A program made the position numbers and the translations under genes. From Nitrospinae bacterium bin107 (GTDB taxonomy: Bacteria; UBA8248): a stretch of 64,000 nt of DNA. The stretch is taken from the NCBI GenBank assembly GCA_002238965.1, contig MPNJ01000014.1, positions 1 through 64,000 on the forward strand, written 5' to 3'. Positions within the stretch are counted from its first letter, which is position 1. Every line of letters begins with the position of its first letter. The notes beneath the pieces are model-generated. The model saw only the letters and a list, made by a program, of their open reading frames with translations. It was not told the origin of the DNA and searched no databases. This document shows, piece after piece, positions 1 through 64,000 of this stretch.

Positions 1-291
1 GTACGGAATTTTAGGGGGGGCGGCTGGAAACGTGGCTCAAGGCGGAACTGTGACCCCACCCTGCAACCGAAAGGGCAGGGCTGGAAACCCTCCGCCTAAA
101 GGTGCGCGCGCCAGTGCTCTACCCGACAATATGTACATACCCGCGTTTTGTGACGTAGGGGCGGCCCCCCGTGGCCGCCCGCATCGAAGATGCCTACCCC
201 CGTGGTTGTCCCGCATCAGGACAGGCACGGGGGCCTGTCCCTACGGTGGACAATTCCGAGCGAGAAGGGGTTTCCTGGAGGAGGCGGGCTG
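1..291. repeat. Upstream intergenic DNA with hairpin repeat
   Basis: No convincing gene is visible here. Positions 219-240 hold a palindrome (GGACAGGCAC, GGG, then GCCTGTCC) that recurs in other intergenic regions of the window, for example at 10090 and 39413. The open frames crossing this stretch are short and lack ribosome binding sites. An ATPase partner of the following permease would be expected upstream and is not in this stretch. Confidence 0.6.
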
Positions 292-2886
292 ATGAGCGTC
301 ACCGTCTCCCTCTTGCGCCTTCTCGCCTGGCGGCGTCTCAAGGAAGAGCCGTTTCGCCTGGCTCTCACGCTTGTGGGCGTGGCTCTGGGCGTAGCCGTCT
401 TTCTCGCCGTCAAGATGGCGAACGAAACCTCCACCCGGGCGTTTGAAAACAGTCTGGTGGCCATTTCCGGCAAGACGCAACTGGAAGTTTCCGCGGGCGG
501 TCTGGGCCTGGATGAGAATCTCATCTTGAGGCTCCAGGCGATGAAGGAAGTGAAAAGAGCGACGCCCGTCATCCAGCAGCACGTTTGGGTGAGAAAGGCG
601 GACGGTACCGATGCGAGGTGGCGGCGCGGCGCGCCGTCGCAAGGACGCGCCGTCCTGGCCCTGGGACTCGACTTGCTGGGGGATAATGATTTCAGGGGTT
701 ATGAGTTCGAAAATAAGTATTCGCGCGAGGAAGTTCTCTCGCGCATCGCCGACCCGCAGGGCCTGTTCATCGCCGGGGGAGCAGCCGAAGCGCTGGGCGT
801 CGGGGCAGGCGATTTCGTGGATATCGAGGCCGCGCGGAGAATGCGCTTTCGCGTCCGGGGCGTCCTGAAGCCGGAGGGCATGGCGAAGTCGATGGACGGG
901 CGCCTCCTCATCCTGGATATCGGCGTTGCGCAGGAGGTGTTCGAGCGTTTTGGGCGTCTGGACAGGATCGATCTGATTCTCGAGGATGGAGGCGAAATCG
1001 AATCGATCCACGAGAGAATCCAGAGCTTTCTCCCGCCCGGCGCGGTCGTCGAGCGGCCCGCCCGGCGCGGACGCGACGTGGAAAAGATGCTGGCGTCGTT
1101 CCAGCTCAATCTCACGGTGCTGAGCGTCATCGCGCTCCTGGTGGGCTGTTTTCTGATCTACAACACGATGTCGGCATCCGTATTACGGAGAAGAGGTGAA
1201 ATCGCCACCCTTCGCTCACTGGGTATGACTTCGAGAGGAATCGTCTCCCTCTACGGCGCGGAGGCGCTTAGCATCGGCCTGGCCGGCTCTTGCCTGGGAG
1301 TTGCGATGGGGACGTTCATGGCCCAGGGAGCGCTTTCGTTCATCTCCCAAACGATACGGAACCTCTACGCATTTCTGGAGGTGCGCCATGTCCCCTTGGG
1401 GCCGGAGACGCTTCTCTGGGGATTCGGCGTGGGCTTGGGCGTTTCTCTCGTTTCGGGTCTTTTCCCGGCAATAGCGGCTTCGCGGCAAAGTCCCCGCCAG
1501 GGAGTCGTGGATAAGCGCGGAAAAGTGGAAGTGCGTCCGAAGATTATCGCTATCCTGGTTGGGAGCGCCCTGCTCACTGCCCTCATCGCCTACTGGCTGA
1601 ACCTGGAGGCCCTGACGCGAGGAACTCCTCTGCCTGGCTATCTATCGGCGGCGGCGGTCATTCTGGCCACCGCGCTTTTCAGCCTGCCGGTCGTTTTGTG
1701 CGGCTCGGTCCTCGTCCGGCGAGTTTCGTGTGGCGCCTTGAACGCTTGGCTCGCCGCGCACGGTCTGGGCAGGCACCCGCACCGAAATGCGGTCACGCTG
1801 TCTTCATTGGCGATCGCCGTGGCCATGCTGGTGAGCCTCATCATCATGATCGAGAGCTTCCGCGCCACGGTGGAAGTCTGGACGCATCAGACGCTGAGAG
1901 CGGATTTCTACGCAGCGCCCGCTTCGCGTTTCATCAAGGGGTCTAAGGCGAGCATTTCAGAAGACGCGATCCAGGCCATCGGCGGCGTTTCAGGCGTCGC
2001 GGCGGTAGGTGGCTTCCGGGCCGTTCTCCTGCCCTGGCGCGGGGAGCGCATCACGCTTGCGGGCGGTGATTTTCGCATCGAGGCCGAAAGGGGCAGGCGG
2101 CTGTTTTTAGAGGGCGATTCGAAAGAAACGATCACGAGGGCGAGGACGCGCGGCGAGGCAATCGTTACGGAGACTTTCTCGAACCTCTACGGCGTGAAGA
2201 AAGGAGACCTCCTGCGCCTCCCGGCTCCGGGGGGCGAGGTCGCGGTGCGTGTGGCGGGCGTGTATTACGACTACACTACGGACGGCGGCTTCGTCGTGGT
2301 GGATCGCGAATTCCTGAAAAAACACTGGCGAGATGATCGCTTAAGCGCCCTTGCGATTTATCTCACGGAAGATGCGCGACCGGAACAGGTTCGCAAATCG
2401 CTCGAAAAAGTTCTCGACCCCACCATGGTACTGATCTCCAACCGCGGTCTCAAAAAACGCGTATCGAGCATATTCGATCAGACGTTCGCCATCACGTATG
2501 CGCTGGAGTTCATCGTCGTCGTGGTAGCTCTTCTCGGCGTGGCGACGGGTTTGAGTTCCAACATCCTGGAGCGCGTGCATGAAATCGGCGCGCTGCGCGC
2601 CATGGGGTTCAACCGCAAGGGAATCGTATCCGCCATCATGGGAGAGGCGGTCATTATTGGGGTTCTCTCCGTGCTCGTTGGTCTCGCGTCCGGCGTGTGC
2701 CTGGCGGCCATTTTGATCTTCGTCGTCAACAAGCTGAGTTTCGGCTGGACGATTCAGTATATTTTCGCCTGGAAGGGAATGACGGCGTATCTTCTCGTCG
2801 TGGTTCTCGCCTCTCTGGCCGCGAGCTGGCTCCCTGCGAGAGCCGCCGCGAGGATCCCGATTCGTGAGGCGTTGAGCGAAGAATGA
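292..2886 (+). CDS. FtsX/MacB-type ABC transporter permease
   Basis: Likely inner-membrane permease of an ABC transporter acting on lipids, lipoproteins or another periplasmic substrate. The 864-residue protein has one N-terminal membrane helix near residues 24-42 and a long periplasmic region. A first FtsX block of helices lies around residues 268-395 and contains LRSLGMTS. A hydrophobic middle follows at about 416-475, then a second periplasmic part, then a second FtsX block around 740-860 containing LRAMGFNR. This duplicated layout is known for large fused permeases of the family. The ATG at 292 is chosen because GGAGGAGG sits just upstream; a longer frame from 190 has no such site. It overlaps the next gene by four bases. 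No ATPase gene lies nearby. Substrate is unknown. Confidence 0.88.
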   Translation: MSVTVSLLRLLAWRRLKEEPFRLALTLVGVALGVAVFLAVKMANETSTRAFENSLVAISGKTQLEVSAGGLGLDENLILRLQAMKEVKRATPVIQQHVWVRKADGTDARWRRGAPSQGRAVLALGLDLLGDNDFRGYEFENKYSREEVLSRIADPQGLFIAGGAAEALGVGAGDFVDIEAARRMRFRVRGVLKPEGMAKSMDGRLLILDIGVAQEVFERFGRLDRIDLILEDGGEIESIHERIQSFLPPGAVVERPARRGRDVEKMLASFQLNLTVLSVIALLVGCFLIYNTMSASVLRRRGEIATLRSLGMTSRGIVSLYGAEALSIGLAGSCLGVAMGTFMAQGALSFISQTIRNLYAFLEVRHVPLGPETLLWGFGVGLGVSLVSGLFPAIAASRQSPRQGVVDKRGKVEVRPKIIAILVGSALLTALIAYWLNLEALTRGTPLPGYLSAAAVILATALFSLPVVLCGSVLVRRVSCGALNAWLAAHGLGRHPHRNAVTLSSLAIAVAMLVSLIIMIESFRATVEVWTHQTLRADFYAAPASRFIKGSKASISEDAIQAIGGVSGVAAVGGFRAVLLPWRGERITLAGGDFRIEAERGRRLFLEGDSKETITRARTRGEAIVTETFSNLYGVKKGDLLRLPAPGGEVAVRVAGVYYDYTTDGGFVVVDREFLKKHWRDDRLSALAIYLTEDARPEQVRKSLEKVLDPTMVLISNRGLKKRVSSIFDQTFAITYALEFIVVVVALLGVATGLSSNILERVHEIGALRAMGFNRKGIVSAIMGEAVIIGVLSVLVGLASGVCLAAILIFVVNKLSFGWTIQYIFAWKGMTAYLLVVVLASLAASWLPARAAARIPIREALSEE

Positions 2887-3995
2887 AAAAACTATTCACA
2901 GTTCTTCTGGCCGCCGTTTTCATACTGGGCGCTGTGCCTGCGCACCCTGCGAGTTGGCGGCAGGCGCTCCCCGGATATCACTATCAGTTCCCCAGAGACC
3001 ACGGCGCGCACGAGGCGTTTCGTACGGAGTGGTGGTATTTCTCGGGAAACCTGCAGGATTCAGAAGGCGGGAAATACCCCTTCATGCTCACGTTTTTCCG
3101 GGTGGGGCTTCGGCCCGGAGCGCCCCGCAAATCGAAGAGCCGCTGGGCGCTCAGGAATCTATATTTCGGGCATTTTTCGGTTCTGGACGCGAAGCGGGAG
3201 AAGCACCGGTTCGCCGAGCGAATCAGCCGGGGCGCTCTCGAGCAGGCGGGCGCGTCGGATAAGGGTCTCAAGGTATGGCTGCGCGACTGGCGCGCCGAAA
3301 GCACGGATGGAGATAGCTCCTCCTCGTTCCGGATAAGCGCGGCGGCGCCCGAGATGAAGCTGCGCCTCGATCTGAAGCCCGCGAAACCCCTCGTGATTCA
3401 CGGTGAGAACGGGGTGAGCCAGAAGGCGCCGGGTCCGGGGCGTGCATCTCACTATTATTCGTACACGCGGCTTCTCGCCTCGGGTGCTCTCGAAATCGAA
3501 GGGAGACGGCTCGATGTTCGGGGAACGGCGTGGATGGACCATGAGTTCGGCTCGAACCAGTTGACGAAAGATCAGGTGGGGTGGGACTGGCTGAGTCTCC
3601 AGTTGTCCGATGGCCGGGATTTGATGTTATATCTCATGAGGCGAAAAGACGGGAGCGTCGAGCCCACGAGCAGCGGCACGCTGGTTGCGGCGGATGGAAG
3701 CACGACGCATCTGCACCTCGGGGATTTCCGATTCAAGGGCACGGGCAGCTGGAAGAGCGAGCGAAGCGGCGGCGTATATCCCATGGGTTGGGAGGTCGAG
3801 GTTCCGGCGCACGGCCTTCGCTTGCGCGTGGAGCCCTATGCCCGCGCGCAGGAGATAGAATCTGCGGGCAGCACGGGGATCACCTATTGGGAAGGGGGCG
3901 TATTCGCAGAAAGCATTTCTGGCGATAAAAAGCTCTCGGGGGTGGGCTTTATCGAGATGACGGGGTACGCTCACGAGGGACGACCCAAATTCTAA
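2883..3995 (+). CDS. AttH/CrtC-family lipocalin-like exported protein
   Basis: Predicted exported protein of the AttH / carotenoid 1,2-hydratase superfamily. The first 23 residues form a typical signal peptide ending at AHPAS. The mature part carries the family signatures EWWYFSGNL near residue 49 and WMDHEFGSNQL near residue 218. The 370-residue length fits the family. It starts inside the stop codon of the permease gene (ATGA), so the two are translationally coupled. From established knowledge, AttH-type proteins are encoded beside FtsX-like permeases and are thought to act with them in the periplasm. No carotenoid genes are nearby, so a hydratase role is less likely than a transport-accessory role. 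Confidence 0.85.
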   Translation: MKKLFTVLLAAVFILGAVPAHPASWRQALPGYHYQFPRDHGAHEAFRTEWWYFSGNLQDSEGGKYPFMLTFFRVGLRPGAPRKSKSRWALRNLYFGHFSVLDAKREKHRFAERISRGALEQAGASDKGLKVWLRDWRAESTDGDSSSSFRISAAAPEMKLRLDLKPAKPLVIHGENGVSQKAPGPGRASHYYSYTRLLASGALEIEGRRLDVRGTAWMDHEFGSNQLTKDQVGWDWLSLQLSDGRDLMLYLMRRKDGSVEPTSSGTLVAADGSTTHLHLGDFRFKGTGSWKSERSGGVYPMGWEVEVPAHGLRLRVEPYARAQEIESAGSTGITYWEGGVFAESISGDKKLSGVGFIEMTGYAHEGRPKF

Positions 3996-4044
3996 CTTTC
4001 ATACTCCCCTCGGGGGGATGGCTTCGTATTTTTGGAGACGTGAG

Positions 4045-4941
4045 ATGGCGGAAAGCGCAATAATCGGAATCGTAGGACTGGGTCTCATGGGAACGGCCAT
4101 GAGCCAGAAGCTGATGGAAGAGGGGCACAGCGTGCGGGGGTTCGACATCGACGGGGGCAGGCTCGATGCGCTCGCCGCGAACGGAGGCACTCCCGCAAGT
4201 TCGGCGGCGGAGGCGGCGGAGGATGCGCAGTTCGTCATCATCTCCCTGCTCTACAGCCACGTCGTTCGCGAAACCTGCCTGGGCGACGGGGGAATCGCGA
4301 GCGTGGCGCGTGAGGGCCTCGTCATCATCGACACATCCACGTCGAGCCCCGATGATTCGGAGAAACTCGGGGCGGACCTACGCGAAAGGGGAATCGGCTT
4401 TCTCGATGCGAGCCTGAGCGGTTCGCGAAACCAGGTGCTCGAGGGGAAGATCGTCTCCGTCGTCGGGGGCGAGGATAGCGATTTCGAAGCGGCGGAGCCG
4501 ATCCTGGCGACATTCGCCCGCTCCATCCACCACATGGGGCCGAACGGGGCGGGCGCGCGGACGAAGCTCGTCATCAACCTCGTGCTGGGCCTGACGCGAC
4601 TGGCGCTCTCGGAGGGCCTCGTTCTGGGCATGAAGTCGGGCCTCGATATGGAACGCGTGCTCGAAGTGCTCAAGGACAGCGCGGCCTACAGCAAGGCCAT
4701 GGACCAGCGCGGCCCCCGGATGATTCACGCGGATTACGAGGAGCCCCTCTCGCGCATCAAGCAGCACCACAAGGACGTGCGGCTCATGCTGGAACAGGGC
4801 CAGAAGCTCGGCTCCCCCATGCTGCTCAGTTCGGTGCACCAGCAGGTGCTCCAGGCCGCCGAGCATGGCGGGCTCGCCGATGCGGACACGGCGGCCATCA
4901 TCGAGGTATTCAGGCGCATGGCGGGCATTCCCTCCCGCTAG
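4045..4941 (+). CDS. Beta-hydroxyacid dehydrogenase (HIBADH-like)
   Basis: Cytoplasmic NAD(P)-dependent dehydrogenase of the 3-hydroxyisobutyrate / 6-phosphogluconate dehydrogenase superfamily. It has the N-terminal Rossmann motif GIVGLGLMG, the substrate-loop region DASLSGSRNQ (family DAPVSGG) and the catalytic-lysine motif GAGARTKLVINLVLG. The C-terminal half is helical, and the 298-residue length is normal. The ATG at 4045 follows GGAGACGTGAG; an earlier in-frame ATG at 4018 lacks a ribosome site and would add residues before the Rossmann strand. The substrate cannot be read from sequence. It is followed after 36 bases by a rhodanese gene. Confidence 0.85.
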   Translation: MAESAIIGIVGLGLMGTAMSQKLMEEGHSVRGFDIDGGRLDALAANGGTPASSAAEAAEDAQFVIISLLYSHVVRETCLGDGGIASVAREGLVIIDTSTSSPDDSEKLGADLRERGIGFLDASLSGSRNQVLEGKIVSVVGGEDSDFEAAEPILATFARSIHHMGPNGAGARTKLVINLVLGLTRLALSEGLVLGMKSGLDMERVLEVLKDSAAYSKAMDQRGPRMIHADYEEPLSRIKQHHKDVRLMLEQGQKLGSPMLLSSVHQQVLQAAEHGGLADADTAAIIEVFRRMAGIPSR

Positions 4942-4977
4942 GCGTATGGCTCATACACACTGGAAGGACACGCAGAC

Positions 4978-6573
4978 ATGGTGAAAAGAATATCGCCGGT
5001 TGTACTCAAGGAATTGATGGAGAGTGACCGCGCGCACGCGGTGCTCGATGTGCGCGACCCGATGGAGTTTCACGAAAAACAGATTTTCATGACGACGAAC
5101 GCCCCGCGCGGCGAGGTGGAAATCCTTGCGGAGCGCCTCGTACCCGTGAAGTCGACGCCCGTGGTGTGCATGGACGAGGGCGGCCTCCGGGCGGAGCGCG
5201 TCGCCGCGCTTTTTGAGGAATGCGGCTATGCGGACGTCTCGGTGCTCGAAGGCGGCCTGGGCGCATGGGAGGCGCAGGGCTTCCCCACGGCTTCAGGCAC
5301 GAACGTGCCGAGCAAGGATTTCGGCGAGCGGATTCACGTGGAAAACGAGGTGCCCGAAATTACGGCCCGTGAGCTATACGATCTGATCGAGGGCGATACG
5401 CCTCCTCGCATATTCGATACGAGAACGGAGGTGGAATTCGAGCGCTTCTGCGTCCCCACGGGGCGGAGCCTGCCGGGAGGCGAACTCATCCTCCACGCAT
5501 GGGATCTGGACCAGGACAAGGAAACGCCTCTCATCATCAACTGCGCGGGCCGCACCCGCAGCATCATCGGCACGCAGGCGCTTCACCGCCTGGGCGTCAC
5601 GCACGCGCGCGCGCTCAAAAACGGCGGCATGGGCATCATCCTCGAGGGCTTGCAGCTCGAAGAGGGAAAACCGAGCGAGATTCCGGCGCCATCGGAGCAA
5701 AGCCGCGCCCACGGTGAGGTGCTCGGCGCGCAGGTTGCCGAAGAGGAGGGGATTCCCTTTGTATCGGTCGAAGAGCTTCGCGCGCTTCAGGCGGAAGCCG
5801 GCAGCTGCACGCTCTACGTGCTCGACGTGCGCCTGGCGCCCGAGTTTTCGGGAGGCCACATTCCGGGGGCCATCTCCATCCCCGGCGGCCAGGCGGCGCA
5901 ACGCACCGATGAGGTGGTCGCCGTGCGCGCGGGAAAAATCGTGACCTATTGCGACAAGAACGCGCGCGGCGTCATGGCGGCCTACTGGCTTCGCGAGATG
6001 GGGCTCGACGTCAGCGTGCTGCGCGGTGGCCTCACGGCGTGGCGCGAGGCCGATGGAGCGATTGAGAAGCCCAGCGAGGCGGCTTCGGGAGAAAGCCCGG
6101 CGGGGGCGGGGGAGGTTCTGCTTCTCGAACAAGCGCGCTCGCAAGCGCGCGCCTATTCGTCGGGGGAGGCGAGCGCCCGGAGGTTCGGCGCGATTCTGGA
6201 CGTGGATTTAAGCTCTTCCTACGAGAGGGGCCATCTGCCGGGTTCTCTCTGGGTGTCCAGGGGCCGGCTGGAAGAGCAGGCGCCCGAACGGGCAGGGAAC
6301 AAAAGAGCGCGGGTGATATGCGTCTGCGATGACGGGCGAAAATCCGCCCTGAGCGCGCTCGCCCTGCAAAGAATCGGATACCGCAGAGCGGGCTATCTCG
6401 AAGGGGGCAAGAAGGCCTGGCGAGAGGCGGGGTTTCCTCTCGAAACCGGACGCGAGGGTCTGGATGAACTTCCCAAGGACGTACAGCTCAAGCCTTACGA
6501 CATCGGACGCAGCGCGATGGAGGGCTATCTCACCTGGGAGGAGAACCTGGGCAAGAAATACGCCCGGAAGTAA
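4978..6573 (+). CDS. Four-domain rhodanese (sulfurtransferase-like)
   Basis: A 531-residue cytoplasmic protein made of four consecutive rhodanese domains, roughly residues 1-115, 120-230, 250-360 and 375-505. Each keeps a candidate active-site cysteine at the loop: CMDEGGL, CAGRTRS, CDKNARG and CDDGRKS. Each domain also shows the DVR/DTR-x-E or related strand and the GG-x-x-AW ending (GGLGAWEAQG, GGLTAWREAD, GGKKAWREAG). Most rhodaneses have one or two domains, often with only one cysteine, so four cysteine-bearing copies is unusual. GGAAGGA precedes the start. The likely role is transfer of sulfane sulfur; the sulfur donor and acceptor are unknown. Confidence 0.9.
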   Translation: MVKRISPVVLKELMESDRAHAVLDVRDPMEFHEKQIFMTTNAPRGEVEILAERLVPVKSTPVVCMDEGGLRAERVAALFEECGYADVSVLEGGLGAWEAQGFPTASGTNVPSKDFGERIHVENEVPEITARELYDLIEGDTPPRIFDTRTEVEFERFCVPTGRSLPGGELILHAWDLDQDKETPLIINCAGRTRSIIGTQALHRLGVTHARALKNGGMGIILEGLQLEEGKPSEIPAPSEQSRAHGEVLGAQVAEEEGIPFVSVEELRALQAEAGSCTLYVLDVRLAPEFSGGHIPGAISIPGGQAAQRTDEVVAVRAGKIVTYCDKNARGVMAAYWLREMGLDVSVLRGGLTAWREADGAIEKPSEAASGESPAGAGEVLLLEQARSQARAYSSGEASARRFGAILDVDLSSSYERGHLPGSLWVSRGRLEEQAPERAGNKRARVICVCDDGRKSALSALALQRIGYRRAGYLEGGKKAWREAGFPLETGREGLDELPKDVQLKPYDIGRSAMEGYLTWEENLGKKYARK

Positions 6574-6583
6574 CGGGCGGCGT

Positions 6584-7033
6584 CTATTCCGGCTGTGTGG
6601 GATTCGGCGACAGGCCCGGCCGCTGTTTTCTCGCGTTCAGCGAAGCGATGATCTCGTATTCGAGGCTTTCGTTGTAGGCGTTCACCTGCCTCGGGATTGT
6701 GAACAAATCCACGACCCACCAGGCGCCATAGACGAGCAGGGCGAGCAGGCTTAAACCGGCGGTCGCCCCGCCCGCCTCGGGATTCGATTCCGCCATGACG
6801 AAGCCGACCACGAAAACGAGGATCAATATCCACGGAGCGACGACGTAGAGGACGCCCGTCGCGATTCTGCCCAGATAGAACTTGTGCAGCCCCAGCCAAC
6901 TCAGAAAAAACCAGAGCGCGAATGTGACGCCCGTCGATTTCCGGCGGCGGTCGAGCTCGATGTTCAGTATGTGGAGTTCGCGCTCGTCCAGCCCGCTCTT
7001 GAGTGCGATGAGCCTCTCGCTCTGGTTCGCCAT
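6584..7033 (-). CDS. TM2 domain membrane protein
   Basis: Small membrane protein of 149 residues with a TM2 domain. The motif GLHKFYLGRIATG lies between two hydrophobic helices, followed by a third hydrophobic stretch and WWVVDLFTIP, which is typical of the family. The N-terminal 35 residues are charged and probably cytoplasmic. The start is set at the ATG that shares one base with the stop of the preceding gene (TGATG), so the pair is probably translationally coupled. TM2 proteins have no single established bacterial function. Confidence 0.8.
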   Translation of the reverse strand: MANQSERLIALKSGLDERELHILNIELDRRRKSTGVTFALWFFLSWLGLHKFYLGRIATGVLYVVAPWILILVFVVGFVMAESNPEAGGATAGLSLLALLVYGAWWVVDLFTIPRQVNAYNESLEYEIIASLNARKQRPGLSPNPTQPE

Positions 7034-7623
7034 CAGTCGCAGTTGTTGTGCCGGCGCCACATTTCCGCGTTGTGGCCCTTGGGGACGCTGGCGCAGGGGT
7101 CCGCCTTGGAATAGCCCCTGAGCGCGTTGTAGGTTTTTACCTGCTTCTCGGTGAGAATCTTGAGAGTCTCGATGTGCGCCGCCAGGTGGACGTAGCGCAA
7201 TTCCTTTTTCGTATCGGCGATGGCGCTCAAGGAGTCGCGCAGCAGCGCGTCGGTGATGGAACGGTTGCGGAAACCGCTCTCGAGATGCCGCTCCAGATCG
7301 ATCAGACGCTCGCCGTGAAGGATGGCCCGGCTCTTCATGCGCTGGTAAATTGCGTTGATGGCCGAGTGCTGGGTCTCGTCCAGGTCGATTTTATCCTTCA
7401 TCTCCAGAAGGTGGATCGGTCCGGGGACGCCGTTCAACTCCGCCGCCTTGGCCAGCCCCCAGCCGCCGCCGCGTCTGAGCTCGGCAATGTCCTCCGCCGA
7501 GAGGCTCTTGATCTCCCGGCCCTGCTGGCCGGCGTATTTCGAGTGGTGGGACGATGCGCCCTCGTTCGCCTCCGCGGCGAAAACGGGCGTAAGCAATGCG
7601 AGAATCAATAATACTCTTATCAT
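7033..7623 (-). CDS. Spy/CpxP-like periplasmic protein
   Basis: Predicted periplasmic helical protein of 196 residues. A signal peptide of about 17 residues ends at VFA-AEA. The mature part is rich in charged residues and contains LTEKQ near residue 160, matching the LTxxQ motif of Spy/CpxP and periplasmic metal-sensor proteins. The family knowledge suggests an extracytoplasmic chaperone or metal/stress sensor; the sequence alone does not decide between them. Two cysteines and several histidines near the C terminus (CASVPKGHNAEMWRRHNNC) could bind metal or form a disulfide. It is the first gene of a two-gene unit with the TM2 protein. Confidence 0.65.
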   Translation of the reverse strand: MIRVLLILALLTPVFAAEANEGASSHHSKYAGQQGREIKSLSAEDIAELRRGGGWGLAKAAELNGVPGPIHLLEMKDKIDLDETQHSAINAIYQRMKSRAILHGERLIDLERHLESGFRNRSITDALLRDSLSAIADTKKELRYVHLAAHIETLKILTEKQVKTYNALRGYSKADPCASVPKGHNAEMWRRHNNCD

Positions 7624-7698
7624 GCAAATCTCTCCTGGGACTCTATTTCGGCGGCATGTGTATGGCGATGGTTTTTCGCTTCCGGCGGCGTTTATGGA

Positions 7699-7983
7699 TC
7701 AGGCGTTGATGATGCCCGGTTCGTTGCGGCCGATGTCCCATCCCTTCGATTCCATGAAGTCCTTGAATCTTCCCCAGTCGAATTTGCCAGACTTATGGAA
7801 CTCGAGGATGGATTCGCGTGACAGGCGGGTCTTCATCCACTGGTAGAGCGGCTCTCCGAGCGTGTCGTGGTGCCGGGCGGCGAATTCCACCAGGGGAATA
7901 CCTTCCGGCTCGAGCATGATCCAGTAGCTGTTCCTGTATTTCTCCAGCTTCAGGTCTTCTTCCAAGGGCTTGGGTCCGGTCAT
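7699..7983 (-). CDS. Small hypothetical protein
   Basis: I do not recognise this 94-residue protein. It is soluble, tryptophan- and charge-rich (SYWIMLEPEG, FDWGRFKDFMESKGW) and looks like a compact alpha-helical cytoplasmic protein. A weak AGAGAA site lies just before the ATG. It stands alone, 75 bases upstream of the Spy-like gene on the same strand, and could share its transcript. The frame has a balanced residue composition and no real gene opposes it, which is why it is kept. Confidence 0.5.
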   Translation of the reverse strand: MTGPKPLEEDLKLEKYRNSYWIMLEPEGIPLVEFAARHHDTLGEPLYQWMKTRLSRESILEFHKSGKFDWGRFKDFMESKGWDIGRNEPGIINA

Positions 7984-8122
7984 TTCTCTATTCCGGGTCC
8001 TCGTGAACGAGAGTAGCGCGGTTCGTCGCCTCTGCCCATCCGCAATGCGCTCGCGCCCTGAAAATATACCAAGGCCACGGGCGCGATGGAAGGATGATGC
8101 AAAGGTTTGGCCCGGGAAATCC

Positions 8123-8773
8123 TCACTCCCATTTCCTGCGCATCATCTTGACGAGTTCTGTTCCCGATTCACCCGCGTCGAACCGTCGGGTGAACTCCTC
8201 CTCGATTTCCATGACGATCCGCGTTCGCTCGCGTATCGCTCGGATTTCGGCCTGCGGCACCACGGCCACGCCGTCCGCATCGGCGACGACGATGTCCCCC
8301 GGCGCGACCCGCACCCCGCAGCAGGTGACGGGGACGTCGCGCTCCGCCGCGACGAGGCGCCTGGAGTAGGGCAGGGGCCTCGCGCCGCAGCACCACACGG
8401 GCAGGCCCAGCTCCCTGATTTCCAGAACGTCGCGCGCCCGCCCGTCCGTGACGACGCCCGCCGCGCCGCGCCGGTGGATGACGCGCGCCCCGTTGGCTCC
8501 CAGAACGGCCATGTCGCTCGCTTCCGTCGCAAGCACGACGAACTTGCCCGGCTCCATCTCCTCGTGCGTCCCGTAGAGGCTCACGCGGGCGGGATTCACC
8601 TCCCCCCGGACGGGCTCGAAGCGCATGGTGGCCGCAGGGGCGGCGACGCGCTCCTCCGTGAAGGGCGTGAGCGGGGCGACGTCATTCATGATGAGGTCGA
8701 GTCCCAAGAATATCGAGGCGTCCGCAATGGCCGTCGTCGGCGCGCGGGAGAAGAATTCGAGAGCGTCTTCCAT
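8123..8773 (-). CDS. RraA-family protein (HMG aldolase-like)
   Basis: Member of the RraA / 4-hydroxy-4-methyl-2-oxoglutarate aldolase family. Diagnostic segments are GAAGVVTDGRARDV, where the G-x-x-TDG-x-x-RD motif holds the substrate-binding arginine and metal-binding aspartate, and GDIVVADADGVAVVP near the C terminus. The 216-residue length is usual. In metabolic settings such proteins are class II aldolases or oxaloacetate decarboxylases rather than RNase E regulators. The start at 8773 is preferred because GGAGAA precedes it; a second ATG four codons earlier at 8785 has no clear site. No partner gene is adjacent, so the substrate is open. Confidence 0.83.
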   Translation of the reverse strand: MEDALEFFSRAPTTAIADASIFLGLDLIMNDVAPLTPFTEERVAAPAATMRFEPVRGEVNPARVSLYGTHEEMEPGKFVVLATEASDMAVLGANGARVIHRRGAAGVVTDGRARDVLEIRELGLPVWCCGARPLPYSRRLVAAERDVPVTCCGVRVAPGDIVVADADGVAVVPQAEIRAIRERTRIVMEIEEEFTRRFDAGESGTELVKMMRRKWE

Positions 8774-8931
8774 GGGGTTCTCCATCGGATGAAAGGAGTG
8801 GGTGTAGATATTTCCTTAGGTTCGAGAAGTCTCCAGTTTGAAATTAAATATTCAATATAATAGAGTTATGTTGTACGAGCGTTCCAGAGGACCCAATCTA
8901 AATTTCAAGTCCTTCAGGAGTGCGTGGAAAA

Positions 8932-9102
8932 ATGACTGCTGTAATGATCGAAATCGCCGTTTTCGGAATCGCCATCTTGGTTTACATCTACAAGCTTGAT
9001 GGGCGTATATCGTCCCTAGAAGCATCTCTCGGTTCTCGAATATCACGTCTCGAAGGTATGTTTGAAGGCCTTCTGGCGGGACAAAAATTACATCAACCAT
9101 AG
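8932..9102 (+). CDS. Small single-pass membrane protein
   Basis: A 56-residue open frame with one N-terminal hydrophobic helix (IEIAVFGIAILVYIY). An amphipathic, probably coiled-coil segment follows, with the near-repeat SSLEASLGSRISRLEG. CAGGAG lies 11 bases before the ATG. Small proteins of this shape are easily missed, but random frames rarely give a helix followed by a heptad-like region. I see no similarity that indicates function. Alternative starts are a GTG at 8920 and an ATG at 8944. Confidence 0.45.
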   Translation: MTAVMIEIAVFGIAILVYIYKLDGRISSLEASLGSRISRLEGMFEGLLAGQKLHQP

Positions 9103-9136
9103 AGGTTTCGCGCGAAATTCCCGCACCCCCTAACGC

Positions 9137-9829
9137 CTAGTCCACGACGGCCACGGCCCGGCAGGGTGAGCCTTCGACCCCCGGCATCTTGAGCGGCAGC
9201 GCGATGACTTGGAAGCGCTCCTGCGGTATGGCGGAGAGGTTCGTCATGTGCTCGATCTGGATGATCCCGTTTCCCAGCAGCGTCCGGTGGACGACGTAGT
9301 TCTCGGGCACGTTCTCGGGAATCTTCTTGACTTCCTCTTCCTGGAGAAAATCAAAGCCAGCGGCCTTCACGCCCTTGTCCACGAGCCACTTGGCGCCGTC
9401 GCCGGTGAGGAAGGGCGAGTTTCTCAAGTAGGCGTCCGAACCCCAGAACTTGTCCGTAAAGTCGGTGCGCAGCAGCACGATGTCGTTTTCCCGCACGAGT
9501 CCCGCATGCGCCTCCAAATCCTCAGCCGAGATTGCCTCATCCGCCCCCCTGGATGAGAAATCGATCAGACAGGCGGGCCCCATGAAGCGGTCGAGCGCCA
9601 CCTCGTCCGTGGTCTTCCCCCAGCGGTAGATGTGGCGCGGACAATCGAGGTGCGTTCCCGCATGGGCGAATATGGAGAGCCAGCTATCGACGAACACGAC
9701 GTCGGGTTCTTTCCTGGGCGGGAAGAACTTGCGCCGCACGGAGGTTTCGGCGTTCATCATCTTGCCCACGGCGGCCGCCACGGGGTCCATTTCGTCGTAG
9801 TGGGCGAGACTCAAATCAATGATGGGCAT
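9137..9829 (-). CDS. Cyclase / kynurenine formamidase-like hydrolase
   Basis: Putative metal-dependent hydrolase of the cyclase family (PF04199 type), 230 residues. The hallmark HAGTHLDCPRH near residue 55 matches HxGTHxDxPxH, whose His and Asp residues bind metal in kynurenine formamidases and isatin hydrolases. The start VSLAHYDEMDP-type N terminus (here DLSLAHYDEMDP) is also typical. AAAGGA precedes the ATG. It is monocistronic, so the amide or lactone it hydrolyses cannot be inferred from context. Confidence 0.85.
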   Translation of the reverse strand: MPIIDLSLAHYDEMDPVAAAVGKMMNAETSVRRKFFPPRKEPDVVFVDSWLSIFAHAGTHLDCPRHIYRWGKTTDEVALDRFMGPACLIDFSSRGADEAISAEDLEAHAGLVRENDIVLLRTDFTDKFWGSDAYLRNSPFLTGDGAKWLVDKGVKAAGFDFLQEEEVKKIPENVPENYVVHRTLLGNGIIQIEHMTNLSAIPQERFQVIALPLKMPGVEGSPCRAVAVVD

Positions 9830-10232
9830 GGTGGTTCCTTTCGTATGAGCGAATACGATCCATCGGCAATCGGAGAGACGGGTTCATCGTGTCATAAAGA
9901 GGGCTTTTTGAAAAACTTATGGGGGGAAGTCCTATGGGGCTGTTAAAAAAACCATCCTCGGTCGGAATGGACCACCGCCGTCATTCCGGCGAAATGACGA
10001 ACGAAACCCCACTGTCTCTTGCAGTGACACGATTCCTCCCTCATCGGTCGGAATCGACTCCTCGAGGCTGTCCCACAGGTCGTGACCTCGGACAGGCGCA
10101 GGGGCCTGTCCGCTACGGCCCCTACTCCCCGGTCGGCTCCATACGCCGAATCACGAAATCAGGGCTTTTTCAACGACTCCTTTCAGGATAGTATTTCCCT
10201 CATCCATCTAACGCCGACCGGAGGGAGAAGGG
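9830..10232. repeat. Intergenic repeat cluster, MITE-like copy A
   Basis: No gene seen. Inverted ends are visible: GGGGCTGTTAAAAAAACC at 9936-9953 and AGGGCTTTTTCAACGACTCC at 10161-10180. These are degraded versions of terminal repeats seen elsewhere at 39303, 49586 and 54376. Inside lies the hairpin GGACAGGCGC / GGGGCCTGTCC at 10090-10111. Confidence 0.6.
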
Positions 10233-11057
10233 ATGAAAAAGGCGCTTTGCCTCGTTGTACTCGTCTGCCTTTTGACCGCGCCGACGGTCGTTTCCGCTAA
10301 ATGCTCACCCGGTCTGGTGCGCTACATGCCCTTCAGGCGAGCGGCGCCCGTATCCTATGTCCCAGTAGCGAAAGCCCCGCGCCGGATCAGCATCCAGTGG
10401 TTCGGCCACGCTTTTTTCCGCATCATTTCCCCTAAGGGAATTCGCATCGTGACCGATCCGTTCTCGCCGCACCGGGGTTTTCCCATCCCGAAGACAAGCC
10501 CCCACGTGGCCACCACGAGTGAGGTGGCGATGAACCACAGTTTTGTCGAGGTCCTGGGCGGGAACCCGGTCGTCTTGCAGGGCGTGCTCAACCATGGAGA
10601 GAAATGGAACGAAGTAGATTACCGGACAGGCGACGTGCGCATAAGAAACGTACCCATCGTGCAGGGCGATGGGGGTGACGATTTCGATGCGGGGGAATCG
10701 AAGGCCTCGTCTTTTCTGTTTGAGACGGGCGGACTTTGCATCGCGCATCTGGGGGATCTGGGATCGCCGATGAACCCCGAGCAGCTGAGGAGGCTGGGTA
10801 AGATTCATGTGGCGCTGGCGATAATCTCTGACCCCGGAGCCATGAACCCGAGGGTCATGGCGGATTTCGTCCGCAGACTGAGCCCCAATGTCGCGATTCC
10901 GATGGACGTCCGCTCGCTCGAGGAGTTGAACGTATTTCTAGGTGGTTTCAGGCGCGTCAAAAGAATCGAGGGCGACACCTACGTCTTCAGCCGCAGGACG
11001 TTGCCGCCCCCCACCGAAGTGGTGCTCATCAAGCACAAGGGGTGGGAGTGGAGGTAG
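10233..11057 (+). CDS. Exported metallo-beta-lactamase-fold relative lacking metal ligands
   Basis: Predicted exported protein of 274 residues with a signal peptide ending near VVSA-KC and a strong GGAGGGAGAAGGG site. The mature part follows the UlaG-like metallo-beta-lactamase fold: IQWFGHAFFRI, a TDPFSPH strand-loop, CIAHLGDLGSPMNPEQL and VAIPMDV. The metal site appears dismantled. Where the family has S-H-x-H-x-D-H this protein has TTSEVAMNH, and the usual PMHY is PMDV. It is therefore probably not a standard zinc or iron hydrolase and may be a binding protein or a diverged enzyme. It is flanked by repeat DNA on both sides. Confidence 0.7.
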   Translation: MKKALCLVVLVCLLTAPTVVSAKCSPGLVRYMPFRRAAPVSYVPVAKAPRRISIQWFGHAFFRIISPKGIRIVTDPFSPHRGFPIPKTSPHVATTSEVAMNHSFVEVLGGNPVVLQGVLNHGEKWNEVDYRTGDVRIRNVPIVQGDGGDDFDAGESKASSFLFETGGLCIAHLGDLGSPMNPEQLRRLGKIHVALAIISDPGAMNPRVMADFVRRLSPNVAIPMDVRSLEELNVFLGGFRRVKRIEGDTYVFSRRTLPPPTEVVLIKHKGWEWR

Positions 11058-11434
11058 GGAAATCTCTGAGTCTCGTATCGCTGTAGGGACAGGTCGCGAC
11101 CCCGGATAGGCGCAGGAGCCTGACTGGCTACGTGTTCGTATGACCGTTACCTGTTTCGAATGACGACCCGGGGAACCGTTTGTAGGGAGAGGCCCCTGCG
11201 CCTGTCCGATATCCGTGCCAGATCTGACCAAGGACAACCACGGGGGGTTGTCCCTACGATGGGTCGTTCCATTTGTCGAAGCGCGGGTCGCATGAAAGCG
11301 ACCCCTAATGGTCAATCACGATCTCAGGATGGGAATTGCGGTCGGGGAGGGATGGTGGTTTTGCAGGGACAGGTCGCGACCTGTCCCTGCTTAAAATAAC
11401 AGCTTCAAGTGCGGAGGAAGCCTGTCGTTCAGGC
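11058..11434. repeat. Intergenic hairpin-repeat array
   Basis: No gene seen. It contains at least four members of the window-wide hairpin family: partial GTAGGGACAGGTCGC at 11083-11100, related palindromes around 11184-11210 and 11224-11254, and a near-perfect palindrome at 11363-11390 (GCAGGGACAGGTCGC followed by its complement). They lie between two genes that converge on this region. Confidence 0.65.
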
Positions 11435-13717
11435 TCAGCTTTTCTCCACCTCCACGCGGTAGCTGTTGAACGTGGCGTTTTCGTATTCGGACAAGGCGTC
11501 GCCGGTAAGCTGGTTGGCCGCGCCGTCCTCGGGCAACCCGCCTGCAGGGACGTGCACGACTCCGGGCCTGATACCCTCGCTCACCTTGGCCTCGAACACG
11601 GACTCTCCATAATCGTTTTTAAGACGTACGCTGTCGCCGTTTTCGATGCCCCTCGCGGCGGCGTCGGCCGGATGGAGAGTCGCGACGTTCCAGCCGTGGC
11701 GGAGGAGCTTCGTCGCGTTGTTAAAGGTCGAACTCGCCCGGAAATAGGTTTTCGGCGTGAGGAGATGGAGCGGGTAGCTTGCCCCCTCGTCCGCCATATT
11801 TTCTTCGGGCGGGAAATGCGTGGGCGCGTGCTGCGGGATATCCTCGAAATAGACCTGCGCCCGCCCGTGCGGGGTGTCGAGATCCCAGCCGGGAGCGGCG
11901 TCCGGGACGTCGAGGGTAATCTGCCCCTCGGCTTCGAGTTTTTCGATCGTGACATCCTTGAACCAGGGGAAGCGCGCGTCCGTCCGCGCGGCTTCCAGGA
12001 GTTCTTCTATCCATTCCCTCGATGATTTCCAGGGGAAATGCGCGCCGTAGCCCATTTTTTCGGCCAGGCGGCAGACGATCTCGAAATCATCGAGCGATTC
12101 CCCGCGCGGCGGCATGACGCCTGGCGTATAGAGCAGGATGTGTTTGGGATTCATCTCGCGGGCGAGATGATAGAAGGTGCTGCCCGCCTCCATGCCCCCG
12201 GTGATTGCGCAACGCTCGAGCCAGGTGGAGGCCGGCAACACCACATCCGCGCATTTCGCCGTCGGCGTCATGAAGACGTCCGCCACCGCGCAAAAATCCA
12301 GAGAACGCAGGGCGCGCTCGGTCTTGTGGGCGTTTCCGGCCTGCCCGACGGGGTTGCCCCACATTACGAGCGCGGCGTGCACGGGGCCGCCGTGGGAGTC
12401 GGGGTTCAGGATGGCTTCCGCGGTCTGGCCTGTCGGGATGGTGCGCTTCACCGGATTGGGAACGGCCCAGCGGTCGGTCATCACTTCGGCGAGGCCGGTT
12501 CCGTGCGCCGTGGCGGAGGAAAAGCCCGCCTCACTCGCCCCGTGGCGCAGCACGCCGCCCGATGCGCCCGCCATGAGGTTCAGGATGTGCAGCGCGCGGA
12601 CGGCCTGCTCCCCGTGTACGGTGCGCTGGTAAGACCCGTAGTAGACGATGACTTTTCCGTTTCGCATCGCCTGGGCGATGGCGCGCACGTGCTCCGCCGA
12701 GACGCCGCACTCGCGCGCCGCGTGCTCGGGCGTCCAGGGTTCGGCGGCGTCGCGCAGGTAATCGAGCGCGGGCCTGCAACCTGTTCCGTTCACCTGGAAC
12801 GTCCCGCTCAGGGCCGGTTTTGTGCAGTCGTCGAACGGCCTGGCCGAAGCGGTTTCTTCATCCCAGACGACCGGCGCGCCACCCGGGTCCCGCACGAAGC
12901 GGCCGTCTTCTGTATCCACCAGGAACGCGGCGTTGCTTCTCACCCGGAGAAAATCCTCATCGATCGCGCCCTCAGCGAGCATGAGTCTTAAGACCGCCAG
13001 CGCAAGCGCCGTGTCCGTCGAGGGGCGAATCGGCACGTGCACTTCGCCGAAGCGTTCCACCGTCCGCGTGCGGAGGGGATCCACCACGATGAAGCGGGTT
13101 CCGTTCTTCTTGGCGCTCTGTAATGACTGGAGCAGGCCGCGGTATCCCGTCTCCACCGGGTTGTTGCCCCACAGGACAATCCACTCGCAGTCATCGGTCG
13201 GCTTGTTGTTCACCTGCCAGTGGCCGAAGACGTCGTCGCTCGCGCCGAGGAATGCCTTCCAGCAGAGGCTGCCGCGCATGTAGGGCTGCACGGCGCCGCC
13301 CCACATGTTCAACAGCCGCATGATGGTGGCGGGGTCGGCGTCGCGTCCGCCGGGCAGGGTGTGCTGGGCGGAGTAGTGGTACATCATCACGGATTCGTTT
13401 CCGCCCTTCGCCTTGGCGGCCTCGAGTCCTTCGGCGACCATATCCAGCGCCTCGTCCCAGCTCACGCGTTCGAAGCGGTTCGCGCCGCCCGGCCCCGAGC
13501 CCTTCTCGCCCACGCGCTTCATGGGGTAGAGGAGCCTGTCGGGATGATGATACCGGTCCGGCAACTGGAACCCCTTGATGCAGGGCTTGATGCGCATCCT
13601 GGGATTCGCCCGGAACGAGGTGATGGTTTCGCCGCTCGCTTCGACCTCGAAACTGCAGGGGTTGTTCCCGCAGTGGGGGGAGCAGAGCGTATAGGTTTTT
13701 CGGGTTACGCCTGACAT
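11435..13717 (-). CDS. Molybdopterin-dependent oxidoreductase (DMSO reductase superfamily)
   Basis: Single large subunit of 760 residues of the anaerobic molybdoenzyme superfamily. The N terminus carries a cysteine cluster for a 4Fe-4S centre (CSPHCGNNPC, then CIKG about 30 residues later). Molybdopterin-binding segments follow (WIVLWGNNPVETGYRG, VDPLRTRT, LVMWGNPVGQAG, DVVLPASTWLE). The C-terminal domain GIENGDSVRLKNDYGE is the molybdopterin dinucleotide-binding barrel. No twin-arginine signal and no electron-transfer subunits are adjacent, so a cytoplasmic enzyme is likely. An in-frame GTG lies at 13720; the ATG is preferred. Substrate unknown. Confidence 0.88.
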   Translation of the reverse strand: MSGVTRKTYTLCSPHCGNNPCSFEVEASGETITSFRANPRMRIKPCIKGFQLPDRYHHPDRLLYPMKRVGEKGSGPGGANRFERVSWDEALDMVAEGLEAAKAKGGNESVMMYHYSAQHTLPGGRDADPATIMRLLNMWGGAVQPYMRGSLCWKAFLGASDDVFGHWQVNNKPTDDCEWIVLWGNNPVETGYRGLLQSLQSAKKNGTRFIVVDPLRTRTVERFGEVHVPIRPSTDTALALAVLRLMLAEGAIDEDFLRVRSNAAFLVDTEDGRFVRDPGGAPVVWDEETASARPFDDCTKPALSGTFQVNGTGCRPALDYLRDAAEPWTPEHAARECGVSAEHVRAIAQAMRNGKVIVYYGSYQRTVHGEQAVRALHILNLMAGASGGVLRHGASEAGFSSATAHGTGLAEVMTDRWAVPNPVKRTIPTGQTAEAILNPDSHGGPVHAALVMWGNPVGQAGNAHKTERALRSLDFCAVADVFMTPTAKCADVVLPASTWLERCAITGGMEAGSTFYHLAREMNPKHILLYTPGVMPPRGESLDDFEIVCRLAEKMGYGAHFPWKSSREWIEELLEAARTDARFPWFKDVTIEKLEAEGQITLDVPDAAPGWDLDTPHGRAQVYFEDIPQHAPTHFPPEENMADEGASYPLHLLTPKTYFRASSTFNNATKLLRHGWNVATLHPADAAARGIENGDSVRLKNDYGESVFEAKVSEGIRPGVVHVPAGGLPEDGAANQLTGDALSEYENATFNSYRVEVEKS

Positions 13718-13880
13718 CACCGCCTCTTCTCGCTTTCAGCACAGGGATGCTTTACACGATTTCTGTAGCAAACTAACATAGGGCTTCTTTTGTTTCTGAG
13801 CAAATGGTGTTTGCCATCATAGAGCGGAACGCGACGACATCGCTTCCATCTACATCTGACCCTTCTGGAGGTAACAGAGA

Positions 13881-15035
13881 ATGAGTACAGACGGAACCGC
13901 GCAGGCCGAATTCGTGCCCCCCTCATGGGATACCAAGATGCCCTTGCCGTCCAATCCCGAGACGGGCGAGGACGCGAACGACTATTACACAATCGACTGC
14001 GAAGTCCATGTGATGCCCGAGGATTACCGGCGCTACATCAAGTATTTCGAAGGGACCAAAACCTTCGAGTACGCGCATAAGATGTGCAACCAGTGGCAGT
14101 GGATCGACCACAGGAACAACAGGCAGTCGGCCATGCACCCGGGCATGGACTGGCATATCGACAAAATCATCGCGGACATGGACCGCTCGGGCGTGGACCA
14201 GATAGCCCTGATGCGCGAGTCGTTCATCGACACGGCGGGCGACAGCGCGCCGTTTTCCACGAACCAGCACGTTATCGACGCCATCGAGAAATACCCCGAC
14301 CGCGTGATCGGCGTCTCGAACGTGGGGCCGTTCTCCAAGCGCAAGACCAAGGATTTCCTCTGGGAGATGGAATACCTCCACGACAACTACAACTTCAAGT
14401 TCACCAAGTTCTATCAGCCGGAAGACTGCCCCATCAACGACCGCAGGCTCTGGCCCGCCTATGAGATGTGCCAGGACAAGGGCATCGTCGCCTTCTTCCA
14501 CACCGGCATCACCATCCGCCTGGGCCCGACGCGTTACACACTGCCGATTCTGCTGGACGAGGTGGCGTCCGACTTCCCGGACCTCAAGATCGTGGCCTAC
14601 CACGGCGGCTATCCCTACTGGGAAGACCTCATCATGCTGATGTGGAAGCACCCGAACGTGTATGTGAGTTACTCGATTCTTCTGCCCTGGCTCATGCGCG
14701 CGCCGCACCGGTTCGCCCACATGGTCGGCACGACGCTGCAGATCGTAGGCCCCGGTCGTTTCGTCTGGGGCAGCGACTGGCCCGCTTCGGACCCCTACCA
14801 GTCGGTCGAGGCGGTCCTTAAGCTCCAGATCGACGAGGAACTGCAGGAGAAGTGGGGATACCCCGCCATCACGAAACAGGACAAGGCGGACTTCCTGGGC
14901 GGTACGCTGGCGAGGCTTGCTGGCATCGACCCGGTGAAGAACCATCTGAAATTCCCCGGCATGAACGGCTCGCCGGAGGGCAAGACGCCCGAGGGCGACA
15001 TCACCCGCGCTATCATGGCGAAGCAGGGCAGCTAG
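13881..15035 (+). CDS. Amidohydrolase family protein (ACMSD-like TIM barrel)
   Basis: Member of the amidohydrolase 2 family (aminocarboxymuconate-semialdehyde decarboxylase / gamma-resorcylate decarboxylase group), 384 residues. Visible landmarks are DCEVHVMPEDY near the N terminus, FFHTGI in the middle, KIVAYHGGYPYWED and the C-terminal metal-site motif FVWGSDWPASDP. The first-strand motif is E-V-H rather than the common H-x-H, so metal coordination may differ. GGAGGTAACAGAGA is an excellent ribosome site. It is divergent from the molybdoenzyme gene, ends before a strong terminator, and is distantly paralogous to the amidohydrolase at 39793-40815. Confidence 0.85.
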   Translation: MSTDGTAQAEFVPPSWDTKMPLPSNPETGEDANDYYTIDCEVHVMPEDYRRYIKYFEGTKTFEYAHKMCNQWQWIDHRNNRQSAMHPGMDWHIDKIIADMDRSGVDQIALMRESFIDTAGDSAPFSTNQHVIDAIEKYPDRVIGVSNVGPFSKRKTKDFLWEMEYLHDNYNFKFTKFYQPEDCPINDRRLWPAYEMCQDKGIVAFFHTGITIRLGPTRYTLPILLDEVASDFPDLKIVAYHGGYPYWEDLIMLMWKHPNVYVSYSILLPWLMRAPHRFAHMVGTTLQIVGPGRFVWGSDWPASDPYQSVEAVLKLQIDEELQEKWGYPAITKQDKADFLGGTLARLAGIDPVKNHLKFPGMNGSPEGKTPEGDITRAIMAKQGS

Positions 15036-15068
15036 CGGAACAGCCCGGCAACTTTGCCTGAAAGTATG

Positions 15069-15103
15069 AAACCCCGTCCGGGTTCGCCCGGGCGGGGTTT
15101 TCT
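15069..15103 (+). terminator. Factor-independent terminator after amidohydrolase gene
   Basis: A 13-bp stem AACCCCGTCCGGG / CCCGGGCGGGGTT closes on a TTCG loop at 15083-15086 and runs into TTTTCTTT. It lies 34 bases after the stop codon at 15035. Confidence 0.9.
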
Positions 15104-15537
15104 TTGTGATGAGACCCGATGACGCCCCTTGGGCATGAATTTTCCTTCGCCGCCGGGCTTTCTCTCGGGAGGCCCGACCCTCAAGGGGTTGTTGAAAAAC
15201 CCCTTACGGATCGCGCCAAAACATTCTCCCCTTGCAGAGCCCCCCAACAACCACTCCCCCCTTGAGGGGGAGTCGAAGAGGCCGAGCGGTTTATGCGAAG
15301 GCCGATTCGGTGGGGGGTGAAATGCGTTTTATCGCCACTCCGAGTTATACCCCCCACCAGTTCACTTTCGGGCTTACGCCCTCAGTTCACTGACTCCCCC
15401 TCAAGGGGGGAGTGAAATTCAGTGCGCTCCCTCTGTGGGACTTTTTCAACAGACCCCTCAAGAGGGGAGTGATTCCTCTCTCTCCCTGATAGGTAATATA
15501 CGCTGAATCATGAAATCAGGACTTTTTCATCAGCCCC
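15104..15537. repeat. Intergenic repeat, MITE-like copy B
   Basis: No gene seen. The left end GGGGTTGTTGAAAAAC at 15185-15200 is the inverted counterpart of GGACTTTTTCAACAGACCCC at 15438-15457. A second right-end-like copy lies at 15518-15538 and abuts the stop of the permease gene. The interior has the palindromic ACTCCCCC...TTGAGGGGGAGT motif and ACTTTCGGGCTTACGCCC at 15364-15381, which recurs inverted at 49702-49719. Confidence 0.7.
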
Positions 15538-16290
15538 TCACATCTTCGCCAAGATGAACTTGATCACCAGGCTCGTGGCGATAAAGAACAAGGCGACCCG
15601 GATGATCCTGAAGAAAAGCGCCTGGTCGATGCGCTCGCGAACCCGGATGCCCACCAGATACCCGATACCTATGGGGATGATCGCCAGCAGCCCTTCGATA
15701 AAGCGAGGCTTCGTGTAAATTCCCTGGTGTGAAAGGCTCAGGACCATGATGGACATGCCCGCCGCATTGAAAATGTTCATCAGGAAGATGAAGGGGTTTT
15801 TCGGCAGTCTCAGCATGCTGAAGTAAATCGTGCTGATGACGCCGCTGATGGTCGTCGTTCCGTATACGAAACCGAGAAGCGCGCCCATCCCGGCGGCCAC
15901 GATTTTTTGCAGCCCGGAGCCCAGTTCCTTGAAGGAGCCGAGGCGGCTCTCCACGAGCAGGTAGGTATAGGCCATGACCCCCATCATCAAGCGAATGAAA
16001 TCGGGATCCCCGAATCCCAGGAACCACACCCCGACCGGTACGAACGCCAGGGCGAACGGGAGATAGAGCGATATTTCCCTGATGGCGCGCCACTCCGAAC
16101 GGAGGCGGTAGGCGTCGGCGATGTTCGAGAGGAGCAGCGAGAACGCAAGCAGCGTAGCGACGTTTTGGGGGACGAGTAAGAGCGCTAGCAGCGGCGCGGC
16201 CACCAGGGGCGTGCCGAAACCGATAGAACCCTTGACGAATCCTCCCAGGAAGAGAACGCAAAAGACGAAAACGACTTCCCACTCGCTCAT
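15538..16290 (-). CDS. TauE/SafE-family permease
   Basis: Integral membrane protein of 250 residues with about seven to eight hydrophobic helices. The N-terminal half includes GGFVKGSIGFGTPLVAAPLLALLLVPQ, the G-x-G-x-x-x-x-P signature of sulfite/sulfonate exporters of the TauE/SafE family. The duplicated half contains GMGALLGFVYGTTTISGV. Known members export sulfite, sulfoacetate or other organic anions, but no sulfur genes are adjacent. The stop codon sits at the boundary of the neighbouring repeat. The ribosome site is weak. Confidence 0.85.
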   Translation of the reverse strand: MSEWEVVFVFCVLFLGGFVKGSIGFGTPLVAAPLLALLLVPQNVATLLAFSLLLSNIADAYRLRSEWRAIREISLYLPFALAFVPVGVWFLGFGDPDFIRLMMGVMAYTYLLVESRLGSFKELGSGLQKIVAAGMGALLGFVYGTTTISGVISTIYFSMLRLPKNPFIFLMNIFNAAGMSIMVLSLSHQGIYTKPRFIEGLLAIIPIGIGYLVGIRVRERIDQALFFRIIRVALFFIATSLVIKFILAKM

Positions 16291-16411
16291 GTGTATCTCA
16301 AGGTAAAAGAGGGGAATCTATCGCGAAACGAAAGGCGTGCGCAGTTTCCATACATCGCTCGCCCAGGCGGGCATGTTCGGGTAAATGTTTCTGCTTCGCG
16401 CGAAACGCGTC

Positions 16412-17218
16412 TCAACCCGCGATGTCCTCGCCTCCATCGACCCGAATCAGGTCTCCCGTCATCCACTGCGTGCCGGAGGTGGCCAGCGTCGCGATGGCGT
16501 CGGCTACTTTCTGCGGCGTCGTCAGCTCCCCGTGCGGGTTGATTTTTTTCGTGCCCTCGATCATTTCGGCGTTTCCGGGGATTTTCCGAAGGGCGGGCGT
16601 GTCCGTGACGCCGGCCTGGATGCTGTTCGCCGTGATGCCCCTGGGCGCGAGTTCGACCGCGAGCTGGCGGATGTGGCTCTCGAGCGCGGCCTTGGCCGCC
16701 GACACGGCGCCGTATGTTTTCCAGATGCGGTGTCCGCCCGCGCTCGTCATGGCGTAGATGCGGCCACCGAAGCCCATGAGACCGCGCCGCACGAGCGCCT
16801 GGCTCCAGTACACCAGGCTGTTCGCCATGACGTCCAGCGTCATTTCGAGCTGCCTGGGGGAGATGGCGTCTTTCTCCTCATCGGCGATGTAGGGCTTGAG
16901 CGTGCCGAAGGCCAGGCTGTGGAGCAGGATGCGCACTGCGCCATTCGCGCTCTCGCCCAGGTGCTCCTGGATTTGATCGAGAACGCTTTCGCGCTCCTCA
17001 TGGCCCGCCGCGTTCACGTTGAAATAAAGCGATTCCGCGCCGCTCTTTTTGATTTGTTCCCGAATTCGCTCCACGTTGGGCAGCGTGGCCTTTCTGTCGA
17101 GGTGAACGCCTATAATGTTGACTCCAAGGCTCGATAGTTTCAGGGCGTTCGCTTCGCCAAAACCGCTGCTGGCCCCCAGTATGAGCGCCCAGCTTCCCGC
17201 CAAATCCGAGTTCGACAC
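16412..17218 (-). CDS. SDR-family enoyl-ACP reductase-like protein
   Basis: Short-chain dehydrogenase of 268 residues that resembles FabI/FabL enoyl-ACP reductases more than ordinary SDRs. The cofactor motif is GASSGFGEA. The catalytic pattern is Tyr-x6-Lys in TYGAVSAAKAALESH, the spacing known for enoyl reductases, rather than Tyr-x3-Lys. The C terminus MTGDLIRVDGGEDI is also typical. It likely reduces an enoyl thioester with NAD(P)H in fatty-acid synthesis or degradation. The GTG at 17218 is chosen because AAGGAGAA precedes it by eight bases; a GTG 12 codons upstream has none. Whether it is the housekeeping reductase cannot be told. Confidence 0.72.
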   Translation of the reverse strand: MSNSDLAGSWALILGASSGFGEANALKLSSLGVNIIGVHLDRKATLPNVERIREQIKKSGAESLYFNVNAAGHEERESVLDQIQEHLGESANGAVRILLHSLAFGTLKPYIADEEKDAISPRQLEMTLDVMANSLVYWSQALVRRGLMGFGGRIYAMTSAGGHRIWKTYGAVSAAKAALESHIRQLAVELAPRGITANSIQAGVTDTPALRKIPGNAEMIEGTKKINPHGELTTPQKVADAIATLATSGTQWMTGDLIRVDGGEDIAG

Positions 17219-17888
17219 GTTGTTCTTCTCCTTTTCAGGCTGTACGAGCACCACTTTTTTATTGTTTATAGCATATCCGTGCGGGGTTCGGGGTTGCGCC
17301 GGCGAGGCGAGATAACGCGGGTTCCCGGTTGGGGTGATTGCTCATCAACTCTCAGGTGTCGGTCGTGGACGCCCCCTGGCAGGTTCCGATGGATGCGCCT
17401 GCCCTAAACCGCATCGGATATGCCCTGGTACAGGTAGGGACAGGTCGCGACCTGTCCCTGCTTCGTAGCCCCAATAACCGATCGGTTTCGTCGGAGGTTA
17501 TCAATTCCGCCATGAGTAAATCCGCATTTCCCCGCGTTTGCGCTCGCGCCGCTCAGAGTGCGAGCGTGTATGATGTCGAAGCGAGTCGTAGCGTTCAAAG
17601 ATAAGGAATTTCCGTAAATATAGATAAATTCACGGGGTTTTTCAATAAATTCACAGGGTAAAAAATAAGTGAATACATTAAATAATTTAATGGATATTGC
17701 TTTTTTTCGTGGTTTCGGGTTGCTGCCGTGAAGACTCGATTTCGACCGATCGGAGTGCTAGTGTATTTTGTGTTGGACGATAGAGAAATAGAATGGTAAA
17801 TTTCAATCTGTCTTGAATGAATAGCGTTTTGACCTCGTTGGAGTGTGAAGACGAACGAGGCATGGATTTTATAGGGAGAATTCGACTC
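17219..17888. other. Intergenic region with dispersed repeats
   Basis: No gene is supported. A near-perfect hairpin of the GTAGGGACAGGTCGC family lies at 17434-17460. A 20-base A+T-rich segment at 17623-17642 (GATAAATTCACGGGGTTTTT) recurs exactly, inverted, at 31766-31785. Positions 17600-17830 are clearly A+T-rich and may hold the promoter of the lipoprotein gene, but I cannot fix -35/-10 boxes with confidence. Confidence 0.55.
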
Positions 17889-18182
17889 ATGCGAAAAATG
17901 GCTGGTGTCTTTCTGGCGGTTGGAATGGTTTTCGTGGTTACGGGGTGTACGACGCCTGAGCAAAATGTCTGGTTTAAGCGCGGCGTAGGCGTGAAGATGG
18001 ACCAGGCGGTGAAAGACTTGAAAGATTGCGCGATGAAGGAAGAGTTCATATACGATGCGAAGGCCAAGGGTGGTCCTGAGGCGAGCAGTTCCGTAACGTC
18101 TTATGAGCAGAGCAATTTCGATTCGTGCATGATGGCCAAGGGCTTCAAAAAGAAGAAAATGATGAAGAAGATGATGAAATAA
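17889..18182 (+). CDS. Small lipoprotein
   Basis: Predicted lipoprotein of 97 residues. After MRKMAGVFLAVGMVF the lipobox VVTGC gives a lipidated Cys at residue 20. The short mature chain contains two further cysteines (KDCAMKEE and DSCMMAKGF) and ends in a very basic tail of lysines and methionines (KKKKMMKKMMK). GGGAGAA precedes the ATG; an upstream in-frame ATG would bury the signal peptide and is rejected. Function unknown. The mature D-x-x-x-C ... C-M-x-K-G-F pattern resembles small outer-membrane lipoproteins of proteobacteria, but this is only an impression. Confidence 0.7.
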   Translation: MRKMAGVFLAVGMVFVVTGCTTPEQNVWFKRGVGVKMDQAVKDLKDCAMKEEFIYDAKAKGGPEASSSVTSYEQSNFDSCMMAKGFKKKKMMKKMMK

Positions 18183-18271
18183 GTTCCGAGAGCGTGCGCG
18201 GCGAGCCTGCCGTGGAAGGAAGGTATGCTCCCGTCGTTCGCTCCTCAGGATTTATAGCAAACCTCGAGTAG

Positions 18272-18300
18272 AGCCGGAGACTTCGTTCTCCGGTTCTTTC
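18272..18300 (+). terminator. Factor-independent terminator after lipoprotein gene
   Basis: Stem CCGGAGA / TCTCCGG (18274-18280 with 18287-18293) with a TTCG-containing loop, followed by the interrupted T tract TTCTTTC. It sits between the lipoprotein gene and moaB. Confidence 0.7.
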
Positions 18301-18360
18301 GTTATCGGGCGTGAGTGTAGATATTGAGCTTCGCTGAAAGCCGAAGAGCAGGAGATGAGT

Positions 18361-18921
18361 ATGAGCCAGGCAGAGGGTCCATCCCGCCGGGAAGTCGAGC
18401 AGGCGGCCGATCTGAAAACTTTTGAAGACCACCGAGCCGAGGGGCCGGACGCCGTTACGTGCGGCGTGCTCACCGTGAGCGACACGCGCACGGAAGACAG
18501 CGACACGAGCGGAAAGTTGATCATGAACATGCTGAGCGACATGGGCCACAAGGTCGCCTTTTACCGCATCGTGAAGGATGAACCGGATCAGATTCGCGAA
18601 GCGCTGCTAGAAGCGTGCGCGAATCCCGACATCCAGGTTGTGGTATCGAACGGAGGGACGGGAATCACCAAGCGCGATACCACGTACGACGTCGTCGTTT
18701 CCCTCCTGGAGAAGGAAATGCCCGGTTTTGGCGAGTTGTTCCGTCACGTGAGTTTCGAGGACATCGGAACGGCCGCCATGCTCACCCGCGCAACGGCGGG
18801 GACTTGTAAGGACACCATCATCATGACGCTTCCAGGCTCGGGGAACGCCTGTCGCACGGGAATGGAAAGAATCATCCTTCCAGAGATCAGCCATATGGTG
18901 CGGGAGGTCCTGAAACCATAA
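18361..18921 (+). CDS. moaB: MoaB/Mog-family molybdenum cofactor protein
   Basis: Molybdopterin adenylyltransferase-type protein of 186 residues. The MoaB/Mog fold is shown by CGVLTVSDTRTEDSDTSG, the nucleotide-binding VVSNGGTGITKRDTT and the C-terminal ALTRA-like segment AAMLTRATAGTCKDTIIMTLPGS (a split of the family motif L-S-R-A...LPG-x-P). The N-terminal 35 residues are an extra polar extension. The ATG at 18361 is chosen because AGGAG at 18350-18354 is six bases upstream; the ATG at 18355 abuts it. The product would help activate molybdopterin for enzymes such as the one at 11435-13717. Confidence 0.88.
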   Translation: MSQAEGPSRREVEQAADLKTFEDHRAEGPDAVTCGVLTVSDTRTEDSDTSGKLIMNMLSDMGHKVAFYRIVKDEPDQIREALLEACANPDIQVVVSNGGTGITKRDTTYDVVVSLLEKEMPGFGELFRHVSFEDIGTAAMLTRATAGTCKDTIIMTLPGSGNACRTGMERIILPEISHMVREVLKP

Positions 18922-19104
18922 GGTATTCCGTCATAGACCCGGATTTCGGCAATGTGTAGGTCGTAATGGAGAGTATGCCCCGCTTGGTCCACTCCGCAGC
19001 GTTTGCACGGCCCTCAAGTTGACACGAGATATCCAAAAGACTAGTTTTAACGCGCATTTCGCACAGGGTAGTGGCTCCTTTCGCTTGATATGAGGTTCGT
19101 TTCC

Positions 19105-19590
19105 ATGGAAAGTCATGCGGTATACCCGGGAACCTTCGACCCACCGACGAAAGGGCATTTCGACGTCGTTCGCAGGAGCCAGAGGCTTTTCTCGAAGGTT
19201 ACCGTGGCCATCTCCGTTCACCCCTCGAAAACGCCCCTGTTCAGTTTCGAGGAGCGCAAAAATTTTTTCCTGGAAGAATTCAGGGAGTCGAACCAGATTG
19301 AGATTATAAGCTTTGAGCGTGAACTGCTCGTGGATTTCGCCGTGAATGTGAATGCCCAGGCCATCATTCGTGGTCTGCGCGCCGTGAGCGATTTTGATTA
19401 TGAGATGCAGATGACGCTCATGAACAGAAGGCTGAACGAGGAGATCGAAACGATTTTCCTCATGCCCAGCGAACAGTACAGTTTCCTCAGTTCCAGCCTG
19501 GTCAAGGAAGTCGCCTCGCTCGGCGGAGACGTGAGCGAACACGTATCCCCTTCCGTGCGAGAGGCTCTCGACGAGCGGTTCCGCAGCTAA
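19105..19590 (+). CDS. coaD: Pantetheine-phosphate adenylyltransferase
   Basis: Penultimate enzyme of coenzyme A synthesis; transfers AMP from ATP to 4'-phosphopantetheine. The 161-residue protein shows the whole CoaD pattern: AVYPGTFDPPTKGH with the T/HxGH nucleotidyltransferase motif, FSFEERKNF, AIIRGLRAVSDFDYE and the C-terminal YSFLSSSLVKEVASLGGDV. The start is set at 19105 so that the first strand aligns with the family; an ATG five codons upstream is possible but has no ribosome site. It is followed 27 bases later by the aminotransferase gene. Confidence 0.95.
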   Translation: MESHAVYPGTFDPPTKGHFDVVRRSQRLFSKVTVAISVHPSKTPLFSFEERKNFFLEEFRESNQIEIISFERELLVDFAVNVNAQAIIRGLRAVSDFDYEMQMTLMNRRLNEEIETIFLMPSEQYSFLSSSLVKEVASLGGDVSEHVSPSVREALDERFRS

Positions 19591-19617
19591 ATCCATTTTC
19601 TAACTCTGGAGTTTCTC

Positions 19618-20814
19618 ATGCGTTTTGCATCCCGAATGAGCAAGTTGCCTCCCATTCCCACGCTGGCGATGAACACCAAGGCGGCGGAAATGAAGGCGCA
19701 GGGCGTCGACGTCATATCGTTCGCTGCGGGAGAGCCTGATTTCGATACCCCCGAACACATCAAGGAAGGGGCCATCCAGGGGCTTCGCGACGGCGCCACG
19801 AAATACACGGCGGTCCGGGGCATACCAGCATTGAGAGAGGCGATTAGCGATTGGGCGGAGGAGCACAAGGGTCTCAAATATGACCCGAAATCGGAAGTGA
19901 TCGTCACCGTGGGCGGGAAGCAATCGGTATTCAACGCCTTGCACGTCCTCGTCGAGGAGGGCGATGAGGTCGTCATCCCGGCGCCCATCTGGGTGGCCTA
20001 TGAACCGGTCGCCACCCTGACCGGTGCGAAAGCGGTTCTGGTTCAGACGAGCGAGGAAAACGGCCATAAAATGACGGCCGAGCAGTTGCGAGAAGTCGTC
20101 TCCGAGCGAACGAAAATCGTGGTGATCAACAGCCCGTGCAACCCTTCGGGCTGCGTCTACAGTCGCGGGGAGTTGGAGGCGATTGCCGAGGTGGTGCTAT
20201 CCACCGACGCGATGGTCATGTCCGATGAGATTTACGGGAAAATCACCTATGACGGCGAAGAGCATTACTCGATCGCCGGTTTTTCCGACGAAATGAAGGC
20301 GCGAACCCTCGTTCTGGACGGGTTCTCGAAAACGTACGCGATGACGGGATGGCGTTTGGGGTATACGCTCGCAAGGCCTGAAATCATCGAGGCGATGGAC
20401 ACGCTGCAGGGCCAGAGCACGAGCAACGCCACTTCCTTCGCCCAATACGGGGGGGTCGCAGCCTTGAGGGGATCGCATGACTTCCTGAACGAGTGGCTGG
20501 CGCAGTACGACGCGAGAAGAAAAGCGATCGTCGAGGGATTCAACTCGATCGACGGGCTCAGCGTCGTCAACCCCAAGGGCGCGTTTTACGCCTTCCCCAG
20601 GGTGAGCGGCGTGTTCGGGCGCCAAGGCCCGAATGGAGCATTAAAAAATTCAATGGATGTGGGCCTGTATCTCCTCGAAAACACGCACTGCGCCGGCGTG
20701 CCCGGCGCCGGTTTCGGCGCGGATGATTACGTGCGTTTCTCCTACGCAACTTCCCTGGAAAACGTAAAAGAAGGGATCGAACGAATCAGAGCAGCCTTGG
20801 GACAACTTGGTTGA
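19618..20814 (+). CDS. aspC: Aspartate aminotransferase (class I, subgroup Ib)
   Basis: PLP-dependent aminotransferase interconverting aspartate/2-oxoglutarate and oxaloacetate/glutamate. The 398-residue protein carries FAAGEPDFDTPEHI, the NSPCNPSGCVYS substrate/cofactor loop, SDEIYGKITYDG and the Schiff-base lysine in DGFSKTYAMTGWRLGY. The C-terminal FSYATS completes the family pattern. It resembles subgroup Ib enzymes of thermophiles and many bacteria. TGGAG precedes the ATG. Its TGA stop shares one base with the start of the next small gene, so three genes here are probably cotranslated. Prephenate activity cannot be excluded. Confidence 0.92.
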   Translation: MRFASRMSKLPPIPTLAMNTKAAEMKAQGVDVISFAAGEPDFDTPEHIKEGAIQGLRDGATKYTAVRGIPALREAISDWAEEHKGLKYDPKSEVIVTVGGKQSVFNALHVLVEEGDEVVIPAPIWVAYEPVATLTGAKAVLVQTSEENGHKMTAEQLREVVSERTKIVVINSPCNPSGCVYSRGELEAIAEVVLSTDAMVMSDEIYGKITYDGEEHYSIAGFSDEMKARTLVLDGFSKTYAMTGWRLGYTLARPEIIEAMDTLQGQSTSNATSFAQYGGVAALRGSHDFLNEWLAQYDARRKAIVEGFNSIDGLSVVNPKGAFYAFPRVSGVFGRQGPNGALKNSMDVGLYLLENTHCAGVPGAGFGADDYVRFSYATSLENVKEGIERIRAALGQLG

Positions 20815-21029
20815 TGTATGGCTTGGGGCGCGCTCTGCAATTTCTCGCCATGGTGGATTGCGCGATTGCCTTGTTCATAGGCATTTCGAATCCTTCGGCC
20901 TATGCCATACAACTCATTATTTTAGGCTCAGCAGTCATTTTGTTTTCTCTCGGGCGCCTGATTCAGAAGAAAGCACGTACCCCATCGATAGGGCAGAGTG
21001 AACACTCATCCATGCCCGAGAGCGAATGA
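20814..21029 (+). CDS. Small two-helix membrane protein
   Basis: A 71-residue protein with two hydrophobic segments (LQFLAMVDCAIALFIGIS and IQLIILGSAVILFSLGRLI) and a short charged C-terminal tail. It starts on the ATG that overlaps the aminotransferase stop (TGATG) and ends overlapping the next gene by four bases (ATGA). That double coupling is the main reason for accepting it. Helix-loop-helix proteins of this type are common and carry no assigned function. Confidence 0.75.
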   Translation: MYGLGRALQFLAMVDCAIALFIGISNPSAYAIQLIILGSAVILFSLGRLIQKKARTPSIGQSEHSSMPESE

Positions 21030-22423
21030 GGGTGTCTCCTACCGCGCGGCGAAGTTTGTTTTACGATTGGTGGGAATCGACCTGTGAGCTTTACCTGCAT
21101 GAGAGTTTTGGAGACGTAGGCGAGCAAATCAGGCAAAACTTCACCCAAACACTTTTTCCTCCTCATGCGGAACCCATCTTGCCCGAGCAGGTTCTCCCGA
21201 TTTCTTTCATCCACATGAAGTTGTTGGCCGGTGAGGAGTTGGGGTTCGTGCTTCAGCGCATAGGTAAGCTGACGGCGCTTTTTAATGCTCGTGGCGTAAA
21301 GCCGGAAATCGGTATCCTATATCTGATGTTGACATCCCTAACGTCGAGACGCGGAAAATTGTCTTCCATGGTGAAGGCGCAATCGGCCTTTTTTAGTTTG
21401 TTGCTCCGTCGTCTGGCGAGCATGTACGACGACGGCGTGGGCGAAAACGCCATACGAAAAGAACTTTCCGATGTATGGGAGATTCATACGGAGCAGGCCG
21501 TGAATGCTGCCTTGGAATGTGCTCGTGGCCTTTGGAGACGCTCCAATGATCCGAATATCGGTTTACATCCTCTGCCGATGAATTTGGATTCATGGCTTGA
21601 TGATAATGGTTTAACCGAAAAGGTCGCCGAAGCACGTATAATGTATGGAGATATAGAAGAAGATTCACATTTGTCGGAATTGGTTCGTCGATTGGCTGCG
21701 ATTGAGGGTTTGGAGAATTCGATTGAAGCTGGAAATGAAATCGAGCGAATGACAACGTGGGAGAATATGCAGGATGAATTGATGAGAAGTCTTGATAGGG
21801 CTATGGCAGGCGTCACTCCCTGGGAGTCGGAAATCCTTCGTCCAGCGCCGCCATTGCTGGTTTCTTTGCTTGCTTGGGCGGACAAACTCCAATTATTGGA
21901 TGAGGGTGAAACACCCACGGCTTATCCCGGACGGGAGAGATTGCCTGATTGGTTGAATGATTTTTTAACCCATAAGGATGAAGAAGGCGGTGTTCTCTCA
22001 TCAGACAGGTTTATCGTAGGCGGTGAAACTTATATCGTCATCGGCGTTGATGCTTCTGCTTCCCCAGAATTGCTTTCTGTCGTTTTCGATTCCCCGAAAT
22101 GGGCCGATACGACTACGCTGGTCTTGAATCTTCGATTCGGAGATGGAACGGAACAGTCATTGATATTCGAACTCGATGATGGGAAAGACCTTTTGGCGGC
22201 ACTGTATTTGGCGAGACAGGATGATGTTCGCCTGGACTTCATCGTCCGAGGAACGGACAAGAATTGGCGTTTTGGAGCATCCTCTTATTTGGTGATGTCA
22301 CAAGAGCACCGCGCGAATTTGGTTCAAGGACTGCTTTCTTTCTTGGAGAAGAAATTTGGTAGTGATGAAAACAGGATTCGTTTGGAAATTTTAAAAGGTA
22401 TTAAGCGGGAAAATGATAAATGA
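21026..22423 (+). CDS. Hypothetical protein, alpha N-terminal and beta-rich C-terminal regions
   Basis: I do not recognise this 465-residue soluble protein. Residues 1-140 look all-helical, with RIGKLTALFNARGVKPEIGILYLMLTSL-like amphipathic stretches. Residues about 205-275 are acidic and helical. Residues 325-445 alternate hydrophobic and polar residues as in a beta domain (FIVGGETYIVIGV, TTLVLNLRFGDG, VRLDFIVRG). There is no signal peptide or membrane helix. It is coupled by ATGA to the small membrane protein. Its codons favour A/T-ending forms far more than coaD or aspC, suggesting different history. No enzymatic motif is visible. Confidence 0.8.
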   Translation: MRVSPTARRSLFYDWWESTCELYLHESFGDVGEQIRQNFTQTLFPPHAEPILPEQVLPISFIHMKLLAGEELGFVLQRIGKLTALFNARGVKPEIGILYLMLTSLTSRRGKLSSMVKAQSAFFSLLLRRLASMYDDGVGENAIRKELSDVWEIHTEQAVNAALECARGLWRRSNDPNIGLHPLPMNLDSWLDDNGLTEKVAEARIMYGDIEEDSHLSELVRRLAAIEGLENSIEAGNEIERMTTWENMQDELMRSLDRAMAGVTPWESEILRPAPPLLVSLLAWADKLQLLDEGETPTAYPGRERLPDWLNDFLTHKDEEGGVLSSDRFIVGGETYIVIGVDASASPELLSVVFDSPKWADTTTLVLNLRFGDGTEQSLIFELDDGKDLLAALYLARQDDVRLDFIVRGTDKNWRFGASSYLVMSQEHRANLVQGLLSFLEKKFGSDENRIRLEILKGIKRENDK

Positions 22424-22476
22424 TGGCTGAACTCAAGTACGCGGGCCTCTCTATTTGCCTGATGAAAATTGCTCAT

Positions 22477-23754
22477 TTATGCACGCACTCTCCAGACGAG
22501 CAGTACCGCAATGAGTCTACTGGCCGCCATGGCCGTGAACACCCAGAACCACCCATTTGAAATCGCTAGAGACAGCCATCCAAAGAATATGGCTTGCAGC
22601 GCGCCATAAATATACCCGTGAGCATCCAACACGCCCGCCGCCGTTCCGGCTAGGCGCCTGCCGGCCAAGTCTACCCCCAACGCCTGCACAGTGGACATGT
22701 TGACGCAAAATCCACCGACGATAAGCAAAATGATGGCGAGGGGAATGTTATCGGCGGGCGCATACGCGATTCCCATCATCGCGGCGGCACTCAGAAAGGC
22801 GGCGAGTATAATCACGATGGAGCGATTGCTCTTGAAAAATCTATCTGAAATGATTCCACCAAATATGGGCCCGAACAGATACCCCAGAGGGTAGGAGAAG
22901 GTCAGCAAGCCCATCTCCTTGAGATTAAACCCACCAGCTTGAGCGTAGTACAAAGGCGCCCACGAAACGACGCCGTAACGAACCACGTTGTCCAGTCCTT
23001 TTACGTGGCACGCCAAAAAGAAGCGCAGATTGGTCATCAGGTGAAAATATGCTTTCAGTCCATGTTCACTCTCGCTGCCTGCCGATTCTGCCTCGCGGGA
23101 TACTTCATCTGACTCAATATACTCAGGGAGGTCTAGTTCAGAGGGTTTGTCTTTGACGATAAAATAAAAAATGATTCCCAAAACGGCGATGATCAAAGGA
23201 GGGTAGCGAATAGCAACTCGCCAGCCATATTGCGCCGCCGTCCAGGGTACGACCGCCCAAACAATGAGGAGCGCGATACCGGCGGCTGTTCCCACGAGCC
23301 CAATCGCTTGCCCCCGCTCCCGTCTGGGCCACCATTGCGCCACGAGGCCGAGTCCTGGCCCCCAGGTGGCCGCGTTCACAAAACCGACAACCGCCCAGGG
23401 TATGGCGAGCGTAATGATGGAATTTCCAAAACTCGCGATGAAATTGAACAACGACGTGGTTATGGCGGCGAAGAGAATGGTGTTTTTATAGCCAATTTTT
23501 TCCGCGATTCTCCCAAAAACCAAATCGCCGAAAGCGAAGCCCCAAAACATCCATGAATTGATCCATCCGGTATCGACTCGCGTGATGCCTAAATCCTGAA
23601 TGACCGCGTACTGCACCAGACTGAAGTTAAATCTGCCCAGATAGTTGAAGGCATAGAAAACACAAAAAGCGATGAGAATCCGCCATTTCCACTGGTGAAA
23701 CTCGGGAGGCAGGTCATGATATTCGACCTGGGCGACGCTTCTTCGTTCGTTCAT
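22477..23754 (-). CDS. MFS transporter, GlpT/UhpT-like
   Basis: Twelve-helix major facilitator of 425 residues. The first helix region FYAFNYLGRFNFSLVQYAV corresponds to the Y-x-x-R-x-N-x-S signature of organophosphate:phosphate antiporters and related organic-anion carriers. Helix 2-3 has GFAFGDLVFGRIAEKIGYKN, a variant of the MFS loop motif, and the sixth/seventh-helix loop is long and acidic (residues about 200-230). Family knowledge suggests uptake of a phosphorylated or carboxylated metabolite. It converges with the unknown gene upstream and has no metabolic partner next to it. Confidence 0.85.
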   Translation of the reverse strand: MNERRSVAQVEYHDLPPEFHQWKWRILIAFCVFYAFNYLGRFNFSLVQYAVIQDLGITRVDTGWINSWMFWGFAFGDLVFGRIAEKIGYKNTILFAAITTSLFNFIASFGNSIITLAIPWAVVGFVNAATWGPGLGLVAQWWPRRERGQAIGLVGTAAGIALLIVWAVVPWTAAQYGWRVAIRYPPLIIAVLGIIFYFIVKDKPSELDLPEYIESDEVSREAESAGSESEHGLKAYFHLMTNLRFFLACHVKGLDNVVRYGVVSWAPLYYAQAGGFNLKEMGLLTFSYPLGYLFGPIFGGIISDRFFKSNRSIVIILAAFLSAAAMMGIAYAPADNIPLAIILLIVGGFCVNMSTVQALGVDLAGRRLAGTAAGVLDAHGYIYGALQAIFFGWLSLAISNGWFWVFTAMAASRLIAVLLVWRVRA

Positions 23755-23895
23755 GTTTGGAGGGTTGCTTCGGTAGAGCCGAAACGCCGTCGGATATGAA
23801 AATTCATTTTCAGCATCAACAAATGTCTGGGAATTTTCAAGAGGATATACTCAACTCTCATAACGATATGCGGCAATGATGATTTCCGTATTTAT

Positions 23896-25161
23896 TTACC
23901 TTTCAAATTCTAACAGATGATAGTTCTTTTTTCCCTTACGAAGCAGGATGTATTGACCGAACAATATATCATCTACAGACAATGCACTTCCCTCATCCGT
24001 GACTCGGCGGTTGTTAACGTAGATCCCTCCGCCCCGCAATTCTTTTCGCGCCATAGTTTTCGACTTGGAAAGGCCAGTTTCCAATAGGATATCAATAAGC
24101 GGAAATGGTGGTATTCCCGATTGCTGGGTTTTTGGCATTTCTTCTGCCGCTGAAAGTAAATCGTTTTTTTCGATACCATCGAGTTGAGCACCAAAAAGTA
24201 TCTTGGCGGCGCGTTCTGCGCTTCGCGCTGCTGCGGCGCCGTGCACGAGTGTCGTCAATTCCTTAGCCAGGAGATGTTGTCCTGCTCGTTTCTCCGGAGA
24301 CTTGAGATGTTCCTTCTCAATCTCATCAATTTCATCAACGGGTAAAAAGGTAAAGTATCTGAAAAACCTCCCGACATCCCTGTCGTCTGTCTGAATCCAG
24401 TATTGCGAGAATCGGTAAGGGCTGGTTCGCTTCGGATCCAGCCAGATATTTCCTTCTTCTGTCTTCCCGAATTTTCTGCCGTCGGAAGTCGTGATGAGCG
24501 GGAAGGTCATTCCGTATGCGGGTTTTGCGCGAACGCGTCGGATGAGTTCAATCCCCGCCGTGATGTTGCCCCACTGATCCGAGCCGCCGATCTGCATGGT
24601 GCAATTCTCTTTCTCAAACAGGTGCAGAAAATCATACGCCTGAAGCGCCATGTAGCTGAACTCAGTGTATGATATCCCCGCATCGGCGATGCGCGACTTC
24701 ACCGATTCTTTCGCCATCATGTAGCCGATGGAAAAATGTTTGCCTACGTCGCGGAAAAAATCGATGAGGCGGAGCTCATTCAGCCATTCCCCATTGTTCA
24801 TCATACGCGCAGAGTTTGGACCCGCATCAAAATCCAGGAACCTTTCGAATTGAGCTCTGATTCCTTTGAGGTTGTGTTCCAAAATTGCTGCGCTCAGGAG
24901 GTTTCTTTCTTCTGATTTTCCCGAAGGGTCCCCTATCATCCCGGTTCCGCCGCCGATGAGGGCAATCGGCCGGTGTCCTGCGCGTTGAAAACGCATGAGT
25001 CCCGTAATGGGAATCAAATTTCCGATATGCAAGCTGTCTGCCGTGGGGTCGAAGCCGCAATAGAGGTTCATACCGCCAATTCCCAATATATTCTGAATTT
25101 CCGTCTGGTCCGTGTGATCATGGACCAAACCGCGGAGTTTCAGTTCATCAAACAAATTCAT
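23896..25161 (-). CDS. tyrS: Tyrosyl-tRNA synthetase
   Basis: Class I aminoacyl-tRNA synthetase charging tRNA-Tyr. The 421-residue protein has the YCGFDPTADSLHIGN ATP site (HIGH variant HIGN), the tyrosine pocket QIGGSDQWGNITAG, the KMSKS-equivalent GRKFGKTEEGN and a C-terminal S4 RNA-binding domain (LRGGGIYVNNRRV). The ATG at 25161 is chosen by alignment with the family (MNLFDELKLRGL) and GGGGAAC upstream; a frame 25 codons longer has no support. No T-box leader is visible upstream. Confidence 0.95.
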   Translation of the reverse strand: MNLFDELKLRGLVHDHTDQTEIQNILGIGGMNLYCGFDPTADSLHIGNLIPITGLMRFQRAGHRPIALIGGGTGMIGDPSGKSEERNLLSAAILEHNLKGIRAQFERFLDFDAGPNSARMMNNGEWLNELRLIDFFRDVGKHFSIGYMMAKESVKSRIADAGISYTEFSYMALQAYDFLHLFEKENCTMQIGGSDQWGNITAGIELIRRVRAKPAYGMTFPLITTSDGRKFGKTEEGNIWLDPKRTSPYRFSQYWIQTDDRDVGRFFRYFTFLPVDEIDEIEKEHLKSPEKRAGQHLLAKELTTLVHGAAAARSAERAAKILFGAQLDGIEKNDLLSAAEEMPKTQQSGIPPFPLIDILLETGLSKSKTMARKELRGGGIYVNNRRVTDEGSALSVDDILFGQYILLRKGKKNYHLLEFER

Positions 25162-25314
25162 GAGTGTTCCCCAAGTTGTTCTAGTTGTATCTGAAGCAAT
25201 TAAATTTGAATTCCCGCCAAGAATGCGATCTTTCAACTGATATTGTATCTTATTCGATATATATCAGGGGAGGAGGCTGGCTGAAAGTTGTGTGCCGGCT
25301 TCGGGATCATCAAA

Positions 25315-26061
25315 ATGACACTCCGTTTTGACTTTCATGGAAAAAAAGTACTTCTGACCGGTGCCACTGGAGATGTGGGCAAAGCACTCGTTCGGGGATT
25401 TCTGGAATCAGGCGCAAAGCTTGTCGCCACGGGACGGAGTTCAGAAAAACTACGTCTCATCAGAGGTCCCGAGGAGATGCTGAAAAAAATATCCTGTGAT
25501 TTCGAGAATTTCACTGAAGTGAAAGCCATGCTGCAAGAAGCAATCGCATGGCTGGGTGGATGCGACATCCTGGTTCACACGGCGGCGAACATGCTGGTGA
25601 AAGACCCTCTCTCGCTCGATGAATCCGACTGGAGGCGCGCTCTGAGCGTGAACCTCCTGTCCCCTTATTTTTGCATTCAAGGGGCGATGCCTGCGCTCAT
25701 GGATTCTCCGGCGGGACGGATTATCCTGTTTGGCTCAGGGGCAGGAAAATCGGGGGGGCTGGGCCCGAATCTCACATATGGCGCTTCAAAAGGTGGTATT
25801 TTGGCTATGACGTTTAACCTTGCTCGCGAACTGGCGAAAACTAAAGTGACCGTGAACTGTTTGGTCCCCGGGCCGATTGATGGACCATTGATGCGAGAAT
25901 TTGGGCCGGATGTATACAACAAAGCGCTGGCAAAACACCCGATGGGAAGGTTCGCGATGGCTTCGGAGTTGGTGCCGCCCACTTTGTTTCTTGCAAGCGA
26001 AGAAGCTGCGCATATCACCGGAGAAGCCCTGGATGTAAACGGGGGATATTTTACGGATTAG
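25315..26061 (+). CDS. Short-chain dehydrogenase/reductase
   Basis: NAD(P)-dependent oxidoreductase of 248 residues. Classical SDR elements are present in order: GATGDVGKA cofactor loop, VHTAAN (family NNAG), the catalytic Ser in ILFGSGAGKSG, and Tyr-x3-Lys in TYGASKGG. The C-terminal ITGEALDVNGGYF is typical of 3-oxoacyl-ACP reductase-like SDRs. The start follows a weak GGGATC. It is 70 bases upstream of the ATPase gene and may share a promoter with it, but nothing in the protein indicates a joint function. Confidence 0.87.
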   Translation: MTLRFDFHGKKVLLTGATGDVGKALVRGFLESGAKLVATGRSSEKLRLIRGPEEMLKKISCDFENFTEVKAMLQEAIAWLGGCDILVHTAANMLVKDPLSLDESDWRRALSVNLLSPYFCIQGAMPALMDSPAGRIILFGSGAGKSGGLGPNLTYGASKGGILAMTFNLARELAKTKVTVNCLVPGPIDGPLMREFGPDVYNKALAKHPMGRFAMASELVPPTLFLASEEAAHITGEALDVNGGYFTD

Positions 26062-26131
26062 AAGTATGTCCCGGTTGCCAGGGCGAGATGTTATGACTTT
26101 CGAAGCAGGAATTTGGAAATAGGAGTCGATT

Positions 26132-27100
26132 TTGCACGATAAAACCTCAGACAAGGAAGAATCGGACGTGAGAGTAGTTGAAATCGAAGGAGTGTCCCTG
26201 CATCTGAGCGGGCGCACCGATTCCGACCAAGCCTGGATCGGTCAGACGGAGGTACTGCGACAGCTTCTGGCCTGCTGGATGATCGTAGCGGAGGAGGATT
26301 TTTCTCTCTCTCCGAGAATTATTGGTTTCCCGGGGATTGGGAAGACGACGCTGGCGATGGCGGCGGCGCGGGAACGAGGCCAGGAACTTTTTATTTATCA
26401 GTGCACCTCTGATACCCGCCCGGAGGATCTCTTGATCACGCCCGTATTAGCGGAATCAGGCAAAATCGCCTATCACGCATCGCCTCTTGTTACAGCCATG
26501 ATAAGGGGGGGCGTTTGCGTGTTGGATGAAGGCAATCGGATGAGTGAAAAGAGTTGGGCTTCGCTGGCTCCGTTGCTCGACCATCGCCGTTATGTAGAGT
26601 CCATTGTGGCCGGCGTCACGATAAAGGCGCACCCCGATTTCCGCTGTTGCGTAACGATGAATGAAGATGCCTCAACATACGAGGTGCCAGATTACATCCT
26701 TTCGAGACTCCAACCCACTCTGGGGCTTGAATTCCCGAACAAAAAAGATGAAATGGCCATCCTGAAATATCATTTGCCGTTTGCTCCCAACGAGATGTTG
26801 GCCTTGACGGTGGAATTTTTACAGGAAGCCCATGAACTGGACCTGGAGTATTCTCCTCGGGACGGAATCCACATACTTCAATTCGCCCTGAAACGCCTTG
26901 CGCAGGACCCGGAGCACCCACTCTCTCGAGACGATGCGTGGAGAGAGGCGCTCGCCAAGGTTTTGGGAGATGACGCATTGGACCTGAAAAGCCTTGCGCA
27001 AAGAAGACGACAAGCCCTCGGCGACGAACCCCCCCCGCTTGATTTCGGCGATATTTTCTTTGGAGGCGACAGCCCTTTGCACCCTGATCGAGACGATTGA
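26132..27100 (+). CDS. MoxR-type AAA+ ATPase
   Basis: AAA+ ATPase of 322 residues in the MoxR/dynein-related (AAA_5) group. Walker A is [12 protein letters not shown] near residue 70 and Walker B is [12 protein letters not shown] near 127. Sensor 1 is [11 protein letters not shown], and an arginine-finger region SRLQPTL follows. The C-terminal tail is acidic and disordered ([16 protein letters not shown]). MoxR proteins usually remodel a partner together with a von Willebrand A protein; here the gene is followed after 3 bases by a large protein without a VWA domain. The start is either TTG at 26132 (GGAG upstream) or GTG at 26168 (AAGGAAG upstream). Confidence 0.85.
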
Positions 27101-27103
27101 TTG

Positions 27104-29077
27104 ATGAGTGCAAAAGATTTTCTGAACATCACCGAGCAGATCAGCGTACTGCCCGTCATCCACGGGTCGGGAGACTTTGCAGTCGAAGTGCGCGACAGGA
27201 TTTTACGACTTGAACCCGATTGCGTTGCGATTCCTCTGCCTCCGTCTTTTCAGGATGAAGTAGAAGCGGGTGTAGATGAGCTCCCATTTGTCTCCATGGT
27301 GTCCGTGAAAGAAGATGACCCGTCATATTTTAGAGATGATGAAGCGGAATTTGATGAATCATGGGAGCAGTACACTCAACCAGAAAAAGATTTGGGTACT
27401 GAAGGAGAATTATTCTCAGATGATACAGACTTAACTTCTTGTAACTATGTACCCATTGACCCTTGCCAACCCGTGATTTCCGCTTTGAGAGTGGCGATGG
27501 GAGAGCGTATTCCCAGAGTATTTGTAGATATGGAAGTGGGGCGTTTTCATCAGGATGTTCATACGCTGCCGGATCCGTATGCGCTTAAAAAAGTACCGAT
27601 GGAGGCATTCGCTGCATCTCTTATAACGGCGGCTCCCAAGCCCTCAGCCTCGTCGCAGCGCGCAGCAAGAATCCGCTGGATGGCCGACGCCTTGCTGGAA
27701 CTCGAAGCGCGATACAAGCGCATCGTCTTCGTATGTTCCGCGATGGATTGGCCCTGGATTCGCTCGGCCTGTCTGGAAGGCCCATCCAGTGAGGAGAAAT
27801 TATTCGAACTCCACTCGGGCGCGTCTCTCAATCCGCCCCGAAGGCATGGGGTATCGGAAGACACCCTTGCTTTCCTCTTGGGAGAGTTTCCCTATTTGAC
27901 GTATTTATACGAAAAAAAACGCGAAGAATTCATGGGGGATTTCAATCTTTCTATCGACGGCGTCAAGGAGCTCCTCCTGGAGGCGAGAGAGTTATGGTTG
28001 AGAGAACATCGGCCCGTGCAAAACTGGGTGACACCTCAAAGACTCCAGATATTCTTGCAATACGTCCGGAATTTGACACTGCAGGGAAGGAGGTTGACGC
28101 CGGATTTATTTACTCTCACCCTTGCCGCCAAGCAGACCGCGGGCGATGCTTTCGCATTGTCGCTGTTAGAAGTTGCGCGAAAATATCCATATCAGCGTGA
28201 AACTCCAGAATTCGATGAAGACGATTTTGTCCAAGTTGGCGTGGATCGCGCGGTATTCCCTGATGGAGACGTCGGGACGCTCAAGAACCGCCTGGGTGGT
28301 TCGGCCGTCGTTTGGAGGAGGGTTTCCCTCAAACCGAAGCCCACGTCTTTTGAAAGGCGCGAATGGGCCCAGAGGTGGAATCCTTTCGGCATGTGTTCCT
28401 GGCCGCCGGAAGATGACGCCATAGAGAGTTTCCATACCCACGTGCGTGAACAGGCCAAGGCGCTTTTGGGAGAAGACCTGGCTCGCACCGAAAAATTCAC
28501 GACATCGATAAAAGACGGACTCGATATCAGGGAAACGCTCCGTAACTGGCATACGGGCGACCTCTATGTAAAGGAAATTCCCCCCGCGCGGGGAAATCTG
28601 GAGGTCGTCGTCTTTTTGTTCGATACGCCCGCCGATACCGAGAAGTACTCATGGCGTACGATGTGGTACGCCGAACACGATCAGGAATCGACGCTCTGCA
28701 TGTATGCGACCCCGTTCGGGGACAATCTGGTTGGTCCCGGCATTGCGGAATCGCAATATGGCGGAGCTTTTTTTGTTTTTCCTCCCCGATATATCGAGGA
28801 CGTCTGGCGGGATTCGCGCTTTCACTACGCGCAGACACTGGAGGAACGATTGATCGCAGGGGCGTGTTTTCACTCGCAAGAGCGTTTCATCGCCTTGGTG
28901 AGTCCCCGACCACCCAATTCACGCTGGCGGCGGATTGCACGGCTGCACGACAAACATCTGGTTCATATTCCCATCGGTCGATTTTCTGGAGAGACCATCG
29001 CCCGCATCCGTCGGTTCCATGTGCTGAACGGGAAAAATATCAGGAGCTACGCCGCTCGGTTCATACGGGAAATGTAA
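27104..29077 (+). CDS. Large partner of MoxR ATPase, TraB-like features
   Basis: A 657-residue soluble protein of no family I can name securely. The N terminus (PVIHGSGDF, then EVRDRILRLEPDCVAIPLP) and residues about 190-225 (RIRWMADALLELEARYKRI followed by VFVCSAMDWP) follow the order of strands seen in TraB/DUF5682-type proteins. DUF5682 proteins are known MoxR partners. Residues 80-110 are very acidic. The C-terminal 150 residues are beta-rich (NLEVVVFLFD, GGAFFVFPPRYIED) and end in a basic helix. It begins 3 bases after the ATPase gene, so the two almost certainly act together, possibly as ATPase and client or effector. Confidence 0.75.
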   Translation: MSAKDFLNITEQISVLPVIHGSGDFAVEVRDRILRLEPDCVAIPLPPSFQDEVEAGVDELPFVSMVSVKEDDPSYFRDDEAEFDESWEQYTQPEKDLGTEGELFSDDTDLTSCNYVPIDPCQPVISALRVAMGERIPRVFVDMEVGRFHQDVHTLPDPYALKKVPMEAFAASLITAAPKPSASSQRAARIRWMADALLELEARYKRIVFVCSAMDWPWIRSACLEGPSSEEKLFELHSGASLNPPRRHGVSEDTLAFLLGEFPYLTYLYEKKREEFMGDFNLSIDGVKELLLEARELWLREHRPVQNWVTPQRLQIFLQYVRNLTLQGRRLTPDLFTLTLAAKQTAGDAFALSLLEVARKYPYQRETPEFDEDDFVQVGVDRAVFPDGDVGTLKNRLGGSAVVWRRVSLKPKPTSFERREWAQRWNPFGMCSWPPEDDAIESFHTHVREQAKALLGEDLARTEKFTTSIKDGLDIRETLRNWHTGDLYVKEIPPARGNLEVVVFLFDTPADTEKYSWRTMWYAEHDQESTLCMYATPFGDNLVGPGIAESQYGGAFFVFPPRYIEDVWRDSRFHYAQTLEERLIAGACFHSQERFIALVSPRPPNSRWRRIARLHDKHLVHIPIGRFSGETIARIRRFHVLNGKNIRSYAARFIREM

Positions 29078-29210
29078 TCCTTGCGGTTATCTTGAGGTTG
29101 GTTCGTTTTTATGTCGCAAGAAGAGGATATGGCGAGTCATACTGCTCGACATCTGTTAAACTGAGTGGGTTGTTCCATTTGAATGATGAACTGATAAAGG
29201 AGTAGTAACG

Positions 29211-29546
29211 ATGACCATCCAGGAACTCGTTGTCAGATTCCCCGAGATTCCCGAGGATCTACATAATGAGGAAATTCTGTCCCGATTTGCAGTTGTATTT
29301 GAGGGGCCACTTTCCATCACCCAAAAACCTTCCGCCTGTTCTTCGGAGCATGACGCTGGAAACCATTACTATATGAAGCTCATTAACCCGATGGGCATAT
29401 ATCGCCTGGGGTTGATGAAACGCGAGATACTGCTCTCACAACTAGCTGAATTTATCGAAAAACAAGAAGCGGACCCGAATTATGCCGAAACGCTCGTTCC
29501 ATCTGGTGTTGCGGCGAGTGAGATCAGAGGTCCTGGCTGCGGATAG
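29211..29546 (+). CDS. Small hypothetical protein
   Basis: Unrecognised 111-residue protein with a strong AAAGGAG site. It is mixed alpha/beta, has no signal peptide or membrane helix, and has cysteines at CSSEHD and at the C terminus (GPGCG). It lies 133 bases after the large MoxR partner and directly before a strong terminator, so it is probably the last gene of that transcript. Function cannot be inferred beyond possible association with the ATPase pair. Confidence 0.65.
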   Translation: MTIQELVVRFPEIPEDLHNEEILSRFAVVFEGPLSITQKPSACSSEHDAGNHYYMKLINPMGIYRLGLMKREILLSQLAEFIEKQEADPNYAETLVPSGVAASEIRGPGCG

Positions 29547-29563
29547 GCATTGCGCATGTGAAT

Positions 29564-29597
29564 ATCCCCTCGCCCATTCGTGGGTGAGGGGATTTCT
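29564..29597 (+). terminator. Factor-independent terminator
   Basis: A 13-bp stem ATCCCCTCGCCCA / TGGGTGAGGGGAT (here preceded by A-T) closes on a TTCG loop at 29577-29580 and is followed by TTTCTTT. It ends the transcript containing the MoxR pair and the 111-residue protein. Confidence 0.9.
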
Positions 29598-29623
29598 TTG
29601 TGAAGTCAATTGGTCATTTCATA

Positions 29624-30565
29624 ATGCGGGTCAGATATATGCATTTTATCTCCAAAATCAATCTTGTGGGCGTATTCGCCAGAGAGTTCCTTGACGCACC
29701 GGATGAAGCAAATGTCATCGGTGTGTTTCGCAGAAGTTTGTATATTGAAAATTCATCTGGCCGGATCGCTTGCATCGGAGAACGGGGTATCGGGCCGGGT
29801 CCCCTGAATGCGCTTTGTGAATTCTCGGACGACGTGGATTTCACGCGAATCGTGGAACCGGGAAGCCCTGTAGAATTCCGAGATGCTTGGATAAAACTCG
29901 GCCCCCGGATGAAAATCGATATATCCAGTCCGATGGATTGGGAGCCTGAGCCACTCCCGATTGGCTGGGATTTGAAGATTTTTCAGCAAAACCTCCCGTT
30001 TCTCATTGAATATATAGCCGAAACGGGTCCTCGGGAGGGTTTGGCCCCGCTCATTGAGCACATTGTGAGTGGCGAGGAAATCTCAAATGAGGACGCATTT
30101 CAAACAATTTCCTGGGAGGGGATCTCGGATTTCCGGAATTGGCTGTCACACTCTCTGAATCAGGGGGGAAACCTTGATTTTCCTGCCAACGCTCTCCAGC
30201 TGGTTGGTCTAGGTCCGGGACTCACACCATCGGGAGATGATTTTTGGTGTGGTGTGATGATAGCGTTGCACGCGCTGGGGCATTTTGAAATTCCAGAAAA
30301 AATAGCGGGTGCCGTTTTGTGTCACGCCAAAGAGCGAACGAATAGAATCAGTTGCGCGCATATGGAGTGCGCGGCCAGAGGACAGGGAGCGCAGGCCCTG
30401 CATGAAACGGTTGCGGCGATGGGGGTGGCGGATGAGGCGCGTTTGCGTTCCGTTTTGCGCGCGCTGAATAAGATAGGACATACCTCGGGCTGGGATTCTC
30501 TGGCCGGCGTTGTGTGTGTCTTGGAATCCGTAGCGTCATGGAAGGGCCGCCCGGTACCGGTATGA
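29624..30565 (+). CDS. DUF2877 / AllH-like protein
   Basis: Protein of 313 residues with the DUF2877 signature LVGLGPGLTPSGDDFWCGVMIAL and the later TNRISCAHMECAARGQG. In Enterobacteria the related AllH is a subunit of oxamate carbamoyltransferase with FdrA-type partners in allantoin degradation. No fdrA homologue is seen here, so the substrate is uncertain. It is followed 19 bases later by a PanE-like reductase. The start is unclear: GTG at 29600 overlaps the terminator end, and ATG at 29624 or 29639 is more plausible; none has a strong ribosome site. Confidence 0.78.
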   Translation: MRVRYMHFISKINLVGVFAREFLDAPDEANVIGVFRRSLYIENSSGRIACIGERGIGPGPLNALCEFSDDVDFTRIVEPGSPVEFRDAWIKLGPRMKIDISSPMDWEPEPLPIGWDLKIFQQNLPFLIEYIAETGPREGLAPLIEHIVSGEEISNEDAFQTISWEGISDFRNWLSHSLNQGGNLDFPANALQLVGLGPGLTPSGDDFWCGVMIALHALGHFEIPEKIAGAVLCHAKERTNRISCAHMECAARGQGAQALHETVAAMGVADEARLRSVLRALNKIGHTSGWDSLAGVVCVLESVASWKGRPVPV

Positions 30566-30584
30566 ATTTCCTGGAGAGTGGTTG

Positions 30585-31481
30585 ATGAGCAATGTAGCCG
30601 TGTTGGGGGTCGGCGCCATCGGGGGCGTGTTCGGGGTTCGGTTATGCCGGTCAGGCAGGCACGACGTAATGTTCTGTATGCGAAAACCCATCGACAAACT
30701 GGTTGTGGAAACGCCCGACTCCGTCATTGAATCGCCGGTGAAGTGCGTCACCTCTCCCTCGGAGGCAGGGCCGGTCGATTGTGTTCTCCTGGCGGTGAAA
30801 GGGCACCAGATACAAGATGTTACAGATTGGCTGGAGGTTCTCTTAGGTGAGGATACCATCATCGCCGTTTTGCAGAATGGCGTGGAGCACAGAGAACGAG
30901 TGGAGCCGTACGCCCGGGGGGCGGAGGTCGTTCCGGTCGTGGTGAATTGTCCGGCGGACAGGCTGGCTCCCGGCCATGTGGCGCAGCAGGGAGGCGCCCA
31001 GCTCGTTCCCGAAGACGGTCCGGGCGCGCGACTTCTTGCGTCTCTTTATGAGGATACGGATGTTCCCGTGAAGCCGACTTCCGATTTCACGACCGCCTCC
31101 TGGGCGAAATTGTGTAACAACGTCGGCGCAGGCCCCGCCACCGCGCTGACGGACAAGGGCAGGGGGGTGCTGCTTGAGCCGGCTGTCGCCGAACTCTGCC
31201 GCGGACTCGTGCGCGAATGCGCCGCCGTGGGGAGAGCGGAAGGCGCGAAGCTGGCGGATGACGTCGCCGAGCGAACCATCGAGCGCTTACGAGACGCCGA
31301 CCCCGAGGCGACCACATCCATGCTCGTCGACAGGCGCGCAGGCCGCCGGGTCGAGGCGGACGTCATGACGGGGGCGGTCGTTCGCATCGGCGCCAGGCAC
31401 GGCATTCCCACGCCGCTGAACGGAGCGGTGCACGCACTGCTGAGTTCCATCAACGTCCCGTCTGCTGATAATACATATTGA
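30585..31481 (+). CDS. Ketopantoate reductase (PanE/ApbA) family protein
   Basis: NADPH-dependent reductase of 298 residues in the PanE/ApbA superfamily. It has the N-terminal VLGVGAIGGVFG Rossmann loop, CVLLAVKGHQ, AVLQNGVEH, the catalytic lysine in ASWAKLCNNVG and the C-terminal GRRVEADVMTGAVVRIGARHGIPTP, all typical. It could make pantoate for coenzyme A, alongside coaD elsewhere in the window, but the family contains many paralogues acting on other 2-oxoacids. GGAGAG lies before the ATG; the gene follows the AllH-like gene in an apparent operon. Confidence 0.85.
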   Translation: MSNVAVLGVGAIGGVFGVRLCRSGRHDVMFCMRKPIDKLVVETPDSVIESPVKCVTSPSEAGPVDCVLLAVKGHQIQDVTDWLEVLLGEDTIIAVLQNGVEHRERVEPYARGAEVVPVVVNCPADRLAPGHVAQQGGAQLVPEDGPGARLLASLYEDTDVPVKPTSDFTTASWAKLCNNVGAGPATALTDKGRGVLLEPAVAELCRGLVRECAAVGRAEGAKLADDVAERTIERLRDADPEATTSMLVDRRAGRRVEADVMTGAVVRIGARHGIPTPLNGAVHALLSSINVPSADNTY

Positions 31482-32097
31482 ATATCAATAGGTTATGACC
31501 CATCGTTAAAGCGGCGCGCGATGTCCGTCTCTCCCGGGAACCCCCCGTTCCATCAGGCTCTTGCGCCTGTGCGAAGCGCGCCCGGAGGAATTTCACCCAC
31601 GCAACTCCCCGCATTTGCCGTCATCGCGTGGAGCGCGGGCCGTGGCAGAATTCCCCTGCGCTGCGATACGGCGGCGGAATCCGGCCGTCGGAACTGGTTT
31701 TCGCGCGCGGGTTCGGGCCCCGCAAATCCCCGCATTTCCCCTCGAAAATTTATGGAAATTTATCGAAAAACCCCGTGAATTTATCTGAATTTATCGATAT
31801 TTTCGGATATTAAACGCGAGCGATGAGCGAGCGTTTGACTCGACCGGGGAGGGTTTCCATATCCTTGAGCGAAGCGCTCGGCTCCGTAATTTTACCGGAA
31901 TCCCCCGAATCCGCGCGGACGGCAATTACGGGGAGATGCGCTTTGCCGGCGGCCGCCGCTCCCGAATCGCCGAACTCGCTCCGCCCGGTCGCGGGCGCCC
32001 CGGAGCGGACGATCCTTCAAGAATCGGCTTGACTGCCACGGTCCGAAACGTACAATCCCCTGCCGCCGTATATCCCGAACCAGAACGAGAGGCTTTC
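31482..32097. other. Intergenic region with A+T-rich repeat
   Basis: About 600 bases without a supported gene. Positions 31746-31806 are A+T-rich with short direct repeats of AATTTAT. Within them, 31766-31785 is an exact inverted copy of 17623-17642. The rest is GC-rich with frames in all directions but no ribosome sites or family motifs. The open frame running into the GNAT gene from 31936 is not a credible extension. Confidence 0.5.
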
Positions 32098-32538
32098 ATG
32101 ACGCTGACCATTCGACCCTTGACCGCCGCCGACGAATCCGATTGGCGGCGCCTGTGGACCGCCTATCTGGAATTCTACGAGTCCAGCGTAACCGAAGAGG
32201 TCTACCGGTCCACCTTCGCCCGTCTTCTGGACCCGGCCCGGCCCGAGCAGAACGGACTCATCGCGCTCACCGACGGGCAGGCGGCGGGCCTGGTCCACTA
32301 CATATTTCACCCCCACAACTGGCGGGTCGAGGATGTCTGCTATCTCCAGGATCTCTACACCGATCCCGCTTTACGCGGCACGGGCGTGGGCCGCGCCCTG
32401 ATCGAAGCGGTCTACGGCGCGGCCGATGAGAGGGGGGCGCCCTCGGTCTACTGGCTCACGCAGGATTTCAACGAGACCGCCCGGTTCCTCTATGACCGCG
32501 TGGCGAATCTCACCCCGTTCATCAAATACCAGCGCTAG
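32098..32538 (+). CDS. GNAT N-acetyltransferase
   Basis: Acetyl-CoA-dependent acetyltransferase of 146 residues. The N-terminal TIRPLTAADESDW, the core strand CYLQDLYTDPALRGTGVG with the R/Q-x-x-G-x-G/A acetyl-CoA loop (RGTGVG), and the C-terminal YWLTQDFNETARFLYDRVA match the family. The ATG at 32098 follows GAGAGG. The acceptor is unknown; the E-F-Y-x-x-S N-terminal pattern is similar to diamine and amino-acid acetyltransferases. Confidence 0.87.
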   Translation: MTLTIRPLTAADESDWRRLWTAYLEFYESSVTEEVYRSTFARLLDPARPEQNGLIALTDGQAAGLVHYIFHPHNWRVEDVCYLQDLYTDPALRGTGVGRALIEAVYGAADERGAPSVYWLTQDFNETARFLYDRVANLTPFIKYQR

Positions 32539-32625
32539 AAGCAGTCGGCTCCACCCCGCGGCGTATGCCGGGTTGCAAACCTTCTTCGATGTCGTCTTGT
32601 GATTCGCGCCGAACCATTGCCCTTG

Positions 32626-32790
32626 AGACCGTAGCGGACAGGCCCCTGCGCCTGTCCGAGGCCCCCGTGCCTGTCCGAGGCTGTGACCAGTTCGATGCCT
32701 CCGCGCCTGTCCCTTCGAAGCGCAGCCACGGGGATGGACATATCCGATACGGGCGGCCACGGTCGAACTTCCCTCTTCGGGAAGTTCGAC
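32626..32790. repeat. Hairpin-repeat cluster
   Basis: Tandem members of the GGACAGGC...GCCTGTCC hairpin family at 32636-32690, including GCGGACAGGCCCCTGCGCC and CCCGTGCCTGTCCGAGGC. The inverted pair ACTTCCCTCTTC / GGGAAGTTCGA follows near 32767-32790. It lies between two genes that converge. Confidence 0.5.
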
Positions 32791-32829
32791 GCCCCTACAA
32801 GAGAATGCGGTTTTTGTCGTCATTCCGTA

Positions 32830-33756
32830 TCAGGCCTTTTTCCTTTTCGCACGGCGTTTCCGGGGCTTCGGCGCCGGGCGCTCCTTCAGGAACCAGTCGA
32901 GTATCTGCTCGCCGTCCCAGCACACCACCCCCGGTTTCGAGAGGATATGCTCGAAGGTCTCGCGCACGTATTTGATCCGGTGCGGCGAACCCGAGAGGTA
33001 AGGATGCATGGCGATGGACATCACCTTGGTGGATTCGTGGCTTTCGGCATAGACGGTCTCGAAGTAGTCAATCGCCCGGTCGCGGAAGACCCGGGACTCG
33101 TGGTACTGGATCGCCATACTCACGATGTCGTGGAGTTCGTAGTTGTAGGGCAGCGCCACCACCGATTTGCCGACCGTCGTCTTCACGTGCACCGGCTGGT
33201 CGTCGAGCACCCAGTCGCCGATGTATTCAACACCCGCCTCGGCGAGGAAATCCAGCGTCCGGTAGGTCTGGGTCAGCCCCGGTCCGAACCAGCCGCGCGG
33301 CCTTTTGCCGCAGAATTCCGTGATGATGCCCATGCACCGCTCAATCGTCTCGCGCTCGTCGTCGAGCTTGTGCATCGGCACCTGCTCGTAGGAATGGGCG
33401 TTGAACTCCCAGCCCGCTTCCAGGCAGGCCTCGGAGACGCGCGGGTATTCCAGGCAGGTGCGGGCGTTCAGCGTCACCGTCGGGCGCACGCCCAGTTCGT
33501 CGAGCATGCGCTTGATGCGCCACACGCCGACCCGCATGCCGTACTCGTGCCAGCTCCAGTTGGGATGATCGGGGAGCATCGGCACCCCCTGGGGCGGGGG
33601 TATCACCATGCGCGCCATCGGCCGGACGATGTCCCACACTTCCAGCGCCAGGACGGGCCAGAGCACCAGGCGGGCGCCTTCGGGAAGTTTGAGGGGTTTG
33701 CGATCGACGATGGCCGAATAGGGCAGGCGGTCTCCGGGCCTCATGCCTTCTTTCAT
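32830..33756 (-). CDS. Polysaccharide deacetylase family protein (PuuE-like)
   Basis: NodB-fold deacetylase/amidohydrolase of 308 residues, closest in layout to the PuuE allantoinase-like branch. It shows LVLWPVLALEVWD in place of the classic TFDDG strand, then RPTVTLNARTCLEYP, the EFNAHSYEQVPM histidine motif, GWFGPGLTQTYRTLDFLAEAG and a late SIAMHPYLSG metal/substrate histidine. The C terminus is a strongly basic tail (RKRRAKRKK). Known relatives hydrolyse allantoin, imides or N-acetyl sugars; the substrate is not evident. GCGCC-rich surroundings contain repeats on both sides. Confidence 0.83.
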   Translation of the reverse strand: MKEGMRPGDRLPYSAIVDRKPLKLPEGARLVLWPVLALEVWDIVRPMARMVIPPPQGVPMLPDHPNWSWHEYGMRVGVWRIKRMLDELGVRPTVTLNARTCLEYPRVSEACLEAGWEFNAHSYEQVPMHKLDDERETIERCMGIITEFCGKRPRGWFGPGLTQTYRTLDFLAEAGVEYIGDWVLDDQPVHVKTTVGKSVVALPYNYELHDIVSMAIQYHESRVFRDRAIDYFETVYAESHESTKVMSIAMHPYLSGSPHRIKYVRETFEHILSKPGVVCWDGEQILDWFLKERPAPKPRKRRAKRKKA

Positions 33757-33910
33757 GTCTTGTCTCCGATTAGGTTGCGCCGGCCGGATGGAGCGGCGCG
33801 CGGTTTATGTCTGGTGCGGGCATCCTATAGCCAAGAAAGCGCGGGAGGCAACCGCAGCGCCCTTCTGGCTGAGCCGGTGCGGAAGCGGAGACCCGCGTAG
33901 CCGATCATGC

Positions 33911-33988
33911 GTAGGGACAGGTCGCGACCTGTCCCTACAAAACCTCTACAAATCGAAATGAAGTAGGGGCGGACCGGCGTGTCCGCCC
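33911..33988. repeat. Two intergenic hairpins
   Basis: A perfect 28-base palindrome at 33911-33938 starts GTAGGGACAGGTCGC. A second hairpin GGGGCGGACC / TGTCCGCCC lies at 33965-33988. Both belong to families repeated through the window. Confidence 0.75.
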
Positions 33989-33999
33989 TGCGGTTTTGG

Positions 34000-34473
34000 T
34001 TATTCTTGGGGGCGGCATAAATGCCTGTCGGCGAGAAGCCTTCTGTGCGCGGGTCGGAAATCCCTGTTTTCACGAGTTGAATAGACTTTTCCAGGTGGGT
34101 TATCAATCAGTTGCCTCTTCTTGAAGTCCCCTTGCAGATCACCATCGTTCGAGTACAACAAACGCGCGCCGCTCACCTGGGCCAGGGCGAGAACGTGCGG
34201 ATCATTCGACTCGTATCCGCCCTCATTCTCGAGTTCTCTCGTCCTGTCGTCGACATCATCTTTATTCAAGACTCTCATCTTGCCTGCTTCTGCGGCCTCG
34301 CTTGCCCATAGCCTGAAACCTTCCGAACTTGCTTCAAGCTCTTCAAGAAGTTTGCCGCCGACCACGAGACGTTCATTGCCTTTTTCAAGCCAATCAAAGA
34401 ATCGCTCGCCTGCCGAGGGTAGATTGGAACCGAAGACTTCATGGACAACATTTGCGTCAATGATCGCGCACAT
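34000..34473 (-). CDS. PIN-domain nuclease-like protein
   Basis: PIN-domain protein of 157 residues. The N-terminal MCAIIDANVVHEVFG carries the first acidic residue (Asp6). An internal LLEELEASSEG offers a Glu, ESNDPHVLALAQ the next Asp, and ARLLYSNDGDLQGDF the C-terminal Asp pair, which together give the usual acidic metal site. PIN domains are typically RNases. The gene lies 21 bases after an AAA ATPase gene on the same strand, with AGGGA before the ATG, so the two likely form a unit. The last 30 residues are arginine-rich. It is not preceded by a small antitoxin. Confidence 0.78.
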   Translation of the reverse strand: MCAIIDANVVHEVFGSNLPSAGERFFDWLEKGNERLVVGGKLLEELEASSEGFRLWASEAAEAGKMRVLNKDDVDDRTRELENEGGYESNDPHVLALAQVSGARLLYSNDGDLQGDFKKRQLIDNPPGKVYSTRENRDFRPAHRRLLADRHLCRPQE

Positions 34474-34494
34474 TCATCAGGTCCCTATGGCTTA

Positions 34495-35892
34495 CTATCG
34501 CTTCCATAGAGACCGTCGTGTCTCTTCCATAAAAAACTTCCGGTAGGTAGTAGGAGCGTCCCGAACATTGCCCTCTTCATCAAGGCGGATTGAATGAATG
34601 CGGACGTCCAAGTCATCGCGTTCGAAGAACAGAATGGAAACGTCCTCGGGCTTCAAGTCCGATACGCCGTCACGCACGTCCATCCGTACTCGGCTGAGCA
34701 GGTGGTCGCCGTGTGTTTCGACGATCAGTTGGCGCTCCGGGCCGGCGACCCGGCAGAACAAACTGCCCAGAGCCGCCTGGGCGCTCGGGTGGAGATGCAC
34801 CTCCGGCTGCTGCAGCAAGAACATGGGTGGCGCATCCTTTTCCAGCAACTCGGTTATCACGGGCAGTACCTGGCTGACGCCGTAGCCCATGTCGATCAGG
34901 TTGCGCCAGGGGCCTTTTGGACTTTTCGCCCTGACACCGGATTTTCTCACCTGTAACTGGAAAGGTTCGCTGTCTCTTTTCCCGAGGTGCCGGATGTGTA
35001 TTTCATCGAAAAGGCCCGCTTCTTTCCCGAAGCCCTCAAGCGCTTTTTTGAGCCTGCTCCATCTGTTTTGGTCATGGTGAGACAAATGAGCGAGATGCAT
35101 TGGAATGTAGTCGCCTTCGGGGTCCGGCGTCGGGCGCGCGGGGTCGTAAGTTCTGCGCGGCTTGGAACGAACGGGCGTGCCGGCGTAGGGTCTTGTGCGT
35201 CTGTAACGATGGAACCCCATCCCGGAAAAGATATTTCCAAGTTGCTCGATTCGCTTCAAATCCTCGTCCGCAGGCTTCGAGGGGCCTTGTGGCGTGACCC
35301 GTTCCGCCCGGTTTTTGAGTTCTTCCGGTTCGCTTAAGAATTGATCGTACCAGAAGAAAAACGGTATCTGGCCATGTGTGAAGGCAGATCCGATGCGGGG
35401 GAATTGAAAATCCCATGCGCCTCTTGGCGTTCCGAAACGTATCTCCTGCGACTGGTCTTGATAACGAGCTTCGTACCAGACGTCATCGCGCGTAAGCCGC
35501 ATTTTCTTTAGGACGGGTGCGCTCCCGTTCTTTCCGAACGCCACGTCGAAGCGACAGGGTTGCGGTTGGGCATCCGAGTCTGGTTCGTCACCCCCAAAAT
35601 CGAATCCCGCCACGCTTGGTCTGGAGTCGTCAAAATCGAATCCCGCCTCGAAGCTATCGGCCCGGCTATTCCCCCGGTGGTGGGCGATCTCGTCATAACT
35701 CCCCAGATCGTAGGGTTCCTCCTTGAAGTCGGGGACTTGCGCCCGGTAGCAAACATCCCAAAGCGCGCGAACCATGGCCATGAAGGAAGTCTTGCCGGTG
35801 CTGTTCTCGCCCACGAGGAGGGTCAGCGGCGCAAGACGGGCGGTCTGCTCCTCTCGAAAGCAGCGAAAATTCTTGAGCGTGATACTGTCCAT
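34495..35892 (-). CDS. AAA ATPase, OLD/DUF3696-like
   Basis: SMC/ABC-type ATPase of 465 residues from the overcoming-lysogenization-defect-like group. Walker A is LLVGENSTGKTSF near residue 28, the signature region is GYGVSQVLPVI and Walker B is FLLQQPEVHLHPSAQ. The switch histidine is in VETHGDHLL. The end IHSIRLDEEGNV matches the DUF3696 tail. The middle is a long insertion rich in basic and proline residues (residues 200-290). The Walker B glutamate is embedded as QQPE, common in this group. There is no fused nuclease domain; the nuclease-like function is supplied by the adjoining PIN gene. Confidence 0.87.
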   Translation of the reverse strand: MDSITLKNFRCFREEQTARLAPLTLLVGENSTGKTSFMAMVRALWDVCYRAQVPDFKEEPYDLGSYDEIAHHRGNSRADSFEAGFDFDDSRPSVAGFDFGGDEPDSDAQPQPCRFDVAFGKNGSAPVLKKMRLTRDDVWYEARYQDQSQEIRFGTPRGAWDFQFPRIGSAFTHGQIPFFFWYDQFLSEPEELKNRAERVTPQGPSKPADEDLKRIEQLGNIFSGMGFHRYRRTRPYAGTPVRSKPRRTYDPARPTPDPEGDYIPMHLAHLSHHDQNRWSRLKKALEGFGKEAGLFDEIHIRHLGKRDSEPFQLQVRKSGVRAKSPKGPWRNLIDMGYGVSQVLPVITELLEKDAPPMFLLQQPEVHLHPSAQAALGSLFCRVAGPERQLIVETHGDHLLSRVRMDVRDGVSDLKPEDVSILFFERDDLDVRIHSIRLDEEGNVRDAPTTYRKFFMEETRRSLWKR

Positions 35893-36287
35893 GACGGTCT
35901 CTTCTTCCTTTACGGCTTATGTTTGCCCATCGCCGAAAGCATAACATTCCACCGATGCTTTTTCACGCCGTCGCATCGGCTCTGAGAGGCGACGATCTAG
36001 CCGCTCTATATTCATATTGGCCAGTTCCGTAGCGCAAACGGAATACTCGCAGCCGGTTCATAAGAGCAGGGGACGTACGTGGCGCTGTTGAAAAACCCCT
36101 GTTGGAGGGTATCGCTTTTACTTCCCTTGTCGGGAGGCGTCGCTTTTACCCCCCTGACAAGGGGGGATACAGGGGGGTTGCTTTTCCGGCGCCCCTCGAT
36201 ACGGCCCTTGCGGGCCTACTCGGGATGAGGAGGAGATATTGCCTTATCGTTTGATGGTCATCCGGCGACGTCGCCTTCTACGTCCTC
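35893..36287. repeat. Intergenic repeats, isolated MITE-like end C
   Basis: No gene seen. GCTGTTGAAAAACCCCT at 36083-36099 resembles a left end of the MITE-like family, but no matching right end was found. A G/C-run inverted repeat follows at about 36150-36177 (CCCCCCTGAC / AAGGGGGG). A separate motif CTCGATACGGC...GCCTACTCGGGATGAGG at 36195-36230 is repeated at 39560-39597. Confidence 0.5.
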
Positions 36288-36872
36288 TCACGCCTTCCAG
36301 GCTTCGGGCGGAGCCGCCGCGTCTCGCGGATGGCCGTCTCGGGAGAGGCGGTCCCGGAACCAGTCCTCGTTCACCCGGTTCGTATAAGGGTCCATGACGG
36401 CCATGTCGCAGAATATCTCGATGCAGTTGCCAGACGGGTCGGCGATGTAGAGCGCGTGGTTCTCGCCCCAGAAGCCGTCCCCCTCCGGGTGCGTGGGGCT
36501 GTGGATGGAGGGTCCCCAGAAGATTTCGATTCCCTTCTCTTCGAGATAAGACGCCCAGCTATCCAACTGCGTGCGGTCTTCCACCTCGAACGCGATGTGG
36601 TGCAGACCCGTTTGGAGAGTGTCGAAAGAACGCCCCTCGGGCGGGGCGGGGCCTTCGCCCTCGGGCCAGAAGATGAGGTTCATGTCGTGGTGAAGCTCCG
36701 TGCACCGCATGAAGCAAAGCCCGAAGGGGAAATCGCCCACCGTGCCCGGCTCGTATATCTCGGTGATGTTGAAGCCCAGCGTGTTCACGTAAAAATCCTT
36801 GGCCGCCTCGATGTCGTGCACTTTTACGGCGGCGTGCTGAAGCCGCATGAAGCCTCCGGATGGTCTCGGCAT
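36288..36872 (-). CDS. VOC-superfamily (glyoxalase/dioxygenase-like) protein
   Basis: Vicinal oxygen chelate protein of 194 residues. The beta-alpha-beta modules are visible: LQHAAVKVHDIEAAKDFYVNTLGF at the N terminus, then LHHIAFEVEDRTQLD and ALYIADPSGNCIEIFCDM. Candidate metal ligands are the His in LQHAAV, the His in HHIAFEV and the Glu in CIEIFCD, the catechol 2,3-dioxygenase arrangement. The C-terminal extension is typical of extradiol dioxygenase-like members. GAGGAGAACTTTC precedes the ATG. It sits 32 bases after the second M24 peptidase gene and may be in that operon. Confidence 0.85.
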   Translation of the reverse strand: MPRPSGGFMRLQHAAVKVHDIEAAKDFYVNTLGFNITEIYEPGTVGDFPFGLCFMRCTELHHDMNLIFWPEGEGPAPPEGRSFDTLQTGLHHIAFEVEDRTQLDSWASYLEEKGIEIFWGPSIHSPTHPEGDGFWGENHALYIADPSGNCIEIFCDMAVMDPYTNRVNEDWFRDRLSRDGHPRDAAAPPEAWKA

Positions 36873-36904
36873 GAAAGTTCTCCTCAGGTTTTATGAATCA
36901 ATTC

Positions 36905-38041
36905 TTATGAGTCGATGCAGGCCCACGCGTCCCTGCCCATATCCCCTAAACCCTCGCAGCCGTCTTCGGTGACGGCGACGGCGTCCTCGATTTTCACGTG
37001 GCCGACTTCCTCGTGACGGATGTCGCACTCCACCGACACCACCATGCCCGCCTCCAGCGTTCGCTCCACCTCGGGGCCGAAGCGCGGCAATTCCTGCTGC
37101 ACCATGCCGATGCCGTGCACCTCGAAAATCCCCATATCGGAAAAACCGATATCCGCGAACGCCCGGTGTCCACGCTCGTGCACCGAAGCGCAGCTCGCCC
37201 CGGCGCGTATGGCGTCCCGGCAGGCGTCGACCGCGTGGAGACAGGCTTGTCTCAACTCCTCGGCCAGAGCGGAGGGTTCGCCCCGCACCCCCATCCGGCA
37301 GATGTCGGACATATAGCCCGCCTCCGATCCGCCCGCGTCGATGTGGAGGATTTCTCCTTTCTCCCAGATTTTATCGGAAGGCTCGCGCCGCATCTCGGGT
37401 CCCGCCGCTGTGAAGGCGTAGTGGAAATGAAGACCGCGCCGCACCATTTCTTCTTCCACCCTTCGCTCGATCCGCCGGGTCGTGACGTTGCGCGCGCCCT
37501 CCTGGAATCCGGCCTGTATGGCTTCTGAATCCGCAAGCGCCGCGCGCCGGAATATCTCCAGTTCATCCGCTCTTTTCACGGCCCGAAGTTCTTCCATAAT
37601 GGAGAGGGAATCGACGAATCTTGCGCCGGGTAACTCGCGCCCAAGTGCTTCCATTGCGTCCACCGGCAGGAATGCGCGCTCGACGGCGATGGTTCGCGCT
37701 TCCAGTCCCCGTTTCCGGATCGCCTCGGCCGCCGTCTCGGCCGCGCCGACGGTGCCCCGCGCCTTCGTGTAGATGACGTCGGGTATCCAGGTGTCCACTT
37801 CGTTTCTGGGCGACGCCTCGACGCGCCAGGCGACCTGAAAGGCGTTTTCGGAATTTTCCCTTGGGATCCCCACGAAGGGGAGGTACTGGCTCGGCCCGAT
37901 GGCGGCCACCCGCTCGCGGAAATGGAAGTAGTAGCCGCCCGTCAGGTAGCGCAGGTTGTGGGGCGTGTGAGCGAGCACGAGGTCGACGCCCGCCTCTTCC
38001 ATCAGGCGGGCGAGTTTTTGCTCGTCGTACAGAGGCTTCAT
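36905..38041 (-). CDS. M24-family Xaa-Pro peptidase-like protein, copy 2
   Basis: Pita-bread-fold protein of 378 residues similar to aminopeptidase P, prolidase and creatinase. All five expected metal ligands are visible: Asp in LHIDAGGSE, Asp in YMSDICRMG, His in VHGIGMVQQELP, Glu in VVSVECDI and Glu in VKIEDAVAVT. The N-terminal creatinase-like domain begins DLVLAHTPHNLRYLTGGYYFHF. Its ATG overlaps the stop of the preceding paralogue by one base (TGATG). Intact ligands suggest an active dipeptidase or a C-N hydrolase; the exact substrate is not readable. Confidence 0.88.
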   Translation of the reverse strand: MKPLYDEQKLARLMEEAGVDLVLAHTPHNLRYLTGGYYFHFRERVAAIGPSQYLPFVGIPRENSENAFQVAWRVEASPRNEVDTWIPDVIYTKARGTVGAAETAAEAIRKRGLEARTIAVERAFLPVDAMEALGRELPGARFVDSLSIMEELRAVKRADELEIFRRAALADSEAIQAGFQEGARNVTTRRIERRVEEEMVRRGLHFHYAFTAAGPEMRREPSDKIWEKGEILHIDAGGSEAGYMSDICRMGVRGEPSALAEELRQACLHAVDACRDAIRAGASCASVHERGHRAFADIGFSDMGIFEVHGIGMVQQELPRFGPEVERTLEAGMVVSVECDIRHEEVGHVKIEDAVAVTEDGCEGLGDMGRDAWACIDS

Positions 38042-39171
38042 CAGTCGACGACCACCCAGTCCTCGCGTCCCAGGTCGCCCAGGGGCTCGTATCCGTCCGC
38101 CGTCACCGCCACGGCGTCTTCCACCTTCACGTAGCCCACCTCGGGATGGCGGATGTCGGTCTCTATCGACACCACCATGCCCTCTTCAAGCGCTCTCTCC
38201 ACGCCGGGGCCGAAATGGGGCTGCTCGTGCGAGACCATGCCGATTCCGTGGATGATGAAGTTGCCGTATTCGGCGTGCTCGGTGTTCTGGAGATACGCCG
38301 TGCCCTTCTCGTAGATGTCGCCGCACACCGCGCCCGGGCGGATCTCGGCGCGCACGTAATCCTGCGTACCGAGACAGGCCTTGTAGAGTTCATCCGCGAG
38401 AGGCGTGGGCTCGCCCCGCACCCCCATCCGGCAGATGTCGGTCAGGTAGTCGGATTTTGAGCCGCCCGCGTCCAAATGCAGGACCTCTCCCTTTTCCCAT
38501 ACCTTCTCGGACGGAGCGCGCAGCATGCCCGGCCCCGCGCAGGCGAAGACCCACAGGAAGTGGAGGCCCCTGTCCGTCATGCCCCGCTCAACGGCGTGGG
38601 CGACGTCGCGCGTCGTGGCGCCGGGCCCGGCCGTCTCGAACGCATCGCGGATGGCTTCGGCGTCCGACTGGGAGATGCGGCGGTAGAGTTCGATCTCCTC
38701 GGGTGTCTTGATGGCGCGAAGCTCTTCCAGAATCGGCAGCGCCTCCACGAACGTCGCGTTCGGCAGTTCGCTCAGGAGCGCATCCTTTGCGAGGGCGGGC
38801 AGGAAGTTGCCCTCCACGGCGATGGTCCCGCTCCCCAGCCCGCGCTCCGAGATGGCTTGCGCGGCGTTCGCCGCGGCTTCCGCCGGAAATCTGCCCGAGG
38901 GGATGAGTTCTGGGAGCCAGAGGTTCTGGTCTTTCGCCTGGCCGATTTCCCCGCCACCGCCGATCAGGAACGATTTTCCGGCGTCGCCGCGCGGGATGCC
39001 CGCCAGCGCCATGTACTGGCCGCGTCCCATGGACGTGAACCTCTCGTGAAAATGAAAATAATAGCCGCCGCACAGATAGCGCACGTTCTCGCGCGAGTTG
39101 GCCAGAACGAGGTCGACTCCTGCGTCCTGCATGAGGCGGTCGAGTTTTTCACCGTCATAGGGTGGCTGCAT
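38041..39171 (-). CDS. M24-family Xaa-Pro peptidase-like protein, copy 1
   Basis: Tandem paralogue of the next gene, 376 residues. Both share the N-terminal pattern NVRYLCGGYYFHFHER and the order of metal ligands: VLHLDAGGSK, YLTDICRMG, IHGIGMVSHEQP, VVSIETDI, VKVEDAVAVT. The two proteins keep the same length but differ at many positions, so duplication is not recent. Translational coupling by TGATG suggests they are made in similar amounts and may assemble as a heteromer, which is inference. The VOC gene follows downstream. Confidence 0.88.
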   Translation of the reverse strand: MQPPYDGEKLDRLMQDAGVDLVLANSRENVRYLCGGYYFHFHERFTSMGRGQYMALAGIPRGDAGKSFLIGGGGEIGQAKDQNLWLPELIPSGRFPAEAAANAAQAISERGLGSGTIAVEGNFLPALAKDALLSELPNATFVEALPILEELRAIKTPEEIELYRRISQSDAEAIRDAFETAGPGATTRDVAHAVERGMTDRGLHFLWVFACAGPGMLRAPSEKVWEKGEVLHLDAGGSKSDYLTDICRMGVRGEPTPLADELYKACLGTQDYVRAEIRPGAVCGDIYEKGTAYLQNTEHAEYGNFIIHGIGMVSHEQPHFGPGVERALEEGMVVSIETDIRHPEVGYVKVEDAVAVTADGYEPLGDLGREDWVVVD

Positions 39172-39792
39172 GGAAAATCCTCCATTCCTGATTCGCCCGG
39201 ATATGTCTGAAATAGTTGTTTGTCGTCCGGCTCATCCTCGCTCAGAAAACGGCGATGGTCAATCCGAAACCCCGTGAAATCGACCGCCGCGCCGCCCGAC
39301 GCGGGGTTGTTGAAAAAGTCCTGCGCCCCCTCGAATAGAGGCCGTAGTGGCGGACCTGCGTGTCCGCCCGTCGGTCGTATTCACCCCGATACAGGAGGGG
39401 TGCGTGGGCCAAGGACAGGCACGGGGGCCTGTCCCTACCCCTCCAACCCGGTCACGTTGAATCCTCATTCTTCAATCGGGTTCGACCCCCGCAAACCGCC
39501 GACGCCTCTTTCCTCACCCTGAGTAGCCGCCGGAGGCGGCGTATCGAAGGGCGCGCTCCCTCGATACGGCGCGCAAGCGCGCCTACTCGGGATGAGGTCG
39601 GGAGGTGGCCGTACAAGACGAGGATTTCGATTGATGAATGGGCAGTTGACGCGAACGGGATTGTAGGGGCGGACCTGCGTGTCCGCCCATTTTTCTACAG
39701 CAGGGGGCAGGGCGGACACGCAGGTCCGCCCCTACGGTGAAATCCCGACCTAATCACGAGGGCTTTTACAACTACCCCGACTCGCTTCGTGC
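39172..39792. repeat. Intergenic repeat cluster, MITE-like copy D
   Basis: No gene is supported in 620 bases. The left end GGGGTTGTTGAAAAAGTCCT at 39303-39322 pairs with AGGGCTTTTACAACTACCCC at 39759-39778. The interior is a stack of hairpins: about 39343-39368, 39413-39434, 39560-39597, 39663-39690 and 39706-39735. The last two are inverted copies of each other (GGCGGACCTGCGTGTCCGCC type). Composite nesting suggests repeated insertion into the same spacer. Confidence 0.65.
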
Positions 39793-40815
39793 TCAAGCCA
39801 CCAAACCGAGTTCTTTCTTCTTCGCTTCCACGTCGATTCCGAAGAGCCTCGCCTGGTTTTCGCCCAGAATGTTGCGCTTGTCCTGCTCCGTGATGGGAGG
39901 ATAGCCGTATCGATCCTGTAATTCCTCGTCGATCTCCATCTCCCAGAACCATTCGATCATGGGCTGGGGGTTTCCCAGCAGGGGCGCTTCCGAGCCCCAG
40001 AGGACTCGCTCCGAACCCACGTCCCTGAGCAGCCTGCCCATGTATTCCTTGAACTGCCAGGGTGCGACGAGGGGCAGGTGCATCGTGCCCGAAAGGACGA
40101 GCACTACGTTCTCGAAACGCGCCGCGATGTAGACGCATTCCTCGAAGTAGGGTAGCGCCAGGTGGTGGATGGCGAAGGTGAGGTCGGGGAAATCCATGGC
40201 CGCCTGCTGGATGTCGAGCGGCGTCAGGTCTTCGAGTCGCGCGCGGGTGATGGGAAACCCCTTGTGGTACTGGAACACGTTGATGCCCAATTCGCGGCCT
40301 TTCTCATAAATCGGATAGGCGAGTTCCGGGTCGTCGCACCGCCAGGAGTTTCCGTCGATGTGGGCGTTGTAGAACTTCATCGAGCGCGCGCCCATCTCCG
40401 TCACCTGTCGCTCCAGTTCTTCGAGTGCGCCCTGCACGCTCGGGTACTTGGGGTCCACCCCGCCGCAGAAAAGGACGCGCTCGGGATGCGCCTTTGCGAA
40501 TTCGTATTGCGCCTGAACGGGTGAGAAGCCCTCCTTGTAGACGTCGTAGAGCACGACCGCCTGCGCCATGGCCATGTCGGTCTGAGAATCCTCGAAGACC
40601 AGCTTGCCCAACTCATCGCAAGACCATTTCTTTGCGAACCCGCCGATGGGGTCTCCGCCCGCGTAAATGTCTTCCTGTCCCGCGGGGCGTCTTCCCTTGC
40701 CGATCCGCAGGTGCCAGAGGCGGTCGAGCCCGCTGTCCGGGCGGGCGAGGTTCTCATCCGAGAGGTCGTACATGTGCACCACGTTGTCGAAAACGAAGAC
40801 GTCGCCGTTTAGCAT
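39793..40815 (-). CDS. Amidohydrolase family protein
   Basis: Amidohydrolase 2 family protein of 340 residues. The N terminus NGDVFVFDNVVHMYDLSDEN keeps a metal-strand histidine. Later landmarks are MKFYNAHIDG, LTFAIHHLALPYFEE and VLWGSEAPLLGNPQP, the last being the family's G-S-D/E-x-P position. The C-terminal DEELQDRYGYPPITEQDKRNILGENQARLFGID is very close in pattern to that of the amidohydrolase at 13881-15035, so they are paralogues. The ATG at 40815 follows AAGGA; 46 upstream codons are open but lack a site. The substrate is probably an aromatic or muconate-type acid, by family only. Confidence 0.84.
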   Translation of the reverse strand: MLNGDVFVFDNVVHMYDLSDENLARPDSGLDRLWHLRIGKGRRPAGQEDIYAGGDPIGGFAKKWSCDELGKLVFEDSQTDMAMAQAVVLYDVYKEGFSPVQAQYEFAKAHPERVLFCGGVDPKYPSVQGALEELERQVTEMGARSMKFYNAHIDGNSWRCDDPELAYPIYEKGRELGINVFQYHKGFPITRARLEDLTPLDIQQAAMDFPDLTFAIHHLALPYFEECVYIAARFENVVLVLSGTMHLPLVAPWQFKEYMGRLLRDVGSERVLWGSEAPLLGNPQPMIEWFWEMEIDEELQDRYGYPPITEQDKRNILGENQARLFGIDVEAKKKELGLVA

Positions 40816-41000
40816 CTGGGCATTCCTTCTCGAAGTCGGTCGTCGGAAAATCAGGCGATATTGAACTAAAATATCGCAAAAATTGCCGATAATCCACGGG
40901 GTGAAAAGGGCGCCGATCCAAAAAAGAGGATTTTCCGAAATGCGGTTGACCATGCGCGCATGAATCTATACATTGCCACCCGATTAGACGAATCAACCCT

Positions 41001-41018
41001 CTCGAATTCGAGATTTTT
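41001..41018. promoter_or_regulatory. Palindrome with T run before sdhC
   Basis: The perfect 12-base palindrome CTCGAATTCGAG at 41001-41012 is followed by ATTTTTTG and lies about 25 bases before the sdhC start. It could be an operator or a weak terminator/attenuator; the sequence does not decide. Confidence 0.35.
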
Positions 41019-41039
41019 TGCTTTTGGGGGAGCAATTTG

Positions 41040-41717
41040 ATGGGCCGGTTTGCGAAAATCCTGCAATCATCCATCGGCGCCAAGGTCGCCATGGCCGTCA
41101 CCGGGATTTTGTTGGTCTTGTTCATCATCGGTCACCTGCTCGGCAACCTGCTGATGTTCGCAGGTCCCGAAGCGACGAACGCCTACGCCAAGGGCTTGAA
41201 GGACCTGGGCGCTTTGCTGTGGGTGGCGCGGGTCGGCCTGCTGGTCGTATTCCTTGTGCACATCAGCTCGGCCCTGCGTCTTTGGCGCATGAACAAGGCG
41301 GCCCGGCCGCAGGCCTACGCCGTTTCAGAGTCCACGATGGTCACCTATGCGGGCCGCTCCATCGTCATGACGGGCGCCCTGGTGCTGGCTTTCGCCGCCT
41401 ACCACCTGCTTCATTTCACGCTGTTCGCCACGAACCCCGAGTTCGCCCAGTTGCAAGACGCCCAGGGCCGCCATGACGTTTACAGGATGGTGATTCTCGG
41501 ATTCAGGAACACGGCGGTTTCGGGTGTATATCTGGTTTCGATGATTCTTCTGGGGCTTCACCTGAGCCACGGCGTGACGAGCCTGTTCCAGTCGCTGGGA
41601 ATCAACAATCCCACTTACAATCCCATTTTCAAACGGCTGGGCCCCTGGAGCGGCGTCCTTCTTGCTCTCGGCTTCATGTCGATTCCGCTGGCCGTATTGG
41701 CGGGTGTGTTGAAATAG
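41040..41717 (+). CDS. sdhC: Succinate dehydrogenase cytochrome b558 subunit
   Basis: Membrane anchor of complex II, 225 residues, of the single-subunit di-heme type found with B. subtilis- and Wolinella-like enzymes. About five membrane helices are visible (VAMAVTGILLVLFIIGHLLGN, LLVVFLVHISSALRLWRMN, ALVLAFAAYHLLHFTLFA, VSMILLGLHLSHGVTSLFQS, GVLLALGFMSIPLAVLAGVL). Histidines within them (IIGHLLGN, VHISS, YHLLHF, LHLSHG) are candidate heme ligands. GGGGGAGC precedes the ATG. First gene of sdhCAB. Confidence 0.9.
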   Translation: MGRFAKILQSSIGAKVAMAVTGILLVLFIIGHLLGNLLMFAGPEATNAYAKGLKDLGALLWVARVGLLVVFLVHISSALRLWRMNKAARPQAYAVSESTMVTYAGRSIVMTGALVLAFAAYHLLHFTLFATNPEFAQLQDAQGRHDVYRMVILGFRNTAVSGVYLVSMILLGLHLSHGVTSLFQSLGINNPTYNPIFKRLGPWSGVLLALGFMSIPLAVLAGVLK

Positions 41718-41741
41718 TTCTCCCTTGGTGAGGAGAAGGGT

Positions 41742-43667
41742 ATGGATACGAACGGCAGCCTGAACGGAAACGTTCCCGAAGGTCCTCTGGCGGAGAAGTG
41801 GGACAATCACCGCTTCAACATGAAGCTCGTGAATCCCGCCAACAGACGCCGCTACAAGGTGATCGTGGTGGGTGCGGGGCTGGCCGGCGGCGGCGCCGCG
41901 GCCACGCTGGGCGAGTTGGGCTACAACGTGGATTGCTTCTGTTATCAGGACAGTCCCCGCCGGGCGCACTCCATCGCGGCCCAGGGCGGAATCAACGCCG
42001 CGAAGAACTACCAGAACGACGGCGACAGCACCTACAGACTCTTCTACGACACCATCAAAGGCGGGGATTTCCGCTCCCGCGAATCGAACGTATATCGGCT
42101 GGCGCAGGTGAGCGCGAACATCATCGACCAGTGCGTCGCCATGGGCGTGCCCTTCGCGCGCGAATACGGCGGGCAGCTCGCGAACCGCTCCTTCGGCGGC
42201 GCGCAGGTGTCGAGGACCTTCTACGCCAGGGGCCAGACGGGCCAGCAGCTTCTCCTGGGCGTATATTCGGCCCTGAGCCGCCAGATAGCGGCCGGCACGG
42301 TGAAGATGCACTCGCGCACCGAGATGCTCGAAATCGTTCTGGTCGACGGGCAGGCGAAGGGCGTCATCACCAGGAACCTCGTGACCGGCGAAATCGAAAA
42401 ACACGCGGCGGACGTGGTCATCATGGCGACGGGCGGGTACGGCCCGGTGTTCTATCTCTCCACGAACGCCATGGGGAACAACGTCACCGCATCGATACGC
42501 GCGTACATGAAGGGCGCTTACTTCGCGAATCCCTGCTACACGCAGATCCACCCCACCTGCATACCCGTTTCCGGGGATCACCAGTCGAAACTCACGCTGA
42601 TGTCCGAATCGCTCAGAAACGACGGCCGGATCTGGGTGTCGATGAAAGAGGGGGACCCGCGCGGTCCCGGCGAGATTCCGGAGAATGAGCGGGATTATTA
42701 TCTCGAGCGCATGTACCCGAGCTTCGGGAACCTGGCCCCGAGAGACATCGCCTCCCGCGCGGCGAAACGAGCGTGCGACGAGGGGCGCGGCGTCGGGGAT
42801 ACGGGCCTGGGCGTCTATCTCGATTTCACGGACGCCATCGAGCGTCTGGGCCTGGGCCTGGTGCAACAGCGCTACGGCAACCTCTTCGACATGTACGAGA
42901 AGATCACGGGCGAGAACGCCTATCAGGTGCCCATGCGCATCTACCCGGCCATCCACTACACCATGGGCGGCCTGTGGGTCGACTACAACCTGATGAGCAA
43001 CATTCCCGGCCTGTTCGTGCTGGGAGAGTCGAATTTCTCCGACCACGGCGCGAACCGCCTGGGCGCGAGCGCTCTCATGCAGGGTCTGGCCGACGGCTAC
43101 TTCGTCGCGCCCTATACCGTGGGGAACTATCTCGCGAGCCAGACGCCGGGCGATTATTCGGCTGATTCCTCGGAATTCACGCAAGCGGCCGACGACGTGG
43201 AAGACCGTGTAAAGAGGGTGCTCTCCATCGACGGCAAGCGTACGGTCACTTCGTTCCATCGCGAACTGGGCATGATTTGCTGGGATTACTGCGGAATGGC
43301 CCGCACCGACCAGAGCCTGAAGAAAGCGCTCGATCTGATTCCGGCGCTCAAAGAAGAGTTCTGGGAGAACGTTTCCGTGCCCGGAGGGGGCGACGAACTC
43401 AATCCCGAGCTCGAAAAAGCGCTGCGCGTTGCCGATTTCCTCGAATTCGCGGAACTCATGTGCTACGACGCGCTCGTGCGGGAGGAATCCTGCGGCGGAC
43501 ACTTCCGGGAAGAATATCAGACCGAAGAGGGCGAGGCCCTTCGCGACGATGAGCACTTCAGCCACGTGAGCGCATGGGAGGCGCCGGGCAACGGCGGGCG
43601 TCCGATACTGCATAAGGAAAATCTCGAATTCGAAGAGGTTGAATTCAGCGTGAGGAGTTACAAGTAA
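41742..43667 (+). CDS. sdhA: Succinate dehydrogenase flavoprotein subunit
   Basis: Catalytic subunit of complex II (641 residues) that oxidises succinate to fumarate. The FAD motif [19 protein letters not shown] is near residue 45, and the covalent-flavin histidine is in [17 protein letters not shown]. The active-site segment is [17 protein letters not shown], with [29 protein letters not shown] near the C terminus. Size and the long N terminus match the type with one cytochrome subunit. GGTGAGGAGAAGGGT precedes the ATG. Its stop overlaps the start of sdhB by one base. Confidence 0.96.
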
Positions 43668-44413
43668 TGGACCTCACCCTCAGGGTATGGCGGCAAAAAG
43701 ACGGGCAGTCGACGGGAAGGTTCGAGAGCTATCAGGTGAGCGGCATCATCCCGGACATGTCTTTTCTGGAAATGCTCGACGTGACGAACGAGCGCCTGAT
43801 CATGGAAGGCAAGGATCCCATCGCCTTCGACCACGATTGCCGCGAGGGAATCTGCGGCATGTGCTCGCTGGTCATCAACGGAAGAGCGCACGGGGGTTTC
43901 GACGGAACGACCACCTGCCAGCTTCACATGAGAAAATTCAACGACGGCGACACCATCACCATCGAGCCCTGGCGGGCGAGCGCCTTCCCGGTTATCAGGG
44001 ATCTGGTGGTCGACCGCACCTCGTTCGACCGGATCATCCAGGCGGGGGGCTTCATCTCCGCGAACACGGGCGGCGCGCCGGACGGCAACGCTGTCCCTAT
44101 CCCCAAGCCCGACGCGGACGCCGCCATGGACGCGGCCGCCTGCATCGGCTGCGGCGCCTGCGCGGCGTCGTGCCCGAACGGCTCGGCGATGCTCTTCGTG
44201 GCGGCGAAGGTCTCTCATCTGGCGCACTTGCCCCAGGGCATGCCCGAGCGCGGCCAGAGGGTGCTCGACATGGTCGCCCGGATGGATGAAGAGGGTTTCG
44301 GCAACTGCACCAACCACGCCGAGTGCGAGGCCATGTGCCCCAAGGACATCAGCATCAGCCACATCGCCAAGATGAACCGCGAGTTCATCCGCGCGACCGT
44401 GAGAGGCGACTAG
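43667..44413 (+). CDS. sdhB: Succinate dehydrogenase iron-sulfur subunit
   Basis: Electron-transfer subunit of complex II, 248 residues. The 2Fe-2S site is [19 protein letters not shown] near residue 63, with a further Cys in TTCQLHM. The C-terminal ferredoxin-like region holds [15 protein letters not shown] and [16 protein letters not shown] for the 4Fe-4S and 3Fe-4S centres. The start overlaps the sdhA stop (TAATG). A strong terminator follows 25 bases downstream, closing the sdhCAB operon. Confidence 0.96.
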
Positions 44414-44437
44414 GCCGCAACCAAAACGGTTCTCAAG

Positions 44438-44465
44438 AGGCTCCCCCGCGTGGGGAGCCTTTTTT
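44438..44465 (+). terminator. Factor-independent terminator after sdhB
   Basis: Stem AGGCTCCCC (44438-44446) pairs with GGGGAGCCT (44452-44460) across a 5-base loop and runs into TTTTTT. It separates sdhCAB from the converging DUF4276 gene. Confidence 0.92.
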
Positions 44466-44523
44466 GGGTGGGGATGGGTTGTTCCGCCGGAGAAGTTCTT
44501 CCAAGCATATTCCGTTTTGAGAT

Positions 44524-45144
44524 TTATTGCGAAGCCTGTACGAGCCGCTCCAGGCAAAGGATCGCCCGGCGCAGGCTTTCCGAGCGTCTGGCTGCGATTT
44601 CGGGACGCCACTTGTTCTTGACGTACTCGATGAGCCGCGATGCGTAGGCTGGTCCCACGCGGCGCCTGCTTTGCCCACGAGGAACCATATCTTCTCGAAC
44701 GTCTCTCCGGCGCGAGCGACGGCCTAAATTGACCATTTCGTCCTTTGGGTGCTCGATACTTTCTGGTGTCCGGGGAATTCGACTCGGGGCCACACTTAGG
44801 TATCTCGCGAGGCTTTCGACGTCCGCCATCAGCCAGGTCTCGACCTCTCGAACGGCGATTCGGAAGCAGAGATGGGGCGCTGGGTCTTGTAGCCACGCTT
44901 CGCGCAAAGACGGCGCGCATTCCGCTTCCTTATCGAGATCGACCAGCACGAGCCATGGCGTACGACTGGTCCGAGCTTCGTTGTTGTAACCCCTGATTTT
45001 TTGATGGAGGTAAGGTTTGCCTTTTCGTCCGTATACGCCACTCGTCACGCCACCGATATGCGCAATGAGTTTTTTCACTACAGCCTCGTCCACGATTCCT
45101 TCAACCGCGGCTTTGAATATCGGAACCGCCACGACCTCACGCAT
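44524..45144 (-). CDS. DUF4276-like TOPRIM nuclease partner
   Basis: Protein of 206 residues resembling DUF4276. The N-terminal VPIFKAAVEGIVDEAVVKKLIAHIG supplies the TOPRIM-like glutamate. WLVLVDLDKEAECAP holds a D-x-D pair, and FRIAVREVETWLMADVESLARYL is the family's most recognisable segment. TOPRIM modules act as DNA/RNA cleaving or topoisomerase-primase folds. The C terminus is arginine-rich. The gene overlaps the end of the AAA ATPase gene by eight bases, the usual arrangement for ATPase-nuclease defence pairs such as OLD-like systems. Catalytic activity is inferred from family fold only. Confidence 0.75.
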   Translation of the reverse strand: MREVVAVPIFKAAVEGIVDEAVVKKLIAHIGGVTSGVYGRKGKPYLHQKIRGYNNEARTSRTPWLVLVDLDKEAECAPSLREAWLQDPAPHLCFRIAVREVETWLMADVESLARYLSVAPSRIPRTPESIEHPKDEMVNLGRRSRRRDVREDMVPRGQSRRRVGPAYASRLIEYVKNKWRPEIAARRSESLRRAILCLERLVQASQ

Positions 45145-46276
45145 CCGCGAACATGAACAACTCGGAAGCGTTTGCTGGCCGCGTCTTTGGGATCACGATA
45201 TCGTTGAGTTGGAACCCACTTTCCAGCAAGTGTGGGATGTCGGTATCCCAAGCAGCGAGTTCTACTTCAGTACCCTCGTTCTTGGGAAGGAACAGAAGTG
45301 TTTCGTCGAGACCGATTCCCTCATCGTGAAGCATTTCCGGCGAATGCGTACTCATGAATATCTGCCTTCTAGTACGACGTTGAGCGCGCGCCAGCGTCTG
45401 CGGGAGCATACGCACGATTTCAGGATGAAGCGACAGTTCCGGCTCTTCGAGCAGCAAAGGCCCGCCCGTCTCCATGGCCGCCCAAAGGAGTCCGATCAGG
45501 CGCAGCGTGCCGTCGGAGAATTGGTCCTCGTTTTGCCATGCGCCCTGGGGCCGCCAGTGCCGGTATTTTCCGCGCAGATGTGGCGCCCCGCGCTCATCGC
45601 GCGTCAATTCAATCTCTTCGAGTTGCGGCACCGCCACGCGAAGCGCTTTCTGAATCCGTTTCATCCGCGCGGTCAGTGTCCGCTTTGGCGTCTTGGCGAT
45701 CTGCTCCAGGAAATCGCCGCCGAAGGGATCGTTCGACCGGCCTTGCACTCGATCCGGTTCGCGGAGGATTTGCGGCACGATGTGCAAATAGCGGATGGAC
45801 GCGAAAAAAGTAACCAACTCACGGAATCGCAAGTTTACGTTCACCTGTTCGAGGTAAGTCTGGGTCAGACGCTCGGTGTCTTTACGATCTTCATCGTTGG
45901 GTCTATCGATGATGGCCTTGTCGTCTCGCAAGACGCGTTCTTTGCGCACAAGCGGCCTGCGTTGGCTGTCCTGGTGAAAGGCGAGTTCGTACTTCCAGTG
46001 ATGTCCTTCGACTTCTTGAAGTTCGACGCCGATCTCGATGTCCGTCTTCTTCCGCGCCGCCAGGCAGCGGATGGCGTTCATTCCACCCCGTCGGTGAACG
46101 GCCTCTACAAAGCCGCCTCCTGATGAGGCGAGATCGCGCAGGAAACGGAAGGCGTCCAGGAGATTGGATTTTCCTGAGGCATTGGGGCCGATGAGGAAAA
46201 TGCGGTTTTGGAGATCGACTTCCACGCTCTTGAAGTTCTTCCAGTTTTTCAGGCGCAATTTCGTGAACTTCAGCAT
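45137..46276 (-). CDS. AAA ATPase (AAA_21, OLD/SMC-like)
   Basis: ABC/SMC-type ATPase of 379 residues. The N-terminal LRLKNWKNFKSVEVDL leads to Walker A IGPNASGKSNLLDAF near residue 31. The signature is DQFSDGTLRLIGLLWA, Walker B is PLLLEEPELSLHPEIV and the switch histidine is in STHSPEML. Between them lies a coiled, charged arm (residues 80-220). The ATG at 46276 is preferred because AAGGATGAG precedes it; a longer frame to 46474 and an ATG at 46285 lack support. With the overlapping DUF4276 gene it forms an ATPase plus nuclease-like unit, distinct from the ATPase+PIN pair 10 kb away. Confidence 0.87.
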   Translation of the reverse strand: MLKFTKLRLKNWKNFKSVEVDLQNRIFLIGPNASGKSNLLDAFRFLRDLASSGGGFVEAVHRRGGMNAIRCLAARKKTDIEIGVELQEVEGHHWKYELAFHQDSQRRPLVRKERVLRDDKAIIDRPNDEDRKDTERLTQTYLEQVNVNLRFRELVTFFASIRYLHIVPQILREPDRVQGRSNDPFGGDFLEQIAKTPKRTLTARMKRIQKALRVAVPQLEEIELTRDERGAPHLRGKYRHWRPQGAWQNEDQFSDGTLRLIGLLWAAMETGGPLLLEEPELSLHPEIVRMLPQTLARAQRRTRRQIFMSTHSPEMLHDEGIGLDETLLFLPKNEGTEVELAAWDTDIPHLLESGFQLNDIVIPKTRPANASELFMFADA

Positions 46277-46501
46277 GTTGCTCATCCTTGCGTAGCCAAT
46301 CGAGACAGTGCCATCTTGGGTTGGAGCGACGCTCCGTATTCGATAAACGATGATACTACCGAATAGAGGAGATACCAAGCTGAACGCTATCACACCCCGA
46401 ATGCCCCCCATTCCCCCGTTTTCAATCCCGGCGTTATGTAATATGCTATGAGCATTCGACAGGAACCTGTACATCTATTCTCAAGAAGAGGGGATGGTGC
46501 C

Positions 46502-47239
46502 ATGGCTGCGCAACAAGTAGAGATTCTCGATCGCTCCGAAATGACGGATCAGTTGAAGGAAATGATATCGCTCGACCCGAAAGAAACCACCATCGTCACC
46601 ATTGACATGCACCGGGGCCACCTCGACCCCGAAGTCGCCACCATGCCGGCGAGTGACGAGGATTGCGAGAGCGTCATCGGCGCCGCGGAGGAACTCCTCG
46701 GTTTCGCCAGAAGCCACGGAATTCCCGTCGTTCACGTGAAGCTCATCTTCCGGAAGATTCCCGGCCTCGGAAGCGAGGGCATGAAGGTCCACTTCTGGAA
46801 GGCGCTCCACGACATTCAGGACGATAAAAACCGCTTGACGCTTGGCCGCAAGAGCACGGTGAACGACCACAACATCATGGGCGAGGTGACGACGGAGATG
46901 ATTCCCTCCCTCGTGGAAGAGGGCGACTACGTCATCGACAACAAGAAGCGCCTCGACTGCTTCATGGGAACGGACCTCCAGATGCTCCTCGACTCTCTGG
47001 GCACGAAAAACGTCTGCCTGATGGGCATCAACACGAACACGTGCGTTCTGAACACGGCCTTCACCGCCTTCAACTACGACTACCGGGTGGTGATGCTCTC
47101 CGACTGCGTGAAGAGCATGTACGGGCCGGACCTGCACGTCTTCGGGATGCAGAACGTCATGCGCTGCCTCGGCTGGGTGTTCGACAACGAGGAGTTCATG
47201 GACAAGGTGGCCGAGGGCGCCGAAGGCAAGAAGAGCTGA
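46502..47239 (+). CDS. Isochorismatase-family cysteine hydrolase
   Basis: Cysteine hydrolase of 245 residues in the isochorismatase/nicotinamidase fold. The catalytic triad is readable: Asp in TIVTIDMHRGHLDPE, Lys in VIDNKKRLDCFMGTDL and Cys in GINTNTCVLNTAF. The N terminus is longer than in nicotinamidases, as in N-carbamoyl-amide or ureidoacrylate-type hydrolases. GAGGGG lies before the ATG at 46502; an earlier ATG at 46448 has none. An alpha/beta hydrolase and an old yellow enzyme-like gene follow on the same strand, suggesting a small catabolic cluster. Confidence 0.87.
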   Translation: MAAQQVEILDRSEMTDQLKEMISLDPKETTIVTIDMHRGHLDPEVATMPASDEDCESVIGAAEELLGFARSHGIPVVHVKLIFRKIPGLGSEGMKVHFWKALHDIQDDKNRLTLGRKSTVNDHNIMGEVTTEMIPSLVEEGDYVIDNKKRLDCFMGTDLQMLLDSLGTKNVCLMGINTNTCVLNTAFTAFNYDYRVVMLSDCVKSMYGPDLHVFGMQNVMRCLGWVFDNEEFMDKVAEGAEGKKS

Positions 47240-47347
47240 TTCCCCGCGCTCGATGAAGAGCGCCTCCAATGTCTCACATGCAGGCTGTAGTGGCCGCAAG
47301 TGCTCGAAGAGCGGCTTGTCGACTAATCACAGAAGAGGGTTTTCAAG

Positions 47348-48142
47348 ATGCCGAAAGTTCAGGTGGGTGACGTAGAGCTTTACTATGAGGAATACGGGGA
47401 AGGCGTGCCCGTGGTTCTCATCCACGGCCTCGCGGGCGATTGCAGCGCGTGGAAGGCGCAAATCGAGAGCCTGGAGAAGAACTACCGCGTGCTGGCGTTC
47501 GACAACCGGGGGGCGGGCAGGAGTTCCGCGCCCGATTATCCCTACACGTCGAGCCATTTCGCGGCCGACACCATCGGCCTGATGGACGCGGTGGGCATCA
47601 CCGAGCCCGCTCACGTCATCGGCCGCTCGATGGGGGGAGCCATCGCGCAGATGATGGCGCTCGACTATCCCGACCGCGTGCGGAGCCTCCTCATCACCGC
47701 CTCCTTCGGCAAGCTGGACAGATACGGCTACCAGATCCTCTACAACATCAACGAGGTCGTGAAGGCCCAGGGCTACGGGCCTGCCGCCATGCACCAGTCG
47801 CTCTTCTTCTTCCCGCCTCAATATTTCAACGAGAACAAGGAACAACTCGACGCGTTCGAGGCGGGGCTCGGCGATACGGATCGCCCCATCCCCGGCTACG
47901 TGCATTCCACCCACGCCTGCCTCACGCACGACGCGCTCGACAGGCTGCACGAAGTCAAGTGCCCGACGAAGGTTTTCGCGGGCGGGCAGGACGTGCTGTG
48001 CGCGGCGAGCGCCTCGCAGGAGATAGCTGACCGCGTGCCGGGTTGTGAGATCAAGATTTACGAGGAGGCGAGCCACTTCTTCCTCATCCAGTGCTTTGAG
48101 GAGTCCTTGCGCGACATCGAGGAATTTCTGGCGAGAAACTAA
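47348..48142 (+). CDS. Alpha/beta hydrolase (enol-lactonase/esterase-like)
   Basis: Alpha/beta-hydrolase of 264 residues. The oxyanion region VVLIHGLAGDCSAW, the nucleophile elbow VIGRSMGGAIAQMMA (Ser), the acid in TKVFAGGQDVLC and the His in EEASHFFLIQ give the full triad. The layout matches 3-oxoadipate enol-lactonase-like esterases, including the N-terminal VELYYEEYGEGVP. The substrate cannot be fixed. A 9-bp inverted repeat lies between this gene and the next. Confidence 0.87.
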   Translation: MPKVQVGDVELYYEEYGEGVPVVLIHGLAGDCSAWKAQIESLEKNYRVLAFDNRGAGRSSAPDYPYTSSHFAADTIGLMDAVGITEPAHVIGRSMGGAIAQMMALDYPDRVRSLLITASFGKLDRYGYQILYNINEVVKAQGYGPAAMHQSLFFFPPQYFNENKEQLDAFEAGLGDTDRPIPGYVHSTHACLTHDALDRLHEVKCPTKVFAGGQDVLCAASASQEIADRVPGCEIKIYEEASHFFLIQCFEESLRDIEEFLARN

Positions 48143-48192
48143 AACGGAGCGAGGGTCGGGTGCTGTTTCCGCCCTCCTGATTTTCAGATCGC

Positions 48193-48223
48193 ATCGCGGC
48201 GGGTCCGGTGGGCTCGCCGCGAT
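48193..48223. promoter_or_regulatory. GC-rich inverted repeat
   Basis: ATCGCGGCG at 48193-48201 pairs with CGCCGCGAT at 48215-48223 around a 13-base loop. It sits between the hydrolase and flavin-oxidoreductase genes and could be an attenuator or terminator; only a short A/T stretch follows. Confidence 0.4.
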
Positions 48224-48259
48224 GGTATTTATATGTCGATTTTCGGGAGATTTCTCTAC

Positions 48260-49453
48260 ATGGCTAAATTTACGGATCCCATCGAAGTTCGCGGTCAGCG
48301 CATCAAACACCGCATCCTCATGTCCGCGATGACGACCTCGCGCGCAGAAGAGGACGGCGCGCCATCCGCTTGGTCGCACGCACATTACAAGGCCCGCGCC
48401 CGTGGGGGCTCTGCGATTTGCTTCTCGGAAGCGACCTACGTCAACCAGGAGGGCAAGGGCTTTCCCAACCAGCTCGGCACGCACGACGACGCGCTCGTCC
48501 CCCCCCTTGGCGAGCTGATCCAGGCGGTGGAAGATGCGGGCGCGCCGCTCGCCGTGCAGATTTATCACGCGGGCCGAACGGCGCTCAGCGCCATCACGGG
48601 GATGGAGCCCGTGGGGCCTTCTCCCGTCCCGCATCCCACCGAGGATGAAGTGCCGCGCGAGATGAGCGAGGCGGACATCAAGACCGCCGTCCGGGCTTAC
48701 GGCGACGCGGCGCGGCGGGTGCGCGAGGCGGGCGGCAGGATTATCGAGATTCACGGGGCCACCTGGTATCTGTGCCAGCAGTTCTTCTCACCGGCTTCGA
48801 ACCGGCGGACGGACGGCTACGGCGGCGCGCTCGAGAACCGCATGCGCTTTCCGCTCGAAGTGGCGCAGGCTGTGCGCGAGGGCGGGGGCGACGATATGGT
48901 GGTGAGCTACCGCCTGGGGCTCCTGGAGCCTTTCGAGAACGGCTTTACGGTGGAGGATACGCTTGCCCTTGCGCCCGCGCTCGTGGAGGCGGGTGTGGAC
49001 ATCCTCCATTGCTCGCGTAACGCGCGCGTGGGTCTGCCCGTCATGCCCGACTTGTACAACCCCGCTTTCGACAGGCTGCGAAAGGCGGTGGACGTCCCCC
49101 TCGTCGCGAACGGGGCCGCCTTCGAGCCCGCGCGGATTCAGGCGTATCTCGATGGGGGCGCCGATTTCGTCGGCGTGGGGCGCGCCCTGCTCACGGACCC
49201 GGACTATGCGAACAAGGCGATCGAAGCGCGGGACGGGGAAGTCATCCGCTGCATCGAGTGCAAGCCGTGCGCCTACATGACGAACAGCAAATGCCCCGAC
49301 GAGGCCTATCCCTCGGGAATGCCCGAGTCGATGGTAGAGATTCTCGAAATCGCCTCCACGATGGCGGGCGGCGGCTATGCGCCCACGGCGAAAAAGCGCC
49401 TCACCACCGACGCGCCGATAGAAGAACAGCCCGAGGGCTCGTCCATCTCCTGA
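48260..49453 (+). CDS. NADH:flavin oxidoreductase (old yellow enzyme family)
   Basis: FMN-dependent oxidoreductase of 397 residues with the OYE TIM barrel. The landmarks are KHRILMSAMTTSRAEEDGAP, AVQIYHAGRTAL, IIEIHGATWYLCQQFFSP, SNRRTDGYGGALENRMRF and FVGVGRALLTDP. Close to the C terminus is CIECKPCAYMTNSKC, a cysteine cluster that in 2,4-dienoyl-CoA reductase-like proteins binds a 4Fe-4S centre. The expected second flavin domain is absent, so it may be a single-domain form with a vestigial cluster. GGGAGA lies before the ATG at 48260. Substrate unknown. Confidence 0.86.
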   Translation: MAKFTDPIEVRGQRIKHRILMSAMTTSRAEEDGAPSAWSHAHYKARARGGSAICFSEATYVNQEGKGFPNQLGTHDDALVPPLGELIQAVEDAGAPLAVQIYHAGRTALSAITGMEPVGPSPVPHPTEDEVPREMSEADIKTAVRAYGDAARRVREAGGRIIEIHGATWYLCQQFFSPASNRRTDGYGGALENRMRFPLEVAQAVREGGGDDMVVSYRLGLLEPFENGFTVEDTLALAPALVEAGVDILHCSRNARVGLPVMPDLYNPAFDRLRKAVDVPLVANGAAFEPARIQAYLDGGADFVGVGRALLTDPDYANKAIEARDGEVIRCIECKPCAYMTNSKCPDEAYPSGMPESMVEILEIASTMAGGGYAPTAKKRLTTDAPIEEQPEGSSIS

Positions 49454-50049
49454 GTTGTGCATTACAGTGGATTTACGGATGATGTGGGGATTCTACTGTA
49501 GGGGTGTCGGGCTTTGCTGAGGAAGCGAAGCCCGAATGTGTCCGCCCTGTTTTTCATCTAACGGATGAGCGTAGGGGAGGTATATGGGGTTGTTGAAAAA
49601 GTCCTGATAATGAGGGTTCGACGCGACCGACGAAGAGCAAGAGAACCACTCCCCCCTTGAGGGTCGGTCTATCCTCCTCGGGTAGACCGACAGTGAACTG
49701 AGGGCGTAAGCCCGAAAGTGAACTGGTGGGGGGTATGATTCGGAATGGCAAGAAAACGCATTTTACCCCCCACCGATTCAGCCTTCGCATAAACCGCTCG
49801 GCTTCATCGTCGGGCATTCCCCTCGGGGTGCCCGACCCTCAAGGGGGGAGTGGTTGGTTGGCGCTCTGCAAGGAAGGAGTAAAGTTGCATCCCTCCCTGG
49901 TCGGCTTCATGCTTGGAATCACGATATCGGGGTTTTTCAACAGACCCCTCAAGGGGAGAATGGTTATTTGGCGTTCTGCAAGGGTGGAGTCCGTAGGGAC
50001 AGGCCTCCGTGCCTGTCCAAATGCTCTGTATTCATCTGGGACAGGACCC
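49454..50049. repeat. Intergenic repeat cluster, MITE-like copy E
   Basis: No gene seen. The left end GGGGTTGTTGAAAAAGTCCT at 49586-49605 is inverted relative to GGGGTTTTTCAACAGACCCC at 49929-49948. The interior (49640-49857) carries the ACTCCCCCCTTGAGGG motif, GGGCGTAAGCCCGAAAGT at 49702-49719 and a long C-run inverted repeat. That whole block is an inverted relative of 15250-15413. A hairpin of the GTAGGGACAGGC family lies at 49995-50020. Confidence 0.7.
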
Positions 50050-50781
50050 TCAATCCCCGAATAGCGATCCCTGAAGTTCCGGTGGTTTCTCTTCTTCCGC
50101 GCGTCTTTCAATACAGGCCGCGTCGTCGTTCCTCGGGCTGTTGACCCGCTCGCTCACGGGGTAATACGAAAAGGCCTCCGATGGATAGGGCTTGAGGATC
50201 TCTTGTATGGCTTTTGCGCGGTTCTCGCCCGGGTTCAGCCACTCCGCGTAGGATTCCTCGGGCAGGATGACGGGCATTCTGTGGTGCAGATCGGCCAGCT
50301 TCTCGTTCGCCTCCGTCGTGAGGACCGTACAGGTCTCGAGAACGCTCCCGTCCGCCCCCGTCCAGCTCTCCCAAAGGCCCGCGAAGGCGAAGGGTTTTCT
50401 CGCTTCCAGATGAATAAAGAAGGGCTGTTTTTTTCTCCCGCTCCCGGCCCACTCGTAAAAACCGTCCGCGGGGATGAGGCATCGTTTGTAGCGAAAGGCG
50501 GCGCGGAAAGCGGGCTTCTGGGAGGCGGTTTCAGAGCGCGCGTTGATCGTCCTGGCCCCGAAATCTGCGTCTTTCGCCCAGAAGGGCACCAGACCCCAGC
50601 GGGCGAGGGCGAGTTCGTGCGCGTCTTTGTCTGTCGATTCTTTCGCGCGGACGATGGCGATCTCCGTTCCCGGCGCGACGTTGTAGCGCGACGATACGCT
50701 TCCCACGCTTTCGGTGTTTTTTGCGTCCAGAATCTCCGCGAGCCAGGGGATGGGTTTGGTGAGGGTGAAGCGTCCGCACAT
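50050..50781 (-). CDS. SRAP-family abasic-site protein (YedK/HMCES)
   Basis: SOS-response-associated peptidase-fold protein of 243 residues that forms a protective thiazolidine crosslink with abasic sites in single-stranded DNA. The catalytic Cys2 follows the initiator Met (MCGRFTLTKP). Other family marks are ARWGLVPFWAKD, TINARSETASQKPAFR, RCLIPADGFYEWAG and the late LHHRMPVIL with the conserved His. It begins three bases after the hydroxyacid dehydrogenase stop, forming an operon with two metabolic genes, an unexpected location for a DNA-repair gene. No SOS box is evident. Confidence 0.93.
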   Translation of the reverse strand: MCGRFTLTKPIPWLAEILDAKNTESVGSVSSRYNVAPGTEIAIVRAKESTDKDAHELALARWGLVPFWAKDADFGARTINARSETASQKPAFRAAFRYKRCLIPADGFYEWAGSGRKKQPFFIHLEARKPFAFAGLWESWTGADGSVLETCTVLTTEANEKLADLHHRMPVILPEESYAEWLNPGENRAKAIQEILKPYPSEAFSYYPVSERVNSPRNDDAACIERRAEEEKPPELQGSLFGD

Positions 50782-50784
50782 AGG

Positions 50785-51831
50785 CTATAAACCCCGCCAG
50801 GCGACGCCGTTCACTAGTCCTAAGGGCGCTTCGCCGTTCAGGGCGCGGTGGATGTTCTCGAAGTAAATCTCGATTTCCCGGACGATATTCACATCGTCAC
50901 CGCCCGCGCAGTGCGGCGAGGGGATGACGTTCGCCAGGCGCAGCAGCGGGTGTTCGGGGGGAAACGGCTCAGGGTCGAAGACGTCCAGCCCGGCGCCGCC
51001 CAGGTGGCCGTCCGAGAGCGCGCGATACATCGCATCCTGGTCGATCAGCGGCCCGCGCCCGATGTTGAGCAGATACGCTCCCTTGGGGAGTGTCCGGATC
51101 ACGCTTTCGCTGATGATGCCGCGCGTCTCCTCGTTAAGAGCGACGCCGATTAGGAGCGCTTGCGTGTTTTCGAACAACTCCTCTTGCGCAACGGGCCGTG
51201 CGCCCAGCGCCTCGTCCACGGATTCTGGCAGCGGCGTTCTGTTCCAATACTGAATCTCCATCCCGAACGCCTTGGCGCGCAGGGCCACACCGCGTCCGAT
51301 GTCGCCCATGCCCAGGACGCCCAGCCGCATGCCGCGCAGCGGGGCGATTCCCTGCGTCTGCGTCCAGTTGAATGCGCTGCCGTCCGGCCTTTGGGGGGAT
51401 GGGGGATTGTCCGATCCCTCGCGGGAGGCGCGGGTCGTTTCCTCAAAGTTTCTCGTTAGCGCGAGGAGCATCATGATGACGTGATCCGCCACCGAATCGG
51501 TGATCGGCATCGGGAAAGTCATCACGGGCACGCCCGCCCGCGTGGCGCGCTCTATCTGGAGTTTTTCGAAGAAATAGCCGCCCGCCTGGATGAGCTTGAG
51601 TTTCTTGGCGCGCTCGTAGAAATCCTCAGGCAGCGGGTCGTTCTCGCACAGAAAGAAATCCGCTTCTTCCATCGCCGCCATACGCTTCTTGGCGTCGGGC
51701 TCGATGATGAGTTCAATCTTCTCTTCATCCAGCGCGCGGGCGAGGCGCTCTTCGATCTCGGGCGAGACGGGCCTGCCGCGCAGGGCGCGGATGCAGGGCA
51801 GCATGCGTGCGACGACGCGGACTCTGCGCAT
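50785..51831 (-). CDS. D-2-hydroxyacid dehydrogenase family protein
   Basis: NAD(P)-dependent dehydrogenase of 348 residues. The Rossmann loop is GMRLGVLGMGDIGRGVA. The arginine of the active site is in NIGRGPLIDQDAM, the acid in GGAGLDVFDPEPFP and the histidine in VIPSPHCAGGD, a complete triad. It would reduce a 2-oxoacid or oxidise a D-2-hydroxyacid. It lies between the IlvD/Edd-like gene (3 bases apart) and the SRAP gene, so a sugar-acid or hydroxyacid route is plausible but not proved. Confidence 0.9.
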   Translation of the reverse strand: MRRVRVVARMLPCIRALRGRPVSPEIEERLARALDEEKIELIIEPDAKKRMAAMEEADFFLCENDPLPEDFYERAKKLKLIQAGGYFFEKLQIERATRAGVPVMTFPMPITDSVADHVIMMLLALTRNFEETTRASREGSDNPPSPQRPDGSAFNWTQTQGIAPLRGMRLGVLGMGDIGRGVALRAKAFGMEIQYWNRTPLPESVDEALGARPVAQEELFENTQALLIGVALNEETRGIISESVIRTLPKGAYLLNIGRGPLIDQDAMYRALSDGHLGGAGLDVFDPEPFPPEHPLLRLANVIPSPHCAGGDDVNIVREIEIYFENIHRALNGEAPLGLVNGVAWRGL

Positions 51832-51834
51832 GGC

Positions 51835-53529
51835 TTACTCCGTCTTTCTCAGGAAGCCGAAGTCACAGCCATCGGGCGCCTGGAGCACGTTCTCGATGAA
51901 CAGCTTCCCGTAACCCCTGTCGTAATGGGGCGGCAGGGTCTCTAAAGAGGCGCGGCGGCGTGTGAGTTCTTCTTCAGAGACGTTCAGGTCGAGCCTTCGG
52001 TTGGTAACGTCCAGGGTGATCATGTCCCCGTCCCGGACCAGGGCGAGGGGACCGCCCGCCGCCGCCTCGGGCGCCACGTGCAGAACGATGGTCCCCGACG
52101 CCGTTCCGCTCATGCGCGCGTCCGATACGCGCACCACGTCGCGCACGCCCGCTTCGAGCAGCTTCTTGGGAAGGGGCATGGAGCCTGCCTCCGGGAAGCC
52201 GGGCGCGCCGATGGGGCCTGTGTTCTGGAGCACGAATACGCTCTCCGCCGTGGCGGGGAGGTCGGGGTCGTCGATCCGCTCGACGAGGTCCTGCTGGGAT
52301 GAGAATACGACCGCAGGCCCCGTGTGCGTCAGCAGGTCGGAGTTTGCCGCCGAAATCTTGATGACCGCTCCATCGGGCGCGAGCGAGCCTTTCACGATGA
52401 CGAGGCCGCCTTCTTCCGAAATCGGTTTCTCCCGCGTGTAGATGACGTCCTGCCAAGGCTGCGCCCCTTGGACTTTACTGAGGTTCTCGGTCACGGTCTC
52501 TCCCGTCACCGTCAGGCAGTCCCCGTGGAGGAGGGGTTCGAGTTCTTTCATCACCACGGGGATGCCGCCCGCCGCCGCCAGGTCTTCCATCAGGTATTTC
52601 TGGCCCGATGGCCGGATGTTGCCGATCATGGGCGTGGTGCGCGAGATGTCATCGAACAGCGAAAGCGGAAGGTCAATCCCCAGCCGTCCGGCGATGGCCG
52701 GCAGGTGGACGACGGCGTTCGTCGAACCGCCCACGGCCATGAGCACGCGGATGGCGTTTTCGAACGCCTTGCGCGTGATGATCTTCTCAGGCGTGATGTC
52801 CTTCTCGATCAGGTCGACGATGCGCCGCCCGCTATTCTCCGCCAAGCGGATGCGGTTCGAGTTCACCGCCGGAACCGCCGCGAGTCCGGGCAGCATCATG
52901 CCCATTGCCTCGGTGAGCGACGCCATCGTGCTCGCCGTTCCCATCACCATGCAGGTTCCCGTGGATGGGAAGAGCGATCCCTGAACCTCTTCGAGCCGCT
53001 CGTCGTCGTAGTTGCCCGCCCGGTATTCGGCCCACGTGCCGCGGCAGTCCGAACACGCGCCCAGCACCTTGTCCTCGAAGCGTCCGCCGATCATCGGCCC
53101 CGCCGTCACGCAGATGGCGGGAATCCCAGCACTTGCCGCGCCCATGAGCTGTGCGGGCAGGGTCTTGTCGCAGCCGCCGAGCAGCACCACGCCGTCCATG
53201 GGCTGGCCCTTGATCATCTCCTCGGTATCCATCGAGAGGAGGTTCCTGAAGAACATGGCCGTGGGGTTCAAGTACATCTCGCCCAGGGAGATGGTGGGAA
53301 ATTCCAGCGGCAGGCCGCCCGTCTGCCAGACGCCGCGCTTCACGGCCTCGGCGATCTCCCGCAAATGGCGATGACACGGGTTGAGTTCGCTCCAGGTCTG
53401 GGCGATGCCGATGATGGGCTTATCCAGGTCCTCTTTCGTCAGGCCGAACCCCCGTGCGTAAGCGCCTCTTGCGAAAACGCTGAAGCCCGGATCGCCATAG
53501 TTCGTCAGTCCTCTCAGGTGGCCTCGCAT
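51835..53529 (-). CDS. IlvD/Edd-family dehydratase
   Basis: Iron-sulfur dehydratase of 564 residues. The cluster ligands are in GGCDKTLPAQLMGA, GACSDCRGTWAEYRAG and PSTGTCMVMGTASTMASLTEAMG. The N-terminal RGHLRGLTNYGDPGFS resembles sugar-acid dehydratases such as L-arabonate or xylonate dehydratase more than branched-chain IlvD. The C-terminal half has the family SGTASGTIVLHVAPEAA motif. GGGAGAAG is eight bases before the ATG at 53529; a longer frame by 17 codons has weaker support. First gene of the operon with the hydroxyacid dehydrogenase, suggesting sugar-acid catabolism. Confidence 0.9.
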   Translation of the reverse strand: MRGHLRGLTNYGDPGFSVFARGAYARGFGLTKEDLDKPIIGIAQTWSELNPCHRHLREIAEAVKRGVWQTGGLPLEFPTISLGEMYLNPTAMFFRNLLSMDTEEMIKGQPMDGVVLLGGCDKTLPAQLMGAASAGIPAICVTAGPMIGGRFEDKVLGACSDCRGTWAEYRAGNYDDERLEEVQGSLFPSTGTCMVMGTASTMASLTEAMGMMLPGLAAVPAVNSNRIRLAENSGRRIVDLIEKDITPEKIITRKAFENAIRVLMAVGGSTNAVVHLPAIAGRLGIDLPLSLFDDISRTTPMIGNIRPSGQKYLMEDLAAAGGIPVVMKELEPLLHGDCLTVTGETVTENLSKVQGAQPWQDVIYTREKPISEEGGLVIVKGSLAPDGAVIKISAANSDLLTHTGPAVVFSSQQDLVERIDDPDLPATAESVFVLQNTGPIGAPGFPEAGSMPLPKKLLEAGVRDVVRVSDARMSGTASGTIVLHVAPEAAAGGPLALVRDGDMITLDVTNRRLDLNVSEEELTRRRASLETLPPHYDRGYGKLFIENVLQAPDGCDFGFLRKTE

Positions 53530-53700
53530 CTTGAAATCTTCTCCCTTGGATGTAAGTTTTGTGGAATCCATGCGCATCATTCCTCATGAGCGGGCAATCG
53601 GCAAGCGCGCGAAGGGTCACCCTTGGAGGCGGCTTCCCCTCATGCGCCAAACAAGGTAAATTGCAGATGGCTCAGGACTCGCGCGACAGGAGGGATGAGC

Positions 53701-54285
53701 ATGCAATACAAATTATTCGCTTCAATTTGGCCGCCGAAGCGTTTTTTCCATTCAATTCTCGTTTTGTTCGCCATTTTCACCCTGGCGTCGGGTGCGGGGT
53801 GCGCTCGGGGGAAAAAAGCCGCCGAAGCCCCGCGCAGCGGCAAGGGCGAAATCGTCGTGACGAGCAAGCCCGAAGGCGCCTTTGTCATCTTTAACGGAAA
53901 TCCGCGGGGTGAGACCTATAAACTCAGGCCCGTCGAGATCAAGGGCGTGGACTACGGGCGTCATTCGGTTCGGGTGGAGTTCCCGGGCTACGTCGGCCAG
54001 GTTGTCGAAGTCGACGTACGTACGAAGAAGACGCCCATCGAGATTAGACTGGCGAAAGACGGCGCCGGCCGCCTCGTCGTCCGCTCGGACCCGCCGGGCG
54101 CGGAGGTCTTCATCGGGAGCCGGTATTACGGCAAAGCCTCCCCGGCGATCGAGGTGACGGACCTCGCCCCGGGCGAGTATTCGATGTGGCTGCGCCTGCC
54201 GGGGCACGGGATGGAGCGCCGCAACGTCATCGTCGAGCGCAGGCGCGAGCGCCGCTACATGGTCGTTCTGGAGAAAGCGCCCTGA
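53701..54285 (+). CDS. PEGA-domain protein, probably lipidated or anchored
   Basis: Surface or periplasmic protein of 194 residues. A hydrophobic stretch (FFHSILVLFAIFTLASGAGC) ends in a possible but imperfect lipobox, so it is anchored by lipid or by a membrane helix. Two PEGA-type beta domains follow: VTSKPEGAFVIFNGNPRGETYK around residue 65 and VRSDPPGAEVFIGSRYYGKAS around residue 130, each with the P-x-G-A pattern. AGGAGGG lies six bases before the ATG. PEGA domains are associated with surface-layer or cell-envelope binding. No neighbour suggests a partner. Confidence 0.78.
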   Translation: MQYKLFASIWPPKRFFHSILVLFAIFTLASGAGCARGKKAAEAPRSGKGEIVVTSKPEGAFVIFNGNPRGETYKLRPVEIKGVDYGRHSVRVEFPGYVGQVVEVDVRTKKTPIEIRLAKDGAGRLVVRSDPPGAEVFIGSRYYGKASPAIEVTDLAPGEYSMWLRLPGHGMERRNVIVERRRERRYMVVLEKAP

Positions 54286-54712
54286 TTTCGTCCAATCGCT
54301 GATAGGCCGGCCTCACGAAAGTCCATTCACCCGACTGGTCTGCGAACCCGGTTTGCGCCTGTTATTCGCGCTTCGGGGGTTGTTGAAAAAGTTGGAGAGG
54401 GAAAATTTGTTCGTTTGTAGGTCGGACATATATGTCCGACATATTATGCGACCCTCCCCGTTAGGGGCACGCGGGCCGCATAATATGTAGCGCTCCCAAG
54501 AAGGGAGCGCTACCTACAAAAACCGTCCCTTCCCGGTCGAGTCGAATCCTCGTTCATAAGGGCTTTTTCAACAGCCCCGCCTCGGAGCCGATTCGCGGGC
54601 TTGATTCATGATGGCGTTGGCATTATCTTGTTGAACTTGTTCCGGATGAGATTTTTGGACTTCTTCCCATGTGCGCGCCCCGCAGGTGTGGGAGGCGCCG
54701 AGGAGACGAGAG
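54286..54712. repeat. Intergenic MITE-like copy F
   Basis: The cleanest copy: GGGGTTGTTGAAAAAG at 54376-54391 and AGGGCTTTTTCAACAGCCCC at 54559-54578, 203 bases end to end. Inside are three nested palindromes: GTCGGACATATATGTCCGAC at 54422-54441, the repeated CATATTATG / GCATAATATG pair around 54440 and 54478, and GCTCCCAAGAAGGGAGCGC near 54492. No gene seen. Confidence 0.7.
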
Positions 54713-55819
54713 ATGTCCACCGAATATATCTGGGCGCTTTGCTCCCACCGGGCGGGAGACGGGACGCAGGTGAACCAGAAGACGCCCGATCGCCCCGCCA
54801 CCCTGGATTATCTCGCCGAGGTGACGTCGTCCGCCGAGGAGGCGGGTTTCGCCAACATCCTCGTGCCATGCGGCACGCACTGCATCGACGCCTGGACGGC
54901 CGCGGGCGCGATTTCGAGCCGGACGAAGAAGATCAGGTTCCTCGTGGCCTTCCGGCCCGGGATCACCGGCCCGGTCTACGCGGCGCAGCAGGCGAACAGC
55001 CTCGATTACCTGACCGGCGGGCGATGCACTCTGAACGTGGTGACGGGCAGCACGCCCGTGGATCAGAAAAGATACGGGGATTTCATGCCGCATGACGATC
55101 GCTACGCGCGCACGGGCGAGTTCTTGGACGTGGTGCGCAAGCTCTGGAACGCGGACGGCCCGCTGGACTACAAGGGAAAATTCTTCGAAATCGAGAACGC
55201 GGGCATCTTCCCCGAGCGGGTGACGAAGCCGAATCCACCGATTTTCCTGGCGGGCAGTTCCGACCCCGGCAAGCGCGTGGCGTGGGAGCATGGCGACGTG
55301 CATGTGATGTACGCGGCCGAGCCCGAAGTCGTCGGGAAAGACATCGAGGAGGGAAAGCGCGAGTCGCAGGCCTATGAGCGCGAGCGTCCGCTCAGTTACG
55401 GCATACGCCATCTGGTCTGCGTGCGCGAGACGAGGGAAGAGGCGGTGCGCGCCGCCGAGGCGCTCATCGACAAGAGCGACATCTCGAACACGGGCACCTG
55501 GAGCGACATGAAGAACAACACCGAATCCACCGGCCAGATGCGCATCAACGAGATGGGTTCGCGCGGAAACCTCTGGCTCACCGATACCATCTGGATGGGC
55601 GTGAACAAGGTGCGCGGCGGCGCGGGGACGATGTTCGTCGGCACGCCGGACATGGTGGCGAGCGTCATCCGCGAGTATTACGACGCGGGCGTGAGGCACT
55701 TCATCATGAACGGGTGGCCCCACAAGGAAGAAGCGGAAATCTTCGGCAGGGAGGTCCTGCCGCTTCTCAAGGACACCAATCCCGTCGTACTGCCCGAGCC
55801 CGCCGGCGTCGCTGCGTAA
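54713..55819 (+). CDS. LLM-class flavin-dependent monooxygenase (SsuD-like)
   Basis: Luciferase-like monooxygenase of 368 residues, similar to alkanesulfonate monooxygenase SsuD. The N-terminal region SAEEAGFANILVPCGTHCIDAW, FLVAFRPGITGPVYAAQQANSLD, GRCTLNVVTGSTPVDQKRYGDF and the late GTPDMVASVIREYYDAGVRHFIM fit the family. It uses reduced FMN supplied by a partner. The next gene is an NADPH-dependent FMN reductase 15 bases away, a good candidate partner. GAGGAGACGAGAG precedes the ATG. Desulfonation is the best-known reaction, but other C-S or C-N oxidations are possible; no sulfonate transporter is adjacent. Confidence 0.88.
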   Translation: MSTEYIWALCSHRAGDGTQVNQKTPDRPATLDYLAEVTSSAEEAGFANILVPCGTHCIDAWTAAGAISSRTKKIRFLVAFRPGITGPVYAAQQANSLDYLTGGRCTLNVVTGSTPVDQKRYGDFMPHDDRYARTGEFLDVVRKLWNADGPLDYKGKFFEIENAGIFPERVTKPNPPIFLAGSSDPGKRVAWEHGDVHVMYAAEPEVVGKDIEEGKRESQAYERERPLSYGIRHLVCVRETREEAVRAAEALIDKSDISNTGTWSDMKNNTESTGQMRINEMGSRGNLWLTDTIWMGVNKVRGGAGTMFVGTPDMVASVIREYYDAGVRHFIMNGWPHKEEAEIFGREVLPLLKDTNPVVLPEPAGVAA

Positions 55820-55834
55820 TCGAAAAACCCTGAA

Positions 55835-56368
55835 ATGACCCCCTATATTCTCGTCTTCGGCGGCAGCCGCCGGCCGCAAAACAATACCGATAAAGCCCTT
55901 GCGCTCGCGCTCGATGAGTTGGGAATGGGCGATTTCGAGATCAACCGCATCCACCTGGGCGAATTCGATCTCCCCCTGCCCGGGCAGCCGAGCGACTCGA
56001 AAGACCCCGATATGCTCAAGCAACTCGTCACGGAGGCGGCGGGCATCCTCATCGCGACGCCCGAGTATCACGGCAGCATCAGCAGCACGCTCAAGCTGGC
56101 GATCGACAACCTGGGCTATCCCTCCACCTTCGAGGGGAAGACCATCGCCATATTCGGCGTGGCGATGGGGCCGAGTGCGGACAACGCCCTCGCGCACCTG
56201 AGGCAGATTCTCACCCACATCGGCGGAGAGGTTCTGCCTGGCCAGGCTTCTATCGGGAGCGTCCACAACGTCTTCGACGAAGATGGGCGTTGCGTCGACG
56301 AGGCGGCGGAGGCAGAGGTTCGCGGCGTCGCCGCGCAGTTGCTCGAACATCTCAAAAATTCATCCTGA
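55835..56368 (+). CDS. NADPH-dependent FMN reductase
   Basis: Flavodoxin-fold FMN reductase of 177 residues. The phosphate-binding loop FGGSRRPQNNTDKAL and the characteristic ATPEYHGSISSTLKLAIDNL are clear. It sits 15 bases after the LLM monooxygenase and 7 bases before an alpha/beta hydrolase, so it very probably supplies reduced flavin to the monooxygenase. It belongs to the SsuE/chromate-reductase-like branch. Confidence 0.9.
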   Translation: MTPYILVFGGSRRPQNNTDKALALALDELGMGDFEINRIHLGEFDLPLPGQPSDSKDPDMLKQLVTEAAGILIATPEYHGSISSTLKLAIDNLGYPSTFEGKTIAIFGVAMGPSADNALAHLRQILTHIGGEVLPGQASIGSVHNVFDEDGRCVDEAAEAEVRGVAAQLLEHLKNSS

Positions 56369-56375
56369 AACGAAA

Positions 56376-57137
56376 ATGTCCGACTCCGCCTCAAAGTTTC
56401 TGCACAGGGAGAACGGGACTTCGCTCGCCTGGTTCCGTCTGGAGGGCGAATCGCCCGGTCTGATGTTCCTGGGCGGGTTCCGTTCGGACATGAGCGGGAC
56501 GAAGGCGAGCGCGCTCGAAGCCCATTGCCGGAAAGTGGGCCGCGCCTACGTCCGCTTCGATTACGGCGGACACGGGGAATCCTCGGGTAATTTCGAGGAC
56601 GGAACCATCGGCGAATGGGCGGGGGACGCCCTCACGGTGCTGGACGAAGTCGCGCAGGGTCCCCAGGTGCTCGTGGGCTCCAGCATGGGCGGTTGGATGA
56701 TGCTGCTCGCCGCACTGGCGCGGCCCGAACGTGTGAAGGGCCTGGTGGGCATAGCGTCGGGCCCTGATTTCACGGCGGGCTTCAAGAAGCACAGGCTCAC
56801 CGAGCAGATGCGGAGAGAACTCGACGAGCGCGGTTACGTCATGCACGCACCCAACATCTGGGAGGAGCCGTACCGCGTCACCAAAAAGCTGCTCGATGAG
56901 GGGGACAACCACCTGCTCCTGCGCGGCGAGATCGATGTGACATGCCCGGTGCGCCTCATCCACGGAATGGCCGATGAGACCGTCTCCTGGGAGGTTTCCC
57001 TGAAATTGGCGAGGGCCTTGAAAGGCGACGACGTTCGCCTGACCCTCGTCAAGGACGGCGGCCACCGGCTCTCGCGGGATGCGGACATCGAACTCATCAT
57101 CAAAACCGCCGAGGAACTCGCGGGTGAGGTGGGATGA
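56376..57137 (+). CDS. Alpha/beta hydrolase, ABHD10-like
   Basis: Serine hydrolase of 253 residues with FLGGFRSDMSGTKA, RFDYGGHGESSGNF, the nucleophile elbow VLVGSSMGGWMMLLAA, the acid in LIHGMADETVSWE and the histidine in DGGHRLSRDADIE. This combination, particularly GGFRSDMSGTKA, matches the ABHD10-type thioesterase group. The ATG at 56376 lies 7 bases after the reductase stop, so it is the third gene of a flavin-monooxygenase operon. A role on a product ester or thioester is plausible. Confidence 0.87.
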   Translation: MSDSASKFLHRENGTSLAWFRLEGESPGLMFLGGFRSDMSGTKASALEAHCRKVGRAYVRFDYGGHGESSGNFEDGTIGEWAGDALTVLDEVAQGPQVLVGSSMGGWMMLLAALARPERVKGLVGIASGPDFTAGFKKHRLTEQMRRELDERGYVMHAPNIWEEPYRVTKKLLDEGDNHLLLRGEIDVTCPVRLIHGMADETVSWEVSLKLARALKGDDVRLTLVKDGGHRLSRDADIELIIKTAEELAGEVG

Positions 57138-57195
57138 GAAGGAGACAACAGTCGCTTTGCTGAGCAGCAGGTAGGATGGGGCGTGTACAGCCTTA

Positions 57196-57262
57196 TTGTA
57201 AACAAAAGTATAATTTGTTATCATGTTGCAATGACTTGGTGTGATGTCCTTCAGGAGGGAGA
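57196..57262 (+). promoter_or_regulatory. Promoter/operator of the PIN toxin-antitoxin pair
   Basis: TATAAT at 57209-57214 is a perfect -10 box. It lies inside the imperfect palindrome AACAAA (57201-57206) / TTTGTT (57214-57219), a possible autoregulatory operator. The -35 region is poor, as expected for a repressor-controlled promoter. CAGGAGGGAG follows before the ATG at 57263. Confidence 0.55.
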
Positions 57263-57778
57263 ATGATCGTAGCCGATGCCTCCCCTTTGATCGTATTTGC
57301 CAAGGTTGGTCGGCTGAGGCTCTTGAAAGAACTCTACGATGAGGTGTTGATAGGGCCTGTAGTGAAGGAGGAAACAATCGATGCCGGCAAGGTTGTTCGC
57401 GCCTTGGGTGTGGAGCAGCTCGAAGCCGCAATGGAAGATGGTTGGCTGCAGACGGTTCGTTTGACTTCTGAAGAGCAGAACCTGTTGCAGCAACTAGGTG
57501 CTCGTTCCCGGCTTGATCAAGGGGAGACTGAATCCATCGCGCTTGCGAGTGTGCGAAGCCTGCATCTGCTCGTTGATGACAAAGAGGCACGCAGCGTGGC
57601 CGCCGCTGCGGGAATTGAACACTTGGGCACCATCGGCGCATTGTTGGAAGCGTACATGCGTGGACATCTCGACCTGGAGAAACTGGAAGTCACGGTTCAG
57701 GATATCACTCAATTTTTGTGGCTTTCCCCGTCCGTGGTGGCGGAAGTTCTGAGAATTGCACGAGAGGGGAAGAAATGA
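57263..57778 (+). CDS. DUF3368 PIN-domain toxin
   Basis: PIN-type RNase toxin candidate of 171 residues in the DUF3368 group. The acidic residues are in MIVADASPLIVFAK (Asp5), DQGETESIALA (Glu) and LLVDDKEARSVA (Asp), with a C-terminal hydrophobic region. From family knowledge such proteins cleave RNA and are neutralised by UPF0175-type antitoxins. Here the toxin comes first and its end overlaps the antitoxin gene by four bases (ATGA). It opens an accessory patch that ends at tRNA-Asn. Confidence 0.85.
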   Translation: MIVADASPLIVFAKVGRLRLLKELYDEVLIGPVVKEETIDAGKVVRALGVEQLEAAMEDGWLQTVRLTSEEQNLLQQLGARSRLDQGETESIALASVRSLHLLVDDKEARSVAAAAGIEHLGTIGALLEAYMRGHLDLEKLEVTVQDITQFLWLSPSVVAEVLRIAREGKK

Positions 57779-58092
57779 AAAAAGAACGAATGGTGGGTGC
57801 GAGGCTTCCCCTGGAATTGATCCGCGAACTGGAACTCATCGAGAACGTGGAGCAGTCCGACCGGTCGACCACCCTGCGAAAGCTGCTGTCGAGCGCAGTC
57901 CGTCAGTGGAAGCTGGAGCACTACGCGCGCCTGTACGGGGACGGGAAGGTGACCCTCGCGCGGGCCGCCCGCGATGCGGGGGTTTCCCTGTGGGAAATGA
58001 TGGACTATGCGCGCACCCGCAAAACGCCGGTGCAATACGACCTCGAAGATCTCGAGCGAGACCTGCAAACCATCTATCAAAAGGATGTGTAG
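57775..58092 (+). CDS. UPF0175-like antitoxin
   Basis: Antitoxin candidate of 105 residues. Residues 5-45 form a ribbon-helix-helix-like strand-helix-helix (MVGARLPLELIRELELIENV, then TTLRKLLSSAVRQW), followed by the UPF0175 helix-turn-helix pattern VTLARAARDAGVSLWEMMDYA. It overlaps the toxin gene by ATGA. It is basic in its DNA-binding half and acidic in its C-terminal toxin-binding half, as in known antitoxins. Confidence 0.83.
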   Translation: MKKERMVGARLPLELIRELELIENVEQSDRSTTLRKLLSSAVRQWKLEHYARLYGDGKVTLARAARDAGVSLWEMMDYARTRKTPVQYDLEDLERDLQTIYQKDV

Positions 58093-58184
58093 CCCGTATT
58101 CGGTTTGAACAAGTGATGCTCGCTCGGTCTCCGCTGATTCCCCTTTTGTGTGATCGCCCTGGCCCATCTGCACACGCGCGCCGC

Positions 58185-58214
58185 TTGACACAAAGTCTTT
58201 GGAATCGCTAGTCT
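58185..58214 (+). promoter_or_regulatory. Candidate sigma70 promoter
   Basis: TTGACA at 58185-58190 (perfect -35) is followed after 18 bases by TAGTCT at 58209-58214 (weak -10). It lies about 95 bases before the acidic eL13-like gene. Confidence 0.45.
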
Positions 58215-58307
58215 GAAAATGTTGGCTTGCTCCCATCTTTTACCGCCCCTGCAATATCTGGACGTTAATTTTTCCACATAAAGGGTTTTGACCTCAAAGA
58301 GGGCGGC

Positions 58308-59435
58308 ATGATCATGAGAAAAAATTTTTTGAGCCGTATGACGCGTCGCAAGGGTTCCACCTCTGCCGAGCCGGAAGAAGAAACTTACGAAATTCCGCCT
58401 CCTTCGGCCATCGAGCCGGGAGTTCCCTATACGGCGGGAGATACGGAGGACAGCGGCTATGACTCTCATCAAGAATTGGAACTGCTGGCTGCCGATGAGC
58501 CGCCGCGCACGGATTCTGTGAACGGGGCGGAGGCGGGTGAAAGTGCCGATGCGCCCACTCTGGAATCATTGACGGCGCCGGTCACGGATGAATTGCCGGA
58601 TGCGCCGGAGCCGTCTCGTGAAGCCGCTCCGTTCGAGGAATATGGCCTCGAACTCGATTCGCTGACCGAAACGGAATCAGAAGCGTCGCCGGGTGAGGCG
58701 GAGACGTCTGAGCAAGATGATGGAGCACTCTCAGTCGCAGCGGAAAGTGTAGCGGAAGCGTCTGCGCCCGAGCCGGGAATCTCTCAAGCGATCGATCCGG
58801 AAGCTGCGGACGATCCTGTTCAGGAGGTTGAAGAACTCCAGCTCAAAAGCGTTGTTGAAACTTCCCCGCCCGAGACGGAAACTCCTCAAGAGAGTGATCC
58901 GGAAGCCATGGACGATATCGTTCAGGGGGCCGAGGAACCCCCGGAGGCGCCGGTCAAGGATGTCTCGCCGCATGAGCCGTTGCCGCAGAGTGATGCAGCG
59001 CAGTATGAGGAAGATGGACTCGATCTCGAGACGCTGACCGAGACGGAATCGGAAGCCTCGCCGGAAGAGTCGCCGGATAAGGAAGAACTACCACTCGAAA
59101 ACGAAGAAGCCGTCTCGGAGGTAGCCGAAAGCGCCGTCGAAGTGGTTGTAGTTGAACCGGAAATCCCCGAGGAGCGCGCGCCCGAGGCCGTCCCGGTGGC
59201 CGCCGAAGCGCCTCTGGTGCAGCCGGAAGAGCCCTCGGATCACGGATTTATCCCTCTCGTAAGAGATGCCCGTGGGAGCTGGCGGCCCGGCAAGGGGTTC
59301 AGCCGGAGCGAACTGAAGGAAGCGCGCCTGAGTATCGCCGATGCTGCGCGCCTGCAAATCCGCGTCGACAAGCGCCGCCGCAACGCGCACCCGAGAAACG
59401 TCGCGACGCTCGAGGAAGCGAAGAGCGGCGTTTGA
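58308..59435 (+). CDS. Acidic repeat protein with C-terminal eL13-like module
   Basis: Unusual 375-residue protein in three parts. Residues 1-20 are basic (MRKNFLSRMTRRKG). Residues 20-305 are a Glu/Pro/Ala/Ser-rich, low-complexity acidic region with an internal duplication of about 124 residues: EYGLELDSLTETESEASP near 111 and EDGLDLETLTETESEASP near 235. Residues 311-375 are basic and read RPGKGFSRSELKEA, then ADAARLQIRVDKRRRNAH, which follows the ending of ribosomal protein eL13 (family pattern GRGFTLEELKAAG...A...GI.VDKRRRNKS). eL13 is an archaeal/eukaryotic ribosomal protein. A GAGGGCGGC site and a promoter precede it. Its function here is unknown; RNA binding by the tail is inference. 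Confidence 0.75.
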   Translation: MIMRKNFLSRMTRRKGSTSAEPEEETYEIPPPSAIEPGVPYTAGDTEDSGYDSHQELELLAADEPPRTDSVNGAEAGESADAPTLESLTAPVTDELPDAPEPSREAAPFEEYGLELDSLTETESEASPGEAETSEQDDGALSVAAESVAEASAPEPGISQAIDPEAADDPVQEVEELQLKSVVETSPPETETPQESDPEAMDDIVQGAEEPPEAPVKDVSPHEPLPQSDAAQYEEDGLDLETLTETESEASPEESPDKEELPLENEEAVSEVAESAVEVVVVEPEIPEERAPEAVPVAAEAPLVQPEEPSDHGFIPLVRDARGSWRPGKGFSRSELKEARLSIADAARLQIRVDKRRRNAHPRNVATLEEAKSGV

Positions 59436-59467
59436 GGGGAATTGATCTGCGCTGAAAGGGAGCAACG

Positions 59468-59806
59468 ATGAGCGGAGCAGTATTTGAATTTAAAGATTAT
59501 CAGGGATACGTCGAATACGACGAGGAAAGCGAAATCTTGCACGGCAAGGTGCTCCACGTGCGGGATTTGATTACATACGAAGCTGAGACCGCCAAAGAGT
59601 TGAAGAAAGCGTTTCAGGATTCAGTGAATGATTATCTGGAAACGTGCGAAGCGGAAGGAATCGATCCGAACAAGCCCTAGAGCGGTTCATTCAACGTTCG
59701 ACCGGGAGCGGAACTTCATGAGCAAATCGCCCGCATTGCAGCCCTGCGTGGACGGAGCGCTATAAACTCGGTTCCGGGGATCTCGGCAAGCTGGCCAAGG
59801 AGCTAG
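59468..59806 (+). pseudogene. hicB: HicB-family antitoxin broken by a nonsense codon
   Basis: The intact part (59468-59680, 70 residues) has the HicB antitoxin pattern EFKDYQGYVEYDEESEIL, GKVLHVRDLITYEAETAKEL and VNDYLETCEAEGIDPNKP. A TAG at 59678-59680 follows. The same frame continues SGSFNVRPGAELHEQIAR then IAALRGRSAINSV, which is the family's C-terminal ribbon-helix-helix (normally KP-x-SG-x-F-x-VR-x-x-x-ELH). The frame then runs into unrelated sequence to a stop at 59806. So the DNA-binding domain has been cut off by a point change. No HicA toxin is adjacent. Translation of the truncated N-terminal piece is possible. Confidence 0.8.
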
Positions 59807-60030
59807 GGCGCTCGGTTCAATCCTGCAAAGATCGCCTTCACGAGATACAGGGATGCGTGGGTCTTCGGACGGATGAAGGATTATGGACAGAAGAAGACGA
59901 GTACATTCTACAGCATATCGGCAACCCTACGCCGCCGAATACATGGCCTTTCGTGGCTGAGGAACTTGGCCGCACGAAAGGCGCGGTTACGACTCGCGCC
60001 TGCATGCTTCGCAAAACCATTACGTTCTAG
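59718..60030 (+). pseudogene. Frameshifted tandem SANT/Myb-like protein remnant
   Basis: From 59722 the third frame is open to a TAG at 60028-60030. It contains two similar helical repeats: AWTERYKLGSGDLGKLAKEL then GRSVQSCKDRL, and GLWTEEDEYILQHIG then WPFVAEELGRTKGAVTTR. Each has the W...E/D...L...(K/V)A-x-ELGR-x-x-x-x-x-x-x-R layout of SANT/Myb DNA-binding repeats. That frame has no start codon. An ATG at 59718 with GGGAGCGG upstream lies in the neighbouring frame, and one extra base near 59740-59750 would join them. It overlaps the HicB remnant. Confidence 0.55.
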
Positions 60031-60083
60031 ATGCGCCCCCTGCCTAGATGCGAGAGCGGAGCGGGGGGCGAATTGCTATCGTT

Positions 60084-60749
60084 TTAAACACCCGAATTTA
60101 ATTCTTTGTCACTTTTGGGCGCATTTTGAACCAAAGCGTCTATCTCATATTGATCAGAGAAATACCTATCTAGAAATTCCAAACTTAACTCTGCAAACTG
60201 CTTTATGTTATCTATTTTATTTCCGTTACTATCATATAGAGAAAAATCTGGATGCGCTCCATAATTCCCGAAATTTTTTACCTTTTGGAGTAAAGATTTA
60301 AGTTTATCTGATATTCCTGTTGCCTCTATCTGCACATATAAGTTTTTCCCGGTCGCCCCCTTTTCAATCACTTCCTGTTGTATTGCACGACGAGCCATTA
60401 TCATGGAAGCATTATAATATCCGCTGTTATAACAGTTTATCGCTTCCAAAAAATCTTCTCTTACTTCATCGCTACCAATTGAAGATGTATTAATTCTCGG
60501 CTTCCAGCCACCTGCCAAAGGGTAGTAATGCATGGTCATATTTTCGCTGGAGTTCCGGATAGAAGAATCTTTGTACCCATGTTTAGAGTGCCATCTCGTT
60601 GCAATTAAACCCCGACAATGAGTGCATATAAATGCACAGTGGTGCCATTTATCACTCTCACAATGAGCATGACTACCTGAAACTTCTGAAAATTGACATT
60701 TAGTATCACAATATGGACACTCCAAAGATAATGTCTGCGAGAAGCGCAT
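60084..60749 (-). CDS. DUF4145-like protein with zinc-ribbon N terminus
   Basis: Protein of 221 residues. The N terminus has CPYCDTKCQF and, after a spacer, CTHCRGLIATRWH, two cysteine pairs that look like a zinc ribbon. The rest is helical with the DUF4145 pattern DFLEAINCYNSGYYNASMIMARRAIQQEV and a late NYGAHPD segment. DUF4145 domains are often linked to restriction and defence loci, by established knowledge. The gene is much richer in A+T than all neighbours and lies between degraded genes and tRNA-Asn, which points to horizontal acquisition. No partner gene accompanies it. Confidence 0.72.
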   Translation of the reverse strand: MRFSQTLSLECPYCDTKCQFSEVSGSHAHCESDKWHHCAFICTHCRGLIATRWHSKHGYKDSSIRNSSENMTMHYYPLAGGWKPRINTSSIGSDEVREDFLEAINCYNSGYYNASMIMARRAIQQEVIEKGATGKNLYVQIEATGISDKLKSLLQKVKNFGNYGAHPDFSLYDSNGNKIDNIKQFAELSLEFLDRYFSDQYEIDALVQNAPKSDKELNSGV

Positions 60750-60894
60750 ATTTATTCATCCTTGTGGTTTCTTGTTGAAAAGAGGACATCTTGTATTCGA
60801 TTATCGACGGAGCAATTATACGTGGTATAAAACGTGGTATTTATGAAGAATATTTATATTAACTCCTTTAATATCAATATATTATAATATTAAG

Positions 60895-60969
60895 TGGCTC
60901 CGGCGGTAGGATTCGAACCTACAACCCATCGGTTAACAGCCGATTGCTCTGCCGTTGAGCTACGCCGGA
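60895..60969 (-). tRNA. tRNA-Asn (anticodon GTT)
   Basis: On the minus strand the sequence folds as a complete cloverleaf. The acceptor stem is TCCGGCG with CGCCGGA, the D arm contains AGCTCAACGGCAGAGC, and the anticodon arm is ATCGG-CTGTTAA-CCGAT with anticodon GTT. The T arm contains GGTTCGAATCC. A discriminator G and an encoded CCA (60895-60897) follow. It is 75 bases with CCA. Confidence 0.98.
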
Positions 60970-60995
60970 GTGAGAGGCGTTCCGCCTGAGTCGGC

Positions 60996-61024
60996 ATTCT
61001 ACCGGAATCGGCGCCGGCTCCCAA
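60996..61024 (-). promoter_or_regulatory. Promoter of tRNA-Asn
   Basis: Reading the minus strand, TTGGGA at 61024-61019 is separated by 17 bases from TAGAAT at 61001-60996, about 27 bases before the mature tRNA. The spacer is GC-rich (GCCGGCGCCG). Confidence 0.55.
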
Positions 61025-61085
61025 GCGTAAGGGGTTTATAGGGAAGCGGGCGCAGGCTTGTCAAGGCTGCCGGGCGCGCCGGAAA

Positions 61086-62081
61086 TCATACCGGCGCGGA
61101 CATTCTTCGCTTCTCTCCACGAACCTGCGAATCTTCGTCGGCCAGCGCTTGCCTGATCGCTTCGGCCAATCCGCGCGGGCGAATATCGAACATCCCCAGG
61201 GCGCTTGCGTCGCCGACGGTCGTCTCGTTGCGCAGGCTTTCGACGAGTTTGCGCCCGACCCTGGCGTATAAGGGAGTAACCAGCGCGAGCCACAGACTGG
61301 AGAGGCGTGGACTAAGCACCGGAACGGCGATCATCACTCGATGCAGTCCACGCTGGCGGGCGTATTCCGCCATGATGTCCCCGTAGGAGGCGCGGTCGGC
61401 TCCCCCTATTTCCAGGACGAGGCTCGGCCCGTCGGGCGCGTCGAGAGCGGCGATAAGGTATTCGATGACGTCCTCGACGGCGATCGGCTGGGCGAGCGTG
61501 CGGACCCAGCGGGGCGTCACCATGACGGGCAGCCGCTCCACCAGCGCGCGGATCATCTCGAACGAGAGACTTCCCGAACCGATGATGATAGAGGCCCTCA
61601 GCTCGACCGTCTGCACGCCGGAATCCCGGAGAATGCGGCCCACCTCCTGCCTGCTCGCAAGGTGGTCGGACAGTTCATCCTCGCCACCGAGCCCACCCAG
61701 ATAGACGATGCGCTTAACCCCTGCAGCACGGGCCGCGGATGCGAACCCCTTTGCGGCCTCTCGGTCTTCTGCGGCGAAGTCTCCACCGGACGCCATCGAG
61801 TGCACGAGGTAGTAGGCCGTGGATACGCCGCGCATGGCCGCCGGGAGCGTTTCCGGCCTTAAGAGGTCGCCGCGCACCACCTCGGTACTCGGCGCGACCT
61901 GCGCTTCAAGGATTTCGGGGCGGCGCGCCAGGCACCGAACCTCGCGCGAGTCGGCTTCGAGGCGGCGGCGCAGCCTTCCCCCGATGTATCCGGTCGCGCC
62001 GGTCAACAGGATTTTTTTGTGATTTTCAGCCAACGATGGCCCCCCGTTTTGCTTTTTCGTATTGGCGGTAATTTGCGGCAT
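61086..62081 (-). CDS. NmrA-like NAD(P)-binding protein
   Basis: Atypical SDR of 331 residues in the NmrA/complex-I-assembly-like group. The N-terminal KILLTGATGYIGGRL is the Rossmann loop. AYYLVHSMASGGDFAAEDREAAKGFASAARAAGVKRIVYLGGLG and LRASIIIGSGSLSFEMIRALVERLPVM are typical of the YwnB/DUF2867-associated branch. Proteins of that branch often carry a C-terminal DUF2867 domain of about 150 residues, which is absent here. The start is placed at 62081 (GGAG just upstream); the frame is open further upstream. Role unknown; such proteins are often binding or assembly factors rather than enzymes. Confidence 0.82.
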   Translation of the reverse strand: MPQITANTKKQNGGPSLAENHKKILLTGATGYIGGRLRRRLEADSREVRCLARRPEILEAQVAPSTEVVRGDLLRPETLPAAMRGVSTAYYLVHSMASGGDFAAEDREAAKGFASAARAAGVKRIVYLGGLGGEDELSDHLASRQEVGRILRDSGVQTVELRASIIIGSGSLSFEMIRALVERLPVMVTPRWVRTLAQPIAVEDVIEYLIAALDAPDGPSLVLEIGGADRASYGDIMAEYARQRGLHRVMIAVPVLSPRLSSLWLALVTPLYARVGRKLVESLRNETTVGDASALGMFDIRPRGLAEAIRQALADEDSQVRGEKRRMSAPV

Positions 62082-62251
62082 GACTCCGATATCCCGTGCG
62101 GATAGGGAGTCAGGGACAAGTCTATACGGGTTGTCCGGCCAAGTGAAGAAAAATGATCCGTCACGGTTTATGCGGCGAGACGCCATGCTCTCCAGTGAAT
62201 CGTCAGATTTGCGAGGTGTTCAGGGTGTGGAGCAGAGGAGGCCGAAATGCG

Positions 62252-63616
62252 CTAGTCGAGCAGCACCCTCGGCAGCCACATGGCGATTTCGGGGAAGACG
62301 ATGACCAGCCCCAGCCCGATGAGCTGCAGGAGTACGAAGGGGATAATCCCGCGATAAATCTGCTGGAGACGCACCTGGGGCGGGGCGACTCCCTTCATAT
62401 AGAATAAGGCGAAGCCGAACGGCGGCGTGAGGAACGATGTCTGCAGGTTGACCGCCATCAGAATCGAGAACCAGTAGATGACCTCGCTCTTGGGCAGGTG
62501 GTCGCCGAAATCCAGTTCGGCGAGGATCGGCGCGAACACAGGTAGCACGATGAGCGTGATCTCGATCCAGTCGAAGAAGAACCCGAGGATGAAAGTCACC
62601 GCCATCAGGATCATCAGGATCCACCAGGGGTTCGTTCCCACGGAATAGATCACGTCCTGGATGAAGTCGTCGCCTCCTAGCGAGCGGAAGACGTAGGAGA
62701 AGGCGGTCGCCCCGACGAAGATAAAGAACAGCATCGCGTTGGTGAGTGAGGTGCGCTCGACCACGTCTTTCAGGACCGACCAGGTCAGCTGCCGGTTGAC
62801 GATGGCGAGCAGCGTCGCACCGGCCGCGCCGACCCCGGCCGCCTCGGTGGGCGTCGCCCAACCGGCGACTATCGACCCCAGCACCAGGACGATCAGGAAC
62901 ACCGCCGGCACCAGGCCCTTGAGCAATAGGAGGAGCAGTTCGCCCGACGTCTGCGGACCCATCTCCTTGGGCAGGCGCGGCGCCAGGGCGGGGTTCAGAG
63001 CGCATCTGGTGAAGATATAGATGAAGTAAAGCCCCGATAGTATCAGGCCGGGGAAGATGGCCGCGACGAACAGGGTTCCCACCGAACGCCCGAGAAGATC
63101 GGCCATGATGACCAGCATGATGCTGGGCGGTATCAGTATCCCGAGCGTGCCCGAGGCGGCGATGGTGCCTGTCGCGAGCTCCAGGTTGTACTCGCGCTCG
63201 ACCATGACCGGCAGCGCCATCAGGCTGATCATCACCACTGATGCGCCGATGATGCCGGTCGTCGCCGCGAGGATCGTGCCCATGACCGTGACGGCGAGCG
63301 CCAGCCCGCCCGGCGTGCGCCGCAGCACCACCTGGAGGCAGTACAGGAGATTGGCGGCGACGCCGGAGCGTTCCAGCATCGTCCCCATGAAGATGAACAT
63401 CGGAATCGCCACCAGCACCAGGTTGTCTGCGAATCCCCAGATGCGGAGCACGAGGTTGAAGAACTCGACTTGGGAGAAAACCTCGAAATACATGCCGATG
63501 AAGCCGAAGGCGAGGCCCACGCCGCCGAGAACGAATCCGACCGGGAAGCCCGAGAACAGCAGAATCGCCAGGGTGATGAACATGCTGGCCGGCAGGTAGT
63601 CTTCGATATAGAACAT
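62252..63616 (-). CDS. TRAP transporter large permease (DctM family)
   Basis: Large membrane subunit of a tripartite ATP-independent periplasmic transporter, 454 residues with about 12 helices. Family landmarks are LFSGFPVGFVLGGVGLAFGF, VAIPMFIFMGTMLERSGVA, AVTVMGTILAATTGIIGASVVMI, LGILIPPSIMLVIMADLLGRSVGTLF and FLTPPFGFALFYMKGV. It is the mannitol/chloroaromatic subgroup type in length. It imports organic acids using an ion gradient together with a small permease and a periplasmic binding protein; the small permease is 12 bases upstream and the binding protein is not in the window. Confidence 0.93.
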   Translation of the reverse strand: MFYIEDYLPASMFITLAILLFSGFPVGFVLGGVGLAFGFIGMYFEVFSQVEFFNLVLRIWGFADNLVLVAIPMFIFMGTMLERSGVAANLLYCLQVVLRRTPGGLALAVTVMGTILAATTGIIGASVVMISLMALPVMVEREYNLELATGTIAASGTLGILIPPSIMLVIMADLLGRSVGTLFVAAIFPGLILSGLYFIYIFTRCALNPALAPRLPKEMGPQTSGELLLLLLKGLVPAVFLIVLVLGSIVAGWATPTEAAGVGAAGATLLAIVNRQLTWSVLKDVVERTSLTNAMLFFIFVGATAFSYVFRSLGGDDFIQDVIYSVGTNPWWILMILMAVTFILGFFFDWIEITLIVLPVFAPILAELDFGDHLPKSEVIYWFSILMAVNLQTSFLTPPFGFALFYMKGVAPPQVRLQQIYRGIIPFVLLQLIGLGLVIVFPEIAMWLPRVLLD

Positions 63617-63628
63617 GCGCAGGCGTCC

Positions 63629-64000
63629 CTAGTTCGGCCCGATCTGGTCGATCTGTTCGGTCGTGCGTTCTTCCTTCCGGGGGATGAGTTCTCTGAGGTC
63701 CGCCGGGCCGAACAACTCGATGATCTTGCGCAGCAGAATGGTGATCCCCGAGAGGAGCAGGACGAACAGCCCGATCGGCAGGCCCGCCTTGATCGCCCAA
63801 CGATAGGGGAGGCCGGTCGCGGAGTCCGAGGCCTCGCCGACCGCCCAGGACCTCTCGACGAAGTCCTCGGCGAAATAGGTGACGATGAGGCAGTAGGGGA
63901 TCACGAAGATGATGCAGCCGATGAACTCGACCCAATCCCTGGCGCGCAAACTCAGCCGCTCTCGAAGCAGGTCGATCCGAACGTGGGCGTCCTCGATATA
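63629..64000 (-). CDS. TRAP transporter small permease, 5' end outside window
   Basis: C-terminal 123 residues of a DctQ-type small permease; the frame is open to the window edge, so the start lies beyond 64000. The visible part begins YIEDAHVRIDLLRERLS, a typical loop between the first helices. Helices FIGCIIFVIPYCLIVTYFAEDF and AGLPIGLFVLLLSGITILLRKI follow, and a charged cytoplasmic tail EERTTEQIDQ ends it. Paired with the large permease gene 12 bases downstream. Confidence 0.88.
   Translation of the reverse strand, partial: YIEDAHVRIDLLRERLSLRARDWVEFIGCIIFVIPYCLIVTYFAEDFVERSWAVGEASDSATGLPYRWAIKAGLPIGLFVLLLSGITILLRKIIELFGPADLRELIPRKEERTTEQIDQIGPN

Follow-up and report, generated by a model that had tools for sequence, protein, structure and literature searches.

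eL13 is an rRNA-binding protein and one of the hallmark ribosomal proteins of archaea and eukaryotes. What, then, would a module of this kind be doing at the C-terminus of a long acidic protein encoded by a bacterium? The question is raised by a gene in a 64,000-nt stretch of DNA from Nitrospinae bacterium bin107 (contig MPNJ01000014.1, positions 1 to 64,000), referred to here as the window. A first-pass annotation had placed an acidic protein with an eL13-like end at 58308-59435. An open frame for 375 amino acids is present at 58308..59435 on the + strand, and the likeness of its tail to eL13 is significant. The ATG at 58314 may be an alternative start, since four orthologs begin at the corresponding ATG.

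The predicted protein consists of a basic tip, an acidic linker and a basic tail, as the annotation had described. The N-terminal tip (residues 1-18; 58308..58361, + strand) has a pI of 12.0 and zero acidic residues. The acidic tract that follows (residues 19-310; 58362..59237, + strand) was delineated by its composition, its self-alignment and low pLDDT values. It contains 30% Asp and Glu and 2% Lys and Arg over about 290 residues and has a charge of about −81. The earlier remark that the tract is unlike any ribosomal protein holds. The tail (residues 311-375) has a pI of 11.4. A pI of 4.05 was given for the acidic tract and also for the protein overall, and with 375 residues at such a pI the protein does not match the layout of a small basic protein made of eL13 only or of eL13 with ribosomal extensions. 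The internal duplication that had been noted in the tract was recovered at the DNA level (127 nt at 77% identity, the copies being 372 nt apart) and at the protein level, where the self-alignment score was 142 versus at most 83 among 100 shuffles. A motif of the EEYGLDLE type is repeated within it; the acidic-hydrophobic form EEYGLDLE.L recurs within 58635-59040 (residues about 110-119 and 234-243), is found one to three times per protein among nine homologs, and is possibly a docking motif. The homologs whose frames were read are 315-541 amino acids long.

Likeness of the tail to eL13

In Pfam, the 375-residue protein matched PF01294 with 29.4 bits (E 8.7e-7), exceeding the gathering score of 24.9 bits, and this was its sole match above cut-off. 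The gathering score was also passed by 7/7 further proteins scanned and by 11/11 copies in a genome search. With the whole protein as query, the archaeal L13e model of NCBIfam (NF008914) matched residues 323-370 with an E value of 1e-12 and 47.5 bits; with the tail alone, the E value was 3.8e-14. We delimit the eL13-like module by this stretch (59274..59417, + strand), for which NF008914, PF01294, a reverse profile search and hhalign all provide evidence. The eL13 pattern that had been assigned to the last 65 residues therefore stands, over a somewhat shorter stretch. The tail matches span positions 21-75 of the 83-position NF008914 model, and the scores of the window protein (47.5 bits) and of the 11 copies (48.0-57.1 bits) are all below its equivalog cut-off of 96 bits.

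Comparison with proteins of known structure gave the same picture. A phmmer search of the PDB found the eL13 proteins of 6rm3 (2.6e-6) and 9e6q (2.1e-5), and in the reverse search with a profile of the 11 tails the best 60 of 72 sequences were 58 L13/eL13 proteins and two IcmE/DotG proteins. Alignment of the tails to eL13 fragments with hhalign yielded a probability of 99.1 and an E value of 1.4e-18 over 46 ungapped columns, a run that reaches up to 55 columns in NF008914. The pattern WRxGKGFS..EL..AGL..A..L.I.VDKRRRN.H..NV..L, shared with eL13 (PF01294; NF008914/PRK12277), can be read in the tail. Among the 13 residues invariant in five eL13 fragments the window tail keeps 11; the two that it lacks are glycines (columns 17 and 27), and the column 27 glycine is missing from 11/11 tails. 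On these alignments, the tail module is homologous to eL13. It differs from eL13 in its bacterial host, in its position at the end of an acidic protein of 315-541 amino acids, in its occurrence in up to three copies per genome, in scores below the NF008914 cut-off, and in the loss of one eL13-invariant glycine.

The module probably points to the archaeal form of eL13, because the 9e6q chain, which we take to be from the archaeon Pyrobaculum, aligns with the tail gap-free over 46 residues up to the NVxxL end, whereas eukaryotic chains carry 4 extra residues on the chain side. The latter statement is based on five eukaryotic rows (7pwg, 4v6w, 6xu6, 7pzy and 9spj, 5/5 with the insert), the rows that extend at least to query residue 60 among the best 60 of 68 phmmer matches in the PDB; rows that end earlier are uninformative on the insert.

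Chance composition was considered as the source of the likeness and is ruled out by shuffles and by single-stretch scores. Five eL13 fragments from the PDB were made into a small control profile, on which the 11 tails scored 42.6-53.5 bits. Composition shuffles (20,000, of which 16,729 were reported) reached 13.1 bits at best, and every one of the 11 tails scored below 0 when reversed. The likeness thus goes beyond low-complexity basic residues. The core motif of the tail, ELKxAGxS, is common to bacterial DotG-type repeats, with which it shares a short helix-turn-helix core. An IcmE/DotG array scored 26 bits on NF008914 and, when summed over its repeats, 59.5 bits on the small eL13 profile, which is more than any tail. 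Scored as single stretches on that profile, the best DotG repeat reached 15.3 bits versus 41.9-53.0 bits for the tails, and the hhalign match with DotG repeats covered 17 columns only (E 4.9e-6). When the core was masked, the flanks of the tail alone still matched NF008914 (E 4.4e-4); a stretch close to the consensus, running from the core through to the end, matched the same model with an E value of 2.8e-10, and a hand-scrambled tail did not match it. The masking, scrambling and DotG controls therefore indicate that the eL13 likeness rests on core and flanks jointly. Unlike the IcmE/DotG proteins, the tail alignment has one unit only, rather than a tandem array of the short ELKxAGFS repeat, and its eL13-specific flanks are lacking in the DotG repeat.

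A structural comparison had been suggested as a further check, and its outcome was mixed: eL13 chains led the match lists of both programs used, on a weak model. The AlphaFold2 model of the tail, made from an 11-row alignment, had a mean pLDDT of 58.6. Foldseek, whose scoring uses sequence letters besides structure, returned 128 PDB matches for it, none with an E value below 0.001 (best E 1.4e-3, TM about 0.6 by query); the best 50 of the 128 were all ribosome or pre-ribosome entries. With VIA-align, the predicted helices and strands superposed on eL13 chains with Z up to 5.6 and an rmsd of 3.4 over 55 residues, which is below the tool's own trust level. In a full-length model the tail elements were as in the tail-only model and the acidic tract was mostly below a pLDDT of 50, so that the tract is probably disordered. 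The tail models agree with an eL13 fold; this is agreement, not proof.

A promoter and a paired leader

The gene had been credited with its own promoter-like sequence. Upstream conservation points to TTGACA (58185-58190) and TAGTCT (58209-58214), separated by an 18-nt spacer (58185..58214, + strand), and we infer that this pair is a sigma-70 promoter. TTGACA is invariant in 10/10 aligned upstream regions, the eleventh copy being cut by a contig end, and so is ATCGnTAG, which lies at the expected distance from TTGACA. A consensus promoter scan named another site (58288-58315) and did not list this pair because TAGTCT shares just 3/6 bases with TATAAT.

Between this candidate promoter and the start codon lies ACCGCCCC (58242..58249, + strand), which is invariant in 11/11 leaders and would form the 5' arm of a leader hairpin. 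No other invariant run in the 10-row upstream alignment is as long, and a run of this length was reached in 0/20000 column shuffles (columns treated as independent). The 3' arm, GGGCGG (58301-58306), complements 58243-58248 and lies in the Shine-Dalgarno region GAGGGCGG (58299..58306, + strand). The 6-pair stem is whole in 9/11 leaders, another copy loses one pair and a start-less copy loses two; no compensatory changes were seen across the 11 leaders. In 9/9 leaders folded (the set without the primary copy of G001 and the extra one of G005), the lowest-energy structure has the two arms paired, and the fold-energy z-scores, from +0.44 to −1.87, are not unusual.

The pattern ACCGCCCC-N35-65-RGGGCGGYAT has three matches in the window's own genome, each preceding a copy of the gene. 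Across the seven genomes of the genus there are nine exact matches, 9/9 of which precede gene copies, and two copies are without the exact pattern. Four matches occur in the 11 other family genomes, spread over three of them (two in G011, one each in G012 and G017); the three in G011 and G012 were read and are not followed by such a gene. A backward-read control gave two matches in all 18 genomes, and we took the four family matches outside the genus as background on the basis of those read in G011 and G012. Rfam had no match over 58000-58700 at E values up to 1. Since the pattern occurs genus-wide only before these genes, the leader appears to belong to the gene, either as an RNA hairpin or as a DNA operator; the placement of the 3' arm on the Shine-Dalgarno region favors a hairpin. 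The conserved TTGACA box and the paired leader are new in this analysis.

Ribosomal proteins often control their own synthesis via a leader. The candidate leader described here resembles such autoregulatory leaders in having an arm that complements the Shine-Dalgarno region ahead of a gene for a ribosomal-protein-like module, and differs from them in being without covariation and without an Rfam match.

Distribution, copies and neighboring genes

The gene is found in 7/7 genomes of its genus, in 11 copies (3, 2, 1, 1, 1, 2 and 1 in G000 to G006), and the window's own genome has three. A profile of the tail matched 7/18 phylum genomes, all of the genus, and 0/11 other family genomes; a search with the N-terminal segment likewise found 7/7 genus genomes and 0/11 other family genomes. 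Across 386 bacteria, NF008914 matched the seven genus members (best E per genome at most 1.1e-12) and had no credible match among the 379 bacteria outside the genus, 368 of which are beyond the 11 family genomes. Four matches outside the genus with E values of 2.4e-4 to 4.9e-3 were rejected as repeat stretches or frames without the module. A second 386-genome sample overlapped the first largely and was left out of the counts. The tail alignment and a mixed eL13 alignment found no relative among viral contigs, a plasmid search gave one weak match (E 0.2), and a phage search gave none. A scan of genome contigs returned seven loci; Nitrospinota bacterium is the title of six of them and 'bacterium' that of the other. 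A contaminating archaeal contig was rejected as the source of the module: the same gene is present in seven genomes with shared flanking ORFs, and the named loci are from bacterial bins.

The relatives are MAGs with bin names such as COS4 and RHO1. The sponges Coscinoderma and Rhopaloeides were both sampled in one survey (PMC8163846). The bin names fit these two genera, and through this link the host bacteria are probably sponge-dwelling.

One primary locus is syntenic across 7/7 genus genomes. Downstream of the gene, 7/7 have an ORF of an NAD-epimerase-like family (named by eye), and on the opposite side an ORF family is shared by 6/7, the seventh contig being cut. The four extra copies form a second subfamily that is located elsewhere, and they share a unit that is larger than the gene by about 105-125 bp on the upstream side and 135-245 bp on the downstream side. 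Dispersed repeats of about 148 bp flank one extra copy (L044, contig C11 of G000, at 2541-2689 and 4331-4476) and occur also on contigs C21 and C60; they may have helped this copy to move. With nine frames aligned, the tail had a median dN/dS of 0.265, compared with 0.59 in the acidic repeat unit and 0.41 in the N-terminal segment. The tail is thus the most constrained part of the protein, and the protein's architecture holds throughout one bacterial genus. The G001 primary copy is without an ATG, and the G004 primary and G005 extra copies have broken frames (L048, L051 and L053). With three copies start-less or frame-broken, the genus may be able to do without the gene, provided that the defects are not errors of assembly, from which decay is indistinguishable here.

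The surroundings agree with the earlier placement of the gene among toxin-antitoxin remains. Downstream, 59468..59680 (+ strand) encodes a truncated HicB of 70 residues (PHROG 9151, E 6.2e-24), which is not claimed as a functional part. Full hicA and hicB genes follow the gene in 2/7 primary loci, those of G002 and G004 (L047:9715-10381 and L051:2194-2858); the complete HicA proteins matched PF07927 (8e-10 and 1.1e-10) and the complete HicB proteins, of 116 residues, matched PF05534 (1.9e-18 and 3e-17). In the other 5/7 primary loci, the window included, HicA was not seen and an open HicB-like frame of about 70-85 residues lies directly downstream, and in three extra copies that were read the HicB frame contains stops. 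The hicAB locus looks like a toxin-antitoxin pair in the course of reduction. That the gene has been retained as hicAB became smaller speaks against the two being fixed partners. Upstream, a DUF3368-like gene (57263-57778, + strand) adjoins a UPF0175 gene (57718-58092, + strand). PADLOC names the pair as candidate PDC-S70, with E values of 1.2e-27 and 4.1e-5, and DUF3368 itself reached only 0.0054 in Pfam. The 375-residue protein itself had no significant match to a toxin, antitoxin or defense family in PADLOC, PHROGs, NCBIfam or Pfam, where L13e was its match. Further along, near a tRNA-Asn, 60084-60749 (− strand) encodes a DUF4145 protein (E 1.1e-11); this ORF had no relative among ten other stretches compared.

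Candidate functions

The reading that we prefer, with a probability of about 0.5, is that the gene encodes a non-ribosomal RNA-binding protein in which an eL13-descended module, most likely of the archaeal form, has been fused to an acidic, probably disordered arm and a basic tip. The module would still grip structured RNA, the likely candidates being large-subunit rRNA and other RNAs of that sort. The role of the acidic arm would be to hold the basic tail in solution and make it selective, and its repeats of the EEYGLDLE motif may be sites at which partners dock. Synthesis would be limited by the leader hairpin hiding the Shine-Dalgarno sequence, and such a hairpin could, speculatively, permit self-control through the RNA-binding tail. 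A bolder version, which we think unlikely, is that an archaeal-type ribosomal protein was captured, removed from the ribosome and made to serve as a regulator that limits itself, whose eL13 module would bind both its own Shine-Dalgarno-hiding hairpin and bacterial large-subunit rRNA, so that the supply of free rRNA or ribosomes would set its level. The first-pass annotation had proposed an accessory or an anti-ribosome factor with an RNA-binding-like tail; an eL13 module on an acidic arm fits the accessory role. The anti-ribosome role found no support, as no toxin or defense family matches the protein and the gene outlives the hicAB pair.

Ancestry from eL13 tells the fold and not the ligand, and the tail might instead be a DNA- or chromatin-binding module, with the acidic arm as a DNA mimic or scaffold. 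The tail is basic and helical, the arm is acidic, and the conserved inverted repeat before the gene could be a DNA operator, since it shows no covariation. We nevertheless find this reading doubtful, given that eL13 binds rRNA, that 11/13 eL13-invariant residues are kept, and that a 3' arm on the Shine-Dalgarno region suits RNA better. Should the bacteria live in sponges, as the bin names of the related MAGs would fit, the protein could be directed at the host and imitate a ribosomal protein inside sponge cells, and the tail does contain a KRRR stretch. This is improbable: KRRR belongs to the eL13 motif itself, the length of the module is archaeal rather than eukaryotic, and the 95.9% complete genome has no gene for a contractile sheath (PF04984) or for FHIPEP-type export (PF00771), the two delivery routes looked for.

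Three further readings are very unlikely. That the genus has added eL13 to its ribosome as a true subunit would suit a module covering most of the archaeal L13e model, but about 290 highly acidic repeat residues precede the module, the scores fall below the NF008914 cut-off, and the genomes hold one to three copies, of which some are broken or start-less; such a role is hard to credit. Convergence, in which a bacterial ELKxAGFS-type helical repeat with basic residues would resemble eL13 by accident, draws on the matches of the IcmE/DotG repeats to eL13 models (26 bits on NF008914, 59.5 bits summed). It is mostly refuted by the single-stretch scores (15.3 bits for DotG against 41.9-53.0 for the tails), by hhalign (4.9e-6 over 17 columns for DotG against 1.4e-18 over 46 for eL13) and by the core-masked flanks that still match NF008914 (E 4.4e-4). 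A role as toxin or anti-ribosome factor, coupled to the adjoining toxin-antitoxin genes, would be in keeping with the UPF0175/DUF3368-like pair upstream, and with the HicB-like frame downstream in 5/7 primary loci and the complete hicA and hicB in the other two. The odds are strongly against it: the protein matches no toxin or defense family, HicB is shortened wherever it stands alone, the three extra copies read have a stop-bearing HicB frame and other surroundings, and the gene retains its N- and C-terminal parts while HicB shrinks.

A table of 2011 gives 0 bacterial members for PF01294 (PMC3056875), and the accessible text of the open literature searched held no report of a bacterial L13e. 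For Thaumarchaeota the same table gives 0 for L13e (PMC3056875), whereas L13e is listed among the thaumarchaeal genes detected in another source (PMC7819960); because the two disagree, we name no donor. What appears to be new here is the host domain of the eL13 module and the architecture around it, that of a protein which is probably not ribosomal. For those who sort metagenomic bins, an L13e match in a bacterial bin need not mean archaeal contamination. The eL13-tailed gene offers a small, testable case of the transfer of a ribosomal protein between domains of life, and a conserved bacterial gene with an eL13 module outside the ribosome would show the reuse of a ribosomal RNA-binding unit.
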